Source: Candidatus Nezhaarchaeales archaeon (GTDB lineage: Archaea; Thermoproteota; Methanomethylicia; Nezhaarchaeales; JAWCJE01). From it: a stretch of DNA of 59,895 bases. The stretch's first letter is position 1. Each line of letters begins with the position of its first letter. Where the stretch lies: NCBI GenBank assembly GCA_038853715.1, contig JAWCJE010000011.1, forward strand, positions 1-59,895, read 5' to 3'. The position numbers and the translations under genes were made by a program. Of this stretch, positions 1 to 59,895 are shown in pieces. Under the pieces are notes generated by a model, which saw only the letters and a program-made list of their open reading frames with translations, was not told the origin of the DNA and did not search any database.

Positions 1-47
1 GGTAGAAAGTTTAAGTAATAAGGGTCTTCGAAAACTAAAAGAATCAT
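1..47 (-). CDS. 5' end of a gene running off the left edge
   Basis: An ATG at 47-45 opens a frame that stays open to the window edge and encodes 15 residues, MILLVFEDPYYLNFL. A GGTGGTGG-type ribosome-binding site lies just upstream of the ATG (about 48-57, minus strand), which supports a real start. The pattern of an early FED followed by a Tyr/Phe-rich stretch resembles the start of archaeal GlmU-like sugar nucleotidyltransferases. That is a guess from 15 residues. Nothing coding is visible between this start and the leuC stop (48-245), and no leuD follows leuC there. Confidence 0.4.
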   Translation of the reverse strand, partial: MILLVFEDPYYLNFL

Positions 48-245
48 CTCCACCACCAGTTAAAGGTAAAACCATCCCCCAAATAAGTACACTGTACTCT
101 TAAAGAAGGATTAATACTTACGTCCCCCTACGATTCGATTAAAATCGAACGCGGCGGTTTAGGTCGACGCGTAGAGTAAGGAGAGGTTGAAAAGACTGTA
201 AACTAGCTACGTGGATCGTTGGCATGTTTAAGCGTAGCCGATGTT

Positions 246-1517
246 TTACTGCGCTTTTACGTACTTTGACGGTGATGTAAGCCTCCCCTCAATAGCTGAG
301 GCGGTAGCCGTAGCCGGGGAGGCTAGGTAGATCTTAGCCTTACTACTACCCATCCTCCCCACAAAGTTCCTATTAGCCGTACTTACGCATACCTCCCCAT
401 CGCCTAGAAGGCCTACGTGGCTCCCCATACACGGCCCACAGGTAGGACCGCATACCATGGCCCCGGCCTTCACGAATACTTCCAAGTAACCCTTTTCAAG
501 GGCTTCAAGGTATATATTCTGCGAAGCCGGTATTACGACCATTCTAACCCTTGGATGTATCCTCCTACCCTTAAGTATGGAGGCGGCTACAGCTAAATCC
601 TCAAGACGTCCGTTAGTACATGAGCCTAGGAAGATTTGATCCACCTCAACGCCTTCGACCTCAGAAACGGGCTTAACGTTATCAACGGAGTTAGGACAAG
701 CGACCATGGGCTCAAGCCGGCTAGCGTCAAACCTATACTCCTCCTCATAGTAGGCATCAGGATCGCTTTTAACAATCCTAACGGGCCTCTTACTCCTTCC
801 CTCTAGGAAGGCTAACGTTTTTTCGTCAGCCTCCACTATCCCCGTTTTAGCGCCCATCTCAACGGCCATGTTACACAGCGTCATCCTCCCATCAACACTT
901 AACCCCTTAATCGCCTCACCAGTATATTCAACCGCTTTATACGTAGCGCCGTCGGCTTTAACGGTGCCAATAATTTGGAGGATCAAGTCCTTAGCGCTAA
1001 CGGGGGCTTTCAACGTTCCATCAACCATTACCTTTACTGTTTCAGGTACACGCATCCAAAGTTCACCGGTAGCTAATACGGCGGCCATATCCGTTGATCC
1101 GAGGCCTGTCGCGAAAGCGCCGAAAGCACCATACGTAGTAGTATGGGAATCAGCGCCTACAATAAGGGCTCCTGGAACCGCAAACCCAAGCTCAGGTAGA
1201 AGCTGGTGGCATATACCGCCCCATCCAACGTCGTAGAAATGCTTTATACCATACTCCTTAACAAAGCCCCTCATCACCTGGTGGAACCCAGCGGCTTGAA
1301 TGGTACTCGGCGGAACCTGATGGTCAAAAATAACCACTACGCTTTCAGGATCCCATACTCGCTTAGCCCCCATAGCCTTAAAGGACTCAACGGTCATGGG
1401 GCCCGTGAAGTCATGGACCATGGCCACGTCCACCTTAGCTACCACGATTTCACCCGGAGAAACCTTAGCCCTACCCGAAGCTCTAGCTAGAATTTTCTCC
1501 GATACCGTCAACCCCAT
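246..1517 (-). CDS. leuC: 3-isopropylmalate dehydratase large subunit (LeuC / homoaconitase family)
   Basis: This 423-residue protein has the length and motifs of the archaeal LeuC/homoaconitase large subunit. LeuC isomerises 2- and 3-isopropylmalate in leucine synthesis, in the cytoplasm, together with a small LeuD subunit. The [4Fe-4S] cysteines are visible: Cys300 in GSCTNGR and Cys360/Cys363 in TCGPCMG. The substrate-binding GADSHTTTYG motif lies in the N-terminal third. Archaeal homologs can also act on homoaconitate or other 2-alkylmalates, so the exact substrate is not certain. No leuD gene is visible here; the next minus-strand gene downstream looks unrelated. The other branched-chain genes (ilvD, ilvC, ilvN, ilvB) lie elsewhere in the window, mostly on the same strand. 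Confidence 0.92.
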   Translation of the reverse strand: MGLTVSEKILARASGRAKVSPGEIVVAKVDVAMVHDFTGPMTVESFKAMGAKRVWDPESVVVIFDHQVPPSTIQAAGFHQVMRGFVKEYGIKHFYDVGWGGICHQLLPELGFAVPGALIVGADSHTTTYGAFGAFATGLGSTDMAAVLATGELWMRVPETVKVMVDGTLKAPVSAKDLILQIIGTVKADGATYKAVEYTGEAIKGLSVDGRMTLCNMAVEMGAKTGIVEADEKTLAFLEGRSKRPVRIVKSDPDAYYEEEYRFDASRLEPMVACPNSVDNVKPVSEVEGVEVDQIFLGSCTNGRLEDLAVAASILKGRRIHPRVRMVVIPASQNIYLEALEKGYLEVFVKAGAMVCGPTCGPCMGSHVGLLGDGEVCVSTANRNFVGRMGSSKAKIYLASPATATASAIEGRLTSPSKYVKAQ

Positions 1518-1615
1518 CCCTATACACCGTTAACCCACATCCTACGACGGTAGCTTATAAGTATAGCTCCGAGCTAACCCTCCTTACTAGGCTCTACGGA
1601 GTTAGTGAAGTCAAC

Positions 1616-2239
1616 TTGCTTAACGTCGAGATCTACGAGTTAACTTCAAGCCTTGAAGGACCGGTAAGGCTCTACGTTGGAGGGCTTCACGGCCGTGAGG
1701 GTAGGGTTACTGCCCCAATACTTAAAACGCTACTATCCGAACCCCCTCCTCCTACCGGTAAGCTAATAGTAGTCCCAGCTATATGTAGTGGGAAGAAGCA
1801 CGTAAGCACCTTAAGCGACGCCTACTATAGGAGCGAGGAAGGCATTAAACTACTTAGCCTACTTCGTGCTTACTCGCCGCATATATACGTTGAATTACAC
1901 TGCTATAGGGCGTCGGCTTACAAGTTATTAACGGACCCGATGATAAGGGCTAGAAGGGGGGTACCACCACTCCTCGATACTGGTAACGGCCTACTAATAG
2001 GCGCAGCGCCTCCAAAGCTTCACGCTAGGTTCAACATACCGTTAAGCATAGTAATAGAAGTACCGTGTCGCGGTGGAGGCGTTAACGAGGCCTTACGCAT
2101 ACTTAGAATCATTAGGGATTCAAACGGGGTTAACGAAGTCCTTCAAAGGCTTAAAGAGGCGTACCCTGAACAAACCAGTAGGATTGAAAGATACCTTAAA
2201 ACCATTAACACTCTTACCTCAAGTACTCGTATAGTGTGA
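1616..2239 (+). CDS. DUF2119-like protein (M14-like peptidase fold)
   Basis: This 207-residue protein begins at a TTG (1616) because no ATG or GTG is available in frame. Its N-terminal GGLHGREGR motif and central VELHCY motif look like the metal-binding HGxE and later His of M14-like zinc carboxypeptidases. They match my recollection of the archaeal DUF2119 family, whose function is unknown. No signal peptide or membrane segment is visible, so it should be cytoplasmic. It is divergent from leuC and shares no operon with it. Family assignment is moderately sure; any peptidase or deacylase activity is an inference from the motif. Confidence 0.55.
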   Translation: MLNVEIYELTSSLEGPVRLYVGGLHGREGRVTAPILKTLLSEPPPPTGKLIVVPAICSGKKHVSTLSDAYYRSEEGIKLLSLLRAYSPHIYVELHCYRASAYKLLTDPMIRARRGVPPLLDTGNGLLIGAAPPKLHARFNIPLSIVIEVPCRGGGVNEALRILRIIRDSNGVNEVLQRLKEAYPEQTSRIERYLKTINTLTSSTRIV

Positions 2240-2427
2240 TAGTATAATCGGCGGCCTCCTTAACCTTCTTCAAGAGCCCTTTAACCCCGGTTTTCCTTCC
2301 CCATCTAGATCGCTTCACGTATTCAATCCGCGAAAGCGACGGCTAGCTTAGCTTCCGCATTGGAGGGGCCTTCACGCTTAAACATCTTCCTAACGCTGCA
2401 TCTAATGGTACTACGGTTAAGCGCCCC

Positions 2428-3039
2428 TCACATATTACGTAAACGGTAGGATAGCTTCTCCTTAAACTCGGCCTCTAAATCGTAGTTAGCGGCCTCCTTA
2501 AGGACTTGGCTACATACGTTAAAATATTCAAGCCAAGGTTTAGAGGGCGCTAGGAGGGGGGCCTCCTTAAACCTGAAGGAAGCGAGTTTAAACTCCGATC
2601 TAAAGCTGAAAAGCCTCTCAAGGAAAGGCTTACTCATATGGTTGTAGTTACCCGCCGTAAACCTTAACACCCTAATACCTAAACGTTTAAACTCCGAAGG
2701 ATGAACCGTGGAGAACTGCTTAGGCCTTACCTCAACCGTATAGGCTATATCGCGGCGGCCGCCGAGAAACCTCGGGTTTACCGCGTATAACTCCTTACCT
2801 TTAAAGGTTAAAACCTCGGCCTCATAGTAGGGATCGCTAAGTTTTTCACCGCCTCGTAGGTTTAAACGCGTATCGCCATGCCTAGGCACAGTCCTATGAG
2901 AGATTAAACCCTTCGAGACGCAGACCTCATGAAGCTGGTCGACGTCGACATCGATATTTACGCTACCCGTAACCTCTATTCTATATTGCGGCTCCCCCCA
3001 GGAAGTTATTCGCTCAAAAACCACCATTAACCTAGACAT
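2428..3039 (-). CDS. hypothetical protein, unrecognised
   Basis: This 203-residue protein matches no family that I recognise. It is rich in basic and aromatic residues and has one internal Cys near residue 40 and one near residue 180. There is no signal peptide or membrane span, and the C-terminus is amphipathic and charged. Start at ATG 3039 is preceded only by a weak CAGGGG site. It stands alone between convergent and divergent neighbours. About 190 bases of non-coding sequence (2240-2427) separate its stop from the previous gene, with nothing notable there. The reading frame is long, and codon use resembles the neighbours, so I believe it is a real gene. Confidence 0.55.
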   Translation of the reverse strand: MSRLMVVFERITSWGEPQYRIEVTGSVNIDVDVDQLHEVCVSKGLISHRTVPRHGDTRLNLRGGEKLSDPYYEAEVLTFKGKELYAVNPRFLGGRRDIAYTVEVRPKQFSTVHPSEFKRLGIRVLRFTAGNYNHMSKPFLERLFSFRSEFKLASFRFKEAPLLAPSKPWLEYFNVCSQVLKEAANYDLEAEFKEKLSYRLRNM

Positions 3040-3137
3040 AGCCCCTGCTTCATTAAGCTCCTCCTAAGTCAAAAGGGTTACTTTTAAACGAAAAGCATTA
3101 ACACCCGGTAAGCGATAATGGAGTGGTGATTTAAACG

Positions 3138-3701
3138 ATTACTACCGGTAAAGGCGTTGAAGGTGACGCTCTAATTGAAGCAGCTAAGCTAATGCTGATT
3201 TCAGCTAGAACGGCTCCTAAGGCGCGCGGCGTAGACGAGATAATAACCGCCATTGTCACCGACCCTGAAAAGGAGGCCATGGCACGGGAAATGGAGAAGT
3301 TAGCTGAAAACGGGGATGAAATGTTTAGGAGGGACGCCGACGGCGTTCGGCGTTCTCACTGCGTAGTCCTCATCGGGTTAAGGAGTGGAACCGTAACGGG
3401 GGGAAATGATTGCGGTGCCTGCGGCTTTAAGACCTGCGAAGAACTAAGGAGAGCTACTAGGATTGAAGCCGCCTTCTCCGGGCCTAACTGCGCCTTTAGG
3501 CTAATCGATTTAGGGATCGCGCTTGGATCGGCGGTGAAAACAGCGGCTACCTTAAACGTCGATAACAGGATTATGTATAGAGCCGGCGTAGCCGCTAGAA
3601 GGCTTAAGCTTATAGAGGCAGACGTAGTCTATGGGATACCACTTTCAGCCACCGGTAAGAACATATTCTTCGACCGTACGTGGCCCGTTAAAACACGTTA
3701 A
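3138..3701 (+). CDS. DUF2148 ferredoxin-domain protein, probable ATT start
   Basis: The protein belongs to the DUF2148 family (small proteins with a ferredoxin-like cysteine motif, function unknown). The cysteine cluster is visible as CGACGFKTC around residue 95, followed by another Cys in GPNCAFR, enough to bind an Fe-S cluster. The first ATG (3192) would begin inside a conserved segment; family members normally have about 18 residues before the ISARTAPKARG motif. Reading upstream in frame gives those residues back to a stop at 3132-3134, with no ATG, GTG or TTG. An ATT at 3138 lies 7 bases after a perfect GGTGAT ribosome-binding site (3125-3130), so I place the start there. A frameshift or sequencing error near 3130 is the alternative. 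Confidence 0.75.
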   Translation: MTTGKGVEGDALIEAAKLMLISARTAPKARGVDEIITAIVTDPEKEAMAREMEKLAENGDEMFRRDADGVRRSHCVVLIGLRSGTVTGGNDCGACGFKTCEELRRATRIEAAFSGPNCAFRLIDLGIALGSAVKTAATLNVDNRIMYRAGVAARRLKLIEADVVYGIPLSATGKNIFFDRTWPVKTR

Positions 3702-3709
3702 CCTTCAAA

Positions 3710-3726
3710 CCCCCTTTATTTTTCCC
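3710..3726 (+). terminator. T-rich 3' end of the DUF2148 gene
   Basis: A pyrimidine-rich run (CCCCCTTTATTTTTCCC) lies a few bases after the DUF2148 stop. Archaeal transcription commonly ends in T-rich tracts without a hairpin. The ilvD gene converges on the same site. Confidence 0.35.
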
Positions 3727-3753
3727 TTAAAACCTTAAGGGTTAAGCATCCTC

Positions 3754-5409
3754 CTACAATCTTAGTACGGCGCCTTCATCGGCTGAGGTAGCCATTCTAG
3801 CATATCTAGCTAAGTAGCCTCTAAAAACCCTTGGCTCAGGCCTTATCCACTGTTTAACTCTAACGTTTAACTCTTCAATATCCACCTTTAGGTCTATACG
3901 CCTACGCGTAACGTCGATCTCTATTACGTCGCCGTCGCGTACGAAGGCTATAGGCCCTCCTTCAGCGGCCTCCGGTGATACGTGGCCTACGCATAATCCT
4001 CTTGTCGCGCCCGAGAACCTCCCGTCGGTTATTAACGCTACACTACCTCCAAGCCCCATCCCAGCTATCATCGCGGTGGCCGTTAACATTTCACGCATCC
4101 CAGGCCCCCCTTTAGGCCCCTCATACCTAATTACTACGGCGTCCCCAGCCTTAATACGGCCATTACTTATCGCTTTAACCGCTTCCTCCTCGCAGTCGAA
4201 GACCTTAGCTTCACCCTTAAACCTTAAGGCTTCGGAGGGTAATGCAGCCGTTTTAACCACGGCGCCCCTTGGAGCTAAGCTACCCTTTAGAATAACTATT
4301 CCACCAGTACCGCTTACGGGCTTTGAGAGTGGCCTAATAACGTCTACTCTAAGCGTTTTAACGCCAGCTATGTTCTCCCTTAAAGTCTTACCGGTAACCG
4401 TAACCACGTCTAGGTTTAGGAGGGATGCTAACTCGTTAAGCACAGCGCTTATCCCACCCGCTTCCTCCAAGTCCTCCATGGTATGCGTCCCTCCTGGAAC
4501 TAGGCTACATAGCTGCGGTACCTTCATACTCATCGAATCGAAGACTTCTAAGCCGAGCTTAATTCCAAGCTCGGACGCTATAGCAGGTAGGTGAAGTAGC
4601 GTATTAGTGGAACCGCCTAAGGCAAGGTCGAGGGCTATAGCGTTTTTAAAAGCCTCCATAGTCATTATCCGTGAAGGGGTTAACCCAGCCTTAACCAGCC
4701 TTACTATCTGCATCCCGCTACTCTTGGCTATCCTTAGCTTCTTAGAGCTAACAGCTGGCGCCGTAGCACAACCTGGCATCGACATACCTAACGCTTCAGT
4801 AAGGCAGGCCATAGTATTAGCCGTGAAAAGCCCATTACAGGATCCAGCGCCCGGGCAGGCGATACCTTCAAGCTCCTCAAGCTCCTTAATCGTTAACTTA
4901 CCAGCTTTAACCGCTCCAACGGCCTCGAAGACATCAGCTAAGCCAACCCTCTTACCACGGTAAACGCCTGAAAGCATAGGCCCCCCAGTTACAACTATCG
5001 ACGGTATATTTACGCGCGCGGCAGCCATTAGCATGCCGGGCGTAATCTTATCGCAGTTCGCTACCAGCACCATTCCGTCAAACCGGTGGGCTTCAACCAT
5101 TAGTTCAACGGAGTCGGCAATAACCTCGCGTGACGGTAGGGGGTAATGCATCCCTTCATGTCCCATCGCTAAACCATCGCAAATCGCCATCGTATTAACC
5201 TCGAAGGGAACCCCACCACCCTCCCTAACACCATCCTTAACGGCTTGAGCTACCTCCCTAAGGTGTAAATGCCCCGGAATAATCTCCGAATAACTATTCA
5301 CCACGGCTATGAAGGGCTTAGAAAGCTCTTCATCACTAACCCCTAAACCCCTAAGTAGACAGCGATGGGGCGCCCTCTCAACGCCATCCTTGATAAGTTG
5401 AGACCTCAT
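3754..5409 (-). CDS. ilvD: dihydroxy-acid dehydratase
   Basis: At 551 residues this is a full-length IlvD/Edd-family dehydratase. It converts 2,3-dihydroxy-3-methylbutanoate and -pentanoate to 2-oxo acids, the third step of valine and isoleucine synthesis. The Fe-S ligands are visible as Cys119 in [10 protein letters not shown] and Cys191 in [10 protein letters not shown]. The C-terminal swivelling domain holds the conserved ITDGRFSG motif. The ATG start at 5409 is preceded by a good GGTGGAGG site about 7 bases away. The gene is transcribed away from the PAC2 gene, with a structured element between them (5484-5566). The family also contains sugar-acid dehydratases, but the other ilv genes nearby support IlvD. 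Confidence 0.93.
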
Positions 5410-5483
5410 ATAGGCTCCTCCACCTTAAAACGACGTTTAATAAGAAGTCGGCACGTACATTTAAAGATAGCCTTAGCCCCTCA

Positions 5484-5566
5484 TTAAGCTTAACCCCCTA
5501 CTCCCGGTAGGGACTACATCCGGGATATTGTTTCTCAACAATTCATCCAGTAGGGGTTAAGCTTAA
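5484..5566. other. predicted three-way-junction element between ilvD and the PAC2 gene
   Basis: Outer arms 5484-5502 and 5549-5566 are complementary over 18 pairs with one bulged C. Each arm also contains the palindrome TTAAGCTTAA. Inside lie two further hairpins: CCCGG (5503-5507) with CCGGG (5520-5524), and ATTGTT (5527-5532) with AACAAT (5537-5542) closing a TCTC tetraloop. The element lies 75 bases upstream of the ilvD start and 95 bases upstream of the PAC2 start, so it could be an RNA leader for either gene, a double operator, or a small mobile element. Confidence 0.55.
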
Positions 5567-5660
5567 CGCTTCAACCACGCTTCTAGTGGCGAATGGAGGA
5601 AAGCTTAACCGGTTAGCTTAAAAAGCCAAAGCCCCCCATAGCTTAGGGGCGTGTTAAGGC

Positions 5661-6410
5661 TTGGTAGGCGAAGTACGCTTAATCGAAAAACCGGACGTTA
5701 AACTTGAATCGCCGATAGTAGTGGAAGGCTTCCCGGATGTAGGCTTGGTAGGCGCTATAGCCGCTTCCTACCTAGTATCACAACTTAAACTTCAAGAGTT
5801 AGGCTATATGGAGTCCGAGTTATTCCCGCCTATCATGGTGCTTCATAGAGGTACGCCTCAAGACCCGGTTAGACTATACGGTAATAGTAAGCTCGTAACA
5901 ATAATATCGGAAATAGCCATACCGCCCGAGGCTATCCATCCTCTCGCTAAGAGTTTAGCCGAATGGCTTAAAAAGGTTAAAGCCAACGTCGTTATATCGC
6001 TTAACGGCTTCCCAGTTCAACACCGAATGGAGATCGAAACCCCCTCGGTCTTCGGGGTGGCGACAGAAAGCAAACTACTTGAACTATTAAAGCAGAAGGG
6101 TATTGAACCCATGGAGGAAGGCTTCATAGCCGGTGTATACGCAGTAATACTTAAGGAGTGCATTAGGAGGAACATCCCCATGATAGCCCTACTAGCCGAA
6201 TGCTTCCCAGCCTACCCAGATCCAGGCGCGGCAGCCTCCGTGCTTCAAGCGCTTAACAACCTATTTAACCTAAACGTAGACGTAAAGCCACTACTAGATA
6301 AGGCTGAGGAGATAAGGCTTAAAACCAGGGACCTTATGAAGCAAACACAGCGCCTCCTCCCGGGCCTTCAAAAGGCGCGGGAGCAAGAGGTCCCCTTAAT
6401 GTATACGTAG
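5661..6410 (+). CDS. proteasome assembly chaperone family (PAC2) protein
   Basis: This 249-residue protein has the hallmark N-terminus of the PAC2 family, with IVVEGFPDVGLVGAIAA near residues 20-36. PAC2-family proteins in archaea (PbaA/PbaB type) are cytoplasmic proteins linked to proteasome assembly or chaperone function; biochemical roles are still poorly defined. The protein has a charged helical C-terminus (residues about 200-249) ending in MYT. The start is a TTG at 5661, the only available start before the family motif. The small heat-shock gene begins about 12 bases after its stop, so the two are probably co-transcribed as a protein quality-control pair. Confidence 0.82.
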   Translation: MVGEVRLIEKPDVKLESPIVVEGFPDVGLVGAIAASYLVSQLKLQELGYMESELFPPIMVLHRGTPQDPVRLYGNSKLVTIISEIAIPPEAIHPLAKSLAEWLKKVKANVVISLNGFPVQHRMEIETPSVFGVATESKLLELLKQKGIEPMEEGFIAGVYAVILKECIRRNIPMIALLAECFPAYPDPGAAASVLQALNNLFNLNVDVKPLLDKAEEIRLKTRDLMKQTQRLLPGLQKAREQEVPLMYT

Positions 6411-6421
6411 GAGTGATACTC

Positions 6422-6841
6422 GTGTCGAAACGGTTTAGATCATGGTTTGAAGAAATCGACGAGCTATTTCAAAGGCTTGAGGAAAGCTTCTTTACACCCT
6501 CCTGGGATTCTACGCGGTGCTGCCTCGAACCACTAATCGATATTCAAGATAGGGAGAACGAAGTAGTAGTAACGATCGATTTACCCTTCGTAGCGAGTAA
6601 GGACGACGTAAAGGCTAACGTAACCGAGGATACCTTAGAAGTGATAGCTGAGCTTAAAAGAGCGATAAGATGGGAACGCTGGGGTGCTTCACAGAGGAGG
6701 TTCGAGTTTAAAACCTTTAGAAGGTTAATAAGGCTACCGGATAAGGTAAACCCGAATGAAGCTAAAGCCAGCTTTAAAGCCGGAGTTTTAAGGATTACGC
6801 TACCGAAAGCGAGGAAGCTTTTCACCATAAAGGTAGAATAG
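6422..6841 (+). CDS. small heat-shock protein (HSP20 / alpha-crystallin)
   Basis: The protein is an HSP20-family ATP-independent holdase that binds unfolding proteins in the cytoplasm. The alpha-crystallin domain runs from about residue 35 (EVVVTIDLP) to the C-terminus, with the conserved end FKAGVLRITLPK. It lacks a clear IXI tail motif after the domain, although IKVE closes the protein. A GTG at 6413 is possible, but GGAGTGAT (6410-6417) would then overlap the start. I prefer the GTG at 6422, giving MSKRFRSW and 139 residues. The PAC2 gene lies just upstream on the same strand. Confidence 0.88.
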   Translation: MSKRFRSWFEEIDELFQRLEESFFTPSWDSTRCCLEPLIDIQDRENEVVVTIDLPFVASKDDVKANVTEDTLEVIAELKRAIRWERWGASQRRFEFKTFRRLIRLPDKVNPNEAKASFKAGVLRITLPKARKLFTIKVE

Positions 6842-6876
6842 GCCCTACCTATCGGCCTTAGGTGGTTAACAAGTTA

Positions 6877-7773
6877 ATGGTTTACGTAGCACCTAGAAAT
6901 ACCTTTAGCTTCGGCTTCCTATTAGTAGTTTTAGCAGGCATATGCTTCGGGTCGTCCGGGGTTCTAGCTAAAATCGTCATAACCCGCGGTTTAACCCCTC
7001 TAAGCGTCGTTAGCTATAGGTTTATCATAGCTACATCCATACTTATACCTATAACCTTAATCCTTAACCCTCGCCTCTTCCTCGTAAAACCCGTGGATGC
7101 ATTCCTCCTAGCCGTCCATAGCTTCATAGGCGTTTCCATGGGTATCCTCCTATACTTCCAAACCATCGATCTAACCTCAGCCTCCCTCGCCGTCCTACTT
7201 TTATACTTAAACCCCGTCTTTACGATGGCCGCCGCTAGGTTTACCCTTAACGAAAGGATAACGCAGTTAAAGGTTTTAGCAGCCTTATTAGTCCTCGCCG
7301 GCTGTTTTCTAGCGGTTAAAGGTTTTGAAGCTGAAACGCTAAAGTTAAACGCTACGGGTTTAGCCTTAGGGTTAACCGCCGCATTAGCTTACGCCTTCTA
7401 CACCGTGTTCGGGAAGTTCCTCCTCGAAAAACGAAGGTTAAACGTTGAATCGCTTACCCTATACTCCATCGTATACGCCGGGTTAAGCCTACCCTTAATC
7501 CAAATACTCCTAGCCAGCCTTCAACCGGTTAAGGATATGGAGGCTTGGCTTGCTTTAACGGGGCTAGCCTTAGTTCCAACCCTACTCGGCTTCGCCTTAT
7601 ACATTTCCGGTTTAAAGCGTATTGAAGCTGGTAGGGCCGGTATCGTAGGCGCTATCGAAATAGCTTCAGCATTAATCCTCGCGTTCATCATCCTCGGCGA
7701 AAGGCTAGACCCCGTCCAATGGTTAGGCGCCTTAATGGTATTATGCGGTGTAACCATCGTACAGAAGCCTTAA
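6877..7773 (+). CDS. DMT-superfamily EamA-type permease
   Basis: The protein has about ten hydrophobic segments arranged as two EamA repeats, the layout of drug/metabolite transporters. The first repeat starts near residue 10 (FLLVVLAGICFGSSGVLAK) and the second near residue 150 (LALGLTAALAYAFYTVFGK). These permeases export or import small metabolites such as amino acids or nucleosides across the cytoplasmic membrane; substrate cannot be told from sequence. A GTG at 6862 is in frame, but AGGTGG at 6860-6865 would overlap it. The ATG at 6877 lies 11 bases after that site, so I prefer it (298 residues). The gene follows hsp20 by about 35 bases and converges on the thioesterase gene. Confidence 0.85.
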   Translation: MVYVAPRNTFSFGFLLVVLAGICFGSSGVLAKIVITRGLTPLSVVSYRFIIATSILIPITLILNPRLFLVKPVDAFLLAVHSFIGVSMGILLYFQTIDLTSASLAVLLLYLNPVFTMAAARFTLNERITQLKVLAALLVLAGCFLAVKGFEAETLKLNATGLALGLTAALAYAFYTVFGKFLLEKRRLNVESLTLYSIVYAGLSLPLIQILLASLQPVKDMEAWLALTGLALVPTLLGFALYISGLKRIEAGRAGIVGAIEIASALILAFIILGERLDPVQWLGALMVLCGVTIVQKP

Positions 7774-7838
7774 GGTACGGTTAAGCCTTCACCCTACCTT
7801 TAAGCGTACGGATAAAATCCGGAAGGCTTAAACGCGCG

Positions 7839-8255
7839 TTACACTAAGGCTTTCTCCCACCTATAAACTAATCCTTGGCATACAGCTACGAGGTCGCCTT
7901 TCTCGGTGGTCACCGTCATCCTATATAGCGCCGTCCTTTGACCTAGGCTTTCCTCCACGGCCTCGGCGATAAGCCTTACTCCCTTCGATACTGGGTGCCT
8001 GTAGTTAATGGTTATGGATAGCGCCATCGCCACCTTGTTATGAGAGTTACTAGCAGCAGCGAAGGCGGCGTCGGCGAGCGATAGGATGGCGCCGCCATGA
8101 GCTACGCCGTGGAAGTTTAACATTTCATCCCTCACGGTCATAGCCACCTTACTATAACCCCTTCTAAGCTCAAGGAGCTCAATACCCATAAACTTACAGT
8201 AGGCATCATCGCTAAACTTCTTAAAGAGTGCATGTAACTCATCCTCCCGACTCAT
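7839..8255 (-). CDS. PaaI-type hotdog thioesterase
   Basis: This 138-residue protein has the PaaI/4HBT hotdog fold signature: the central HGGAILSLADAAFAAAS segment near residues 53-70 with the preceding FHGVAHGG loop. Such enzymes hydrolyse acyl-CoA thioesters in the cytoplasm, often aryl- or hydroxyphenylacetyl-CoA; the substrate here is unknown. Length matches the family. It sits downstream of the amino-acid catabolic cluster (8354-15310) on the same strand. It could therefore act on CoA thioesters made there, but 98 bases separate it from the dehydrogenase gene, so co-transcription is only possible. Confidence 0.85.
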   Translation of the reverse strand: MSREDELHALFKKFSDDAYCKFMGIELLELRRGYSKVAMTVRDEMLNFHGVAHGGAILSLADAAFAAASNSHNKVAMALSITINYRHPVSKGVRLIAEAVEESLGQRTALYRMTVTTEKGDLVAVCQGLVYRWEKALV

Positions 8256-8353
8256 AAAGTCGCACCTCGAAGCTTTACTAAGTTGAGCATTTAAAGCTTA
8301 TAGCTCGAAGCGGATCTTCAACGTACGCAGATAGATCAGCTATCTTAACCCGT

Positions 8354-9397
8354 TTACCTACTAGTCCCCCACTCAGCCATGTTGCCTATAACTGCCGCTG
8401 GCAGTATTAGGTCGCGCATAGTGATTAACCCTGGCTTCGCGATTAATACTCGCGGTATCGAGTTTAAGATCATGGCCGCGGTAGCTATATCGCCAGCTAT
8501 GAAAGGCTCCTCGTTCCTCCAATGTACGTTCGGCTCACCATCAATAACTACGTCCTCATACTCCCTTACTCCTACCGCGGCTGTAAAACCTATCTCTATG
8601 AATTTCTCATTTCCTCGATAGCCCACACCGTAACCGCTTACACCGTAGACCTGTCCCGGCTTAATATTGAAGTATTCGGTTTTCAACGGCCTATTAGCTA
8701 TTAAAGGCTCCTGCTCCTCCTCAACCCTATCCAGTTTAACACCCATTATTAAAGCCGTTAATAGTACGGATTCAGCGTAACCTACGTGTGCCGTTAACTC
8801 CCCCTTCATAAGCTTCTCCTTAAACTCTTGAGGGCTTAAACCTAACCCTATCTTCCTCTGAAACGAGTATCTACGCTTCGCCGCGTCTAAATATACGTAG
8901 GCCCTAATCCCCCTAACATTAACACATACCGCCGTAAGGAAGGCTAGAAGCGAATCAAGCCTATACCCAGGATTAACCCCGGTCCCTAAAATCGTTACGC
9001 CACGCCTCTTAGCCTCCTCGTCAAGCCTCTTCGAAAGCTCGGGGTAACGGTACCACGGATAGGATAACGTTTCACATGACGATATAACGTCAGCGCCAAC
9101 CTCCATAGCCCCAACCAACTCCGGGTAGATCTTATCGAGGTAACTACCGGTAGCATGAAGCACTACGTCGGGCTTAACTTCTTTAAGTGTCTCCTCCGCA
9201 TCCTTAGATATAACTACGCCTAACTTCTCAGTTAATCCTAGAAACTCACCTAAATCTCTACCAACCTTCTTCGGGTCGATATCGATAGCCCCTACAACCC
9301 TTAAACCCGGCTTCTCTAAGGCCGCCTTAGCTATCAACGATCCTATGGGGCCTACACCGTAAATTAATACGCGTATCTCGCTCAGCATGATAACCAC
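8354..9397 (-). CDS. 2,4-diaminopentanoate dehydrogenase-like oxidoreductase (DapB-fold)
   Basis: An N-terminal Rossmann domain (IYGVGPIGSLIAKAAL, residues about 11-26) is followed by the AIDIDPKKVGRDLG segment typical of COG3804. This family is related to DapB and includes 2,4-diaminopentanoate dehydrogenase of ornithine fermentation. SCETLSYPWYRYPEL and LGTGVNPGY are conserved in the middle. The enzyme would oxidatively deaminate a diamino acid with NAD(P)+ in the cytoplasm. The ATG at 9388 follows GTGGT by 4 bases and is a better start than GTG 9397. The gene is last in a same-strand cluster with a TRAP transporter, Kce and an aminotransferase. The exact substrate is inferred from context, not seen. 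Confidence 0.78.
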   Translation of the reverse strand: MVIMLSEIRVLIYGVGPIGSLIAKAALEKPGLRVVGAIDIDPKKVGRDLGEFLGLTEKLGVVISKDAEETLKEVKPDVVLHATGSYLDKIYPELVGAMEVGADVISSCETLSYPWYRYPELSKRLDEEAKRRGVTILGTGVNPGYRLDSLLAFLTAVCVNVRGIRAYVYLDAAKRRYSFQRKIGLGLSPQEFKEKLMKGELTAHVGYAESVLLTALIMGVKLDRVEEEQEPLIANRPLKTEYFNIKPGQVYGVSGYGVGYRGNEKFIEIGFTAAVGVREYEDVVIDGEPNVHWRNEEPFIAGDIATAAMILNSIPRVLIAKPGLITMRDLILPAAVIGNMAEWGTSR

Positions 9398-9483
9398 GCT
9401 ATAGTTATTAGCGCGGTTAAAAACCTTATCTAGCCTCGTTATTCGGTGGCTCCCTAGCTACGGGTTTTACCGTTAGGCTTCGA

Positions 9484-11355
9484 TTAAGTAGCCCTCCTTA
9501 AATACCGGTTCGACAAGGCCGCTATGATTACTAGCGCTAAGCCTAAAACCGTACTTTTAGGATCCGGGTAAACGAGTAGAATCGCGCTAACAATTAGTAG
9601 GACGCGCTCTAAGTAGTTAGTAGGGTTAAACATATAGCCTATGGAGCCACAGGCCAATACCCCTACCCCTAATATGGCCGAGGCGAGATGTACGATTAAC
9701 TCCGGTATAGAGGTAACGCTTACAAGTATTAAGCTAGGGCTTAGTACGAATACGTAGGGAACTATGAAGCCGGCTAAAGCAAGGCTTACGGCTTTAAACC
9801 CGGTCTTCATGGGTGGTGCGCCAGCAATACCAGCTCCTGCGTAAGCTGCTAAGGCTACCGGCGGCGTTATATCGGCTACCACGCCGAAGTATAGTATGAA
9901 GAGGTGCGCCGCCACCGGATGGGCTCCTAGCTCTATTAAAGCCGGAGCCGCTATAGTAGCTAAAACCACGTATTTAGCAGTAGTAGGTAGCCCCATTCCA
10001 AGTATTAGGGAGGCTATCATGGTTAGGACGAGCGCAACCGTTAAGTTACCGCCAGCCGCCGCCGTCACTAGTATGGAGAACGTTAAGCCTAAACCGGTAA
10101 GCGTTATAATGCCGACTACGATACCAGCGCATGCACAAGCGGTAGCTACGCTTAAAGAGTTTTGCGCACCTACCTCTAACGCCTCTTTAAGCCTCCTTAG
10201 GTTCATACGCGTCTCCTTCCTAAGGAGGCTTACGAGAATTACAGATATGGTGCCCCAGAAGGCTGAGGTTAACGGCGTATAACCATTAATAAGTAGGTAA
10301 ACGATAACGACGAGCGGTACCAGTAGGTAGGAGTTCTTTAAGACTTTAAGCTTTGAAGGTATTTCCTCCCTAGGTAGCCCTTTAAGGTTTATTCTTAAAG
10401 CCTCCACGTGAACCCCCATACCTACCGAGAAGAAGTATAGTATAGCCGGTATGACGGCTGCTTTAGCTACCTCTATATACGGTATTCCCAGCACCTCGGC
10501 CATGATGAACGCGGCGGCCCCCATTACCGGTGGCATAATCTGACCGCCCGTTGAAGCAGCGGCTTCAACAGCCCCGGCGAAGTAGGGCTTATAGCCTAGC
10601 CTCTTCATTAAAGGTATGGTGAAGGTCCCGGTCCCGAAGACGTTAGCAACGGAGCTACCGCTAATCGTCCCGAAGAGGCCGCTACTTACTACCGCTATCT
10701 TTGCCGGTCCTCCTTTCGACCGTCCTACGAATGCGCACGCTAAGTCGATGAACCATCGCCCCGCTCCTGACTTCTCTAGGAAGGCTCCGAAGAGTATGAA
10801 GAGGAATACGAAGGTTGAGGATACGCCTACAGGTAACCCGTATATCCCCTCATTGGTCATGTAGAGCTGATCTATAATCCTCCAGAGGGGGTACCCTCGA
10901 TGTGCTAGAATACCTGGCATATAAGGTCCTATGTACGCGTACAGTATGAAGGCTAGCGCAATAAGAGGTAAGGCTAAGCCTATTGTACGCCGGGCAGCTT
11001 CAAGCGTGAAAATTACGCATAGAATACCGAAGATTACATCCATCGATGACGGCGCGCCAACACGAAAAACTAGTTCGCCGTAAAATACGAACGTATAAAG
11101 CGTCGTACTTGCAGCTATCGCTGCTAGGATCACGTCGACCTTAGCTATCCGATCCTTAGCGGCCTTCCTACTAACTGGGTATAGGAGGAAGCAGAGGATT
11201 AGGACAAAGGTTAGATGCAGGGAGCGTTGTAGAGTAGCGGTTAAAACGCCGAAGGCAGCCGTGTAGAGGTGGAAGAGCGACATGGCCACGGCGATACAGC
11301 TTACGATTACGGCCTCGTAACCTTTAAGCCTTCTAAAGGAAAACTCGCTAGACAT
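9484..11355 (-). CDS. TRAP transporter fused permease (DctQM type, TAXI family)
   Basis: This 623-residue integral membrane protein is a fused small (DctQ-like, N-terminal) and large (DctM-like) TRAP permease, the form that partners TAXI binding proteins. More than twelve hydrophobic spans are visible. The DctM core contains GSSVANVFGTGTFTIPLM and the GGQIMPPVMGAAAFIMAE motif near residues 255-295, and a second cluster with GLPTTAKYV. It would use an ion gradient to import a carboxylate or amino acid delivered by the TAXI protein encoded 44 bases upstream (11400-12392). The substrate cannot be read from sequence; the neighbouring enzymes suggest an amino acid or related acid. Confidence 0.9.
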   Translation of the reverse strand: MSSEFSFRRLKGYEAVIVSCIAVAMSLFHLYTAAFGVLTATLQRSLHLTFVLILCFLLYPVSRKAAKDRIAKVDVILAAIAASTTLYTFVFYGELVFRVGAPSSMDVIFGILCVIFTLEAARRTIGLALPLIALAFILYAYIGPYMPGILAHRGYPLWRIIDQLYMTNEGIYGLPVGVSSTFVFLFILFGAFLEKSGAGRWFIDLACAFVGRSKGGPAKIAVVSSGLFGTISGSSVANVFGTGTFTIPLMKRLGYKPYFAGAVEAAASTGGQIMPPVMGAAAFIMAEVLGIPYIEVAKAAVIPAILYFFSVGMGVHVEALRINLKGLPREEIPSKLKVLKNSYLLVPLVVIVYLLINGYTPLTSAFWGTISVILVSLLRKETRMNLRRLKEALEVGAQNSLSVATACACAGIVVGIITLTGLGLTFSILVTAAAGGNLTVALVLTMIASLILGMGLPTTAKYVVLATIAAPALIELGAHPVAAHLFILYFGVVADITPPVALAAYAGAGIAGAPPMKTGFKAVSLALAGFIVPYVFVLSPSLILVSVTSIPELIVHLASAILGVGVLACGSIGYMFNPTNYLERVLLIVSAILLVYPDPKSTVLGLALVIIAALSNRYLRRAT

Positions 11356-11399
11356 GACCGTCTCAAGCTTAAAGAAAAAGGGAGGTTATTATGCTTAAT

Positions 11400-12392
11400 T
11401 CAACCCTTTAGTACGCCTTTCTCCCTATAGTACTTTTCAGCCCCTGGATGTAGCGGGATTGGCATGGCGATTATAGCCTTCTCCAAGGATATAGCCTTAG
11501 CCCTCGCATGCGCAGCGTGTAGAGTACTTATATGTTCAAATATGGCTTTGGTAAAGGTATAAACGTCGTCAGTACTTAACTCCCCCCTACATACTAGGGT
11601 TGCGTAAACAGCTACGGTAACCACGTCCTTATCTACACCCTTATACGAGCCCGCAGGTATAACCTCCCTAAAGTAGTAGGGGTACTTCGCTCTTAACGCC
11701 TCTATCTTAGCCTCTTCTATCGGGACTAGGGTGATCGGCGTTAGGAGAGCTACGTCCGAAATAGCCGCGGCGCCTACACCCACCGTGAAGAAGGCGGCGT
11801 CAACCCTTCCATCCTTTAAGTAGCTGCTAGCTTCTTCAGCGCTTAACCTTTCGGCTTTACCTAGATCGTCGAAGGTTAACCCGTAGACCTCCAATATTTG
11901 CCTAGCATTCACCTCGGTTCCACTACCGAGCGGGCCAACGGCAACCCTCTTCCCCTTTAAATCGCTTACCGATTTAATACCGGCATCAGCCCTAGCTACG
12001 ATCTGTATATGCTCCGGGTAAAGTATGGCTATGCCCCTCATATTCTTAATTGGGGCGCCCTCAAACATGAGGATCCCGTTATACGCGTAGTAAGCTATAT
12101 CGTTCTGGAGGATGGCGAAATCCGCAGCCCCCGAACCTATCAGCTTCGCATTCGCAACCGATGCGCCTGAGGATTCTACCGTTAAGCTCATCCCTGGTAC
12201 GTGTTCATAGATGATCCTCGACATGGCGCCCGCTACCGGGTAATAGACGCCTACGACCCAGCCTGAAGCTATCGTAAACCGTTTAGGCCCAGGGACAGGT
12301 TTAGGAGCGAGGTAGGCGAAGTAGGCGGCCGCGATGATCACTATCGCTATAACCACGACAACTCCTATCCATAAGGCCCTTCTTCCAGCCAC
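11400..12392 (-). CDS. TAXI-family TRAP transporter solute-binding protein
   Basis: The protein has a hydrophobic N-terminal anchor (residues about 5-29), then a periplasmic-binding fold of the TAXI family. It captures the solute outside the membrane for the fused permease encoded directly downstream. Visible family motifs are the early TIASGWVVGVYYPVAGAMS segment, a central GSGAADFAILQNDIAYYAY segment and VAVGPLGSGTEVNARQIL. At 330 residues it has the usual length. The N-terminus looks like an uncleaved signal anchor, expected in archaea. A 201-base gap separates it from the DUF1850 gene upstream, so it may have its own promoter. Confidence 0.9.
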   Translation of the reverse strand: MAGRRALWIGVVVVIAIVIIAAAYFAYLAPKPVPGPKRFTIASGWVVGVYYPVAGAMSRIIYEHVPGMSLTVESSGASVANAKLIGSGAADFAILQNDIAYYAYNGILMFEGAPIKNMRGIAILYPEHIQIVARADAGIKSVSDLKGKRVAVGPLGSGTEVNARQILEVYGLTFDDLGKAERLSAEEASSYLKDGRVDAAFFTVGVGAAAISDVALLTPITLVPIEEAKIEALRAKYPYYFREVIPAGSYKGVDKDVVTVAVYATLVCRGELSTDDVYTFTKAIFEHISTLHAAHARAKAISLEKAIIAMPIPLHPGAEKYYREKGVLKG

Positions 12393-12593
12393 CGCTTAAC
12401 CTCCTAGGCTTAACGAACCACGTTTAAGCTTAACTTTTAAACTATAAAAAGCTTGCTGGTTTAAGCTAGGCATGAAGCCTCCGATAATAGAAACCGGTGA
12501 AGCAAGCCTTCAGACCGTTAAAGCATACGTTAAAGAGGCTTCATAGCTTCAAGTACGAAGCGAGCCCTAAACCGGATAAAATACTTCAACATA
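12393..12593. other. intergenic gap with a plus-strand TATA box and tiny ORF
   Basis: A TATA-like box (ACTATAAAAAGC, about 12440-12451) on the plus strand lies about 21-32 bases before an ATG at 12472. That ATG opens a 24-codon frame ending at 12546, opposite to the flanking genes. The peptide (MKPPIIETGEASLQ...) matches nothing that I know. It may be a leaderless micro-gene, an antisense transcript or chance. Confidence 0.25.
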
Positions 12594-13118
12594 CTAAACA
12601 TAGTAAGCTTGATGGTCGGGAGGCGGTGAACCGCTATAAGTACTTAAGCCTATCTTAAGGAGGTAGAGGATTAAAGGGTAGCTTCCAATGTTTATCTCTA
12701 CGAGCCCTCCATCGGGGGCGAGGAGTGCGAAGCGTAAAACCCTCCCTCTAAAGGTAAAGGTTTGATTCGTTAATATGCTTACCCTTATAAGGATCTTATC
12801 CATCCTACTGTTTATACCTTCTATCTTGAACCATCCGTCTTCAACCTTGAACGTTCCGTTCTCGGGTTTAGACGGTGAACCTGCACCTAAAGATTTAAAG
12901 AAGGTTTCGGTTAGGATAAATGCGTAATCGTCACTTATAGTGTAGCAGTCGATTACCGGCGTCCGTTCAACTGAATGGGTAAAGCTTAAGGTGAATGTAT
13001 CTCTAGGTAAAACCGGCATCGTTAATAGCGGCTTACCATCGACGTATACCTCGAGTACGTGGATTGGTACCGCTAAAAGGATTATTAAGGTTAATAGACT
13101 CCTCATGAAGTCCTTCAA
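12594..13118 (-). CDS. DUF1850 protein, TAXI transporter partner
   Basis: This 174-residue protein carries the DUF1850 signature: LSFTHSVERTPVIDCY near residues 44-59, then an ETFFKSLGAGSPS motif near residue 72. DUF1850 genes are repeatedly found beside TAXI-type TRAP transporters; the molecular role is unknown, perhaps an accessory extracytoplasmic subunit. A hydrophobic N-terminus (residues about 8-24) suggests membrane anchoring or export. It starts 6 bases after the Kce gene stops, so it is probably co-transcribed with Kce and the aminotransferase, which ties those enzymes to the transporter. Confidence 0.82.
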   Translation of the reverse strand: MKDFMRSLLTLIILLAVPIHVLEVYVDGKPLLTMPVLPRDTFTLSFTHSVERTPVIDCYTISDDYAFILTETFFKSLGAGSPSKPENGTFKVEDGWFKIEGINSRMDKILIRVSILTNQTFTFRGRVLRFALLAPDGGLVEINIGSYPLILYLLKIGLSTYSGSPPPDHQAYYV

Positions 13119-13124
13119 CGGTCA

Positions 13125-13958
13125 TTAGCCTCGTAACCCTAACATTCTCCTAGCATCGCTCGGCGTAGCTACTTCACGTCCTAGCTCCTTCGCTATCCTT
13201 ATCGCTTTAACTACTAATTCAGCGTTGCTTTTAGCTAGTATGCCTTTAGCTAAGTAGATATTATCCTCCATTCCAACCCTTACGTGGCCGCCGAGTATCA
13301 TAGCTACGGTGGATAAAGGAAACTGATAACGCCCTATACCTATCACTTGCCAATTACAGTTTTCAGGTAGGGCTTCAACCATATGAAGTAAGTTTTTCAG
13401 CGTTGGAGGTATCCCTCCTTCAACTCCTAGCACTAAGCTAAAGCGAAACGGAGGCTTCAATAACCCTTTACGGATAAGCTTAACGGCGATACCTATATGC
13501 CCCATATCGTAGCATTCAACCTCGGGTTTTACCCCGGCTTCAAGCATAGCCCTAGCGAACCTCTCAACCATGGCGGGAGGGTTTAGAAATACGCGGTCGC
13601 CGAAATTCATTGAAGCCACGTTTAACGAAGCCATTTCAGGCTTAACCTTAATTATGGGGGCTAGCCGCGCTTCATCGCTAGCTCCAGTAAGCGGAGCACC
13701 ACTACTACTACTAAACTGGATAATGATGTCGCATTTCTCCCTTATCCTATCGTAGACCTCCTTAAAGAGCTTCACGCTATTACTAGGCTTCCCTTCAGAG
13801 TCCCGAACGTGCACGTGGGCTATAGCGGCGCCAGCTTCATAGGATTTATACACTTCCTTAGCTATTTCCTCAGGGGTTAACGGTACATAGGGCGTTAACT
13901 CCCTACTCGGATACGATCCGGTAGGGGCTACGGTTATAATTAGCTTATCCGCATCCAT
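13125..13958 (-). CDS. beta-keto acid cleavage enzyme (BKACE/Kce, DUF849 family)
   Basis: This 277-residue protein belongs to the BKACE family. Its founding member Kce cleaves 3-keto-5-aminohexanoate with acetyl-CoA to give 3-aminobutyryl-CoA and acetoacetate in lysine fermentation. The zinc-binding HVHVRD motif is visible near residue 47. The central ECYDMGHIG segment (residues about 147-155) and GMEDNIYLAKG near residue 232 are also typical. Family members accept various beta-keto acids, so the true substrate is open. It lies 8 bases after the aminotransferase gene and 6 bases before DUF1850, in one tight minus-strand operon. The linked 2,4-DAP-dehydrogenase-like gene supports an amino-substituted substrate. 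Confidence 0.88.
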   Translation of the reverse strand: MDADKLIITVAPTGSYPSRELTPYVPLTPEEIAKEVYKSYEAGAAIAHVHVRDSEGKPSNSVKLFKEVYDRIREKCDIIIQFSSSSGAPLTGASDEARLAPIIKVKPEMASLNVASMNFGDRVFLNPPAMVERFARAMLEAGVKPEVECYDMGHIGIAVKLIRKGLLKPPFRFSLVLGVEGGIPPTLKNLLHMVEALPENCNWQVIGIGRYQFPLSTVAMILGGHVRVGMEDNIYLAKGILAKSNAELVVKAIRIAKELGREVATPSDARRMLGLRG

Positions 13959-13966
13959 TAACGCTT

Positions 13967-15310
13967 CTACCTCCTAATCCTTCTCACGGCTTCCTCAACG
14001 GCTTTAAGGCTTTTATCGACGTCGTCATTGTTATGAGCTAAAGATGTATAGAAGGTACGCCCAGGCCTTACGTATACACCTCTACAGACGAGCTCTAAAT
14101 CGAAGGTAATTCTCCTCTTAGTATTAGCTTTAGCGACGTCGCGATAATTCTTAATGATGCTACGCGTAAAAACAGGTTGAAACATAGATCCAACACCTAC
14201 GACCTGCGCATCTACGTTGTAACGGTCAAATAGTTCCGCCATCCCCTCCTTAAGCCTTTCAGCCGTCTGGATCATACGCTGGCATCCCTCACCCCTCTCC
14301 AAGGCTTCCACGGTTGCTAATCCAGCTGCTAACACTATGGGGCAACCGTTATAGGTACCACTATGGAAAAGCTTACCGGAATCATGTGTAGCGCTAAGTG
14401 GTGATGCTAGCTCCATGACCTCGCGCTTCCCAACGAACGCTCCAAAAGGTAGTCCGCCACCCCAAGCTTTTCCAAGCGCCGTTAAATCCGGGATTACACC
14501 GTAATACTCTTGAGCCCCTCCTAAGCCAAGCCTTAACCCCGTCATAACTTCGTCGAAAACAAGCATTACACCGTTCTCCTCGGTAAACTCCCTTAAGCCC
14601 TTTAAAAACTCCCTATCAGCCGGTAGGAACCCTCTAGCTACCGGTTCAAGTATTACTGCTGCTAAGTCGTTTACGCTTCCCCTTAATATTTTAAGGGTTG
14701 CGTCGAGGTCGTTAAAGGGTAGTACCACTGTCTCCTTAATTACGTTGTCAGGTAGGCCGGCTGTACTTGGAGCTGGTTTAGGTTTTTCAGGAGACCCAAT
14801 CTCGCTTAAAAGAGGGCTTACGCTAATTAAAACATAGTCATGCGCTCCGTGATAATGTCCTTCAAACTTAGCTATCCTCCCCCTCCTTGTATATGCTCTA
14901 GCTATCCTTAACGCGTGTAAAGTCGCCTCTAAACCTGAATTCGTAAATCTAACCATCTCCGCGCAGGGTATATGTTGCTTAATCTTACGCGCCATTAACA
15001 CTTCGAGCTCATGCGGCGTTCCAAATATCGATGTACCCCCATCCTTAAGCTGTTTTTCAATAGCGCTTACAACATCCGGATGACCGTGGCCGAGGACGAG
15101 GGCTCCATAACATAAGCAGTAATCTATATACTCGTTACCGTCAACGTCATATAGTTTAGAGCCATAGGCTTTCCTAGCGAAGATAGGGTAGGGATCGTAG
15201 TACTTAATGTTAGCCGTCACCCCTCCCGGGATAGCCTCCAAGGCCTCCATCCATAGCTTCTTAGATGAAGGTGTAAGTCGTTCATATAGGGATTTGGCCT
15301 CCTCAAGCAT
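13967..15310 (-). CDS. class III aminotransferase, glutamate-1-semialdehyde mutase-like
   Basis: This 447-residue PLP enzyme resembles HemL (glutamate-1-semialdehyde aminomutase), with the IPGGVTANIKYYDPYP opening, YDVDGNEYIDYCLCYGA, FTNSGLEATLHALRIAR, and the PLP-lysine motif LGKAWGGGLPFGAF near residue 283. No other heme gene is nearby. It is first in a tight operon with Kce, DUF1850 and a TAXI transporter. I therefore infer a catabolic aminotransferase or aminomutase rather than tetrapyrrole synthesis, for example producing the keto acid cleaved by Kce. A hemL role cannot be excluded from the sequence. Confidence 0.82.
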   Translation of the reverse strand: MLEEAKSLYERLTPSSKKLWMEALEAIPGGVTANIKYYDPYPIFARKAYGSKLYDVDGNEYIDYCLCYGALVLGHGHPDVVSAIEKQLKDGGTSIFGTPHELEVLMARKIKQHIPCAEMVRFTNSGLEATLHALRIARAYTRRGRIAKFEGHYHGAHDYVLISVSPLLSEIGSPEKPKPAPSTAGLPDNVIKETVVLPFNDLDATLKILRGSVNDLAAVILEPVARGFLPADREFLKGLREFTEENGVMLVFDEVMTGLRLGLGGAQEYYGVIPDLTALGKAWGGGLPFGAFVGKREVMELASPLSATHDSGKLFHSGTYNGCPIVLAAGLATVEALERGEGCQRMIQTAERLKEGMAELFDRYNVDAQVVGVGSMFQPVFTRSIIKNYRDVAKANTKRRITFDLELVCRGVYVRPGRTFYTSLAHNNDDVDKSLKAVEEAVRRIRR

Positions 15311-15384
15311 GACCAGTTCATCGGCGTTAATAAGCTACCACCCTTCAAATCTAGTGATTAGTCGCTTTACTATTTAAGCTACAC

Positions 15385-16083
15385 TTAAACCCTAAGGGTA
15401 TTTACGAGGAATCCAACAACCTTCCTAGATACTACCTTCTCAAGCCCAAGCCAAAAGTGATCGGCGTAAGGGACTACTTCAACCAGCTTAGGGCTTGGTA
15501 GCTTGCTGCAGAACGCCACGAATCTCTCTTTAGGCGTAAACTGATCCTTATCGCCGCAGATCAAGAGCTTCGGCTTAATACAATCCTTAAGGAAGGAGAA
15601 ATCGTATAGCGATACGGGAGGTGATATGGCGGCTAACGCTTTAACCCTCTGATCCTTATATGTAGCAGCTAAACCAACGTACGCTCCGAACGAATAGCCC
15701 GCTAAACCTATACTACGCTCATTAACCGCTTTAAGCCCTAATAGGAATTTAAGCGCGCCCTCCACATCCTCCCGTTCACCAACGCCTTCACCATAGCTTC
15801 CTTCACTCCATCCAACTCCGCGGAAGTTAAACCGTAAAGCGATAAACCCGGCTTCACTTAACCCCTTACACAACTCGTAAACGACAAGGTTATACATGCT
15901 TCCACCGTATAATGGGTGTGGATGGCAAACTAGAACAGCCGGCCAAGACCCCTCCCCTTGAGGGGTATGTAGTAATCCTTCCAACGTTAAGCTTCCACTC
16001 TTAAAACTTACCTTAAGCGTAGCCTCCACGATGGTTAAACCACCTTTAACCCGGGTAGCTAGAATCCTTACCCCGTTAATCAA
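15385..16083 (-). CDS. alpha/beta hydrolase (dienelactone-hydrolase-like)
   Basis: This alpha/beta hydrolase has a visible catalytic triad: Ser in GYSFGAY (near residue 128), Asp in CGDKDQF (near residue 183) and His in ADHFWL (near residue 215). The oxyanion region VCHPHPLYGGSM near residue 52 is the COG2945 signature. It would hydrolyse an ester or thioester in the cytoplasm; the substrate is unknown. The frame can begin at a TTG (16083) that overlaps the ilvC stop by four bases. A GTG at codon 19 preceded by AAAGGTGG is an alternative that removes a non-conserved N-terminal tail. Translation may be coupled to ilvC. Confidence 0.78.
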   Translation of the reverse strand: MINGVRILATRVKGGLTIVEATLKVSFKSGSLTLEGLLHTPQGEGSWPAVLVCHPHPLYGGSMYNLVVYELCKGLSEAGFIALRFNFRGVGWSEGSYGEGVGEREDVEGALKFLLGLKAVNERSIGLAGYSFGAYVGLAATYKDQRVKALAAISPPVSLYDFSFLKDCIKPKLLICGDKDQFTPKERFVAFCSKLPSPKLVEVVPYADHFWLGLEKVVSRKVVGFLVNTLRV

Positions 16084-17087
16084 CCTAGCTTCATAAGTTT
16101 TCTAAGCTCTCTACCAACGGTTTCAATAGGGTGGGCTTCAAGCTCCCTAAGGTACTTATTGAAGGCCTCATCACCTTCACGCTTCCAAGCGTTAACCCAT
16201 TCCTCAGCGAACCTCCCAGACTGTATATCGCTTAACACCTCCCTCATAGCCTCCTTAACCCCTTCACCTAGCACTTTCCCGCCGCGAGTTAACCCTCCAT
16301 ACCTAGCCGTTTCACTAACCCTCCTATACATGCCTGATATGCCGTACCTCTGTACGAGGTCCACGATAAGCTTAAGCTCATGGAGGCACTCAAAGTAGGC
16401 TACCTCCGGTTTATAGCCAGCTTCAACCAGTACTTCGAAAGCATTCCTTATCAATCGATCGACGCCGCCGCAAAGATCTACCTGCTCCCCAAACCAGTCC
16501 GTTTCAACCTCCTCCTTAAAACTGGACGCTATAACCCCAGCCCTAGTTGCACCTATACCCTTAGCCATGGCTAAAACCCTACTCCAAGCCTTACCCGTAT
16601 AGTCCTGTTGAACAGCTACTAGGGCCGGTGCCCCGAAACCCTCTAAGTATAGTTCACGAACCCTTTGACCCGGAGCCTTTGGAGCGACCATGATCACATC
16701 GATAAATCTAGGAGGCTTTATCCACCCCCAATGCACTGCAGCGCCGTGTGAGAAGCATAACGCTTTACCCTCCATTAACCAAGGCCCTATTTGCTCCCGA
16801 TAGACATCAGCCTGCACCATGTCGGGTATTAATACGTGTACTACGCTTGCCCGCTTAACGGCTTCAGGTATTTCGTAAACCTCGAAACCGTCCCTAAGGC
16901 CCCGCTTCCAGCTTTCCCCCTCCTTCCTAAGGCCGAGGATAACGTTAAGCCCCGAATCCCGAAGGTTATTAGCTTGAGCGCAGCCTTGACTTCCATACCC
17001 GATAACAGCTATAACCTCCCCCTTTAAAGGGTTTAAGCTAACGTCTTCATCACGCCAAACCTTAGCTAACACGTTTAAAACCCCCAA
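16080..17087 (-). CDS. ilvC: ketol-acid reductoisomerase
   Basis: The protein is a 335-residue class I ketol-acid reductoisomerase. It rearranges and reduces acetolactate and acetohydroxybutyrate in valine and isoleucine synthesis. The dinucleotide-binding motif IGYGSQGCAQANNL lies near residues 29-42. The C-terminal knotted domain carries the metal ligands in CGGVDRLIRNAFEVLVEAGY and YFECLHELKLIVDL. The cofactor loop reads LRKEGESW, whereas typical NADPH-using enzymes have a Gly-Ser-x-Ser pattern there. Cofactor preference could therefore be mixed or shifted to NADH; this is only an inference. A hydrolase gene overlaps its stop codon. Confidence 0.93.
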   Translation of the reverse strand: MGVLNVLAKVWRDEDVSLNPLKGEVIAVIGYGSQGCAQANNLRDSGLNVILGLRKEGESWKRGLRDGFEVYEIPEAVKRASVVHVLIPDMVQADVYREQIGPWLMEGKALCFSHGAAVHWGWIKPPRFIDVIMVAPKAPGQRVRELYLEGFGAPALVAVQQDYTGKAWSRVLAMAKGIGATRAGVIASSFKEEVETDWFGEQVDLCGGVDRLIRNAFEVLVEAGYKPEVAYFECLHELKLIVDLVQRYGISGMYRRVSETARYGGLTRGGKVLGEGVKEAMREVLSDIQSGRFAEEWVNAWKREGDEAFNKYLRELEAHPIETVGRELRKLMKLG

Positions 17088-17310
17088 TCCTTAACACCAC
17101 GCCTTAGAGGGTTAATATAAGTTTTCAGCCGTTCACGTCTAGCAGCCCATAAAGGGCTTAGCGAGGCTTCAAGGCTTTACTACTCTAAGCCATCTCTATA
17201 CGCGTACGGTGAGTACCTATGAAATAGGTTAAGTAGCCCTACGTCCTAATAGGGCTTTATAGTAACCATAGGGAAGGCTTAATAGGCTCAGTCCTCCTAA
17301 GCAGAGAGGC

Positions 17311-17595
17311 ATGAAAGGTAAGGTTAAGGTCATTTTAACCGCGACTTTTAGGGAAGCAGCTGGGATTAAGGAGGTTGAGGAGGAGGTTGGTGAAGGGTTA
17401 ACGGTGAAGGAGCTAGTTGAAAGGTTAGCACGCCGCTTCGGCGGCGGGTTTAACGAGGTCATCGACCCTAAAACCGGTAGGGTAAACCTCGAAGTCCTAC
17501 TACTACTTAACGGGAAACCGGTGCAAAGGGCTGACTTAAAGCTAGGCCCCGGCGACGTAATCATGTTCACGGTGCCTATAGCCGGAGGCCGGTAA
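17311..17595 (+). CDS. MoaD/ThiS-family ubiquitin-like sulfur carrier
   Basis: This 94-residue protein has a beta-grasp fold signature: a TFREAAGIKEVEEEV N-terminus and the C-terminal LGPGDVIMFTVPIAGGR. MoaD proteins donate sulfur to the pterin of molybdenum or tungsten cofactor after thiocarboxylation at a terminal Gly-Gly. Here an Arg follows the Gly-Gly, so the tail would need trimming, or the protein is a related sulfur carrier. It lies directly upstream of the zinc-ribbon, aldehyde oxidoreductase and ferredoxin genes. The AOR needs a tungstopterin, so a cofactor role is likely. It is divergent from ilvC. Confidence 0.83.
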   Translation: MKGKVKVILTATFREAAGIKEVEEEVGEGLTVKELVERLARRFGGGFNEVIDPKTGRVNLEVLLLLNGKPVQRADLKLGPGDVIMFTVPIAGGR

Positions 17596-17615
17596 GGAAA
17601 TACCGACCGGAATCT

Positions 17616-17635
17616 CTATAAAAAAGCTATAAAAC
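17616..17635 (+). promoter_or_regulatory. tandem TATA boxes of the zinc-ribbon/AOR operon
   Basis: CTATAAAAAAG (17616-17626) and GCTATAAAAC (17626-17635) lie 33-50 bases before the zinc-ribbon start (17668). They suggest that zinc ribbon, AOR and ferredoxin are transcribed from their own promoter, downstream of moaD. Confidence 0.55.
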
Positions 17636-17667
17636 CCTTCTTAACCGCTAGTTAAAGCGCGGTAGGT

Positions 17668-17817
17668 ATGTACGAAGTTAGATGTTTAAACTGTTTAAAG
17701 AGGGTTCCCGTTGAGCGTGGCGCTAATAAAGCCATATGCCCCCACTGTAAAGCCTCCTTCAGCATAGTCTGGGTTACACCAACCCAGCCTAAGATCGAAA
17801 AGGTATTAGGGGGTTAG
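17668..17817 (+). CDS. 49-residue zinc-ribbon protein ending in Gly-Gly
   Basis: A 49-codon frame from ATG 17668 to TAG 17815-17817 encodes a compact zinc ribbon: Cys6-x2-Cys9 (RCLNCLKR) and Cys24-x2-Cys27 (ICPHCKAS). The C-terminus is KIEKVLGG, so the protein ends in a free Gly-Gly like a ubiquitin-like modifier, although it has no beta-grasp fold. Tandem TATA boxes precede it and the AOR gene starts 5 bases after its stop, so it belongs to the AOR operon. Possible roles are a metal or sulfur carrier for the tungsten cofactor, a rubredoxin-like electron carrier, or a small regulator. None of these is shown by the sequence. Confidence 0.7.
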   Translation: MYEVRCLNCLKRVPVERGANKAICPHCKASFSIVWVTPTQPKIEKVLGG

Positions 17818-17821
17818 AAGG

Positions 17822-19711
17822 ATGGTTTTCACTAGGAAAATAGCCTACGTCGACCTTTCAAAGGGTGAAGTAAGCCAGCGGGTAATCCCTAAAGAGATAC
17901 GGCGTCTTTACCTCGGCGGCCGCGGCATTAACATGTACCTACTCTACAACCACCTAAACCCCGGCGTAGACCCATTAAGCCCTGATAACGTACTGCTAGT
18001 AGGCGCAGGTTTGCTTTGCGGTATTCCGGCACTCGGATCAGGGAGGTGCGACATAGCGGGTAAGTCCCCATTAACCGGCGCTATAGGAGATTCCAACGTA
18101 GGAGGATTCTTCGCGTCCGAGCTAAGGTTCGCGGGCTTCGACCATCTACTAATTAAGGGTAAGGCTAAGAAACCCGTATACCTATGGGTTCACGACGGCG
18201 CGATCGAAATTAAGGACGCTAAACACCTATGGGGTAAGGATACAGTTGAAACGCAATCCATTATAAGGTCCGATCACGGCGACCCCGACGTTAAATGCTT
18301 AGTGATAGGTCAAGCAGGCGAAAACCTGGTTAGGTTCGCAAACGTAAGAACGGGTATTAAAAACTCGGCAGGTAGAACCGGTATGGGTTGCTTAATGGGC
18401 TCTAAAAACCTTAAGGCTATAGCCGCTAGAGGGACGCTGGACGTAGAGTTTACGCAGCCAGATCAACTATTGGATTACTGTTTAGAGATGAACCGAGCCA
18501 TCATGAGGACTAGGTGGGCACAGGCTCAATCCAGGTGGGGCACCATGGTCATATATAGTAACACCGGTAACACCGGCCTCGTAAGGGTTAGGAACTTCCA
18601 GCTTAATAGGCTTGAAAAGCCCGAGCTTATCGAGCCCGAGCTTATGGAGAAGTACTCCATAGGTATGGCTGCATGCTATAGTTGCGCCGTACACTGTAGA
18701 CATAAGTACGTATATACGGATCCTAGGCTTGGAGCCTTCTACGATGAAGGACCCGAGTATACTTCTCAAGGAGCCTGGGCATTAGAACCAGACTGCCCAA
18801 ACTTCGAAAACATATTGGTCGGTAACCACCTCGTTAATAGGTACGGGCTCGATACCTTAGAGACCGGGAGCTTAATCGCTTGGGCCTTCGAACTCTACGA
18901 GAAGGGGATCATAACGAGGGAGATGACGGGCGGCCTAGAGTTAAAGTGGGGTAACTTTGAAGCCGTGGTTGAGCTAATACACATGATAGTTAAGCGGCAA
19001 GGTATCGGCGACATCCTAGCGGAAGGACCTAAACGCGCCATTGAGAAGCTGGGGGCCGAATCGGCGTACTACTGCATCCAGATAAAGGGTATGAGTAACC
19101 TACATTCCGATGAGCGGCCGACGCCTAGCTTCGCCTTAGGTATAGCTACAGCTACCCGCGGATCGGACCATCTTCGAAGTAGGCCAGCCATAGACCTCTA
19201 TGGGCTACCCGAAGAACTCCTCGAAAGGATCTATGGCGCACGGGTATCCTCAGATTACACATCCTACGAGGGTAAAGCTAGGATGGTTTGGTGGCAGGAG
19301 TTAATGTACGCGGTCGTCGATTCCCTAGGGCTATGTAAGTTTCAAACGAAGTTTATATCGGTAGGGGCGCCGTGCTACGAGGAGTGGATACCGCTAATAA
19401 AGTACGCGGTAGGTATGGAGTTTACGAAGGAACAGCTCATGGAGATCGGCGAACGAATATATACCGTTGAAAGGTTGTTTAACGTTAGGGAGGGCTTCTC
19501 AAGGAAGGACGACTACCTACCCGAACGCTACTACGTTGAGCCTACCCCGGTGGGGCTTCCAATAGCGCGCGGTAAGAAGATCGATAGGGAGAGGTTCGAC
19601 CAAATGCTTAATGAATACTACGAACTCCACGGATGGGACCTTAACGGTGTGCCTAAGCCTGAAGCCTTAAGGAGATTGGGGCTCGATAAGGAGCCTTCAC
19701 GTATGTTTTAA
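17822..19711 (+). CDS. aor: aldehyde ferredoxin oxidoreductase (tungsten enzyme)
   Basis: At 629 residues this is a full-length member of the AOR family. These enzymes oxidise aldehydes to acids with ferredoxin as acceptor and carry a tungsten-bispterin and one [4Fe-4S] cluster. The cluster ligands are visible as Cys285, Cys288 and Cys292 in CYSCAVHC, with the distal Cys505 in LGLCKFQ. The N-terminal domain contains the typical LGGRGINMYLL and KSPLTGAIGDSNVGG motifs, and pterin-binding NLHSDERPTP is near residue 425. Family members differ in aldehyde range, so the substrate is open. The AOR-linked ferredoxin gene begins 13 bases downstream. Together they could serve amino-acid fermentation by disposing of aldehydes. 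Confidence 0.93.
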   Translation: MVFTRKIAYVDLSKGEVSQRVIPKEIRRLYLGGRGINMYLLYNHLNPGVDPLSPDNVLLVGAGLLCGIPALGSGRCDIAGKSPLTGAIGDSNVGGFFASELRFAGFDHLLIKGKAKKPVYLWVHDGAIEIKDAKHLWGKDTVETQSIIRSDHGDPDVKCLVIGQAGENLVRFANVRTGIKNSAGRTGMGCLMGSKNLKAIAARGTLDVEFTQPDQLLDYCLEMNRAIMRTRWAQAQSRWGTMVIYSNTGNTGLVRVRNFQLNRLEKPELIEPELMEKYSIGMAACYSCAVHCRHKYVYTDPRLGAFYDEGPEYTSQGAWALEPDCPNFENILVGNHLVNRYGLDTLETGSLIAWAFELYEKGIITREMTGGLELKWGNFEAVVELIHMIVKRQGIGDILAEGPKRAIEKLGAESAYYCIQIKGMSNLHSDERPTPSFALGIATATRGSDHLRSRPAIDLYGLPEELLERIYGARVSSDYTSYEGKARMVWWQELMYAVVDSLGLCKFQTKFISVGAPCYEEWIPLIKYAVGMEFTKEQLMEIGERIYTVERLFNVREGFSRKDDYLPERYYVEPTPVGLPIARGKKIDRERFDQMLNEYYELHGWDLNGVPKPEALRRLGLDKEPSRMF

Positions 19712-19724
19712 GGAGGCGTATAGA

Positions 19725-20222
19725 ATGGTTCAAAGGATGCTTATAGTGGATCCCGAGAAGTGTACGGGTTGTAGGTTCTGTGAGGCCGCTTGCTCCATGA
19801 AGCATGAAGGAGCCCTTAACCCCGCTAGGGCGCGAATATATATAGCTAAGTGGGAAGAAACGGGTGTATATACGCCCATGGTCTGTCAGCACTGCGAAAA
19901 CCCGGTTTGCGAAGCCGTCTGCCCTATGAAGGCTACCCGTCGCGATCCAAGTACGGGGGCTATGATCATAGACTACGATAAATGCATAGGCTGTAGGATG
20001 TGCGTTATGGCTTGCCCCATAGGCGGAGCCATGGTAGACCCTAAAACCAGGAAGGTCGTAAAGTGCGACTTATGCAACGGCGACCCGGTATGCGTAAAGT
20101 TCTGTGAAACTAAGGCTTTACAGTTCCTTGAAGCAACCGTAGCCAACATGATGAAGAGGCGGCAAGCCGTTGAAAGGCTCTCAGAGCTTATGAAGGCTTT
20201 AGGCGCTACCAGTCGACGTTAG
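19725..20222 (+). CDS. 4Fe-4S ferredoxin subunit of the aldehyde oxidoreductase
   Basis: The 165-residue protein has four Cys-rich cluster motifs: CTGCRFCEAAC (residues about 13-23), CQHCENPVCEAVC (about 56-68), CIGCRMCVMAC (about 88-98) and CDLCNGDPVCVKFC (about 113-126). This is the CooF/HycB/AorB-type electron-transfer subunit. It would carry electrons from the AOR to a ferredoxin or other acceptor in the cytoplasm. It starts 13 bases after the AOR stop, and the same operon includes the zinc ribbon. It converges on ilvN with a gap of 3 bases. Confidence 0.92.
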   Translation: MVQRMLIVDPEKCTGCRFCEAACSMKHEGALNPARARIYIAKWEETGVYTPMVCQHCENPVCEAVCPMKATRRDPSTGAMIIDYDKCIGCRMCVMACPIGGAMVDPKTRKVVKCDLCNGDPVCVKFCETKALQFLEATVANMMKRRQAVERLSELMKALGATSRR

Positions 20223-20225
20223 CCT

Positions 20226-20720
20226 TCAATCTATAGGGCTCCTCTGAAGAGCTATTAGCCCCGTTCTAGCGAGCTCCTTTACGCCGTAGTGCCTCATTAT
20301 ATCTATGAACGCGTTAATCTTATCGGGGTCACCGGATACTTCAACCGTTATGGTATCCGGTGAAACATCAACTACGTGCCCCCTAAAGATGTTAACGTAC
20401 TGCATAACATCCGCTCGCGTCGTAGCGTTAGCAGTATGAACCTTAACCATAGCGAGCTCCCTAACCACGGTGTTACTGGGCCTTAGCACGCTTACCTTCA
20501 CCACGTCGACGAGCTTACCTAGCTGCTTTACTACCTGCTCTAACACCTTTTTATCACCCCTCATCGTCGCCGTTAGCCTTGAAACGCCCTTAATCTCGCT
20601 AGCTCCAACCGTTATCGTATCAATGTTGAAGTTCCTCCTCCTAATTAAAGAGGTAACTCTATGTAGAACCCCGGGTTTATCCTCGAGGAGCGCCACTACG
20701 ATGTGTTTATCCTCCTCCAA
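20226..20720 (-). CDS. ilvN: acetolactate synthase small subunit
   Basis: This 164-residue regulatory subunit has an N-terminal ACT domain (VVALLEDKPGVLHRVTSLI, residues about 8-26, then RRRNFNIDTITVG) and a C-terminal domain from about residue 85. It tunes acetohydroxyacid synthase activity and mediates valine feedback inhibition. It directly follows ilvB on the minus strand, one base after its stop, and starts at a TTG (20720). The tight junction points to translational coupling. Its 3' end lies 3 bases from the stop of the AOR ferredoxin gene, which runs in the opposite direction. Confidence 0.92.
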   Translation of the reverse strand: MEEDKHIVVALLEDKPGVLHRVTSLIRRRNFNIDTITVGASEIKGVSRLTATMRGDKKVLEQVVKQLGKLVDVVKVSVLRPSNTVVRELAMVKVHTANATTRADVMQYVNIFRGHVVDVSPDTITVEVSGDPDKINAFIDIMRHYGVKELARTGLIALQRSPID

Positions 20721-20721
20721 G

Positions 20722-22422
20722 TTAGCCCCAACTCCTCCACATAATCTCGCTTAAACTTTTACCTGGCGGAGCGAAGGGGAATACTTTCTCCTCAGGTTTT
20801 ACCGGCACGTCTATAACTGTTGTAACCGGGCTTTTAATAGCCTTTTTAACTTCTTCTTCAAACTCATCGTAGGAGTTAACCCTAACACCCTCAGCGCCGT
20901 AGGCTTGAGCTAGCTTAACGAAGTCCGGCACCCGCTTCAGGTCCACGGCCATAAACCTTTTACCGTAAAGGAGGTCCTGCCACTGCCTAACCATACCTAG
21001 CGACCCGTTATTAACCACTATGACCGTTACCGGTATGTTCTCCGTTACCGAGGTAGCTAGATCCTGTTCAGTCATAAGGAAGCTTCCATCGCCATCGAAA
21101 TCTACCACTACGCTATCAGGCCTAGCCACCTTAACGCCTAGCGCCGCTGGAAAGCCGAAGCCCATGGTTCCAAGCCCCCCAGATGTGATGAAGGTTCTAG
21201 GCAGGTATACCTGGAAGTTTATAGCAGCCCACATCTGGTTTTGCCCTACACCCGTCGTCAATATCGCCTCCCTCGGTAGTACCCTTCGAAGGATCTTAAC
21301 CAGTCTACTCGGTTTTAACCCGTCGCCAGCCTCATTTTGCTCATAGTAATGCTTTAAACGCTCCTTTAACTCCTTCACCCTCTCCATCCAAGGTGTAGAA
21401 CTCCTTTTAACACCTAGCTTAAGCAACTCGTTATAGATGGCTTCTAAAGCTTGTTTAGCTCCAGCTACGATCGGTACGTCAACCTCCACGTTCTTACCTA
21501 TCTCAGCCGTATCTACATCTACGTGGATCAACCTAGCTTGAGTAGCGAACATATCAAGCCGACCCGTGGATCTATCCGAAAACCTAGTTCCAACAGCCAG
21601 TATTACGTCGGCTTCGCTAACCGCAGTATTTGCTTCACCCCTACCATGCATCCCTATCATGCCTAGCGCTAAGGGATGATCCTCAGGCATAACCCCCTTA
21701 CCCATAAGCGTAGTAACTACAGGCGCTAAGAGGAGCTCAGCTAAAGCTTTAAGCTCATCGTAAGCACCACTTATAATAACGCCGCCGCCAGCTACGATTA
21801 ACGGCTTCTCAGCTTTAACCAATAACTCTACGGCCCTCTTAACCTGAAGAGGGTGAGGGCTTCGATCAGCTGGAGGCTTACTCCACCTTACATCCACCTC
21901 CTCAGGGAAGCTAACGTCCACCTCCTCGGCTTGAACATCCCTAGGTACATCTATTAGTACCGGTCCAGGCCTTCCGGATCTAGCTATTGTAAACGCGGCT
22001 TTAACAACGTACGGTATTTCAGCCGCTGACGTCGGTTGGAAGGTGTACTTCGTTATGGGCGTCATAATCCCTACAGCGTCAACCTCCTGAAAGGCATCCT
22101 TCCCCATTACGGCCCTTGGAACTTGACCGGTTATAGCTACCAGCGGCGTACTATCCATATAGGCGTTCGCCACCCCAGTAACTAGATTAGTGGCTCCAGG
22201 CCCAGACGTAGCCATACAGAGCCCTACTCTACCGCTAGCCCTAGCGTAACCATCAGCCATATGGGCGGCACACTGCTCATGCCTAACCAGTATATGCCTT
22301 ATCCCAGAATCGTATAATGCGTCGTACACCGGTAGCAAGGCTCCGCCAGGTATGCCGAAGATGACGTTAACGTTCTCCCTTCTCAAGGCTTCAATTAGCG
22401 CTTTAGCCCCACTCATAATCAT
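20722..22422 (-). CDS. ilvB: acetolactate synthase large subunit
   Basis: This 566-residue protein is the catalytic subunit of acetohydroxyacid synthase, a TPP enzyme that makes acetolactate and acetohydroxybutyrate. Its opening GGALLPVYDALYDSGIRHIL and the catalytic Glu in VRHEQCAAHMADGYARA are visible near residues 28-60. The TPP/Mg motif GDGSFLMTEQDLATS and VVNNGSLGMVRQW lie near residues 440-480. FAD-binding region motifs are in the middle third. The start may be either of two ATGs (22422 or 22416); GGGAGGG lies 8 bases before the first. It forms an operon with ilvN and has a hairpin-rich leader. Confidence 0.95.
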   Translation of the reverse strand: MIMSGAKALIEALRRENVNVIFGIPGGALLPVYDALYDSGIRHILVRHEQCAAHMADGYARASGRVGLCMATSGPGATNLVTGVANAYMDSTPLVAITGQVPRAVMGKDAFQEVDAVGIMTPITKYTFQPTSAAEIPYVVKAAFTIARSGRPGPVLIDVPRDVQAEEVDVSFPEEVDVRWSKPPADRSPHPLQVKRAVELLVKAEKPLIVAGGGVIISGAYDELKALAELLLAPVVTTLMGKGVMPEDHPLALGMIGMHGRGEANTAVSEADVILAVGTRFSDRSTGRLDMFATQARLIHVDVDTAEIGKNVEVDVPIVAGAKQALEAIYNELLKLGVKRSSTPWMERVKELKERLKHYYEQNEAGDGLKPSRLVKILRRVLPREAILTTGVGQNQMWAAINFQVYLPRTFITSGGLGTMGFGFPAALGVKVARPDSVVVDFDGDGSFLMTEQDLATSVTENIPVTVIVVNNGSLGMVRQWQDLLYGKRFMAVDLKRVPDFVKLAQAYGAEGVRVNSYDEFEEEVKKAIKSPVTTVIDVPVKPEEKVFPFAPPGKSLSEIMWRSWG

Positions 22423-22443
22423 CGTTTAAACCCTCCCGCTTCA

Positions 22444-22497
22444 CCCCCTTTAAGGGGGCCCTTCGGAGAAAACTATACTTGGAGGGTACCATCCCTC
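22444..22497 (-). promoter_or_regulatory. hairpin-rich leader of ilvB
   Basis: Two inverted repeats lie in the ilvB 5' region: CCCCC/GGGGG around TTTAA (22444-22458) and GAGGG/CCCTC (22482-22486 with 22493-22497). The first places a GGGGGTGA-like sequence about 25 bases before the start. They could form leader hairpins that control translation, but no known riboswitch motif is seen. Confidence 0.35.
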
Positions 22498-22547
22498 ATC
22501 TTAGCTTTCCTCCATAGTAATACGTATACCCACTAGTTAGAACTACA

Positions 22548-22558
22548 AGTATAAAAAG
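22548..22558 (+). promoter_or_regulatory. TATA box for the saccharopine dehydrogenase-like gene
   Basis: AGTATAAAAAG lies 36 bases upstream of the TTG start at 22594, the spacing expected of an archaeal core promoter with a short leader. Confidence 0.5.
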
Positions 22559-22593
22559 TTTAGGCCTCCCAATTAGCGCTGGGTTGAGCGGAG

Positions 22594-23715
22594 TTGAAGG
22601 TTGTAGTGTTAGGCTGTGGAAGGGTTGGATACGCCGCGGCTTTAAACCTCGTTAAGTGGGGGTATAATGTAACGGTAGCTGATGTAGACGCGCGTAGGAT
22701 AAACTATTGCCGCGCCTCCCTTAAAAACGTGGAAGCGGTAAGGCTTGACGTGAAGGACCTGGAAGCAGTAAGGAGGTTGGTTAAGGGATTTAGGCTTGTA
22801 TGCTGTACGCTACCCGGCTCCTTAAGCTTCAACGTTTTAAGGCTATGCTTAAGCCTAGGTTTAAAGGTGGTTGATACCTCCTTTACGCCCGAGGATCAGC
22901 TGAAGCTAAACGATGAAGCCGAGCGTACAGACTCACTACTAATACCTGACTGCGGCTTCGCCCCAGGCTTAACCAACCTTTTAGCGGGTAGGATCGCCGC
23001 TAGCTTCAACCAGGTTGAAGAGTTAGCCATATACGTAGGAGGCTTACCGCTTAAACCGTTACCGCCGTTAAACTACGCCTTAACCTGGTCCACTGAGGAT
23101 TTAATCGAGGAGTACGTTAGAGAAGCCAGAATAATGGTTAACGGTGAAACGCGTAAAGTAGACCCACTATCCAGCATTGGAAGCATCCACATGGAAGGAG
23201 TAGGAAGTTTAGAATTCTTCTACAGCGATGGGTTAAGGACTCTATTAAAGACCCTAAGAAACGTGAAGAATATGTATGAAGCTACGCTACGCTACCCAGG
23301 ACACCTAAACGCGATGCTACTCTTAAAGAGGCTAGGGCTACTTAGCGATACGCCTATAGAGGTCGACGGCCTCCAAATCCGCCCCAAACGCTTCCTAGCT
23401 AAACTACTAGAGGCTAACCTACCGCGCGACGTTGAGGACGTGGTCGTTATGAAGGTTGAAGCCGTGGGGATAAAGGACGGGCTCCACGTTAAGGAGCGCT
23501 TCATCATGATTGAAAGGTTCGACGCCGCGACCGGCTTAACCGCCATGGCCCGGGTTACGGGAGGCTTCTGCGCCGTCATCGCTAAGCTGGTAGCCGAAGG
23601 AACTATTAAAGGCCGCGGAGTAATACCGCCGGAGCTCATAGGTATGGACGAACAACTATACAGCAGGGTAATGGAGGGAATGGTTAAAGCCGGAATCCAC
23701 GTTAAGAAGCTTTAG
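22594..23715 (+). CDS. saccharopine dehydrogenase / lysine 6-dehydrogenase-like oxidoreductase
   Basis: The protein begins with a Rossmann motif (VVLGCGRVGYAAALNL, residues about 4-19) followed by TVADVDARRINYCRA. A conserved middle segment reads DTSFTPEDQ...PDCGFAPGLTNLLAGR. This is the COG1748 family, which includes saccharopine dehydrogenases and NAD-dependent lysine 6-dehydrogenases. At 373 residues it fits lysine 6-dehydrogenase better than the bifunctional enzymes. The substrate cannot be fixed. A lysine role would be interesting because a Kce-type gene is only 9 kb away, but they are not in one operon. The start is TTG 22594; no better start is in frame upstream. Confidence 0.78.
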   Translation: MKVVVLGCGRVGYAAALNLVKWGYNVTVADVDARRINYCRASLKNVEAVRLDVKDLEAVRRLVKGFRLVCCTLPGSLSFNVLRLCLSLGLKVVDTSFTPEDQLKLNDEAERTDSLLIPDCGFAPGLTNLLAGRIAASFNQVEELAIYVGGLPLKPLPPLNYALTWSTEDLIEEYVREARIMVNGETRKVDPLSSIGSIHMEGVGSLEFFYSDGLRTLLKTLRNVKNMYEATLRYPGHLNAMLLLKRLGLLSDTPIEVDGLQIRPKRFLAKLLEANLPRDVEDVVVMKVEAVGIKDGLHVKERFIMIERFDAATGLTAMARVTGGFCAVIAKLVAEGTIKGRGVIPPELIGMDEQLYSRVMEGMVKAGIHVKKL

Positions 23716-23764
23716 CTTTACCGTTTAATTACGCCGAGCTAATGAAGGATTAAGCCGTGAAGCG

Positions 23765-24421
23765 TTAACCCTTCCTCCTAGCCCTTAATTCCTCGTAAAC
23801 CTCGTCCAGCTCAATGTTTAAGCTCGCCATCAATAGTAAGGTGTGAAAAATTAAGTCCGCGGCCTCATTAATTACGCGCCGCCTATCACCCTCCTTAGCC
23901 GCTAGCATTAACTCGTCGGCCTCCTCTCCCACCTTCCTTATTACAGCCTCCTCTCCCCTAGCCTTTATCGTAGCCACGTAGGAGCCCGGCCTCGGCCTCC
24001 TTAACCTATCCACAATAACGCTATAAACCTCGCTTAAAACCGTATGGGGGGGTTTGCTTAGCTTTAACCTTAAGGGTTGGAGGACTCCATCCACGAGCTT
24101 ATTATGGAAGCAAGTATCGTAACCCTCATGGCAGCAGTAGCCGATCTGTTCAACCTTAAACAGTAAGGAGTCGTAGTTACAGTCAACGTAAACCTCCTTA
24201 ACGTACTGATAATGCTTCGACTCCTCACCCTTCATCCATAGCTTATTACGGCTTCGACTCCAGTAATGCATCTTACCAGTCTCTAAGGTTTTAACCAACG
24301 CTTCCCGGTTTACGAAGGCCTGCATCAGGACCATGCCTGAACCTTCATCCTGCGTAACCACCGGTATTAAGCCTCCACCCTTCTCAAAGTTTAACTTCTT
24401 CAATAGCTCCGCTAAGCCCAC
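23765..24421 (-). CDS. hisIE: bifunctional phosphoribosyl-AMP cyclohydrolase / phosphoribosyl-ATP pyrophosphatase
   Basis: The protein fuses HisI (residues about 15-120) and HisE (about 125-218) and performs steps 2 and 3 of histidine synthesis. HisI signatures are HYWSRSRNKLWMKGE and the zinc-binding DCNYDSLLFKVEQIGYCCHEG. HisE signatures are EEAVIRKVGEEADELMLAA and INEAADLIFHTLLLM. The fused form is common in bacteria and occurs in some archaea; other archaea keep the two genes apart. It lies 78 bases after hisF on the same strand, so both are probably one operon. The other his genes are not in this window. Confidence 0.95.
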   Translation of the reverse strand: MGLAELLKKLNFEKGGGLIPVVTQDEGSGMVLMQAFVNREALVKTLETGKMHYWSRSRNKLWMKGEESKHYQYVKEVYVDCNYDSLLFKVEQIGYCCHEGYDTCFHNKLVDGVLQPLRLKLSKPPHTVLSEVYSVIVDRLRRPRPGSYVATIKARGEEAVIRKVGEEADELMLAAKEGDRRRVINEAADLIFHTLLLMASLNIELDEVYEELRARRKG

Positions 24422-24499
24422 ATTAACACCTCGAGCTAATCCAGTCTAGCTTTACGTTAGCCTTTAAGGCTAGATTAAACCTTGCGTTAAGCTTACCTA

Positions 24500-25255
24500 T
24501 TAAAGCCTTACCGGTACTCCACGCGCCGCTAAGTACTCCTTTACGGCTTTAACCGTACATATCCCAAAGTGGAATATTGAAGCCGCTAGTGCAGCGTCAG
24601 CCTCGCCCATCGTTAACACATCGTAAATATGAACCGGGCTTCCAGCACCTCCACTAGCTATCACTGGTATATCTACTAGTCTTGATACGCTCCTCGTAAG
24701 CTCTAGGTCGTAGCCGTCCATGGTCCCATCGTAGTCTATACTGGTTAAAAGTATTTCACCAGCGCCAAGCTCCTCAACCCTTCTAGCCCACTGTAAAGCA
24801 TCAATACCGGTACGCTTACTACCACCATAAGTATAAACCTCCCACCACGTACCACTTCTCTTAGCGTCAATAGCTACCACTATACGTTGAGACCCGAAGG
24901 CCTTCGCAGCCTCCCTTATCAGTTCAGGCCTTTCAACGGCGGCCGTATTAAACGACACCTTATCAGCCCCAGAACGCAGAATCCGATCTATATCCTCTAA
25001 GCTCCTAACCCCGCCTCCAACCGTGAAGGGTATTGAGATTACGTCCGCAGTCCTCCTAACCACGTCCATCAGCGTTCCACGCCTCTCCAAGGAAGCCGCT
25101 ATATCTAATAGCACTATCTCATCGGCACCCTGCTCCTCGTAAACGGCGGCTAAGGATGGAGGATCTCCAGCGTCACGTAGGTTTAAAAACTTAACACCTT
25201 TCACTACTCGACCGTCCTTCATGTCAAGGCAGGGGATGATCCGCTTAACAACCAT
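24500..25255 (-). CDS. hisF: imidazole glycerol phosphate synthase cyclase subunit
   Basis: This 251-residue TIM-barrel protein is the synthase subunit of imidazole glycerol phosphate synthase. It uses ammonia delivered by HisH to close the imidazole ring and release AICAR. The catalytic Asp of [16 protein letters not shown] (near residue 11) and the C-terminal [13 protein letters not shown] with its second catalytic Asp (near residue 131) are visible. Phosphate-binding [11 protein letters not shown] lies near residue 200. Its partner hisH is not in this window. hisIE follows on the same strand. Confidence 0.95.
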
Positions 25256-25414
25256 AACGATCAGATAAACTCTAGACTCATCTAAGAACCTTTTAAACCT
25301 TTCGAGATTATCTTCACGGCTGCTTCAACCTAGAGCTTCACCCCTTCACCACGGCCTACGTTCGCGTATAAGGTATTAATTAAGGGGCGCGACGCGTTTA
25401 AAACGGGGCCCTTC

Positions 25415-26038
25415 ATGGTTAAAATACTCAAAGTAAACCCCCTAAACCCTGAACCCGAAGTTATTAATGAGGCAGCCCGCTTAATTTTAAACGATTCCCT
25501 AGTCATCTACCCAACCGACACCGTTTACGGATTAGGAGCTAACCCCCTACGTGAAGAGGCGGTTATTAAGGCCTTTAAAGCTAAGAGGAGGGAGTCTAAA
25601 CCTATGCCGATCATAGTGTCAAGCGTCGAAGCAGCTGAACGCGTCGTTACCATTACCGAGGCCGCGCGTAAACTCATAAATAACTTCTGGCCCGGCGCCT
25701 TAACCCTAGTTTTACCTAGGAAGCCATCAGTGCCAAGCATAGTTACCGCCGGTCGAGAAGGGCTCGGCGTTAGGATGCCTAACCACGCCGTGGCCCTAGC
25801 TTTAGCCAGGGCATGCGGCGGCCTAATCCTCGGAACTAGCGCTAACATTTCAGGCAATCCACCACCGGTAGCAGTCGAGGAGGCCTTGAAGGATTTAGGT
25901 AGAAGCGTAGACTTAGCGTTAGACGCTGGTAGATGTAGGCTGGGGCTTCCATCAACAGTGATCGACTTAACGGGTAGCCAACCATTAATCGTAAGGGAGG
26001 GCGCGATCAGTAGGAAAGTCCTACTTCCATACCTTTAA
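25415..26038 (+). CDS. L-threonylcarbamoyladenylate synthase (Sua5/YrdC)
   Basis: This 207-residue YrdC-domain protein makes threonylcarbamoyl-AMP from threonine, bicarbonate and ATP, the first step to the universal t6A37 tRNA modification. The motifs LVIYPTDTVYGLGAN (residues about 29-43) and KRRESKPMPIIV are visible, and the C-terminal LPSTVIDL closes the domain. It lacks the extra C-terminal Sua5 domain, so it is the short TsaC form. Start at ATG 25415. It is a single gene between divergent hisF and lplA. Confidence 0.93.
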   Translation: MVKILKVNPLNPEPEVINEAARLILNDSLVIYPTDTVYGLGANPLREEAVIKAFKAKRRESKPMPIIVSSVEAAERVVTITEAARKLINNFWPGALTLVLPRKPSVPSIVTAGREGLGVRMPNHAVALALARACGGLILGTSANISGNPPPVAVEEALKDLGRSVDLALDAGRCRLGLPSTVIDLTGSQPLIVREGAISRKVLLPYL

Positions 26039-26192
26039 AGCGTGAAAAGGCCGTAGCCCCCTACAATAGAAGTATCCGTCTAAACCCTATTAGCCTCCGC
26101 TAGAAGTATAGGTTGAAGCATAAAGCGGAGCCTAGAGACGCTCCACCCTAAAGCTTTATGATCTATACCGTAAGTTAACCTGGAGGCTCCAT

Positions 26193-27290
26193 ATGGCTAT
26201 CGAGTGGCGCTTACTGGATTTAGGTGAACTCCCGCCTATTACCACTCAAGCCTTATACCACGCGTTAGGCTTAGCCATGGATAAAGAGTCTACCCCTAAC
26301 ACCATAGTTTTCTGTAAGCCCTCATCACCTCTCGTATGCGTAGGCTATCATCAGGAGGTTTACGAGAAGGTAAACGTAGCCTACTGCCTAAGTAAAGGAT
26401 ACCCCATAGTAAGAAGGATTGTTGGAGGCGGAGTAGTCTACTTAGATCAAAACCAGCTCTTCTACCAGGTTATAGCGCGTAAATCGGATCCAAGGGTTCC
26501 GAGCAGTATTACAGCCCTATTCGAACGGTTCTTAGCAGCGCCAGTAAAAACCTATAACCGTTTAGGTATACCAGCAACCCACTACGCCGTCAACGATATA
26601 GAGGTTAACGGTAGAAAGATAGGTGGTAGCGGAGCCGGAGATGTAGGAGAAGCTAGGATCGTAGTCGGCGACATAATATTCGACTTCAACTACGACGAGA
26701 TGACCTCCATACTTAAAGCTCCAAGTATGAGGTTTAAGGAGGAGTTTAGTAAAGCCCTTACGGAGTATCTAACCACGGTTAAGAAGGAGCTCGGCTTCAT
26801 CCCCTCCGAAGAGGAGGTTAAAAAGCTCCTTAAGGAAGGATTCGAGGAAACACTAGGCGTTAGGCTTATCGAGGGAGCCCTATCGGGATTTGAGGTAAAC
26901 CTTGTAAGGGAGGTTGAAGAACTATATAAAAGCCCGGATTGGCTTCATCGAGCTAAGCGTCACGGTAAAAGCATCGTTAAGAGGAATAGCGTAAAAATCT
27001 CGGGAAGGGTTAGGATGGGTGAAGCGCTATATAGGCGTCCTAAGGGGCTTATAAGAGTATTCGTTAAAGTGGTGGACGGAAAAATAAGTAGCTTAACGAT
27101 AACGGGAAGCCTCGTACCACGAGTATACCTTGACGCCCTTAAAAATCGATTGGAAGGAGTTCAATTCTCGGAAGCAGCTATAATTCAAAGGATAAACGAT
27201 TTTTACGAAGACCACGAAATACCGCTTAAAGAAGTAACACCCGAAGATTTAGCTTACATCATAGTGAAGGCGGCTGGTGAAGGCGATTAA
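26193..27290 (+). CDS. lplA: lipoate-protein ligase A with C-terminal activation domain
   Basis: The protein has an N-terminal LplA catalytic domain (residues about 1-260) with RRIVGGGVVYLD near residues 70-81 and the lipoyl-binding lysine region GRKIGGSGAGDV near 147. A C-terminal accessory domain (about 265-365) is fused, as in bacterial LplA; some archaea encode the two parts as separate proteins. It attaches lipoate to 2-oxoacid dehydrogenase or glycine cleavage proteins in the cytoplasm. The usual HD of the VxHD motif is replaced by YLDQNQ, so substrate handling may differ. TGGAGG lies 6 bases before the ATG at 26193. No lipoylated partner gene is in the window. Confidence 0.9.
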   Translation: MAIEWRLLDLGELPPITTQALYHALGLAMDKESTPNTIVFCKPSSPLVCVGYHQEVYEKVNVAYCLSKGYPIVRRIVGGGVVYLDQNQLFYQVIARKSDPRVPSSITALFERFLAAPVKTYNRLGIPATHYAVNDIEVNGRKIGGSGAGDVGEARIVVGDIIFDFNYDEMTSILKAPSMRFKEEFSKALTEYLTTVKKELGFIPSEEEVKKLLKEGFEETLGVRLIEGALSGFEVNLVREVEELYKSPDWLHRAKRHGKSIVKRNSVKISGRVRMGEALYRRPKGLIRVFVKVVDGKISSLTITGSLVPRVYLDALKNRLEGVQFSEAAIIQRINDFYEDHEIPLKEVTPEDLAYIIVKAAGEGD

Positions 27291-27339
27291 TGAACACCTG
27301 AAGCCCCTCGGCCTCAACTAACTACGGGTTCCACGGCCT

Positions 27340-27351
27340 ATTTAAAGATAC
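27340..27351 (+). promoter_or_regulatory. TATA-like box upstream of deoC
   Basis: ATTTAAAGATAC lies about 35 bases before the deoC GTG start at 27383, the right distance for a core promoter. Confidence 0.4.
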
Positions 27352-27382
27352 CTTTATCCTAATCCTCCCCCTTAATTAAGGC

Positions 27383-28063
27383 GTGGTTAAGGCTTTAGGC
27401 CTAATTAGATCGATAGACTACGCGGTTTTAAGGCCAGAGTCATCACCCTTAGACGTGGAAAAGGCATGTAAGGAGGCTAAAAAGTACGGCTTCGCCGCCG
27501 TTTGCGTATGTACCGCCTACATCCCTCTTTGCGTTACCCTTCTAACCGGTAGCGGGGTTAAGGCTTGCGCCGCGGTAGGCTTCCCGCTTGGAAGCGCTGC
27601 TTCCGAGGTTAAAGCGTATGAAGCCTCCTGGGCTATTAGGAAGGGGGCGGGTGAAGTAGACGCGGTAATGAACATCGGCCTCCTAAAGTCGGGCAGCCTT
27701 AACGACGTTAAACGCGACGTAGAAGCTGTGGTAAACGCCGTTAAAAAAGCCAACCCGGAAGCGTTGGTAAAGATCATAATAGAAACTGGGCTATTAACGG
27801 ATGAGGAAAAGGTATTAGCGTCTAAGCTCGTAGCTGAGGCTGGAGCCGACTTCGTTAAGACGTGCACGGGCTTTAACCCCGGAGAAGCCAACGTTGAGGA
27901 TGTAAAATTGATAAGGCTTACCACAGGCGGTAAGGTAGGTATTAAGGCCTCGGGCGGGATTAAAAGCTTAAGCCAAGCCTTAAAGCTTATGGAGGCTGGC
28001 GCGACTAGGATTGGAAGTAGTAAGGCGGTACTTATTGCTGAGGAAGCCTTAAAGCGGTGTTAG
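27383..28063 (+). CDS. deoC: deoxyribose-phosphate aldolase
   Basis: This 226-residue TIM-barrel class I aldolase reversibly cleaves 2-deoxyribose 5-phosphate to glyceraldehyde 3-phosphate and acetaldehyde in deoxynucleoside degradation. The proton-relay Asp in EVDAVMNIG (near residue 92) and the Schiff-base Lys in FVKTCTGF (near residue 156) are visible. The second Lys lies in VGIKASGGIK near residue 188. Acetaldehyde made here could be oxidised by the AOR in this window. The GTG start at 27383 has a weak AAGG site. The M42 peptidase gene follows by about 12 bases. Confidence 0.94.
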   Translation: MVKALGLIRSIDYAVLRPESSPLDVEKACKEAKKYGFAAVCVCTAYIPLCVTLLTGSGVKACAAVGFPLGSAASEVKAYEASWAIRKGAGEVDAVMNIGLLKSGSLNDVKRDVEAVVNAVKKANPEALVKIIIETGLLTDEEKVLASKLVAEAGADFVKTCTGFNPGEANVEDVKLIRLTTGGKVGIKASGGIKSLSQALKLMEAGATRIGSSKAVLIAEEALKRC

Positions 28064-28075
28064 CGCGTTAATAGA

Positions 28076-29140
28076 GTGGTGTTAACGTTGAACATTAAAG
28101 ACCTGCTACGCGATTTAAGCATGGCCCCAGGAGTATCGGGGTTTGAGTATAGCGTTAGCGAGGTTATTAAGCGAGCGCTTAACGGCGTAGTGGACTCGAT
28201 AAGTGAGGACGCGCTAGGTAATATAATAGCGGTTAAGGATGGTGGCGGCCCATCCATCATGGTGGCGGCCCACCTAGACGAGATAGGCTTAATGGTTAAG
28301 CACGTTGATGATAAGGGCTTCATAAGGTTCGCTAAGCTAGGCGGGGTACCGGACCACGTACTACTAGGTCAAGTGGTCAGCATACATACTCCGAAGGGGA
28401 GGGTGCGAGGCGTTATAGGGTGTAAGGCCATACACGTAATGAAGGAGGATGAACGTAGTAAGCTAGTAACCTACGACAAAATGTTCATTGATATAGGCGC
28501 TAAAAACGCTCAAGAGGTTAAGGAGCTAGGTATAACCGTCGGAACCCCTATAACGATCGATAAGGGGCTCATAGAGCTTAGAAACAACATGGTATCAGGT
28601 AAAGCCTTCGATGATAGGGCTGGCTGCACCGCCCTCATAGAGGCTTTAAGGGCTTCAAAGCCTAGGAATAAGGTGTACGCCGTCTTCACCATACAGGAGG
28701 AGGTAGGGTTAAGGGGAGCCACCGTTTCGGCCTACACCGTAAATCCAAGGCTAGGTTTAGCCGTGGACGTAACCATAGCTGGCGACCACCCCGAGATACC
28801 GGAGCAAGAAGCCCCTATTAAGGTGGGGGCGGGACCGGTTATCGTAGCGGCCGATGGAAGACGCGATTCTTTAGGAGGAGGGTTAATAGTGAACCCGAAG
28901 GTTAGAAGCTGGCTTATAAGCCTAGCTGAAAAATCAGGCATCCCATACCAGCTCGAAGTACTTGAGGGCGGTACCACCGACGCTACAGCAATACAGCTTT
29001 CAAGGGGAGGAGTTCCCTGTGGCGTCATCGCAATACCGACTAGGTATACGCATAGCTTCAACGAGGTAATATCATTAAACGACCTGGAGAACGCGGCTAA
29101 ACTCATAAGGGCAAGCTTAGAGAGCGAACTACTAGTTTAA
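28076..29140 (+). CDS. M42 family aminopeptidase (TET-type)
   Basis: This 354-residue protein is an M42 metallopeptidase, a family of cytoplasmic TET aminopeptidases that form large dodecameric particles and degrade proteasome-derived peptides. Metal ligands and catalytic residues are visible: AHLDEIGLM (near residue 64), FDDRAGCTAL (near 180), the catalytic EEVGLRG (near 212), DVTIAGDHP (near 235) and the final HSFNE (near 323). The family has also been annotated as endoglucanase, which is usually wrong. The start is GTG 28076. It probably shares a transcript with deoC. Confidence 0.92.
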   Translation: MVLTLNIKDLLRDLSMAPGVSGFEYSVSEVIKRALNGVVDSISEDALGNIIAVKDGGGPSIMVAAHLDEIGLMVKHVDDKGFIRFAKLGGVPDHVLLGQVVSIHTPKGRVRGVIGCKAIHVMKEDERSKLVTYDKMFIDIGAKNAQEVKELGITVGTPITIDKGLIELRNNMVSGKAFDDRAGCTALIEALRASKPRNKVYAVFTIQEEVGLRGATVSAYTVNPRLGLAVDVTIAGDHPEIPEQEAPIKVGAGPVIVAADGRRDSLGGGLIVNPKVRSWLISLAEKSGIPYQLEVLEGGTTDATAIQLSRGGVPCGVIAIPTRYTHSFNEVISLNDLENAAKLIRASLESELLV

Positions 29141-29194
29141 ACCCGCAACCTTAAAAAAGGCTTATTAACTAACAACTTTTAAGCTAACCCCCGT

Positions 29195-29272
29195 GGGCCG
29201 GTAGTCTAGCCTGGTTAGGATGGTCGCCTTACACGCGACAGATCCCCGGTTCAAATCCGGGCCGGCCCACCA
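29195..29272 (+). tRNA. tRNA-Val (UAC)
   Basis: A full cloverleaf is visible. The acceptor GGGCCGG (29195-29201) pairs with CCGGCCC (29262-29268), with discriminator A and an encoded CCA (29270-29272). The anticodon stem is GTCGC/GCGAC with loop CTTACAC, giving anticodon TAC for valine. The T arm is CCCGG-TTCAAAT-CCGGG. There is no intron. A TATA-like TTATTAA lies about 27-33 bases upstream. A broken homing endonuclease gene ends 32 bases downstream on the opposite strand. Confidence 0.95.
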
Positions 29273-29303
29273 TTCGTAAACAGTTGATCATCGCATACTT
29301 TCG

Positions 29304-30070
29304 CTAAAACATGACATGATTGATATTGAGGGTTTGGGGCTCGGATGAGCCTATTAGCTTTAAGAAGCACTTTCTACTTTGAGCCCACACGTACACTCGA
29401 TATACCGGTTTCTTCCCCGGTGGACGTGGTTTATACGGTCCCCATATAGCGTGGTTCACTCTGAACGTCTTAGTAGCTCAACTACAGCCTTTATCAGCTT
29501 CAAATCCGTGTTGCCGAATAATACGCTCCTACCTACACATCCATCTCCGAGCCATAATCCTCTTAGAAGCGCCTTTACCGCTTCGTGCGGCGCCCCCGCT
29601 ATGTACCTTTTGTTTAAGCAACAAATACAGTAGGGCCGAGTCCACCGAGAGGCACCATCCCCCTTTACCGAAGGCGGTTCTCCACCTCCTAACGTAGGTT
29701 GAAAACCTAGTCCTTTGAATACCTCCTTAACCATTTTTACATAGTCGATGTTAGTGTTGTAAAAGCTTACCTCATATCCTAGCTGGCGTCTCTTAAAGCG
29801 CTCGTAACCGTCACTTAGAACCATTTCAAGAATAAAGCTAACGTCGGTTATGTAAATATCGAAGACCCTCAATCTACCGATCGACGCGCTCCACCCATTC
29901 AACCAAATCGAGATAACGCTTTTAGGTGGTGCGGAGCCGACCTCACCTCTCAAAACGCGCTGTATTTCACTATAGCTTAACCCTTCATTTCTAGGCTCCT
30001 TAAGAAGTAGTAGATGCTTAAATACGTTGGCGTACTTCGCGTCTTCACTGCCTCCATACGGAGGTTTTTC
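29304..30070 (-). pseudogene. frameshifted LAGLIDADG homing endonuclease
   Basis: The longest intact frame (29456-29953) has two LAGLIDADG-type motifs: SFILEMVLSDGYERF followed by GYEVSFYNTN, and ALLRGLWLGDGCVG followed by FGNTDLKLIKAVVELL. After a stop at 29456-29458 the family's C-terminal beta region continues in the next frame, reading IWGPYKPRPPGKKPVYRVYV and ending at a TAG at 29304-29306. This shows a one-base frameshift near 29460. Upstream the frame stays open to about 30070 with a helix-turn-helix stretch (EGLSYSEIQRVLRG) but no start codon. Possible frame-shifted N-terminal residues (ADELEVMLKNWSYP) follow a GGAGGTGA site near 30130. The gene is next to tRNA-Val, so it was probably a mobile free-standing endonuclease. 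It is now decayed. Confidence 0.75.
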
Positions 30071-30247
30071 CTAAACGCTGGATACGACCAGTTCTTAAGC
30101 ATCACCTCAAGCTCATCCGCGATTAGTCACCTCCCATTAAAGAATGCTTGAAGCGACCGTTGCACGCTATTCAACTCAACAGTAGGAGTGTTAACTCCCT
30201 TAACGCGTTAGAGGCAATACGCATAAAGTATAATAGTATAACGACTA

Positions 30248-31054
30248 TTATGGCGGTCTCACTGGTAACGGGAGGCTTTTAGTTTCTGTTACTGCGTCCT
30301 TTTCAAGGATTTCCACGACTTTATCTACAAGGTTAAAGTAGGCGGGGCTTCTTAAGTGGTTTTCTCGAGGTCTTGGGATGTCGATTTTAACTTCTCCAAT
30401 AACCCTTCCCGGCCTAGACGACATGACTATGACTCTGTCCGCCATAAAAACTGCCTCTTCAACGTTGTGGCTTACCATTATGAAGGTGTTTGTAGGCAAT
30501 TCTGGTTCTCGCCATATGTCGAGGATAAGTTTGCGGAGCGTTTTAGCTGTAAGCTCATCTAAGGAGGAGAAGGGCTCATCCATTAAGAGGACCTCCGGTT
30601 TTAAGGCTAGCGCCCTCGCTATTCCGACGCGCTGCTTCATTCCGCCTGAAAGGTCGTGGGGGTAGGCGTTTTCGAAGCCTTCAAGCCCAACCATCTTCAA
30701 GTACTCCTTGGCAACCTTCCTACTTTCCTCCTTCCCTAAACCGGCCGCTTCTAAGGGTAGTTCAACGTTTTCCAACGCCGTTTTCCATGGTAGTAGCCCG
30801 AAAAGCTGGAAGACCATGGTGATTTTCTGAGTCGGCTTGGTTATGGGCTGTCCGTGGAATAACACCCTACCAGAATCAGCTTTCTCTAAACCAGCGATTA
30901 TTCTAAGTAACGTGGATTTTCCACATCCAGAAGGCCCAACTATACAGACGAATTCATCTTCTCCAACGGAGAAGCTAACGTTGTCTAAGACTAATATTTT
31001 CGACCTATTCATCGTGAACGTTTTCGTTACGTTCTCGACTTCGAGCACCGGCAA
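30248..31054 (-). CDS. ABC transporter ATP-binding protein (nitrate/sulfonate/taurine type)
   Basis: This 268-residue ATPase has Walker A GPSGCGKSTLL (near residue 39), the signature LSGGMKQR near residue 136 and Walker B EVLLMDEPFSSLDELT near residue 156. It is closest to SsuB/TauB/NrtD-type importers for anions. It energises the duplicated permease encoded just upstream (gap 3 bases). The TTG at 31054 is the probable start. No binding-protein gene is adjacent. The transported compound cannot be inferred. Confidence 0.9.
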   Translation of the reverse strand: MPVLEVENVTKTFTMNRSKILVLDNVSFSVGEDEFVCIVGPSGCGKSTLLRIIAGLEKADSGRVLFHGQPITKPTQKITMVFQLFGLLPWKTALENVELPLEAAGLGKEESRKVAKEYLKMVGLEGFENAYPHDLSGGMKQRVGIARALALKPEVLLMDEPFSSLDELTAKTLRKLILDIWREPELPTNTFIMVSHNVEEAVFMADRVIVMSSRPGRVIGEVKIDIPRPRENHLRSPAYFNLVDKVVEILEKDAVTETKSLPLPVRPP

Positions 31055-31057
31055 GGA

Positions 31058-32722
31058 TTACACCTCTACATGATATTTCTCGAATTTTCTAAGTAGCCGC
31101 CTCCAAACAAACGCCTCCATGGAGAGTACGACCATCGCCATTACGCCTAAAAGGAAGACTAATAACACCGTGTTTCCATACTCGTATCCAGCCTTATCCA
31201 GTAATGACCCTAAACCTGGAACCGAGAGTGGCGGGGTTTCAGGGTCTGTTGAAGGCATATATTCCGCGTATATAATCGTATTCCAGCCCGTTCCCCATGA
31301 AAGTATGCTCCCAGTAGCTATGGATGGTAGTATGAATGGAATAACAATATGTGTTATCCTCTTCAAGCCTTTAAACCCGAAGAGCCGACCAACCTCCCTT
31401 ACTTCCATCGGAATGTTTTTCACAGCGCTTACGACGTTTAGGAACATATACCATACCATATCGAGAACAAGCATTACTATGCAGGTGATCTCAAGGGCAA
31501 GCCTCGGAGCCCCAACCAGCTGGTTTAATCCTAGGAAAAGCACGGGGAACAGCGCCAATATTGGCACTCCCTGCCCAACGTCGTAAAGAGGATAAAGCAC
31601 AGCTGCGATCCTCTTATGCTCCGCAGCCAAAACCCCTAGGACAAGAGCCGCTAGAAGGGAAATTCCATAGGCTACTGTAAGCCTCGCCATGGTTAAGGCG
31701 ATTAAAACTGGAAGTTGGACTAATTCTTGTGCGGGCGGCTCGCTGAACCCTCCACGAACCGCTTCTAATGATGGAAGCCGGCCAAGCATCGTATACAATA
31801 CGAAGAATACGGCTGAAAAAGCGAGGGCAACCGCGATAATCTTTTCGATACGCGTATATTTCCGTAAACGTTGAAAAGCTATAGAGAAAGCCCTCGGCCA
31901 ATGAAACCTTCCAAAATGCAATAGCCTTCTGGCCCGCGTAATTCCAATTTTCCCAACACCAGACAAACCAACCGAGAAGACGGGCTTAAACGTACCCGCA
32001 TTAACCTTCTCCATCAGCCTATGCCATGTTAAAGCGTTAAAGTAGACAACGATGAAAGTTATATATACGAGAAGGATCATAGCGATGTTCAAGTCCCGCC
32101 ACTCGTAAGCTGCCCTCGCCAATAGAGAACCTAACCCTCCTAAAGGCGGCGTCACCACCATCCCCTTGTATTGGATGTACTCCGCCGCTATCACGAAGAA
32201 CCAACCATCGCACCACGCGAGGTTCGCCGCGGAAATCACGGCAGGGGTAATGGCGGGAAGAATAACATGCCTAACGTGCTTCCACCCCGTTAAACCGAAG
32301 CTTCGAGCCGCTTCTAATACGTTTACCGGTATACTTCTTACAGCCCCTAACACCCCGAAGAATATGGACCAAGCCATGGATGTAAAGAACAAGACGATCA
32401 CCGAAAGTTCAACCCCTAAAGGACCTAAGGCGAATAGGAAGCCGACGACCATTGGGAAATACCCAAGTATAGGGATGGACTGAAGAAGGTCTATGAAAGG
32501 TGTGAGAGTGATCGAAGCCCACTTATTCGTAGCGGCCAGTATGCCAAAGGAAACACCCCAAGCAACAGAAATCAATAGCGTAACTATGATCCTTGAAACC
32601 GTACTAAACGTGTATAACGGAAGATTCTTTATTTCCGGGTAATCCACGAAAGTTACGATCAGCCAAACCATAACACAAACTACGAACAGCCCGCCGACTA
32701 GCTTCACTAGGTATTCCCGCAA
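31058..32722 (-). CDS. ABC transporter permease with two fused permease domains
   Basis: This 554-residue protein contains two binding-protein-dependent permease domains in tandem, the layout of COG4986 (duplicated anion-type permease). Each half has an EAA loop that docks with the ATPase: EAARSFGLTGWKHVRHVI near residue 135 and EVGRLFGFKGLKRITHIVIP near residue 440. About twelve membrane segments are visible. The annotated start is TTG 32722, but an AGGAGG site ends only one base before it, so the true start may be a few codons in. It forms an operon with the ATPase and lacks a solute-binding protein nearby. Confidence 0.88.
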   Translation of the reverse strand: MREYLVKLVGGLFVVCVMVWLIVTFVDYPEIKNLPLYTFSTVSRIIVTLLISVAWGVSFGILAATNKWASITLTPFIDLLQSIPILGYFPMVVGFLFALGPLGVELSVIVLFFTSMAWSIFFGVLGAVRSIPVNVLEAARSFGLTGWKHVRHVILPAITPAVISAANLAWCDGWFFVIAAEYIQYKGMVVTPPLGGLGSLLARAAYEWRDLNIAMILLVYITFIVVYFNALTWHRLMEKVNAGTFKPVFSVGLSGVGKIGITRARRLLHFGRFHWPRAFSIAFQRLRKYTRIEKIIAVALAFSAVFFVLYTMLGRLPSLEAVRGGFSEPPAQELVQLPVLIALTMARLTVAYGISLLAALVLGVLAAEHKRIAAVLYPLYDVGQGVPILALFPVLFLGLNQLVGAPRLALEITCIVMLVLDMVWYMFLNVVSAVKNIPMEVREVGRLFGFKGLKRITHIVIPFILPSIATGSILSWGTGWNTIIYAEYMPSTDPETPPLSVPGLGSLLDKAGYEYGNTVLLVFLLGVMAMVVLSMEAFVWRRLLRKFEKYHVEV

Positions 32723-33242
32723 GCCTCCTGCCCCTATTCAAGTTCAACTATAATGAGCGAAAGATGCATGGGCGATTTAAGTGTATCTACTCAGCTTTAA
32801 GCCCTCATCGTTTAGATTGACTAGCCAGCCTCCTGTTAAGGGTTTCAAGGCTAAAGCCCTACAAGGTCTGAAATTCCGCCGAACCGCGTTTCCAGGAAGG
32901 CTGAAAAGAGAACTATGTTGAAGAAGCTTAAACAGCGGCTTCGGTTTAACGTTTTCAGGTAGAACCGCTTAGCGTATCCATGGCCATTTTCGTGGAGAAG
33001 CCTAAAGTACTTATCGAGGCATTCGTTTAACACTAAAACTTTCAGTTTATCTTGTTTGAAAACTTCTCCTATAACCGCTGGCTGAACATACTTCTATACG
33101 AGAACATCCCGAAGCGTAGTAGACCACTTGATTGCATTTAAACTTCGCCCCTTCATCCCGGAGCCCTAAGTTTTCTAGGCACCCGTTATATACGAGACGT
33201 TAAACATTTATAATATAAGTATCACTTACCGCTTCAGGGAAT
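32723..33242. other. intergenic region with a minus-strand open frame of unknown status
   Basis: A 60-codon minus-strand frame (32851-33033) begins at a TTG-class start and continues upstream without a stop to about 33090. The protein (LNECLDKYFRLLHENG...) matches nothing that I recognise. It has no good ribosome-binding site. It may be a decayed gene or chance. The rest of the gap holds the promoter of the ATPase gene. Confidence 0.25.
33206..33219 (+). promoter_or_regulatory. TATA box of the P-type ATPase gene
   Basis: TTTATAATATAAG lies about 24-37 bases before the ATG at 33243. Transcription would begin within a few bases of the start codon, so the mRNA is probably leaderless or nearly so. 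Confidence 0.55.
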
Positions 33243-35657
33243 ATGACTATCAGGATAAAGAGTACATCAGAGTTTAAGCAGCTTTCCATCGGAGAAACTT
33301 TCAATAAGTTAGAGACATCCATACATGGGCTTACGGAGGCTGAAGCGAAAAATCGGATAGAAAAGTTTGGGTATAATGAGATAAGGGAGGAAAAAAGAAG
33401 CCCGCTCATAGACTTTTTTAAGCGTTATTGGGGTCCTATGCCTTGGCTACTGGAACTGGCTATCGTCCTCTCATGCGTCCTCGGCCATTACCTTGAAGCG
33501 ATCATAATCTTCACGCTACTCACAATAAACGTTATCATAGGCTTCGTACATTCACATCGCTCGCAAAAAGTGTTGGAGTTTTTAAAAAAGAGGCTAGCAG
33601 TAAAAGCGAGGGTGTTACGTGAAGGAAAATGGGTAGTGAAGGACGCTAAAGAAATCGTTCCAGGAGACATCATACTTGTAGGGCTTGGCGACTTAGTGCC
33701 CGCGGACGCTAAAATAGTTGACGGTGAAGTTTCCGTTGATCGATCAGCTTTAACGGGCGAATCTTTACCAGTGGATTTAGGTCCTTCGGAAGTTCTCTAC
33801 TCTAGTTCCATAGTGACGAGGGGCGAAGCTAAATGTGTTGTCGTTAATACAGGGGTAAATACGTATTTCGGGAGAACCGCCGAGTTGGTTAAGAGGGCAA
33901 AACCGAAATCTCATCAGGAAGAAGTAGTGATGTCTATTACTAAGTATATGATGTACGTTGGCATAGTAGCGTTAATTTTAACTTCAACGTATGCTTTACT
34001 GTTGAATACGAGCATTCTATCGCTGTTGACGTTAGCAGTTATCTTTCTAATGGGCGCCGTTCCAGTCGCATTACCAGCCGTGCTTACCATAGTTCAAGCT
34101 ATTGGCGCTATGGAACTTGCAAAGGAAGGAGTCCTAGTGACTCGTCTCGACTCTATTGAGGATGCGGCTTCCATAGATGTAGTCTGTTTGGATAAAACGG
34201 GTACGATAACGCAGAACAAGCTCTCAGTTGTTGAAGTTACGCCTTTCCTCAAGTATACGAAGGAAGACGTAATGCTAATAGCGAGTTTAGCTTCCGAAGA
34301 AGAAGGCGGAGACGTAGTAGATTCAGCAGTTATAAACTACGCAAAATCTCTAGGCGTCAATTCCGACTTATATAGACGGGTCTCCTATACGCCTTTCAAT
34401 CCAACCATTAAGAGATCTGAAGCCGTTATTGAAGGCGAAGGCATGCGTTTTAAAGCGGTTAAAGGCGCACCGCAAATAGTCTTAAAGCTCTGTAAAAACA
34501 TAGATGAAATCCAGCAAGAAGTAAACAAGGTGTTAGAAGAGTTATCCCATAAAGGGTATCGAACCTTAGCGGTAGCCAAATCGGAAGGCGAAGATTTAGA
34601 TAGGCTCACGTTTACGGGGCTCCTAGCTTTAGCCGACCCTATAAGGCCTGATTCAAAGATGATGATAGAAGAGATTAAAAAACTCGGCATAAAGCCCGTG
34701 ATGCTTACGGGCGATAATGTTAACATAGCCAAAGAGGTAGCCTCTCAAGCCTCAATCGGCAATAGGATTATTCCAATAGCTGAACTTAAAGCCCTAAATG
34801 AAGCGGCGAAAACCGTCGAGAAGTATGATGGCTTCGCGGAGTTATACCCTGAAGATAAATACTGGATAGTGAAGCTTTTACAGCTAAACGGACATATGGT
34901 CGGGATGACTGGCGACGGAGTTAACGATGCACCTGCGCTTAAACAGGCGGAAATGGGGATAGCTGTAAGCAACTCGACAGACGTCGCGAAAGCCTCAGCT
35001 AGCGTAGTTTTAACCGAACAAGGCGTGAAAGCCATCGTTAACGCAATAAAAATAAGTAGACAGATATACCAACGAATGCTAACGTGGGTTATAAACAAGG
35101 TCGCTAAAGTAATAGAATTTACCACTCTATTGACGCTTGGATTCTTCTGGCTACACGACATTATCCTAAGCCTACTAGGTATGACGCTACTAATTTTCGC
35201 AAACGATTTTTCAACAATGTCGTTGGCAACCGATAACGTAAAACACACAAGTAATCCAAATAAGTGGAACGTTAAAAACATTACAATAGCTTCCATCATA
35301 GTCGGCTTACTCTTAGCTGCTGGAGACGCCGCCGCAATGGTGATAGGGAAAAGCTATTTTCAGCTGGAATGGGAAAAACTACGCACTTTTATAATGCTGA
35401 CGCTCGTCTTCAACAGCCAATTTAGAGTATACATTGTAAGAGAAAGAAGGCACTTCTGGTCTTCAAAGCCCGGTAAAGGGTTGATTGTATCTATTACAGC
35501 CGTAATAATTGGATTTACGTTATTAGGCGTATGTGACATGATAATTCCTTCGCTCCCACTATATCAAGTCCTCTTTGCCTTAGGCTTTTCAGCATTATTC
35601 ACCGTTGGGATGGTAGATCCATTCAAATATTTAATCTTTAAGAAGTTTCAGCTTTAA
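33243..35657 (+). CDS. P-type proton-transporting ATPase (plasma-membrane H+-ATPase type)
   Basis: At 804 residues this is a P-IIIA ATPase like fungal and plant PMA1, found also in some archaea and bacteria. It pumps protons out of the cell at the cost of ATP. The phosphorylated Asp is Asp317 in CLDKTGTITQNKL. The actuator motif LTGESLPV is near residue 174, and the hinge MTGDGVNDAPALKQAE is near residue 553. About ten membrane segments are spread over the N-terminal and C-terminal thirds. It is not adjacent to other ion genes. An intracellular pH or membrane-potential role is likely. The A+T-rich third positions differ a little from neighbours, which might reflect transfer. Confidence 0.92.
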   Translation: MTIRIKSTSEFKQLSIGETFNKLETSIHGLTEAEAKNRIEKFGYNEIREEKRSPLIDFFKRYWGPMPWLLELAIVLSCVLGHYLEAIIIFTLLTINVIIGFVHSHRSQKVLEFLKKRLAVKARVLREGKWVVKDAKEIVPGDIILVGLGDLVPADAKIVDGEVSVDRSALTGESLPVDLGPSEVLYSSSIVTRGEAKCVVVNTGVNTYFGRTAELVKRAKPKSHQEEVVMSITKYMMYVGIVALILTSTYALLLNTSILSLLTLAVIFLMGAVPVALPAVLTIVQAIGAMELAKEGVLVTRLDSIEDAASIDVVCLDKTGTITQNKLSVVEVTPFLKYTKEDVMLIASLASEEEGGDVVDSAVINYAKSLGVNSDLYRRVSYTPFNPTIKRSEAVIEGEGMRFKAVKGAPQIVLKLCKNIDEIQQEVNKVLEELSHKGYRTLAVAKSEGEDLDRLTFTGLLALADPIRPDSKMMIEEIKKLGIKPVMLTGDNVNIAKEVASQASIGNRIIPIAELKALNEAAKTVEKYDGFAELYPEDKYWIVKLLQLNGHMVGMTGDGVNDAPALKQAEMGIAVSNSTDVAKASASVVLTEQGVKAIVNAIKISRQIYQRMLTWVINKVAKVIEFTTLLTLGFFWLHDIILSLLGMTLLIFANDFSTMSLATDNVKHTSNPNKWNVKNITIASIIVGLLLAAGDAAAMVIGKSYFQLEWEKLRTFIMLTLVFNSQFRVYIVRERRHFWSSKPGKGLIVSITAVIIGFTLLGVCDMIIPSLPLYQVLFALGFSALFTVGMVDPFKYLIFKKFQL

Positions 35658-35928
35658 GATTAAGCCGGAGGAAAGACGGAGACTAGTAACCGCCTATAAT
35701 CCCCTTATAGGGAGGTTGAATATCACCGAGATCCTAAAAGCTCCTTTTTCAACAATTATACCCTTACGAAATATTCGTTTAAAACTAGTTCTACGCACGG
35801 CATTCCTATAGAGCTTCTTTCTGGAAGTCTAAAGGGGTAGAGCGACGAAATCGTATACGTTCGTCAGCTTCAGCCGTAATGTTTTATCTATTCGAAAAGC
35901 CGTTTTAAGTTTTAAGGAGGCGGAGGAT
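35658..35928. other. intergenic gap upstream of thiDN
   Basis: This 271-base gap has no gene. I looked for a TPP riboswitch before the thiamine gene and saw none of its conserved cores. AAGGAGG (35914-35920) lies 8 bases before the TTG start and is its ribosome-binding site. Confidence 0.5.
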
Positions 35929-37296
35929 TTGAAAGGTAGGATCCCGGTTGCGATAACCATCGCAGGGAGCGATTCCGGCGGCGGCGCGGGAATACAGGCG
36001 GACCTTAAAACCTTCGCGGCGCTAGGAGTCCATGGAACCACGGCTATCACCTCTGTAACGGCTCAGAATACGTACTCGGTTAAAGCCGTGGAGGACTTAA
36101 AGCCCGAGATCATAGCTGAACAGATTAGAGCGGTTGCCGAGGACCTCGGTATCGACGCTGGAAAAACCGGTATGCTTCATACTTCAGAGATAATAAGGAC
36201 TGTAGCCTTCGAGATCTCGAAGTACAGGTTTCCACTAGTCGTAGACCCTGTGATGGTCTCTAAGTCCGGAACCCCCCTACTAAATCCTGAAGCGGTTGAA
36301 GCATTAAAGAAGTACCTAATCCCTTTAGCCACCGTTATAACTCCCAATAAGCCTGAAGCTGAGAAGCTTTCAGGTGTAAAGATAAGCAGCTTAGAGAACG
36401 TTGAAATAGCCGCTAAAAAAATTTCTGAAGTAGGACCTAAAGCAGTCCTAGTTAAAGGCGGACACCTAGAAGGCGTAGAGGCCGTAGACATCCTATACTA
36501 TGAAGATAGGTTTTACAGGTTCACCTCCCCTAGGTTAAGCGTAAAAACTACGCATGGAACCGGCTGTACCCTCTCAGCTGCTATCACAGCCAATTTAGCT
36601 AAGAAGATGCCTATCCCTAAGGCTGTTGAGAACGCTAAGAACTTCGTAACCTCAAGCATAAGGTTCGGCCTGAGTATTGGGAAAGGTTATGGACCCGTAA
36701 ACCCTATGGCGTACCTTTACCGTGAAGCTTCAAGGTACGAGGTACTCTTAAGCGTAGAGGATGCTAAAACGCTACTTGAGGGACATCCTGAAGTAGCGGC
36801 GCTCGTCCCGGAGGTGGGTATGAACGTAGCGATGGCTACTAGGTACGCTGAAGGAGTTAACGACGTAGCAGCTTTAGACGGAAGAATCGTTAAGACGTTG
36901 AAAGGAGTTAAAGCCGCTGGGAACCCGAAGTTCGGAGCCTCCCGCCACCTAGCCCGTTACCTAGTAGAGGTCGTTAAGCACGACGAGGGTAAAAGGGCTG
37001 CGATAAACCTTAGGTTCTCGGAGGAAACATTGAAGATCCTGGAGAAACGCGGTTTAACGATCTCCTACTATGATCGTAGCAAGGAGCCCGAGGAAATCAA
37101 AAGGGTTGAGGGTCTTACCGTGGCGTGGGGGGTAAAGGAGGCTATAAGAAGCGTGGGAAGGGTTCCGGACGTGGTTTACCATAGGGGCGACGTCGGGAAG
37201 GAGCCCATGATAGTGGTATTCGGAGAGGATGCTACCTCCTTAGCAAAGCTAATCTTAGAGGTCGCTAAAACCGTTGCCACAGCTAACTACGCTTAA
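35929..37296 (+). CDS. thiDN: bifunctional HMP(-P) kinase / ThiN thiamine-phosphate synthase
   Basis: The protein fuses a ThiD kinase (residues about 1-265) with a C-terminal ThiN domain (about 275-455). ThiD phosphorylates hydroxymethylpyrimidine twice; ThiN, an archaeal replacement of ThiE, couples HMP-PP with thiazole phosphate. ThiD motifs are [24 protein letters not shown] near the N-terminus (in shorter pieces) and the ATP-binding [19 protein letters not shown]. ThiN motifs are [16 protein letters not shown] and [18 protein letters not shown]. The ThiD-ThiN fusion is typical of archaea. The start is TTG 35929. No other thi gene is adjacent. Confidence 0.92.
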
Positions 37297-37363
37297 CCAT
37301 GTTAACACCATACCTAACTACCCCTTGGCAACCCCTAATAGGGTTTAACGCTTCCTAGTTAAA

Positions 37364-37489
37364 ATGCTAAAAGCTAGTTGCAAAGCCGTTTACGGCCCTC
37401 ATATCATCATATGCCGCCACTGTAAAAGTTTCCCCAGGGTCTCTCGAGGCGGTAAGCTTAAAACAGCAAGGCTTCATGTTATTTGCTGA
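37364..37489 (+). CDS. small Cys-rich ORF, doubtful
   Basis: A 41-codon frame encodes a Cys-containing peptide with ICRHCKSFP, half of a possible zinc ribbon, plus single Cys at residue 6 and at the C-terminus. It overlaps the region upstream of the KaiC gene start (37516) without overlapping the preferred start. No convincing ribosome-binding site is visible. It could be a small regulator, a remnant or chance. Confidence 0.25.
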   Translation: MLKASCKAVYGPHIIICRHCKSFPRVSRGGKLKTARLHVIC

Positions 37490-37515
37490 GCGTTTCCACG
37501 TTTTTGGTGGTATTG

Positions 37516-38265
37516 GTGAGTGCTAATAGGGTTAAGACCGGGGTTCCCGGCCTTGATGAGGTGATGGAGGGCGGGTTGCTGCGCGGGTATACCTACGTAG
37601 TGATGGGAGGCCCCGGCTCCGGTAAGACCACGCTCGGAGTTCAATTCATTTATAAGGGGATCGTCGATTACGGCGAGAACGGCGTATACGTAACTTTGGA
37701 GGAGCCCCCCGAGTCCATTAGGGCCAACGTGTTGAGGTTTAGATGGGAACTGTTAGGCCTTGAGGAGCGCGGGAAGCTCGTCATAGTTGATGGATCCCCT
37801 ATTAAACGGGTGCCCGGTCACTACGTAATGCAGGCCCCGCAAGTAGGTACTGTCGATTTTACCATGGAGAGCCTCGCTAGCGTTATCCACGCGGCTAGGA
37901 GGAAGGTTGGAGCCGAGCGGATAGTTATTGACCCATTAAACGCGTTAACACTGCTTTACGGGAGCGATCAATACGTTTTAAGGCGCGAGCTCTTAGAGCT
38001 CATAAGAACGCTTAACGAAGCAGGTTGCACGACGCTATTAATGTCCGAAGTGAGGGAGAGGGAAGGTAGAAGGATGCGATACGGGGTTGAAACGTTCTTA
38101 GCTCAGGGCGTTATAATCCTACATACAATACGAGTTAAGGGGGCGAAAATTAAAGCCTTAGAAATTTTAAAGATGCGAGGCACCAAGCACGAGGAGCAAT
38201 TACTGCCGTATAAGATAACAGATCGCGGAATAATGGTATTCCCAGGCGAAAAAGTATTCGTATAA
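37516..38265 (+). CDS. KaiC/RadA-type RecA-fold ATPase
   Basis: This protein has one KaiC domain, with Walker A GGPGSGKTTLGVQF (near residue 30), an EEPPESIRANVLRF segment near residue 62 and a Walker B region ending VIDPLNALTLLYG near residue 145. Single-domain KaiC-like proteins are numerous in archaea and have been linked to signalling, motility and stress; the function is not known here. A TTG at 37483 is possible. I prefer GTG 37516 because GGTGG (37506-37510) lies 5 bases before it and the domain begins directly. The next gene is another KaiC-like ATPase fused to a membrane domain, 39 bases downstream. Confidence 0.88.
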   Translation: MSANRVKTGVPGLDEVMEGGLLRGYTYVVMGGPGSGKTTLGVQFIYKGIVDYGENGVYVTLEEPPESIRANVLRFRWELLGLEERGKLVIVDGSPIKRVPGHYVMQAPQVGTVDFTMESLASVIHAARRKVGAERIVIDPLNALTLLYGSDQYVLRRELLELIRTLNEAGCTTLLMSEVREREGRRMRYGVETFLAQGVIILHTIRVKGAKIKALEILKMRGTKHEEQLLPYKITDRGIMVFPGEKVFV

Positions 38266-38304
38266 GCAGGCGTTTGCCTTACTGGTTTTAGGAGGGGCGT
38301 CTAC

Positions 38305-39978
38305 GTGGGAGTCGGTAAGCCCTTAACGCGTGAAACCTTAGTTACGATGATTAGGGTCGTGGTGGTAGCTGTTTCAGTTAACGTATTGCTTAGCTTAGTC
38401 CCATTCTACCCTCCCTTCACCATTATAGCGGCTATTATCGTTTTAGCGCTTACCGCCTATAAATGGCCGGGCGTTTCCTTGGCCGTAGGCCTCTTGCTCG
38501 TAATTCCGGCCGCAGCCTACCAGGACGCGTACTTAGGCCTCTTCTCCTTACAGCTCGCCTTCGTCCTAGCGATACTCTCCTTAACGAAGTGGCAATTAAC
38601 TGGTTTCGCCCTACTAAGCCTAGCTTTAGCTTGGCTTCCCTTATCTAGAAGTTTAACCTTTACGCCGATACTTTTAGCTGGCTTACTCTTCGGCCCCACA
38701 TTAGGAGGGGGGGTTGGATGCTTATCATCGGCGCTCCAGATACTAGTAGCTTCAGGGTTAGGCCTAGAAAGCTTCGGCATGGTATACGCTCCACGATCTA
38801 CCTATACCCTCATAAACCTTTCAAAACCTCCACTTCAAACCTTAACGGTAGAAGCCTTCACTCAAGCTTTAAAGGGTGTTTTAACCGTTGAAAGTGAAGG
38901 CTTCTCGAAACTATTAACGTCATTTTTAAGGGTTTACACGGAAAACGCCGTAACGGCTCTTCAAGTGGTAGCTTGGGGGGTTGCCGGCTATCTAATGGCG
39001 AAAGCCGCCTTAAAGCTCCGCGAAAACCCCGCCTTAAGCCTAACTGGTTTACTAGTATCCTTATGCTTAATGTTAGCGCCCCTCGCCCCTATTAATGCGT
39101 TGGACCTAGGCTTAGCGACGCCAGCTTTCACAGCTTTAACTGTAAGCTGGCTTACCGCCTACTGGTGGTTAAGGGTTAAGGGTGTTCAACCTGAAGCTAG
39201 AATTCTTACCCCTCCTTCAAAAACCATCTTACTACCGGAGTTTAAACCGCCGCCTGGGGAGGTTAAACCTAGAAAGGCTGGTCCAGCTAAGAAGGTTCTT
39301 AGCGAACTTATAAGTGGTGGAGTACCGGATTCCATGGTGATTATGGTGCTAGGCGACCCGGGAAGCGGAAAAACCACGCTATGCGAAAGCATCATACGTG
39401 AAAAACTAGAGGAGGGTAAACGGTGTGTTTACATAGCTTACGATGAGGCTCCGAGCAGGATAAGGAAAAGGCTTAAAGGCTTCGGCTTAGACGTAGAACC
39501 TTACGAAGAAAGCGGCGCGCTAGTTTTTATCGACTGCTATTCAACAAGTGCCGGTATACCTAGCGCTGAGAAATTCTACGTAACAACCCCTTCAGATTTA
39601 ACGTCCCTAAACCTTGAAGCCTCCTCCCTCATCGATAAAGTAGGCGTAGCACCCATAGTCTTCCTAGACTCCCTTACGGCCTTACTTGACCAAGTAAGCC
39701 CTAAAAGCCTCCTAGAATTCGTCCATACGCTCGGCGGTAGGGTGGAGGCTAAAGGCGGCCTCCTCCTACTCACCCTAAGCACGGGAACCTTACCCGGCGA
39801 AGAACTACTAAAGCTAGAAACCATGGTGGACGGCGTAATAGAGATAGAAATGCGGGAGCTAGAGGGCTCCTTAACTAGGAGGTTAAGGGTTAAGAAGATG
39901 CGAGGAGTGATACACGTAGATAAGTGGGCTCGCTTCGAGCTGCTAGGTAGTGGTGTAGTTATCCACCCCGAACCTTAA
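38305..39978 (+). CDS. membrane protein fused to a KaiC-like ATPase domain
   Basis: The N-terminal about 300 residues have roughly nine hydrophobic spans, including a FGPTLGGGVGCLSSALQ segment that resembles ECF-type small-molecule carriers. A charged linker follows (about 300-335), then a KaiC/RecA-like domain with Walker A GDPGSGKTTLCESII near residue 348 and a Walker B-like VFLDSLTALLD near residue 455. The fusion would place a KaiC-type ATPase on the inner face of the membrane. I do not know this architecture. It follows a soluble KaiC gene, and the GTG start at 38305 has AGGAGG upstream. They may work as a pair. Confidence 0.8.
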   Translation: MGVGKPLTRETLVTMIRVVVVAVSVNVLLSLVPFYPPFTIIAAIIVLALTAYKWPGVSLAVGLLLVIPAAAYQDAYLGLFSLQLAFVLAILSLTKWQLTGFALLSLALAWLPLSRSLTFTPILLAGLLFGPTLGGGVGCLSSALQILVASGLGLESFGMVYAPRSTYTLINLSKPPLQTLTVEAFTQALKGVLTVESEGFSKLLTSFLRVYTENAVTALQVVAWGVAGYLMAKAALKLRENPALSLTGLLVSLCLMLAPLAPINALDLGLATPAFTALTVSWLTAYWWLRVKGVQPEARILTPPSKTILLPEFKPPPGEVKPRKAGPAKKVLSELISGGVPDSMVIMVLGDPGSGKTTLCESIIREKLEEGKRCVYIAYDEAPSRIRKRLKGFGLDVEPYEESGALVFIDCYSTSAGIPSAEKFYVTTPSDLTSLNLEASSLIDKVGVAPIVFLDSLTALLDQVSPKSLLEFVHTLGGRVEAKGGLLLLTLSTGTLPGEELLKLETMVDGVIEIEMRELEGSLTRRLRVKKMRGVIHVDKWARFELLGSGVVIHPEP

Positions 39979-40180
39979 AGCGATGGTAGGAAGAGTTCAT
40001 ATTTATTTCCATCCGCCGCAAACAGGGCCACGATGTACCTAGTACCGCTCAACTTTCCCCAAAGGAACTAGGTATCATAGCTGAGCCATGGTTTAAGCGG
40101 TGAAAGGATAGGCGAGCTTCACTTTTCGACTTGCTGATGAAGTGCGTCTTAACGGTTAAGGGGTTTATGACGCAAAAAAC

Positions 40181-40189
40181 GCTTTTATA
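40181..40189 (+). promoter_or_regulatory. TATA box of the small winged-helix gene
   Basis: GCTTTTATAG lies about 32 bases before the ATG at 40221. Confidence 0.45.
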
Positions 40190-40220
40190 GTGCTTCTTCA
40201 AAGCTTTACCCGTGGGCGTT

Positions 40221-40412
40221 ATGAGTAGTGAAGAAGCTAAAGTCATCGAGGTTTTAAAGCAAAACCCTTCGGGACTTGCCGCCACTCAAATAGTTAAGCT
40301 TAGCGGCTTAAAGAAGGCTCAAGTATTAAAAATCCTCGAGGGCTTAGCGAGTAAGGGAGTAATCGCGAAAACAGTTAAGGGTTGTCGCGTAACCTACAAG
40401 GTTAAAGGTTAA
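40221..40412 (+). CDS. small winged helix-turn-helix protein
   Basis: This 63-residue protein is a compact winged helix: EEAKVIEVLKQNPSGLAA, then ATQIVKLSGLKKAQVLKILEG (in two parts) and a beta wing ending KGCRVTYKVKG. It would bind DNA as a dimer, for example as a MarR-like regulator, or act as an accessory domain. The ATG at 40221 removes the three residues before it in the longer frame (GTG 40212). It has its own promoter. Target unknown. Confidence 0.72.
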   Translation: MSSEEAKVIEVLKQNPSGLAATQIVKLSGLKKAQVLKILEGLASKGVIAKTVKGCRVTYKVKG

Positions 40413-40586
40413 CCTCGTCCAAGGTGAAAAAGCTTAGCTTAGCGGCGCTGATAAACGAGCTTATTCTTTCCCTTTCTCGATACGCTTACCTAAGCCCTTA
40501 AGCTTTCTATACGTCTGTAATGGAGAAAAATGCTTTATAGTTTAACTTCCAGTCCTCCATTAACTCCGCGTGGACTCATGGAGGAT

Positions 40587-40970
40587 TTACGTTGAACCGA
40601 TGGCGCTTTTAACCTTAAAGAGCAACCAACCCTTTTCTCCAGCCTTCGGGAACTTGAGTAGTACGTATTCACCGTTCATCTTACCGCCTTTAAGGTGGAA
40701 CCTTATTCTATTTGGCCCTCTTTCCAATAGCATGTATTCCCCTCTATCCCATATGGTAACGGTTCCAGCTCCATACTGCCCTTCAGGTATTACTCCTTCG
40801 AAGTCTATGTAGTTTAACTCGTGATCCTCTACTTCTATAGCCAGCCTCTTAACGCCTACGTTTAACGGGGGCTCCTTAGGTACTGCCCAAGACTTTAAGA
40901 CGCCGTCCATTTCAAGCCTTAAATCCCAGTGAAGGTGGGATGCGTGATGCTCTTGAACCACGAACCTCAT
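40587..40970 (-). CDS. standalone LigD-type 3'-phosphoesterase
   Basis: This 127-residue protein matches the 3'-phosphoesterase (PE) module of bacterial LigD, known as a separate protein in some archaea. It trims 3'-phosphates or ribonucleotides to prepare DNA ends for ligation. The catalytic motif HHASHLHWDLRLE (residues about 8-20) and the central GVIPEGQYGAGTVTIWDRG are visible. No ligase, Ku or polymerase domain is present or adjacent, so it is the single-domain form. It lies 15 bases after a membrane zinc-ribbon gene on the minus strand. Confidence 0.9.
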   Translation of the reverse strand: MRFVVQEHHASHLHWDLRLEMDGVLKSWAVPKEPPLNVGVKRLAIEVEDHELNYIDFEGVIPEGQYGAGTVTIWDRGEYMLLERGPNRIRFHLKGGKMNGEYVLLKFPKAGEKGWLLFKVKSAIGST

Positions 40971-40985
40971 ACCCTTACCCTTCCA

Positions 40986-41333
40986 CTAAACCTGGGATTT
41001 CCCGCATACGGGGCAGAATACTGATCCACTCTCCATTACGGCTCCACAAAACCTACAGGTAGGCATCCGTAAAGCCTCTTTAGGTGCTTCCACCTTTACC
41101 TCGGCTGGTTTAAACCTTTTCACTTCGCTTGAAACGATGAACTTAACGTATAACGTTAACCCGAATATCGTTAGGAGGCCCCCAATTATCTCTAGGCTAA
41201 ACCATGCCTGCTGTCTAAGCTGCGGAGTGGTTATTAAGCCTGCTAGCACCCCGTCAATGAGGGCTACTTGACCGGTTAACGCCGCGAAGCTGGCTTGATG
41301 TAGGAGAAAGCCAGCCACCATTAGGGCCAGCAT
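40986..41333 (-). CDS. small membrane protein with C-terminal zinc ribbon
   Basis: The 115-residue protein has two hydrophobic helices (residues about 2-20 and 45-67) and a soluble tail ending in a zinc ribbon, CRFCGAVMESGSVFCPVCG. The tail would face the cytoplasm if the helices form a hairpin. Function is unknown; zinc-ribbon tails of this type often mediate protein contacts. It is just upstream of the LigD-type phosphoesterase on the same strand, but a shared role is not evident. Confidence 0.65.
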   Translation of the reverse strand: MLALMVAGFLLHQASFAALTGQVALIDGVLAGLITTPQLRQQAWFSLEIIGGLLTIFGLTLYVKFIVSSEVKRFKPAEVKVEAPKEALRMPTCRFCGAVMESGSVFCPVCGKSQV

Positions 41334-41469
41334 GACCGAGGACCTTAAACCCGTAATCCCGCCTCCAGCTGCCCTGTTATCCTTAACGATATAATTAAGT
41401 TTTAGGGTATAAGCTGCGTTTATAACGATACGGCGAACAGGTTTACCGGTAAACCTACAATCATGATGG

Positions 41470-41484
41470 AAAAAGGGAAAAAAA
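41470..41484 (-). terminator. T-rich terminator of the cdv operon
   Basis: On the minus strand a run of seven T, then CCC and five T, lies about 24-38 bases after the cdvC stop. This is a typical archaeal oligo-T terminator. Confidence 0.5.
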
Positions 41485-41507
41485 TGGAGGGAAATGTTAA
41501 GCTCGCC

Positions 41508-42629
41508 TTATAAGGCTCCAAACCTACGGTTCCAAGATTCGTATGCGGCTATCATATCCCGCGATATGCTCGGATTCCTTTTACCTAGTATTTCCTCGAA
41601 GTCCTTCATGGTTATTTTGCGGGGTTTAGCATCCTCAACGTTCTTCTCGAAGAGCTCGCTAACCACTTTTATCTGTACTTCTTGGCATAGGCTAGCTATA
41701 TCGCTACCACTATAACCATCCGTAGCTATCGCTAACCCCTCCAGCGATACGTCGTCCGCTAGATCAAGGTTTCTTAGGTAGAGCTTTAACATCTCTAACC
41801 GTGCCTCGTAGCTCGGCGGAGGGATATAGATCCTTCTCTGGAACCTCCTAAGGAAGGCTTCATCCAAGCTCCAAGGCTTATTAGTCGCCCCTATCACGTA
41901 TACGAACTCGTTCTTACCCTTATTTAAAACGCCGTCCATCTCTTTTAGAAACTGGTTTCTAACCCTAACCTCACTACCCATCTCCTCTCTTCTAATACCT
42001 ATAAGCGAATCAACCTCGTCGATGAATATTATCGCCGGACATCCATTATTAGCGCTCTGCCTAGCCGCATTAAATAGGGCCGCTACGTTTTTTTCAGCCT
42101 CTCCAAGCCACTTCGACATTATCGAAGCGGCGTCAACACTCAAAAACTCCGCATCTATCTCGGAGCATACAGCCGCCGCTAGCAATGTTTTACCGCATCC
42201 AGGGGGTCCGTAGAATAGGATTCCTTTAGGCCATCCGAGCGGGAATAACTCAGGCCTCTTAACAGGGTATACGAGGCTCTCCATTATGGCTTTTTTAGCC
42301 TCTTGAAGGTCCGCTACGTCCTCCCATTTAACGCTGGGCTTCTCCTTAACCACGAACCTATCGGCTTCAACGCCTACTCCACCCTCCTGAACACTGCTAC
42401 TAGCTGCCCGGCTCTGAAGGTATTTAACCCTCTCCTGGTACTCAGTAGCTCTTTGCAGGTATACTCTCCTACCTGAGAAGTCGGGGTATAGTTGTGAAAG
42501 CTTAAGGAGGATTTCAACGGCCCTTTGATACTTGGAAATGGCAAAGCCCTTAACGCCGCGTTGATCCAGCTCTATAGCTTCCTTCGCGTATTTAGCGGCT
42601 AACTCCTCCAGCCCTTTAACCGTCTCCAA
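41508..42629 (-). CDS. cdvC: CdvC (Vps4-like AAA ATPase)
   Basis: The protein has an N-terminal MIT domain (residues about 5-75; KYAKEAIELDQRGVKGFAIS) and a Vps4-type AAA domain with Walker A GPPGCGKTLLAA near residue 140 and Walker B IIFIDEVDSL near residue 200. It extracts ESCRT-III (CdvB) subunits from the division ring in the cytoplasm, binding their MIM2 tails through the MIT domain. It lies 44 bases downstream of cdvB, and the intervening DNA has a perfect hairpin. The start is TTG 42629, with GGGGTG upstream. At 373 residues it is full length. Confidence 0.95.
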   Translation of the reverse strand: METVKGLEELAAKYAKEAIELDQRGVKGFAISKYQRAVEILLKLSQLYPDFSGRRVYLQRATEYQERVKYLQSRAASSSVQEGGVGVEADRFVVKEKPSVKWEDVADLQEAKKAIMESLVYPVKRPELFPLGWPKGILFYGPPGCGKTLLAAAVCSEIDAEFLSVDAASIMSKWLGEAEKNVAALFNAARQSANNGCPAIIFIDEVDSLIGIRREEMGSEVRVRNQFLKEMDGVLNKGKNEFVYVIGATNKPWSLDEAFLRRFQRRIYIPPPSYEARLEMLKLYLRNLDLADDVSLEGLAIATDGYSGSDIASLCQEVQIKVVSELFEKNVEDAKPRKITMKDFEEILGKRNPSISRDMIAAYESWNRRFGAL

Positions 42630-42644
42630 GCCTAGAGCACCCCG

Positions 42645-42660
42645 CCCTCCCTAAGGAGGG
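42645..42660 (-). promoter_or_regulatory. hairpin between cdvB and cdvC
   Basis: CCCTCC-CTAA-GGAGGG is a perfect 6-bp hairpin located between the cdvB stop and the cdvC start. It may pair the cdvC ribosome-binding region and lower cdvC translation relative to cdvB. Confidence 0.4.
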
Positions 42661-42673
42661 ATGTGATTTCACG

Positions 42674-43471
42674 TTAGTCGATGGCTATTCTTCCCTCATC
42701 CTTTAGCTTCATTATTAGCTCCTTCACTGTTCCTAGCGGTAGCCCCAACTCCTTCGAGCATCGAGCTAGGTTAATAGTACCTCCAACCATCTTAATGTAG
42801 TTGTAAACCTTATCTTCCAGATCTTTCTCAACCTTAACCTTTAAGTCCTCCCCTCCAAGGGCTACGGGTACTGCTACGGGCTCCGGGGCTTTAGCCTCCT
42901 GTTTAAGGTTCACCGGGATTTCAGGGAAGTTCTCCTGTACTTTTTGCTCGGCTATGGTTGATGCTTCGCTTAAAACCCTTTGAGCTTCCGGGTCTATTAC
43001 CTCCAAGTTTACTAGTTGCGTAGGCGCATTAACTTCTACTAGGGTTGCGCTTAACTCCTTATTTATGCCGTTAAGCTCATGAGCTACTTCGGGGGCGATC
43101 GTGGCGAGCTGCTTGCCTACGCCGTGTATGATGCTCATTATGGGTTTAAGCTGGATCATTACGTCGCCGAGCTCCTCAACCGTTTGAAGCCTTAAAGCCG
43201 CTTGCTCTAAGGCTAGCTCAGCGGTTAGTACGGCTTTAGCCATCCTCCTTACTTCGGCGCATTCGTTCGCGTATATGGAGGCTCTATCCACGTCCTTAGA
43301 TAGGTAAGCCGCTACACACTTATCAAACAACTCCTTATCGCGCTGCTGCATTTTAGCGGAAACCTGTTTTAGCTTATTAAGCTGCGTATTAAGCCTATAG
43401 AGGGTAAGCTCTATCTTCTCCTTCATAGGCTTACTATGTATACGGAGTTTCTCGCTAATCCTAGCCAACAT
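42674..43471 (-). CDS. cdvB: CdvB (ESCRT-III with C-terminal winged helix)
   Basis: The protein is an ESCRT-III homolog with an N-terminal helical core (LYRLNTQLNKLKQVSAKMQQ onward), a MIM2 motif FPEIPVNLKQ (near residue 190) that binds CdvC, and a C-terminal winged helix (about 220-265; IKMVGGTINLARCSKELGL) that binds CdvA. It assembles into the division ring at the membrane. A frame starting at 43507 exists, but ATG 43471 lies 6 bases after a perfect GGAGGTG and is preferred, giving a short overlap with the CdvA stop (43461). It shares a 108-base identical stretch with the second ESCRT-III paralog. Confidence 0.95.
   Translation of the reverse strand: MLARISEKLRIHSKPMKEKIELTLYRLNTQLNKLKQVSAKMQQRDKELFDKCVAAYLSKDVDRASIYANECAEVRRMAKAVLTAELALEQAALRLQTVEELGDVMIQLKPIMSIIHGVGKQLATIAPEVAHELNGINKELSATLVEVNAPTQLVNLEVIDPEAQRVLSEASTIAEQKVQENFPEIPVNLKQEAKAPEPVAVPVALGGEDLKVKVEKDLEDKVYNYIKMVGGTINLARCSKELGLPLGTVKELIMKLKDEGRIAID
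43236..43343. repeat. 108-base repeat, copy 1 (inside cdvB)
   Basis: Bases 43236-43343 are identical to 44685-44792 in the other ESCRT-III paralog, ending at a mismatch on each side. The encoded residues are DKELFDKCVAAYLSKDVDRA and the following YANECAEVRRMAK region. Surrounding sequence is diverged. The pattern suggests gene conversion. Confidence 0.9.
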
Positions 43472-44297
43472 GCGTTGCACCTCCGCCGCGTTCAGCCTCC
43501 TCATCAACTATTTTAACGTGTAAAACCTCCCGCTTCTCTACCGGAGCTACCTGTTGCTGTGAAGCTACCTGCTGCGTTGAAGCCTGCCCTACTGGGGCTA
43601 CTTGAGGCGGGCTTACATGTTGAGCCTCCCTACCTACCTCTTCGCTAAGTACTGAAGGCGTTTTCTCTTCTATTACTAGCGGCGGGCGGGGTTCGGGTTT
43701 TTTAAGGCTTAGTAGCTCGTTAAGATGCGCCTCTAAATCCTTCTTCTCCGCTTTTACGCGGCTTAAGCCTTGGATAAGGTGTTCAACCGAAACTTTATAG
43801 GTGGCTTCACTTATTTGGTTAGCCCTATGAAGCATTTTCGTAGCGGCTAAAATACGCTCTAAGTCCTTTAACCTGTAGTCAAGCTCTAAAGCCTTCTTCT
43901 TTAAGCCTTCAACAACGTCCTTCTTCTTATTCTCAAGCTCACTCATTACGGATTCATGGCTTTTACGTAGTTCATCGTAAATATCCTTAGTTATTTCACC
44001 GGCTTCAAGTAGTTCATCGAGCGCTATAAGCCTCTGCTGAACAGCCTCAGCCTCCCTATGGAATTCTTCAACCTCAACCCTCCAGCTAGGTATATTAACC
44101 ACGGCATTATCCCCGATAGCCACCTGGCTACACGGTATGGTTACAAACTCCCCGTTTCCAAGTTCAACCTCTACGGCTTTAACCCTGTTCTTACTATCCG
44201 CCATGAACCCGACCACCCAACCCATATGCCTTCCATATATGTCCTTCAAGGGTTTACCTATGTAGGCCTCCATAACCTCGATGGGGCTAGGCTCCAT
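43461..44297 (-). CDS. cdvA: CdvA (PRC-barrel coiled-coil division protein)
   Basis: The protein begins with a PRC-barrel-like domain (residues about 10-70; IGKPLKDIYGRHMGWVVGFM), then a long coiled coil (about 75-200), then a Pro/Gln-rich linker, and a C-terminal peptide REVLHVKIVDEEA near residue 260 that resembles the CdvB-binding E3B motif. CdvA marks the division site at the membrane and recruits CdvB through its winged helix. The start has GAGGTGG nearby. The gene lies 20 bases after the second ESCRT-III paralog. The Gln/Val/Ala-rich tail is low complexity. Confidence 0.93.
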   Translation of the reverse strand: MEPSPIEVMEAYIGKPLKDIYGRHMGWVVGFMADSKNRVKAVEVELGNGEFVTIPCSQVAIGDNAVVNIPSWRVEVEEFHREAEAVQQRLIALDELLEAGEITKDIYDELRKSHESVMSELENKKKDVVEGLKKKALELDYRLKDLERILAATKMLHRANQISEATYKVSVEHLIQGLSRVKAEKKDLEAHLNELLSLKKPEPRPPLVIEEKTPSVLSEEVGREAQHVSPPQVAPVGQASTQQVASQQQVAPVEKREVLHVKIVDEEAERGGGATHVG

Positions 44298-44317
44298 ATT
44301 ACCACCTCAAAGGCGTT

Positions 44318-44968
44318 TTAAGACCCCTTAACCTTCATTCCCCCGGCCGGGGTCACGGTTGGTAGCTCGGGGAACTTCTCCTTCATCTGTTGCTCCGCTA
44401 ATAGGCTCGCTTCGCTTAGGATCTTCTGTGCCTCCTCGCTCGGGGTGATGGAGGTTACGCTTATCCCTGTGGCTTCACCCGTTTCCACCATTAGGCTGTT
44501 TAAGCTCTCATCGATCTGGCTTAGGTTAAACGCTACTTCAGGCATTACTCCAGCTATACTACTTTTAACGTCCCGTACAACCCTAGCTACTAACGCCATT
44601 TGAAGCGCCGCTTCACCTAGGTCTTCCACTGTTTGAAGCCTTAAAACCACCTGTTCAAGGGCTAGCTGGCTTCTAAGTAGTACCTTAGCCATCCTCCTTA
44701 CTTCGGCGCATTCGTTCGCGTATATGGAGGCTCTATCCACGTCCTTAGATAGGTAAGCCGCTACACACTTATCAAACAACTCCTTATCGCGCGCTTGAAG
44801 CCTATTGGCGGTCTGCTTAAGCCTTTCGCTTTGAAACTGTAACCTATAAAGTATAGCGTTAATCCTCTCCTTTAACGGAGCTTGCCTACGTAACGAAATA
44901 TGGGGGAGGAAACCCTCCCCACCCTCCCACTTCTTAATCATCTTATGTACGCTATTCACGGTTTTCAC
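44318..44968 (-). CDS. second ESCRT-III paralog (CdvB-like, no winged helix)
   Basis: This 216-residue ESCRT-III protein has the same helical core as CdvB and a MIM2-like FPELPTVTP near the C-terminus, but it lacks the winged helix. It therefore cannot bind CdvA directly, like the CdvB1/CdvB2 paralogs of Sulfolobales, and would be recruited by CdvB. It is placed before cdvA in the operon. It starts at GTG 44968, overlapping the stop of the RHH-coiled-coil gene by four bases, a sign of coupled translation. It shares 108 identical bases with cdvB. Confidence 0.92.
   Translation of the reverse strand: MKTVNSVHKMIKKWEGGEGFLPHISLRRQAPLKERINAILYRLQFQSERLKQTANRLQARDKELFDKCVAAYLSKDVDRASIYANECAEVRRMAKVLLRSQLALEQVVLRLQTVEDLGEAALQMALVARVVRDVKSSIAGVMPEVAFNLSQIDESLNSLMVETGEATGISVTSITPSEEAQKILSEASLLAEQQMKEKFPELPTVTPAGGMKVKGS
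44685..44792. repeat. 108-base repeat, copy 2 (inside second ESCRT-III gene)
   Basis: Identical to 43236-43343 in cdvB, offset 1449 bases. Flanking paralog sequence is diverged. Confidence 0.9.
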
Positions 44969-45342
44969 CTTGAAAGTTGACGCTGGTAGAGGGTGAAGGC
45001 GGTTTCAAGCGCCACCTTTACGGCGCCTGAGCTCTTCTTCAGCTTAGCCACTAGCGCTGGGTTCACGTGTTGAATTACGTCTTCAAAGCTAACCATCCTT
45101 AGGCTTACGGAGCTCCTAGCTTGAAGCTCGCTTTTCAGCCTCTCCACTTCACTTCTAAGTTTTTCAGCCTCGCTTCTCTCCTGGTTTACAGCCTCCTTTA
45201 GGGATTCCACTTCAACCCAAGCCTTTATAGCCTCGGTTATCGCCTTCCTCTTCGAGTCGCTTCCACCTCCGTACTTCTCAGTAGCTTTAGCCTCTAGTAT
45301 CTCGTTAACGTCCTCCGGTATCCTCATTAACAATATGGGCAT
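44965..45342 (-). CDS. RHH-like coiled-coil protein, first gene of the cdv operon
   Basis: The 125-residue protein has an N-terminal ribbon-helix-helix-like segment (MRIPEDVNEILEAKA, then KRKAITEAIKAWV), a coiled coil of Glu/Lys/Arg (residues about 45-78) and a C-terminal helical part. It overlaps the following ESCRT-III gene by four bases (44965-44968), so it is translationally coupled to the division operon. RHH proteins such as aCcr1 repress cdvA in Sulfolobales, so it could be an autoregulator or a structural partner of the ring. No family that I know has this architecture beside Cdv genes. Confidence 0.68.
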   Translation of the reverse strand: MPILLMRIPEDVNEILEAKATEKYGGGSDSKRKAITEAIKAWVEVESLKEAVNQERSEAEKLRSEVERLKSELQARSSVSLRMVSFEDVIQHVNPALVAKLKKSSGAVKVALETAFTLYQRQLSR

Positions 45343-45436
45343 TCATACCACGCCTAAACTACTCCGGGTCGGATGAAGCTTAATAAGCCCTCAAAATTTA
45401 CTGGCGTAAAATATACCTAGGTATTGCGTTAAAGTA

Positions 45437-45527
45437 GAACCCTTTAGATAGGGTTCATGCGGCGTTAAGCGCGCCGCCCATTAAGAGTTTACAAATTCTA
45501 GCCCGCGGCTGCCCGCTATTACGCGGG
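45437..45527. other. three consecutive hairpins upstream of the cdv operon
   Basis: Perfect arms are GAACCCT/AGGGTTC (45437-45443, 45450-45456), GCGGCG/CGCCGC (45459-45464, 45472-45477) and CCCGC/GCGGG (45512-45516, 45523-45527). The last straddles the stop codon of the upstream hypothetical gene. They could form a structured RNA, a bidirectional regulatory site or terminator hairpins for the upstream gene. Confidence 0.4.
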
Positions 45528-46202
45528 AAGCTTTAACGCTACGACGGCGTCAAGCTCATGAATATTCCTCTCCCTACAGTTACATATAGCCGTCCAGGAA
45601 ATCGTTTTAGTTATCTCGCCCCGTCCAAGCTCTTTTTCAAGTTTTAAAGCGTAGGCTTCAAAATCCTCCTCCCGTAGCGGGATTGAGGCTACGCAGCCAC
45701 ACTTCATCCTTATTAGTAGTTGACGCCAGTTCTCAGGGCTTCTAAAGGGTTTACCGGTTAATACTTCACCGTTATCGTGAAAAATAACCTTATACTTATC
45801 GGTTTCAACCTTCACCGGTAGCTTAAGAAGCTCCTTCCAAAACGCTTCAACCTCGTTTAGTAGCTTCCGCTTATACTCTTCAACCTCCCTCCTCGCCTGA
45901 TCAAGCTTCATCCTCCAATCCTCCCCTTTCTTACCGCACTCGAAAAACTTAACGCGTCTTTCACCGTAACTTACCTTAAGGCCTAGATCCTCATGGGGCT
46001 CGTAGGTTATCGCGTTCTTAACGGCGAGAACAAAGTAGCTCCCATCATCCTTCCTGTAGCTAGCTACCTCCCCGAACCTAATGGGCTCCTTAACGTACGG
46101 TATTTGACCTTCCACGCTTTCTACGAGTAGCTCTACGCCCTCCCATGTTTTTACGCCTTTAAGCCTACAGATGAAGCCTTGAAACAGCCGGCTTAACGAC
46201 AT
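45519..46202 (-). CDS. hypothetical protein with paired CxC motifs
   Basis: The 227-residue protein is soluble, with a central Glu/Lys/Arg coiled coil (residues about 95-125). It has two CxC motifs: KCGCVASIP near residue 168 and ICNCRERN near residue 210. The four cysteines may bind a metal ion. The domain order does not match a family that I recognise. The stop codon lies 177 bases before the start of the cdv operon on the same strand. Hairpins in between make co-transcription doubtful. Confidence 0.55.
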   Translation of the reverse strand: MSLSRLFQGFICRLKGVKTWEGVELLVESVEGQIPYVKEPIRFGEVASYRKDDGSYFVLAVKNAITYEPHEDLGLKVSYGERRVKFFECGKKGEDWRMKLDQARREVEEYKRKLLNEVEAFWKELLKLPVKVETDKYKVIFHDNGEVLTGKPFRSPENWRQLLIRMKCGCVASIPLREEDFEAYALKLEKELGRGEITKTISWTAICNCRERNIHELDAVVALKLPA

Positions 46203-47037
46203 ACCTACACCCTCTACGCGTTAAAGCGAACCACCCACCCATAAACGATGCGGGGTTACCGCTCACATATTTGTTAAATAGGTAGTCACTTAACCCCTCC
46301 CACCGTTTAACTCGACGTGGAGGAACCCTCCATCAGCCGCCGCTACCCCTAGCTTCCTACTCCGGCCCTTCAGCTTAACGCGATTAATGCTTAAGGTAGG
46401 CTTAGAAGCAGGCCTTAATCCTCCCCTTTAATTCTCCGATCCTCCTACCATACTTCTCCTTAAGCCCCCTAACGTTTTCCATGCTTCAGCCTTAAACCTA
46501 CCTACATATCGCCTCCGAGTAATGCGCCTCGACCTCCATACCTCCCTGGTATACGTCTTCGTAAGGGCCTAGCTCTTCACTATTATTTCCTCGCGGAGAC
46601 TGATTTCAGCATACAACGACTTAACATCCTCCAGTACGTTGACTTCTCTAAATCGTTTAAGAAGCGACCAGTCAACCACTCCCTAAGTTGCTCGTGATAA
46701 AGCGGTAACTCGTTGGATCAAGGAGACGCATACGCCTAGACCTACTATTAAAACGCATTAAGATGCTATTGAATTCAAACTGATAAAACAGCTTTGTGGC
46801 TTAATTACGTACTCCTCATCAATCCCACATTAAATACCTCACGTTAACTCATGTAGAGTTAATGTAAAGCTAGGAATTAAGCCACAGAGCAATAAAACCC
46901 TTACTCCTTGTTTAAACGTGTTTAGCCCTTCGGTTAAAATTTCGTAAACCCGGTAAACAGCCGAAGATAGGCAATAGTCCGCTGGAGCAAATTGATGAGG
47001 AAAGAATAGAATCGATTTTCCTAAATTTAGTAGGAGG
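46203..47037. other. long gap with decayed coding remnants and a MITE-like element
   Basis: No intact gene lies in these 835 bases. On the minus strand about 46300-46700, short open stretches in different frames look like decayed protein: RSRKLGVAAADGGFLHVEL resembles the N-terminal DGS/DGG region of NurA nucleases, and others have EISLREEIIVKS and GPYEDVYQGGMEVEAHYSE. Stops and shifts separate them. A 102-bp inverted-repeat element is at 46790-46891. Confidence 0.35.
46790..46891. mobile_element. MITE-like inverted-repeat element with 7-bp flanking repeat
   Basis: Arms 46791-46806 and 46875-46890 are complementary over 16 bases with one G-T pair (GCTTTGTGGCTTAATT and AATTAAGCCACAGAGC). An inner hairpin TTAACTC-ATGTA-GAGTTAA lies at 46844-46862. 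ATAAAAC occurs directly outside each end (46783-46789 and 46892-46898), like a target-site duplication. No coding frame is inside. Confidence 0.5.
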
Positions 47038-47547
47038 TTAGCGCGCTTTAAGGCTTACGATGGTTACATCTCCATGCCTAACTGCTTCAAGCCCCCCCTC
47101 AACGGCTAACCCTATTATAAGCTCCGATATTGCCTGCGTAGCCCCGTCGTCGGCGCTTGGAGTAATGATGAGCCTCGCGCCTTCCTTCGAAATCCAAGGT
47201 ACCTTTCCGGCTAAAACCTCGGCAACCTCGCCGACGTCAATGTTTAAAGCGCGTAAAGCGCGTCCAATACGCTCTCCTACCTTCCTCCACTTTTCCACTT
47301 CGTACCTACCGGATAGGAGAGCCTCCAGCGGGACTATGATCGGCGTGAAGGGGGTTAACCCTGAAAGTAGTTTCTGCTCTATTAGTACGCGCGGCGCGTA
47401 TAAACCGACCCTCTCAACCTCAGCGGCTGAGGTGAAAAGCTCAGCTAGGTAGGAGGATATTTTAGTCCCCCTCCTCTTAATGGCTTCAGTTATACGTTTA
47501 ACCGCGTCCTCCCTAACCGCTAGGCTTTTCCTCTTTTGCCTCGACAA
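47038..47547 (-). CDS. RHH-like N-terminal protein, paired gene 2
   Basis: The 169-residue protein has a basic, RHH-like N-terminus (REDAVKRITEAIKRRGTKI) and a C-terminal alpha/beta region ending in LIITPSADDGATQAISELII. It overlaps the upstream gene (47513-48091) by 35 bases, so the two are probably made together. Its C-terminal half resembles that of the partner in pattern (a hydrophobic strand, a long helix, then a short strand), so the pair may be diverged duplicates. Role is unknown; a two-subunit DNA-binding regulator is one possibility. Confidence 0.55.
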   Translation of the reverse strand: MSRQKRKSLAVREDAVKRITEAIKRRGTKISSYLAELFTSAAEVERVGLYAPRVLIEQKLLSGLTPFTPIIVPLEALLSGRYEVEKWRKVGERIGRALRALNIDVGEVAEVLAGKVPWISKEGARLIITPSADDGATQAISELIIGLAVEGGLEAVRHGDVTIVSLKAR

Positions 47548-48091
47548 CTATAACCCCCTCATCAATGTGGGTCCTTAAAACATTAAACCCTATCGAGGTT
47601 AAAAGGGAAGTTACAGCCTCAAGAGCTATAGCCGTAGCTTTAGCTGGTTGTAGGGGTGAGGAAGCTAAAACTTTTACGACGTCACCGTCAACCTTAACCT
47701 CCAACCTCATATCCCAGAGCGCTACTCCAAGGATGGAGAGGAGCGAAGACTTAAAGGAGCCATGGCTACCCCTATTTTTCAGTATGGACCCATACCAGGA
47801 GAAAACCTTCCTAACCTCGCCTTTAAGCTTAAATAAGGAACCTTCATCCATTAACTCTAGGATCTCGTAGAAGACGCGGGCCGGTAGCATCATTCCTCCA
47901 GCCCTTTTAAACTCGTTTAAAACCTCGATTTCCTCCAACGCTTTACCTATCCCGCCCATCAACCTATATCCTTTAAGGGCGTCCTTAAGCATTGCTTCAG
48001 CTAAATCCCTAACAGGTACACCCTCCCTTTCAGCTACCCTTATTAGCTCGTTAACCACGTCCTCGGAGATCGGTATAAGCCTCCTCGGCAT
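47513..48091 (-). CDS. RHH-like N-terminal protein, paired gene 1
   Basis: The 192-residue protein starts with ISEDVVNELIRVAEREGVPV, an RHH-like strand and helix, followed by an alpha-helical middle (residues about 40-110). It ends in a C-terminal alpha/beta part (VKVLASSPLQPAKATAIALE...). The start ATG 48091 lies 30-40 bases after a TATA-like box. It overlaps the second gene (47038-47547). I do not recognise a known family. Both proteins are candidates for a transcriptional or partition-like system. Confidence 0.55.
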   Translation of the reverse strand: MPRRLIPISEDVVNELIRVAEREGVPVRDLAEAMLKDALKGYRLMGGIGKALEEIEVLNEFKRAGGMMLPARVFYEILELMDEGSLFKLKGEVRKVFSWYGSILKNRGSHGSFKSSLLSILGVALWDMRLEVKVDGDVVKVLASSPLQPAKATAIALEAVTSLLTSIGFNVLRTHIDEGVIVVEAKEEKPSG

Positions 48092-48120
48092 TTAACCCAC
48101 GTACTAACCCTAACCCCTTA

Positions 48121-48130
48121 ACTATAAAAG
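48121..48130 (-). promoter_or_regulatory. TATA box of the paired RHH genes
   Basis: On the minus strand, CTTTTATAGT lies about 30-39 bases upstream of ATG 48091. Confidence 0.45.
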
Positions 48131-48170
48131 CCTACTCCTGTATACGACTGTCTACGGTTAGGCTTTAAAG

Positions 48171-48386
48171 CTATAATCCCCTATGCGCTTCCCTATGTTT
48201 AACCATAACCTTCAACCATAACCTGTAAACCCTGACCTTCTCGACCAGTAAACTGTAATCGCCTACACCGTCCTCACAGTACCCCCTCAACATTTCAACT
48301 TCACCCTCCAACCGCTTTAAAGTCGTCTGTAAACCTATACACTCTTGACAAGTACTATCTAAACCACGCTGCTTAATAAGCGGCAT
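48171..48386 (-). CDS. small Cys-containing coiled-coil protein
   Basis: The preferred start is the ATG at 48386, which follows GAGGAG by 7 bases; this gives 71 residues. A C-x2-C pair (STCQECIG, near residue 13) is followed by a Leu-rich coiled coil (LQTTLKRLEGEVEMLRGY). The C-terminus is basic. It could be a small zinc-binding oligomeric regulator. TATA and operator-like sites are upstream, so it is probably a real gene. Confidence 0.5.
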   Translation of the reverse strand: MPLIKQRGLDSTCQECIGLQTTLKRLEGEVEMLRGYCEDGVGDYSLLVEKVRVYRLWLKVMVKHREAHRGL

Positions 48387-48420
48387 TGAACCGCTCCTCA
48401 ATATCATTAGTAGCGCTTTA

Positions 48421-48431
48421 CCTATAAAAAT
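48421..48431 (-). promoter_or_regulatory. TATA box of the small Cys-containing gene
   Basis: On the minus strand, ATTTTTATAGG lies 35-45 bases upstream of ATG 48386. Confidence 0.45.
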
Positions 48432-48462
48432 AAAGGGTTTTGCGATAAGGAAAATACGCTAC

Positions 48463-48482
48463 AAGAATACCTCGGTATTCTT
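48463..48482. promoter_or_regulatory. perfect dyad, probable operator
   Basis: AAGAATACC-TC-GGTATTCTT is a 9-bp-arm perfect inverted repeat centred at 48472.5. It sits about 35 bases upstream of the TATA box of the small Cys-containing gene. RHH or winged-helix dimers bind this sort of site; the paired RHH genes are close by. Confidence 0.5.
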
Positions 48483-48668
48483 CTAAGTAATACAACCTGA
48501 AGGCTTAACCATCATAAACACTTACAAAAAGCTAACCGGAAAACCTAGAACCTAGGTTTTAAAGTGTTGCTAAAGAAGTCTAAAAGATTCCTTCGGTTTA
48601 ACGGTTCCTTAGCGAATCGTTTAAGCGGGCTATACGCCTACCTATATCTAAGGCATCCTTAACAAGGC

Positions 48669-48962
48669 CTAGAGCCTGACGGGACTGACGAAGCTATAGT
48701 ATATGTCAAACCACTCTATGGTTGGCGTTTCCTTAACCTTCATTCCTCTCAGAACCTTGTCTCTTTCTCTTCTTATTCTCTGAAACCTCCCGATCAAGTT
48801 GTTGTTCGCTTCTCCAGCAAGCCTTACGTTGTGTATGTGCTTAGTTTTGGGATTGCGCAACGTGAAGAACTCCTTCTTAAAGAAGCCATAAAAGAACTTA
48901 CTAAGGTAATGGAGAAGCGGAAAGAGAAAGCGATGATCGTATGAGTGAACTAGACCTTCCAT
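48669..48962 (-). pseudogene. DDE transposase remnant
   Basis: The frame encodes a DDE-family C-terminus. The core RNPKTKHIHNVRLAGEANNN, then LIGRFQRIRRERDKVLRGMK, has the typical NN...R...RERxKVLRG order of archaeal IS transposases. The N-terminal residues before it do not look like the rest and may be out of frame. Only about 97 residues remain, with no terminal repeats seen, so it is a dead fragment. Confidence 0.75.
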
Positions 48963-49041
48963 TAAAAGGTTAGAAGGAATACGGCTTTAAGCCCATTCTT
49001 TTTAATGGCTTCAACCTTGAAACGCCGCGTTTCAAGGTGTT

Positions 49042-49052
49042 CTTTATAAAAA
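49042..49052 (+). promoter_or_regulatory. TATA box of the small gene before the ABC operon
   Basis: TTTATAAAAAG lies about 31-41 bases before the GTG at 49083. Confidence 0.45.
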
Positions 49053-49082
49053 GCCCTTAGGATATCGTTATTGGGGTTGAGC

Positions 49083-49382
49083 GTGGACCCCTTCACGATT
49101 AAAGAAGTAAAACGGCTAGGAGACCTTAATATAGAGCTTATGGAAACTTTGATTCACATAGGGCACCATATCTTCAAATATGCAGAAGGACACGACATAC
49201 TTCTGCTAGATAATGGCGATGTACTCATAAACCTACTTAAACATGCATGCAAAGTTATTGGAGAGATAAACGAGGAAGTAGCCTTACCGCTTAGCTTTAA
49301 ACATAGATCCGGAGCACCGCTAGATTCAATAGAACCCATTACCGAAATGGATTTAAAGGCCTCCTTAAGGGCTTATGGTTGA
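49083..49382 (+). CDS. small hypothetical protein before the ABC operon
   Basis: The protein is about 99 residues, mostly helical, with a His-rich stretch (LIHIGHHIFKYAEGHD) that could bind metal. The start is uncertain: TTG at 49071 or 49077, or GTG 49083. The TATA box spacing fits GTG 49083. It lies 46 bases before the ABC ATPase gene on the same strand, so it may belong to that operon. I do not recognise the family. Confidence 0.5.
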   Translation: MDPFTIKEVKRLGDLNIELMETLIHIGHHIFKYAEGHDILLLDNGDVLINLLKHACKVIGEINEEVALPLSFKHRSGAPLDSIEPITEMDLKASLRAYG

Positions 49383-49428
49383 ATTTCAACCTAGGTTCAA
49401 CCTAAGCTAAGGTCGAAGGCGCTTAACG

Positions 49429-50121
49429 ATGGAGCGAGTAACCGTTGAAACCGTGGATTTATGGAAAATCTACGTAGTAGGTCGAATAGAATACCCAGCC
49501 CTTAAAGGCGTTAACCTAAAGGTTGGACAAGGGCGCTTCGTAGCGATCGTAGGCCCATCCGGTAGCGGTAAAACCACGCTACTCAACCTTATAGGTGCTT
49601 TAGATAAGCCTACGAAGGGCGAAGTCTTCATTGATGGCGAACCGATATCGAAGCTTAACGGTAACCAGCTAGCCGAGCTTAGGAATAGGAAGATAGGCTT
49701 CGTCTTCCAAGCCTTTAACCTAATACCATACCTATCGGCGCTCCAAAACGTTGAATTACCAATGATAGCCGCTGGGGTACCGCCTAAAAGGCGGAGGGAT
49801 AAAGCGTTAAAGCTACTGGAGCTCGTAGGGTTGAAGGATAAGGCCTTAAAGAAACCATTAGAGTTAAGCGCTGGCGAACAGCAAAGGGTAGCAATGGCGC
49901 GCGCCCTATCAAATAGTCCTACCATCATCCTAGCCGATGAACCCACGGGTAACCTAGACTCAAAAACCGGGTTCGCGATCGTTAAGGCGCTTAAGGAGCT
50001 ATGTACGTCTAGTGGAGTAACCACGATCATGGTTACCCACAACATGGAGGCGACGAAGCTCTGCGACGCCGTTATCCACCTAAAGGATGGAGTAATAGAA
50101 CGGGAGGTCGTCCAACGGTGA
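49429..50121 (+). CDS. LolD/MacB-type ABC transporter ATPase
   Basis: The 230-residue ATPase has Walker A GPSGSGKTTLLNLIG (near residue 40), the signature LSAGEQQRVAMARA near residue 144 and Walker B TIILADEPTGNLDSKT near residue 164. The family (LolD, MacB, FtsE) works with FtsX-like permeases and does mechanical work on extracytoplasmic partners. It overlaps the surface-protein gene by 4 bases (ATG/GTG overlap) and partners the FtsX-like permease at 52430. An export or extraction function is likely. Confidence 0.92.
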   Translation: MERVTVETVDLWKIYVVGRIEYPALKGVNLKVGQGRFVAIVGPSGSGKTTLLNLIGALDKPTKGEVFIDGEPISKLNGNQLAELRNRKIGFVFQAFNLIPYLSALQNVELPMIAAGVPPKRRRDKALKLLELVGLKDKALKKPLELSAGEQQRVAMARALSNSPTIILADEPTGNLDSKTGFAIVKALKELCTSSGVTTIMVTHNMEATKLCDAVIHLKDGVIEREVVQR

Positions 50122-52433
50122 AGTTTAAAGCGCTAATAACCGTTTTAACGTTACTAACAGCGTTGCTAACGGTATCTTCATCATACTTACTATTTACCCC
50201 TACGCGGGCTCAAGAAGCCGAGTACTTCCAAGTACTTCAAGTGAACTGGGGCACCGCTCAATCCCCGTTAGAGGTCGCCCCAGGCGATATTAATAGCCTG
50301 TTAACCGTTACGATGCAGTACTTCGGGCCGAACCCGATATACGGTGTTCAAGCCTACCTAGAGTTGCCGAAGGGCTTTACAGACGCCCAAGGCGGGGATA
50401 GATGCTGGGGTATTATACCCTCAGAGTTAAGGGGTCTAATCCAACCGTACGCGCCCTTTACGCTACAATTCTATATTAACGTCCCCTCGAACGCTACCAT
50501 AGCCACCTATTCAATACCCCTCACCTTAAAGTATAGGGATTACTACACGAAAAACGAAGTGGAGAAAAAGCTATACCTAAACGTACCCTTAAAGGGTAGG
50601 GTTGAACTCGAGGCTCAACCTTTACAGCAAGCATTAAGCCCAGGCCTCTTAAACACGCTTAAAGTAAGGCTTAAAAACAGCGGCAGCAGCATAGCCTCCG
50701 AACTTAAAATACTACTTGTAGCACCGCCACAGGTAAGTATCGTTAGCCCCTCTAAATTCACCCTAGATAAGCTACCTCCATCTTCCTCCTTCGACGTGGC
50801 CGTCGACGTATACGTACCGTTAACCTTAGCGTCAGCCGCTCTAACCTTCACCCTGCAGGCATCATATAAAAACGCCTACGGCTATACCTCCACCGCTACC
50901 TATAACCTAGGCGTTTACGTATTACAACCCGTAGCCCCAGTTTTAACGGTTACACCTTCAAAGCAGGAGTTAGCGTCGGGCTTAATCAACCCAATCAGCC
51001 TAACCCTTACTAATAGGGGGCCTGGATCCCTACATAACTTAACGTTATCCGTTACGCTTCAACCTCCCTTAGCCCTACAAGGCTCAGACGGCACCTGGTA
51101 CCTCAACACCCTAAATGAAGGAGGCTCGGAAACCGTTACATTAAACATCTACATACCTCCAACACAAGCCGTATATACGGCGGCGTCCTCCCTAACCTTA
51201 AAATTCATCGATCAAACAAATACTCAGAGGGTGGAAGTTAGAAGCTTAAGCTTCACAGTCTTACCGCAGGAGCTTATACCTGACGTAGGCATCGAGGTAT
51301 CCCCTGAAACGTTTACAGCTGGTACTAGCGCTACGTTAACCGTTACCATTAGGAATAGGAGCCACCTAGCCCTTAATCAACTACTAGTAACCCTAACCCC
51401 GCCTCAAATGGGTGTTCAAGGAAATCCCCTAACCTTAAAGGGTAGCGAGGGAAAATGGTTAGTAGGCAGCCTTAAACCTGGGGAGCAGTACGTCGTTAAA
51501 GTACCCGTAGAGGTAGGTTTAACCTCGGGCCTCTATAACCTGGGCTTCACCCTATCCTATAGGGATGAATACGGCGCCTCCTTCCAGGAGAACCGTCAAG
51601 TAGGTATTCGTATAAACCCGTTAACCGAGCAAAGCATAATAAGCCTAGGAATAGAGCCGGACGAACTAGCTTCAGGCGGGATAAACCGAGCTACTTTAAC
51701 CGTTAAAAACGAGGGATCGGACCCCGTAAACTCCTTCACCCTGCTATTAACGCTTCCAACGCAACTAGCCCTTATCGGGTCGGACGGTAAGTGGAGTATA
51801 GGGAGCCTACCGCCGAAAACCAGTATCAGCATACCTATCGAGGTCTATGTGCCACCGCTCGATTTAACAACGGCTCAAGCAACGGCCACCATAACCTACA
51901 TAGACCCCTACGGGGCAACTAAAACGGAATTAAGAACGTTGGGTTTACTCGTAAGGGGGATTGTGGATATTAAGCTGGTTGGCTACACGGTTGTACCCGA
52001 GAAACCAGTAATCGGACAGCCTTTCTCCATCACCTTAACTATAACGAACACGGGGACCACCACCGCCCGCGCCGTTTCAGCTCAACCCTTAATTGGAGAA
52101 GGAATTACAACGCTTGGAAGCCAAACGGTATTTGTAGGGGATCTAGGCGTTAATACTCCAACCTCCTTCACGTTAACCTTCATGGCCCTCAACAATACGA
52201 AGCCGGGCTTACATCTGTTAAACGTAAACGTTAACTACACGGATAACCTACGCGTAGTACACACCAATACCTTCACGTTGAGCTTCGACGTGGAACGGAT
52301 AGCTCCAACTAGGGCTCCGAGGACTGAAGGCCTACAGGTTTACGCTTGGATACAGCCCCTCATAATCTACGCGGCATTAATACTAATCGGCTTTACCGCT
52401 GGCTATCTAGTTAAAAGGAGGCGTACGGCTTGA
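50118..52433 (+). CDS. COG1361-like surface protein, partner of the ABC exporter
   Basis: The 771-residue protein has an N-terminal signal or anchor (residues about 4-28), four to six repeated beta-sandwich domains (each near 100 residues, with ELASGLINPISLTLTNRG-like and GSDGTWYLNTL-like segments), and a C-terminal membrane span followed by KRRRTA. This is the COG1361/NEW3-like organisation of archaeal cell-surface proteins. It faces the outside. It sits between the ATPase and permease genes, with overlaps at both ends. It may be an export substrate or a periplasmic-type adaptor, like MacA. Confidence 0.85.
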   Translation: MKFKALITVLTLLTALLTVSSSYLLFTPTRAQEAEYFQVLQVNWGTAQSPLEVAPGDINSLLTVTMQYFGPNPIYGVQAYLELPKGFTDAQGGDRCWGIIPSELRGLIQPYAPFTLQFYINVPSNATIATYSIPLTLKYRDYYTKNEVEKKLYLNVPLKGRVELEAQPLQQALSPGLLNTLKVRLKNSGSSIASELKILLVAPPQVSIVSPSKFTLDKLPPSSSFDVAVDVYVPLTLASAALTFTLQASYKNAYGYTSTATYNLGVYVLQPVAPVLTVTPSKQELASGLINPISLTLTNRGPGSLHNLTLSVTLQPPLALQGSDGTWYLNTLNEGGSETVTLNIYIPPTQAVYTAASSLTLKFIDQTNTQRVEVRSLSFTVLPQELIPDVGIEVSPETFTAGTSATLTVTIRNRSHLALNQLLVTLTPPQMGVQGNPLTLKGSEGKWLVGSLKPGEQYVVKVPVEVGLTSGLYNLGFTLSYRDEYGASFQENRQVGIRINPLTEQSIISLGIEPDELASGGINRATLTVKNEGSDPVNSFTLLLTLPTQLALIGSDGKWSIGSLPPKTSISIPIEVYVPPLDLTTAQATATITYIDPYGATKTELRTLGLLVRGIVDIKLVGYTVVPEKPVIGQPFSITLTITNTGTTTARAVSAQPLIGEGITTLGSQTVFVGDLGVNTPTSFTLTFMALNNTKPGLHLLNVNVNYTDNLRVVHTNTFTLSFDVERIAPTRAPRTEGLQVYAWIQPLIIYAALILIGFTAGYLVKRRRTA

Positions 52434-53671
52434 GGTTTTCAGACGTACTTCGTATGAGCTCCCCATCGCTTAAGGAGCGAAAACTAAGAGTAGCACTTAC
52501 AGCGCTAGGCATAGTTATAGGGGTAGCATCCATCATAGCCCTCATGTCCCAAGCCGAAGGGATAAGGATCGGCGTCATATCAAGCATTGAGAAGCTAAGC
52601 CCAACAACGATAATCCTAAGCCCCCGAGGCCCCCAGTTAAGGCTAAGCCAAGCAGACGTCGCTAAGGTTAGTAGTATACCGAACGTCGAAGCGGTCGTAC
52701 CCGTAGTCATGCAGAGGGTTAGAATATACGAGTCCGGAACGCCCGTAGACGTTACGCTACTAGGTATTCATCCAGCCCAGTTAAACCTCTTACTCGGCGA
52801 AGTAAAAATGGTGGAAGGCACGATATATTCAGCCTCAGGCTATACGCAGGCCGTTATAGGCTATAACGTAGCCTACCCTTCAAGTGGAGGAACAGAGGTT
52901 AAAGTAGGCCAGCCCCTCATAGTTGAATGGATTACATCGAGACAGCAAACTAGGTTAACACTACAAGTAACCGGCATACTAAGAAGGTACGGCGCGTCAC
53001 CCGTAGTTTCAATAGATGACGCCGTCCTCACCCCTCTAGAAGGATCCATGAAGCTATTCAATAAAAACTACTACGACCTGCTACTAGTTAAAGCGGTAGA
53101 CGTAGACTCCGTAGACTCGGTTACTGAGATGTTGGAGGCCATGTACGGTGGTAGCGCGCGAATAATAGCCATAAAGCAGGTAAGTGAAACAGTAGGAAAC
53201 GTAATTAATCAGTTCGGGGTCTTCATAGGGAGCATAGCTGCCATCTCGTTAACCGTAGCGGGGCTTGGAATAGTAAACATAATGACGGTGTCAGTCCTCG
53301 AAAGAACCAAGGAGATAGGAGTCCTTAAAGCGGTAGGCTTTAAGGATAGACACATCTTACTCTTAATACTCTCCGAAGCCTTAATCATAGGCTGCTTGGG
53401 AGGCGTAGTCGGCGTAGCTTCGGGCGTAGGCGTATCCTACATTACGCCCTACCTACTAGGAACCATATTCACGCCGTCAGTAAGCGCGCAAAGACTCCGA
53501 ACGGCAGCTTTAACCCCTGGATCTATGCAACTCTCATACACGCCGATGGTAAGCCCCAGCCTCATCACGTTATCCTTCGCGATAGCCTTAACCATAAGCT
53601 TAGCCGCCGGCATATATCCAGCGTGGCGTGCCGCTAAAATGGACCCGATTAAAGCGCTTAAACACGAATGA
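52430..53671 (+). CDS. MacB/FtsX-like ABC permease
   Basis: The 413-residue protein has the MacB architecture: a first membrane span (ALTALGIVIGVASIIALMSQ, residues about 20-40), a large external domain (about 45-270), and three C-terminal spans near residues 275-300, 315-345 and 375-400. The FtsX-like region has the GVLKAVGFKDRHI motif. It would partner the ATPase at 49429. The start is TTG 52430, with AGGAGG nine bases before it; it overlaps the preceding gene by four bases. Confidence 0.9.
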   Translation: MRFSDVLRMSSPSLKERKLRVALTALGIVIGVASIIALMSQAEGIRIGVISSIEKLSPTTIILSPRGPQLRLSQADVAKVSSIPNVEAVVPVVMQRVRIYESGTPVDVTLLGIHPAQLNLLLGEVKMVEGTIYSASGYTQAVIGYNVAYPSSGGTEVKVGQPLIVEWITSRQQTRLTLQVTGILRRYGASPVVSIDDAVLTPLEGSMKLFNKNYYDLLLVKAVDVDSVDSVTEMLEAMYGGSARIIAIKQVSETVGNVINQFGVFIGSIAAISLTVAGLGIVNIMTVSVLERTKEIGVLKAVGFKDRHILLLILSEALIIGCLGGVVGVASGVGVSYITPYLLGTIFTPSVSAQRLRTAALTPGSMQLSYTPMVSPSLITLSFAIALTISLAAGIYPAWRAAKMDPIKALKHE

Positions 53672-54264
53672 CCCTCGATATCGGAAGTAGCGTTTCTTAA
53701 CTGTTATTTTAATGGAGAATTGAAAAAATTCCGTACGGATGTTATGTTCATGCCTTCAGCCCTCCATTTTTAAGGGAGGGAAAACCAGATTTAAACATAC
53801 TTCCGTACTTCAAGTTCTAATTCTACTACCACTTGGAAGATGCCATTTTACCCTATGATCCTTCTAAAACCTATTGATACCCCGATAAACATTAGGTTTT
53901 AAGTTAAGCATGGATACGTATTGATTCCATACTTAACTCTTAAGCTTCATAGCCCTCACCTCTTTCATAGGAATACGAGAGCGAATCACTTCTTGAATTA
54001 GAAGACCCATAAGTAACGTACTAATCTTTCGGATAGAAACGCGCGTTTTTAGAATGAACCTGTCGCAAAAATCTTAACGAATGCTTAACCAGTCAACTTA
54101 AGTGATGGAGTTTTGCAACGGCCTCAATAAAAACTTTAAGGCATATTTACGCGCTAAGTTTTTGAAACGCTGCTCTGACGTCAACTACCGCTTCTAAATC
54201 CGATTTTAGGAGCCTATTCCTTCGTCAATACACTTATATAAAACTACTTATTTGAGTATTAACG
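53672..54264. other. intergenic region with a copy of a dispersed inverted-repeat element
   Basis: No gene is seen in these 593 bases. A 56-base inverted-repeat element (54063-54118) has a second copy at 58525-58579. The A+T-rich sequence just before 54265 holds CTTATATAAAAC (about 54232-54243), a TATA box for the next gene. Confidence 0.4.
54063..54118. repeat. dispersed 55-bp inverted-repeat element, copy 1
   Basis: TCGCAAAAATCT and GGAGTTTTGCAA are the ends, about 9 of 12 complementary. The copy at 58525-58579 is about 75 percent identical. On the minus strand the copy can be read as a protein-like stretch, so an old transposase piece is also possible. Confidence 0.45.
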
Positions 54265-54996
54265 ATGGAAACTCTTTCGAAAGAAGAGAAGTTAAAACTG
54301 CTAAAGACTTTAGAAGAAGATCTGGAATTTAGATACGCAATAGCAGGTTTAATCGGGATCTCCGAAGTATTGAGGAGACTAGATGGACTTGAAGAAAGCC
54401 AAAACAGATTATGGGAAAGCCAAAAGAAACTATGGGAAAACCAAAATAAGCTATGGGAAAGCCAAAAGAAACTATGGGAAAACCAAAATAAGCTATGGGA
54501 AAACCAAAATAAGCTATGGGAAAACCAAAATAAGCTATTAGAGGAAATCAAAAATTTAAGGGAAGGGCAAGATAGGTTGTGGAGAGAGGTTTTATCACTG
54601 AAGGTGGCCGTTGGATCCCTAGGGAGGAGGTGGGGTTTAGATTTAGAGAAGACCGTCTTAGAGATATATAGATATGCCCTTGAGGAAAGAGGTATTGAAC
54701 CTGGGAGGGTTGAGAAGTTTACGTACGTGGACGTAGACGGCAGGTACTACAGGAAGGGGGCGAGATTAGAATTAGACGTATACGTCCACGACGAGAAAAT
54801 CTACTTCATAGAGGTAAAATCTCACGGCGAAGTCGAAGACGTAGAATGGTTTAAGGAGAAATCAGGCATCGTAAAGAAGATAATTGGAAAGGAACCAGAG
54901 AAGCTAATATTCATAGCGGTAAACATGGATAAAGAAGCCATGGAGAGAGCCAAACAATTAGAGATAGACCCAATTTATGGAGCTATAATCGAATAA
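54265..54996 (+). CDS. coiled-coil protein with PD-(D/E)XK nuclease-like domain
   Basis: The 243-residue protein has an N-terminal helix (EEDLEFRYAIAGLIGISEVL), a coiled coil made of seven near-identical heptads (SQKKLWE, NQNKLWE; residues about 45-93) and a C-terminal PD-(D/E)XK-like domain. The nuclease motif is visible as ELDVYVHDEKIYFIEVKSHG, with Asp, Glu and Lys in the expected order. It belongs to the archaeal family often labelled DUF3782. The heptads are encoded by 21-base tandem repeats. Role is unknown; defence or DNA repair are both possible. A TATA box lies just upstream. Confidence 0.78.
   Translation: METLSKEEKLKLLKTLEEDLEFRYAIAGLIGISEVLRRLDGLEESQNRLWESQKKLWENQNKLWESQKKLWENQNKLWENQNKLWENQNKLLEEIKNLREGQDRLWREVLSLKVAVGSLGRRWGLDLEKTVLEIYRYALEERGIEPGRVEKFTYVDVDGRYYRKGARLELDVYVHDEKIYFIEVKSHGEVEDVEWFKEKSGIVKKIIGKEPEKLIFIAVNMDKEAMERAKQLEIDPIYGAIIE
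54397..54543 (+). repeat. 21-base in-frame tandem repeat (7 units)
   Basis: Seven units of 21 bases, related to CTATGGGAAAACCAAAATAAG, encode the heptads of the coiled coil. Units differ by a few bases, with alternating AGCCAAAAGAAA and AACCAAAATAAG. Slippage could change the number of heptads without breaking the frame. Confidence 0.85.
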
Positions 54997-55149
54997 TCAC
55001 GTGAAACCCCTAACCCGCATATTCTCAAAAGTCATATTGCTACGGCCGATAGTAAAGGTAACCTCAAGCTACAAGAACAAAATAATAAAGTTCATAAGTC
55101 CAACCTCAACCATACATATCAAACCGGGGATGTAGCAACTTAAGAATTT

Positions 55150-55340
55150 TAACCTCGTTTCATAGACTTTAATGGTGTTAGAAACCAGCATAAAATCATA
55201 GTCCTCTTCTTAAGAGGAAGACGAAAGCAAGAGCTAGCGGACTATGTCTAAATCTCACGGCAATACACCATTAACCTTAAGTTGCCGCGCCTCAAACGAA
55301 TACTGAAAGGGGGCATCCGCTACTCTACACGGATGCAATA
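55150..55340 (+). pseudogene. possible TnpB/OrfB-type transposase remnant
   Basis: One frame reads RFIDFNGVRNQHKIIVLFLR then GRRKQELADYV, a stop, and ISRQYTINLKL. This pattern looks like the middle of IS200/IS605 OrfB proteins, but a stop and missing ends show that it is decayed. It is based on a weak resemblance only. Confidence 0.35.
55313..55336. other. perfect hairpin in the gap before the RHH-zinc-finger gene
   Basis: GCATCCG (55313-55319) and CGGATGC (55330-55336) are perfectly complementary around a 10-base loop. A second dyad, TCCTCTT-CTT-AAGAGGA, is about 55201-55217. They may be terminators or insertion-sequence ends. The remainder of 54997-55528 has no intact gene. Confidence 0.35.
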
Positions 55341-55528
55341 AAAGCCAAAACCTCCCAACTTTAGTCGTGGAAAGAGTTAAAGTAGTAGGAGTTCTGCCTC
55401 CCTAAGTTTAGGTAGGTTTTCGTTCATCTACTTCCTCGTCCTCAGCCAAAAGAAGCCTGTTTTAACCCCTCCGGCTTTTTATTTTGAAGAGCCATACTGA
55501 GGCTTTTCCATGCGTTACTTTAAGCGCG

Positions 55529-56107
55529 CTACCTATGTTGGATGAAGGCGTGCCTTACGATGTCGCGCCTTAAACGGGCTTTAAAATCGCAGGCCGGACA
55601 CTTAAAGCAGCCGTCAGGTAGCTGTACGATCTCCTTAAGCCTAGGCTTATTTCGCTCATTAATCAACACGTACTCAGGCTCAGGCAGGGAATCATTAATT
55701 AGCTCGGCCAGTAGCTTAGCCTTACGTTCACGCTCAGACATCAGCCTCATAAGCGCCTCCCACTCACATGGATCGTCAACGCCCTTAAGGTAGCACTGTA
55801 AGCGATCCATATCCTTAGGCAGGGACTTACCTAGAAACGGCCCCGACTTCAATAGTTCAACTTGGAGCTTCACCATCCCCTTAAGGTCGCCCACATAACG
55901 CTTAAGCAGTAAATCCGTTAATAGCTCCCTAGCCCTACCGTCACATCCGTTAAGGATTGACTCCAAGCCGCGGTTAAGAGTTAAGCGCAGTAAATCGCTG
56001 AAGGTAGTGTTAAACTCGCTGGCAAGCTCCTTAAGCCTATCCACCAAGCCTCCGTTAAGCCTAACGCTAACAAGCCTAAGAACCACCATACCACCACGCG
56101 TAATCAT
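55529..56107 (-). CDS. RHH protein with C-terminal C2H2-like zinc finger
   Basis: The 192-residue protein has a ribbon-helix-helix-like N-terminus (VRLNGGLVDRLKELASEFNT, then FSDLLRLTLNRGL), a helical middle with a Glu/Arg-rich segment, and a C-terminal zinc finger CFKCPACDFKARLRRDIVRH followed by AFIQHR. The finger has C-x2-C then His pairs, as in archaeal C2H2 proteins. Two DNA-binding elements in one protein suggest a transcription regulator. The start may be the ATG at 56089 (codon 7), not 56107. It stands alone. Confidence 0.72.
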   Translation of the reverse strand: MITRGGMVVLRLVSVRLNGGLVDRLKELASEFNTTFSDLLRLTLNRGLESILNGCDGRARELLTDLLLKRYVGDLKGMVKLQVELLKSGPFLGKSLPKDMDRLQCYLKGVDDPCEWEALMRLMSERERKAKLLAELINDSLPEPEYVLINERNKPRLKEIVQLPDGCFKCPACDFKARLRRDIVRHAFIQHR

Positions 56108-56470
56108 TAAGCGAGGCGAACGCCCCCGTAGCCTAAAGGGAAACGGGCTTTAAGAGGTCAGCACTTAATGGTTGAAACCGTAAAACCGCGTAGGGTTAAG
56201 ACCGCTAATAACTTAACGTTTTAAACCAAGGAACCGCCTGATAACGTCTTAATTAGGCCCATACCGTTAGCGAAAGCCCCACGTAGAACGTTAAACCCCG
56301 CCTACGTTAGCCCAACGGCCTCAACGTTTAAATGGTTAGACTTAAAGCCCTCAATAGCGGAGGGTTACCCGGCTACGTGGAATCAGTAAACGAAAAATGA
56401 AGCCATAGCCTCATGATTAACAACGTGCCTTACGGTTATTAAGGGGTTTATCGCAGTTTAAAGCTTTTCT
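56108..56470. other. gene-free region
   Basis: I see no open frame with coding character and no repeat in these 363 bases. The sequence is GC-balanced, and part of it (56280-56400) has Pro- and Ala-like codon runs in no consistent frame. Confidence 0.3.
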
Positions 56471-57385
56471 TTAAGTCGTTAATGATCTTCCGTAAACGAG
56501 TCTTACTTCATGTTTTTCTGCTTGCTCCTTTAAGTACTTTATTACTTGTTCGGGTGCGTTTCCTATTGCTAATATTTTTAGTTTAGCTTTTCTACCAGTG
56601 ACTTTTTCAGCTATCTCCACTCTTTTTAGGAGTTTTTCCAGTTCCCTCTTGGCTTCATCCACGTCGCCTATGTAAAGCGTAACTTCACCAACTGTTAGAG
56701 GATCATCGTAGAAAATATTTACCTGATAAGCTTCACCTTGATATATCAATGTTCTTCCACCTACTTCAACCACGGGGAAACCAGCATCCTCCAACATCAA
56801 CTTAACAAACGAAGCCGCGTAATGCTCAAAAGTAACACCTAAAGCCCTACCCATACTTTCAAAGGAAACCCTAAGCTTCAACAGCTCCCTACTAAACCTT
56901 AACTGCTCCTCCCTTAACCCTTTAACCTCCTCCCATAGCTTATTCTGATTCTCCCAAAGCCTTACTTGCTCCTCCCTTAACCCCTTAACCTCCTCCCAAA
57001 GCCTATTTACGCTATCCCAAAGCTTATTCTGCCCTTCACGAAGTACTTTAACCTCCTCCCATAGCTTATTCTGATTCTCCCATAGCTTATTTACGCTATC
57101 CCAAAGCTTATTCTGCCCTTCACGTAGGGCTTTAACCTCCTCCCATAGCTTATTCTGATTCTCCCAAAGCCTTACTTGCTCCTCCCTTAACCCTTTAACC
57201 TCCTCCCATAGCTTATTTACGCTATCCCAAAGCTTATCTAGGCTTGCTTCTATCCTATCAAGCCTCTTCAATACTTCAAGTATGCCGAGCCTACCAGCTA
57301 CAGCGTAACGAAACTCTACGTCAACCTCCAATAACTCTAAAAGCTTCGATTTAAGCTCACCAAGCTCCAAACCCGAAAGCCCCAT
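56471..57385 (-). CDS. long coiled-coil protein, nuclease domain apparently degenerate
   Basis: The 304-residue protein is a relative of the one at 54265: ELGELKSKLLELLEVDVEF, a coiled coil with repeated LWENQNKLWEEVKGLREEQ-like heptads (residues about 45-168), and a C-terminal domain. In the C-terminal domain the expected Glu-x-Lys triplet is replaced by GEVTLYIGD (near residue 233), so the catalytic lysine appears to be missing. It may be a non-catalytic partner of the active protein. A pair of A+T-rich runs before the start (57395-57415) is the likely promoter. Confidence 0.75.
   Translation of the reverse strand: MGLSGLELGELKSKLLELLEVDVEFRYAVAGRLGILEVLKRLDRIEASLDKLWDSVNKLWEEVKGLREEQVRLWENQNKLWEEVKALREGQNKLWDSVNKLWENQNKLWEEVKVLREGQNKLWDSVNRLWEEVKGLREEQVRLWENQNKLWEEVKGLREEQLRFSRELLKLRVSFESMGRALGVTFEHYAASFVKLMLEDAGFPVVEVGGRTLIYQGEAYQVNIFYDDPLTVGEVTLYIGDVDEAKRELEKLLKRVEIAEKVTGRKAKLKILAIGNAPEQVIKYLKEQAEKHEVRLVYGRSLTT
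56921..57193 (-). repeat. in-frame long repeats of the coiled coil
   Basis: Bases 56921-56983 are identical to 57131-57193, 210 bases apart, which is ten heptads. Shorter repeats of the LWDSVNKLWE and LREGQNK units lie between. The pattern suggests expansion by unequal recombination within the coiled coil. Confidence 0.8.
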
Positions 57386-57508
57386 GTAAACCTACATTAA
57401 AAAAATAAAAACTTTACTCAACCCCACCTTTAAATGTAGCAACTTAAACCGTTGAAAATGGTAATAATGCCTCCGTTTTCCACCAGAGTTTCCCAGTAGA
57501 AGTATAGG

Positions 57509-57649
57509 TTGACCTTGGCGACGACACCTCCACCTAAACCCATAGAGGAGATAGAGAAGGAGATTAAAGCTGAGGAGGCTAAGGCCGAGGTTAAAACTGA
57601 GGCCACACCGACAGAAAAGCCTTCTTCAGAGGGGAAGGAATCTAAGTAG
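57509..57649 (+). CDS. 46-residue charged peptide, possible gene
   Basis: A TTG at 57509 opens a frame of 46 codons to TAG 57647-57649. It encodes a Thr/Pro-rich N-terminus (LATTPPPKPIEEIEKEIK) and then a Glu/Lys/Ala-rich low-complexity tail. No good ribosome-binding site or domain is seen. It is convergent with the DUF488 gene, with stops 14 bases apart. It may be a real small protein or chance coding. Confidence 0.35.
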   Translation: MTLATTPPPKPIEEIEKEIKAEEAKAEVKTEATPTEKPSSEGKESK

Positions 57650-57663
57650 TTAACGTTGACTTC

Positions 57664-58062
57664 CTACCTTAATATGTGTGAAACTTCGACGCCTTCACGT
57701 TGAAGGGCTCTACTGATGAAGCGCCGATGGCAACCCCTAGGGCTTACCTCTAAACATAGAAGACATACCCTTTTTTCCGAAATTAGCTTAAGGAGCGTTT
57801 TTAAGCCCTGCTTAAAGGCTTCGGTTTTCATGTAGTTACCGTAGCCACCCTTACGGTAACCACCAAGCGTTTCACCCATCCATACGTAGTTAATACCGGC
57901 TTCCTTAAGCCATTCCTCCATGCTTTCACGTTTAAAGTCTTTAAGCTTTGACGTTGGCCACCTCCTAACGTCAACCACTACTTCAATCCTACTCGCCTTA
58001 AGCATATTAAGGAGCTGCTCCTTAGACCGTGAACCATACCCTATGGTCCAAACCCGAGCCAT
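57664..58062 (-). CDS. DUF488 family protein
   Basis: The 132-residue protein begins with VWTIGYGSRSKEQLLNML and has DVRRWPTSKLKDFKRESM near residue 31, both typical of DUF488. Conserved cysteines are in CLLCLEVSPRGCHRRF near the C-terminus. Members are widespread, and their function is unclear; some are linked to nucleic-acid or stress functions. It has no fused partner and stands alone. Length fits the family. Confidence 0.85.
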   Translation of the reverse strand: MARVWTIGYGSRSKEQLLNMLKASRIEVVVDVRRWPTSKLKDFKRESMEEWLKEAGINYVWMGETLGGYRKGGYGNYMKTEAFKQGLKTLLKLISEKRVCLLCLEVSPRGCHRRFISRALQREGVEVSHILR

Positions 58063-58256
58063 ACCTACTTCCCCCTAGGCAGCGAGGATCCTGCTTAACC
58101 TTAACGTATAAATAACGCTTTAACCCCTCTAACCTAAGCAAGGCAACCCACTTAAAGCTGTTAAACGCGTCCTCAAATATCGTCCTTAACGTCCTCAAAA
58201 CGGCTATAAACCCATTCTACTAGGTTTAAGGGGCTTTCGGAGGCAACGTAAAAAAG

Positions 58257-58490
58257 CTAAAGTAAAGCTCCACGCATTAAGGGTTTCATGGCTATGTTCC
58301 AGGCGGCAGGCAGATGTTTATCCGCTTGGAGGCTACATTTCCTGCATCTAAAGACATACCCATTCAGCTTATTCGATTCGCAACATGTTGGACACGTCTT
58401 AGAAGTATTCCTAGCATCAACAATCCCATGTTTAAAACCGCGCTCCATGGCTTTATAGGCAACGTAGAACCGTATTCCCCTAAACAACAT
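58257..58490 (-). pseudogene. TnpB (IS200/IS605 OrfB) C-terminal fragment
   Basis: The frame gives a TnpB C-terminal zinc finger: NTSKTCPTC, then NKLNGYVFRCRKCSLQADKH and AAWNIA, the RuvC-III/zinc-ribbon end of TnpB/IS605 OrfB. The preceding YVAYKAMERGFKHGIVDAR has the usual segment before it. The N-terminal two thirds are missing, so it is an inactive fragment. A GG-rich or terminal sequence expected of the element end was not seen. Immediately upstream is a copy of the 55-bp inverted-repeat element. Confidence 0.8.
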
Positions 58491-58524
58491 ACTATAAAGT
58501 CACCCATCCTCCAGATAGAGGCTG

Positions 58525-58579
58525 TTACAAAACTCTTAACGAACGCTTTACTAGTTAACTGGGTAATAGAGTTTTGCAA
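58525..58579. repeat. dispersed 55-bp inverted-repeat element, copy 2
   Basis: Ends TTACAAAACTCT and AGAGTTTTGCAA are complementary in 11 of 12 positions. A diverged copy is at 54063-54118. The minus-strand reading LQNSITQLTSKAFVKSFV is protein-like and continues into LQNSIT-like codons in the other copy after one shift. Confidence 0.5.
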
Positions 58580-58612
58580 TAAGCTCATAATGTAAGCTAG
58601 TGAAACCTGCAA

Positions 58613-59148
58613 GGCTCAATATTGATAAGGACTTTCACCACCCTTTCTTCGTAAACGAGGAGGTACTAAGGGTTAAGGCTTCAAGAAGCCCCTCCACCCT
58701 TAATTGAATCATCTAAACAGCATCCTACACGCGTTATTACCAGCAGCATTCCCTTTAAACATAAATACTACTTAAGGATACTACTTAAAGGCTTCTAGAA
58801 AGCTTAAGAAGAAAAAGACGAAGAAGCAAAACCCAAGACGAGTAAAACTGTATACACCTGAACACTAAGACTAATCACCCCTCCTAACCACGCTTAAACA
58901 TAGCTAAACACCACAAGCGCTTAAACACCTCAAAAAGCTAAAACCCTTAAACACCGCGAAAAAGCCACCACACCCACCACTCCTCCTACAACTACCAACA
59001 CCCCCGTATCACAACAGCCCCGAACAAACTTAAAGCCGCAATACACAAATCATATACACATATGTATACAAATGAAGTCAATAGGGTTAAATACCCAAAA
59101 CACTACACACTCTAACCAAACCCTAAAAACAACCGTGAGTGATACAAC
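58613..59148. other. G-poor, A/C-rich tract before the surface protein gene
   Basis: From about 58850 to 59148 the plus strand is very rich in A and C and poor in G, with runs such as CCACCACACCCACCACTCC and CAACTACCAACACCCCC. The bias continues into the signal-peptide codons of the gene at 59149. The TATA candidate ATATACACATATGTATAC is about 59051-59068. The sequence could be an unstructured leader of a highly expressed mRNA. Confidence 0.5.
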
Positions 59149-59895
59149 ATGCATAAAAAAATATTCACACTACTAGTAATACTAACCCTACTAACACCAA
59201 CACTAGCAGTAACCATACCACAAGTAAAAGCACAGGAAGTAACCATAGAAACATCATCCAATACCTTTAACAAGTACGGCGTCATAGAGATAAGGATAAA
59301 CACCCCAACGACTTGGACGTACCAGAACTTAACGTTAAGGGTTTTAGATGCCAACTTTAACCCCGTTAGGGTGTGGGACTATTTCGGTGATGAGATAGAT
59401 TATGCCAACAGGAAGTTTGGCGCCACGCGGATGGCTGCAGGCATTTACATAGCCTACCTTGGGGGTAATGCTACCGTATGCACGCAGGTTAGATATCCAA
59501 AGGTTGCCTTAGACTGGGATATTACTCCTGCGTCTAGAGACGTCAACTTCGCGAAGCTTCCATGGGTAACCGGCGATGAGAGGTCCTTCTACATCGAGTG
59601 CTTGGAGGCAGGTGTAACTAAGCTTGTAGATTATAAGAACGTTACGTTAACCGTTGCTACCGACCGTGCCGCGTACCCTCTTAATGCTACTTTAAAATTA
59701 ATCATTACGGACCCCGACTATAACGGGGATCCAACCAGCATTAATAGAACGGCTACCACGTGGTTTTACCTTAACTACACTAAGGTAACGAGGACTGCAA
59801 CAGGTCAGACATGGGAGCTTACTTGGCAAGCAACGGGTAACAGTACAACGCTTGACAGAGTTTTCGGTTATCCAGGATCCAGATACTTAACCATA
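59149..59895 (+). CDS. secreted S-layer-like protein, truncated by the window end
   Basis: A frame from ATG 59149 stays open for 249 codons to the window edge. Residues 1-30 form a Sec-type signal peptide: MHKKIFTLLVILTLL, then TPTLAVTIPQVKAQE with a likely cleavage after KAQ or nearby. The mature part is beta-rich with many N-x-S/T sites (for example GNAT, KNVTL, NRTAT, NYTK, GNSTT), which suggests heavy glycosylation. Composition matches archaeal S-layer or surface proteins. GTGAGTGAT lies 5 bases before the ATG. The rest of the gene is beyond this window. Confidence 0.85.
   Translation, partial: MHKKIFTLLVILTLLTPTLAVTIPQVKAQEVTIETSSNTFNKYGVIEIRINTPTTWTYQNLTLRVLDANFNPVRVWDYFGDEIDYANRKFGATRMAAGIYIAYLGGNATVCTQVRYPKVALDWDITPASRDVNFAKLPWVTGDERSFYIECLEAGVTKLVDYKNVTLTVATDRAAYPLNATLKLIITDPDYNGDPTSINRTATTWFYLNYTKVTRTATGQTWELTWQATGNSTTLDRVFGYPGSRYLTI

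Follow-up and report, generated by a model that had tools for sequence, protein, structure and literature searches.

Transcription control of the archaeal ESCRT division machinery is known mainly from one regulator, aCcr1, an RHH protein that represses cdvA in Sulfolobales (PMC12796447; PMC7617429). Beside ftsZ, an RHH gene leading a division operon is already known: in haloarchaea and other archaea the RHH protein CdrS is co-transcribed with ftsZ2, and CdrL, a second RHH protein encoded just upstream, binds only upstream of cdrS-ftsZ2 (PMC7439475). Of the ESCRT division operons examined here, only the one described below shows this arrangement.

The gene in question, termed RHHcc, lies in a window (the whole stretch of DNA that was analysed, 59,895 nucleotides) from a host genome of 1.55 Mb in 30 contigs, and heads an operon of the order RHHcc-cdvB1-cdvA-cdvB-cdvC. 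The cdv content of its relatives, set beside PMC9723716, suggests that the host is a Thermoproteota (TACK) archaeon close to Nezhaarchaeales/Methanomethylicia. The features of the window discussed in this work are the following.

41508-42629, minus strand: cdvC, Vps4-type AAA ATPase with MIT domain (Pfam AAA, MIT and Vps4_C above cut-off; NCBIfam CdvC 6.1e-152, below cut-off)
42674-43507, minus strand: cdvB-like ESCRT-III gene with a winged-helix-like C-terminus (NCBIfam CdvB1/B2 1.9e-47 and CdvB 2e-41, both below cut-off)
43461-44297, minus strand: cdvA (Pfam CdvA 1e-17, above cut-off)
44318-44968, minus strand: cdvB1-like ESCRT-III gene, GTG start (NCBIfam CdvB1/B2 3.3e-59, below family cut-off)
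44965-45342, minus strand: RHHcc, 125 aa, ATG start (ORF and codon usage; RHH by profile; helices in a single-sequence AlphaFold2 model)
45412-45425, no strand: candidate operator, palindrome (T)ATACC-TA-GGTAT(T), over what we infer to be a promoter
45519-46202, minus strand: ORF of unknown family, 227 aa, between the RHH pair and RHHcc, coding by codon usage
47038-47547, minus strand: second gene of the RHH pair, 169 aa (same family alignment, A1, as the first)
47513-48091, minus strand: first gene of the RHH pair, 192 aa, RHH N-terminus and probable TRAPP/V4R-like C-terminal domain (AlphaFold2, Foldseek, CopG profile match)
48171-48407, minus strand: 78-aa ORF, weakly coding, with a CxxC motif, the first ORF downstream of the second palindrome
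48463-48482, no strand: second palindrome copy, AAGAATACC-TC-GGTATTCTT, upstream of the 78-aa ORF and the RHH gene pair

Several of the cdv matches fall below the curated cut-offs, as expected for a lineage distant from the reference set; the NCBIfam CdvB match in the cdvB-like product extends to residue 277.

The locus resembles that of CdrS in that a small RHH protein is encoded first, together with the gene of a cell-division polymer. However, CdrS goes with FtsZ2, whereas the genes linked to RHHcc are cdvB1-cdvA-cdvB-cdvC and the synteny with ftsZ2 is lacking; moreover, CdrS is short and belongs to PF01402, whereas RHHcc is nearest to RHH_6 and VapB-like proteins and adds a coiled coil and extra helices. 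With aCcr1 of Saccharolobus, RHHcc would share, in the model proposed below, the action of an RHH regulator on an ESCRT-III division gene, but aCcr1 is a stand-alone short RHH protein, while the RHHcc gene lies inside the operon and its product has a coiled coil. The VapB-type archaeal RHH antitoxins, which are classically autoregulatory, are the closest relatives of the RHHcc RHH domain and are likewise encoded in tight gene pairs; here, however, cdvB1 occupies the toxin-gene position after RHHcc, and a coiled coil stands in place of the antitoxin tail. No PIN-domain toxin gene was found beside RHHcc, its downstream neighbour being cdvB1 and its upstream neighbour the 227-aa ORF, for which neither a Pfam nor an NCBIfam match was obtained. 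By analogy, RHHcc would work like CdrS and aCcr1, and membership in neither group is claimed.

The RHHcc gene and its place in the operon

The RHHcc ORF is coding: of the six frames, only its own shows codon usage like that of the cdv genes, with log-odds of 0.46 bits per codon against about -0.01 to -0.33 for the other five, and the four cdv genes, at 0.33-0.44, give the range for comparison. An ORF as long as RHHcc appeared in 5 of 300 shuffles of 44901-46300. The 125-residue minus-strand gene of the initial annotation is therefore real, and so is its four-base overlap with the next ESCRT-III gene, in that the last four bases of RHHcc, GTGA (44965-44968), contain the cdvB1 GTG start; this overlap depends on the choice between two starts, since an alternative in-frame cdvB1 GTG at 44959, nine bases further on, would leave no overlap if used. 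The wording that the two were fused was wrong, and RHHcc and cdvB1 are separate genes that share four bases.

The order cdvB1-cdvA-cdvB-cdvC is kept in genomes of the same taxonomic order (G002, G004, G005 and G008) and in other families. Upstream sequence was available for 91 ESCRT-III gene starts, some of them redundant, and only the window has RHHcc there; the other tight upstream neighbours were cdvA, cdvC, ABC ATPase and Lrp-type genes and likely spurious ORFs. A full-length RHHcc homolog was found neither in 398 genomes of the phylum nor in GTDB r220 contigs, viral contigs, phages or plasmids, and none of the relatives of its RHH domain in 100 related genomes, among the matches listed, adjoined cdv genes. 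Therefore, RHHcc is a one-lineage arrangement, seen in one genome, and not a conserved Cdv component. The initial annotation had named a lack of linkage between homologs and cdv genes elsewhere as evidence against its proposal, and such a lack was found in a weak form, full-length homologs being absent and RHH-only relatives not lying near cdv. Its statement that no Cdv operon was known with this gene first holds for the cdv operons examined here, none other of which has it, and a full-text literature search, judged by title or abstract, retrieved no description of an RHH gene in a Cdv operon.

Weak matches at three further loci (L002-L004) were considered as RHHcc homologs and set aside as coiled-coil noise.

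RHH head and coiled coil of RHHcc

Scanned directly against Pfam, PHROGs and the PDB, the RHHcc N-terminus gave no match or very weak ones, none of them useful. When RHHcc was used as a query against the 398 phylum genomes, weak matches were obtained in small proteins, most of them limited to residues 3-66, and five small archaeal proteins (L119-L123) align with RHHcc in an RHH pattern, namely a short strand, then helix A following IP, a turn with glycine, and helix B ending in W. Pfam RHH_6 is matched to some degree by four of these five; two matches reach 2.7e-5 and 4.1e-7, and the second, which is the best, passes the cut-off. The profile of the five sequences, built without RHHcc although all five had been gathered using RHHcc as the query, gives RHHcc 37.7 bits (E 1.5e-10 among 2191 ORFs), whereas none of 2000 shuffled versions of residues 1-60 exceeded 10.4 bits. 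The same profile matches a chain of PDB 2k6l at 2.6e-6; the record names an uncharacterized protein, which we take to be a solved RHH-type protein. By way of this indirect profile, RHHcc matches RHH profiles over the strand-helix-helix core, with the domain placed at about residues 4-46, and the RHH-like N-terminus noted initially is borne out. Further relatives of the domain are mostly small proteins of 46-99 aa, and in four loci (L132, L138, L139 and L144) a PIN-like gene, read by eye, directly follows the RHH gene. Judged from these nearest relatives, the RHH domain of RHHcc appears to derive from the VapB-like antitoxin group.

The coiled coil that had been annotated was recovered both as heptads and as a continuous predicted helix. 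A regular heptad register spans residues 44-77 and was reached by 0.05% of shuffles (p 0.0005); the single-sequence AlphaFold2 model (mean pLDDT 72) places helices at residues 10-24, 28-76, 86-93, 95-103 and 106-124, wherein helix B runs without break into the coiled coil, to about residue 76. Residues 1-9 are non-helical and of low confidence in this monomer model, which was made without an alignment. The helical C-terminal part, residues 86-124, is without homologs, and a Foldseek search with the single-sequence model returned no significant match.

A candidate operator and the proposed regulation

A perfect palindrome, ATACCTAGGTAT, lies in the intergenic region at 45413-45424, 71-82 bp upstream of the RHHcc start, and plausibly overlaps a possible minus-strand BRE/TATA box (TATATTTTA, 45415-45407). 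The second ATACC-N2-GGTAT copy, with its arms extended, is found about 3 kb from the first, and exact sites number three in the whole 1.55 Mb genome, the third being inside a ribonucleotide reductase gene. When these two intergenic regions were dinucleotide-shuffled 5000 times, they had a palindrome with 5-base arms in common in 23 cases; because the palindrome was picked by eye before testing, this p of about 0.005 is optimistic, and both the statistic and the reading of ATACC-N2-GGTAT as a candidate operator are suggestive only. Genome-wide, the relaxed motif with two mismatches was not enriched (80 versus 75 in the control). A wider palindrome regulon was rejected, as the two-mismatch motif stands at background and the one-mismatch intergenic sites precede genes without an evident division role. 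The background level of the relaxed motif fits a narrow local circuit, of the kind seen with CdrL in haloarchaea (PMC7439475), and equally the absence of any wider function. No palindrome is shared in Hecatellales between the sequence preceding the RHH pair and that preceding cdvB1.

Two paralogous genes elsewhere in the genome (L148, G000:C1 near 185235; L151, G000:C4 near 32685) have similar promoters, with AAGACC-N2-GGTATT, a motif close to the window palindrome, 60-90 bp upstream.

We propose that RHHcc probably controls transcription of the division operon to which it belongs. Two RHHcc subunits would form an RHH dimer, in which the paired N-terminal strands read DNA and the coiled coil stabilises the dimers or couples them to one another. 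By binding ATACC-N2-GGTAT at the promoter, the dimer would repress, or tune, the operon from RHHcc to cdvC; through the short gene overlap, translation of the regulator would be coupled to that of the first ESCRT-III subunit, and the same palindrome upstream of the neighbouring RHH pair would point to a small local circuit. Dimerisation, palindrome binding, the sign of the regulation, co-transcription and a function in the cell cycle are what we infer for RHHcc. The initial annotation had left the choice between an autoregulator and a structural component. Autoregulation has more in its favour, since the likely promoter carries a palindrome that recurs 3 kb away and is otherwise almost absent from the genome; for the structural half of the claim, no supporting evidence emerged.

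Regulator-like genes recur in cdv loci, which makes the regulatory reading of RHHcc more likely. An Lrp/AsnC-type gene directly follows cdvC in eight other cdv loci, of the Bathyarchaeia type, and resembles RHHcc as a putative regulator encoded with the Cdv operon, although it differs in its fold, in its 3′ position and in being conserved in several lineages. If RHHcc does regulate its operon, the operon-encoded RHH protein and its candidate operator would correspond, on the ESCRT side, to cdrS-ftsZ2; small RHH regulators would then seem to have been recruited repeatedly by different division machineries, an idea that the recurring Lrp-type and RHH-pair genes in cdv loci make testable in other lineages.

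Alternative readings and neighbouring genes

RHHcc might instead be structural, with the RHH head on nucleoid DNA and the coiled coil on CdvA or CdvB1, and thereby tether the chromosome to the division ring. Such a link would be in keeping with the long coiled coil, with the encoding of RHHcc alongside cdvB1 and cdvA, and with a helical C-terminal part that differs from known RHH repressors. In Sulfolobus SegA/SegB couple DNA segregation to ESCRT division (PMC12557731), and CdvA is reported to form filaments that contain DNA (PMC3132758). However, we consider a tether unlikely, given that RHHcc is absent from every other Cdv-bearing genome examined, those of the same order included, and that no interaction motif was identified in it.

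The palindrome site could also belong to the neighbouring RHH pair or to another factor. It is a minor possibility that the pair (47038-48091), a tandem of genes for proteins with RHH N-termini about 2 kb upstream of RHHcc, regulates the promoter and that RHHcc is a derived passenger or co-regulator; an hhalign comparison of RHHcc with the pair found no relationship. The profile of the A1 family, to which both genes of the pair belong, has CopG as its best PDB match, a weak one (E 0.021), and single members match Pfam RHH_1 (best 1.9e-5). The AlphaFold2 model of the first protein, made with 28 sequences, reaches pLDDT 93.4; its top Foldseek matches are designed proteins, and the natural ones, with TM-scores near 0.35-0.45, are Bet3/Trs31, BcsD/CesD and the MopR sensor domain, which makes a TRAPP/V4R-like C-terminal domain in the model likely but not certain. 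For a regulatory role of the pair speak the wide distribution of its family (145 of the 398 phylum genomes, often paired), its position directly upstream of cdvB1-cdvB-cdvC in Hecatellales (L106-L108) and in G056, and the palindrome preceding its cluster in the window. Nevertheless, the pair is mostly distant from cdv in other genomes, is present in genomes of family f18 that gave no CdvB1 match, and seems to own a separate promoter region in the window.

It is improbable that RHHcc is an orphan gene, of antitoxin ancestry or from a mobile element, which came to lie before cdvB1 and plays no part in division: the VapB-like RHH domain and the lack of a homolog elsewhere agree with such an origin, but the gene resembles the cdv genes in codon usage, lies on the same strand as cdvB1 with the 4-bp overlap, has no toxin gene adjacent and retains an intact coiled coil. 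It is highly improbable that RHHcc is regulator and physical link at once, with its RHH head on DNA and its coiled-coil tail in a CdvA/CdvB1 ring, in which case ring assembly would titrate the repressor and report division status to transcription.

RHH pairs, at 47038-48091 in the window, were also located at L106:4548-5745, L107:1694-2941, L108:230-1428 and L076:4818-6015. An inverted repeat, TGTGGCTTAATT / AATTAAGCCACA, was seen by eye at 46790-46890 of the window, and the 0.8-kb stretch that holds it, without a convincing gene, is possibly a mobile-element remnant.

The Lrp/AsnC-type genes of other cdv loci lie at L067:1070-1582, L076:1284-1826, L105:7258-7797, L110:5162-5644, L164:8262-8801, L165:2329-2889, L167:298-777 and L179:1992-2519, and that of L179 overlaps the next ESCRT-III gene by 4 bp. 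In some Bathyarchaeia (L112:4080-5475, and also L111, L113 and L114), the gene of a protein of about 196 aa is directly upstream of the cdv operon and is preceded by that of a protein of about 265 aa with a weak Nse4 C-terminal match (4e-4); the two are possibly a kleisin/kite-like pair beside ESCRT division genes.
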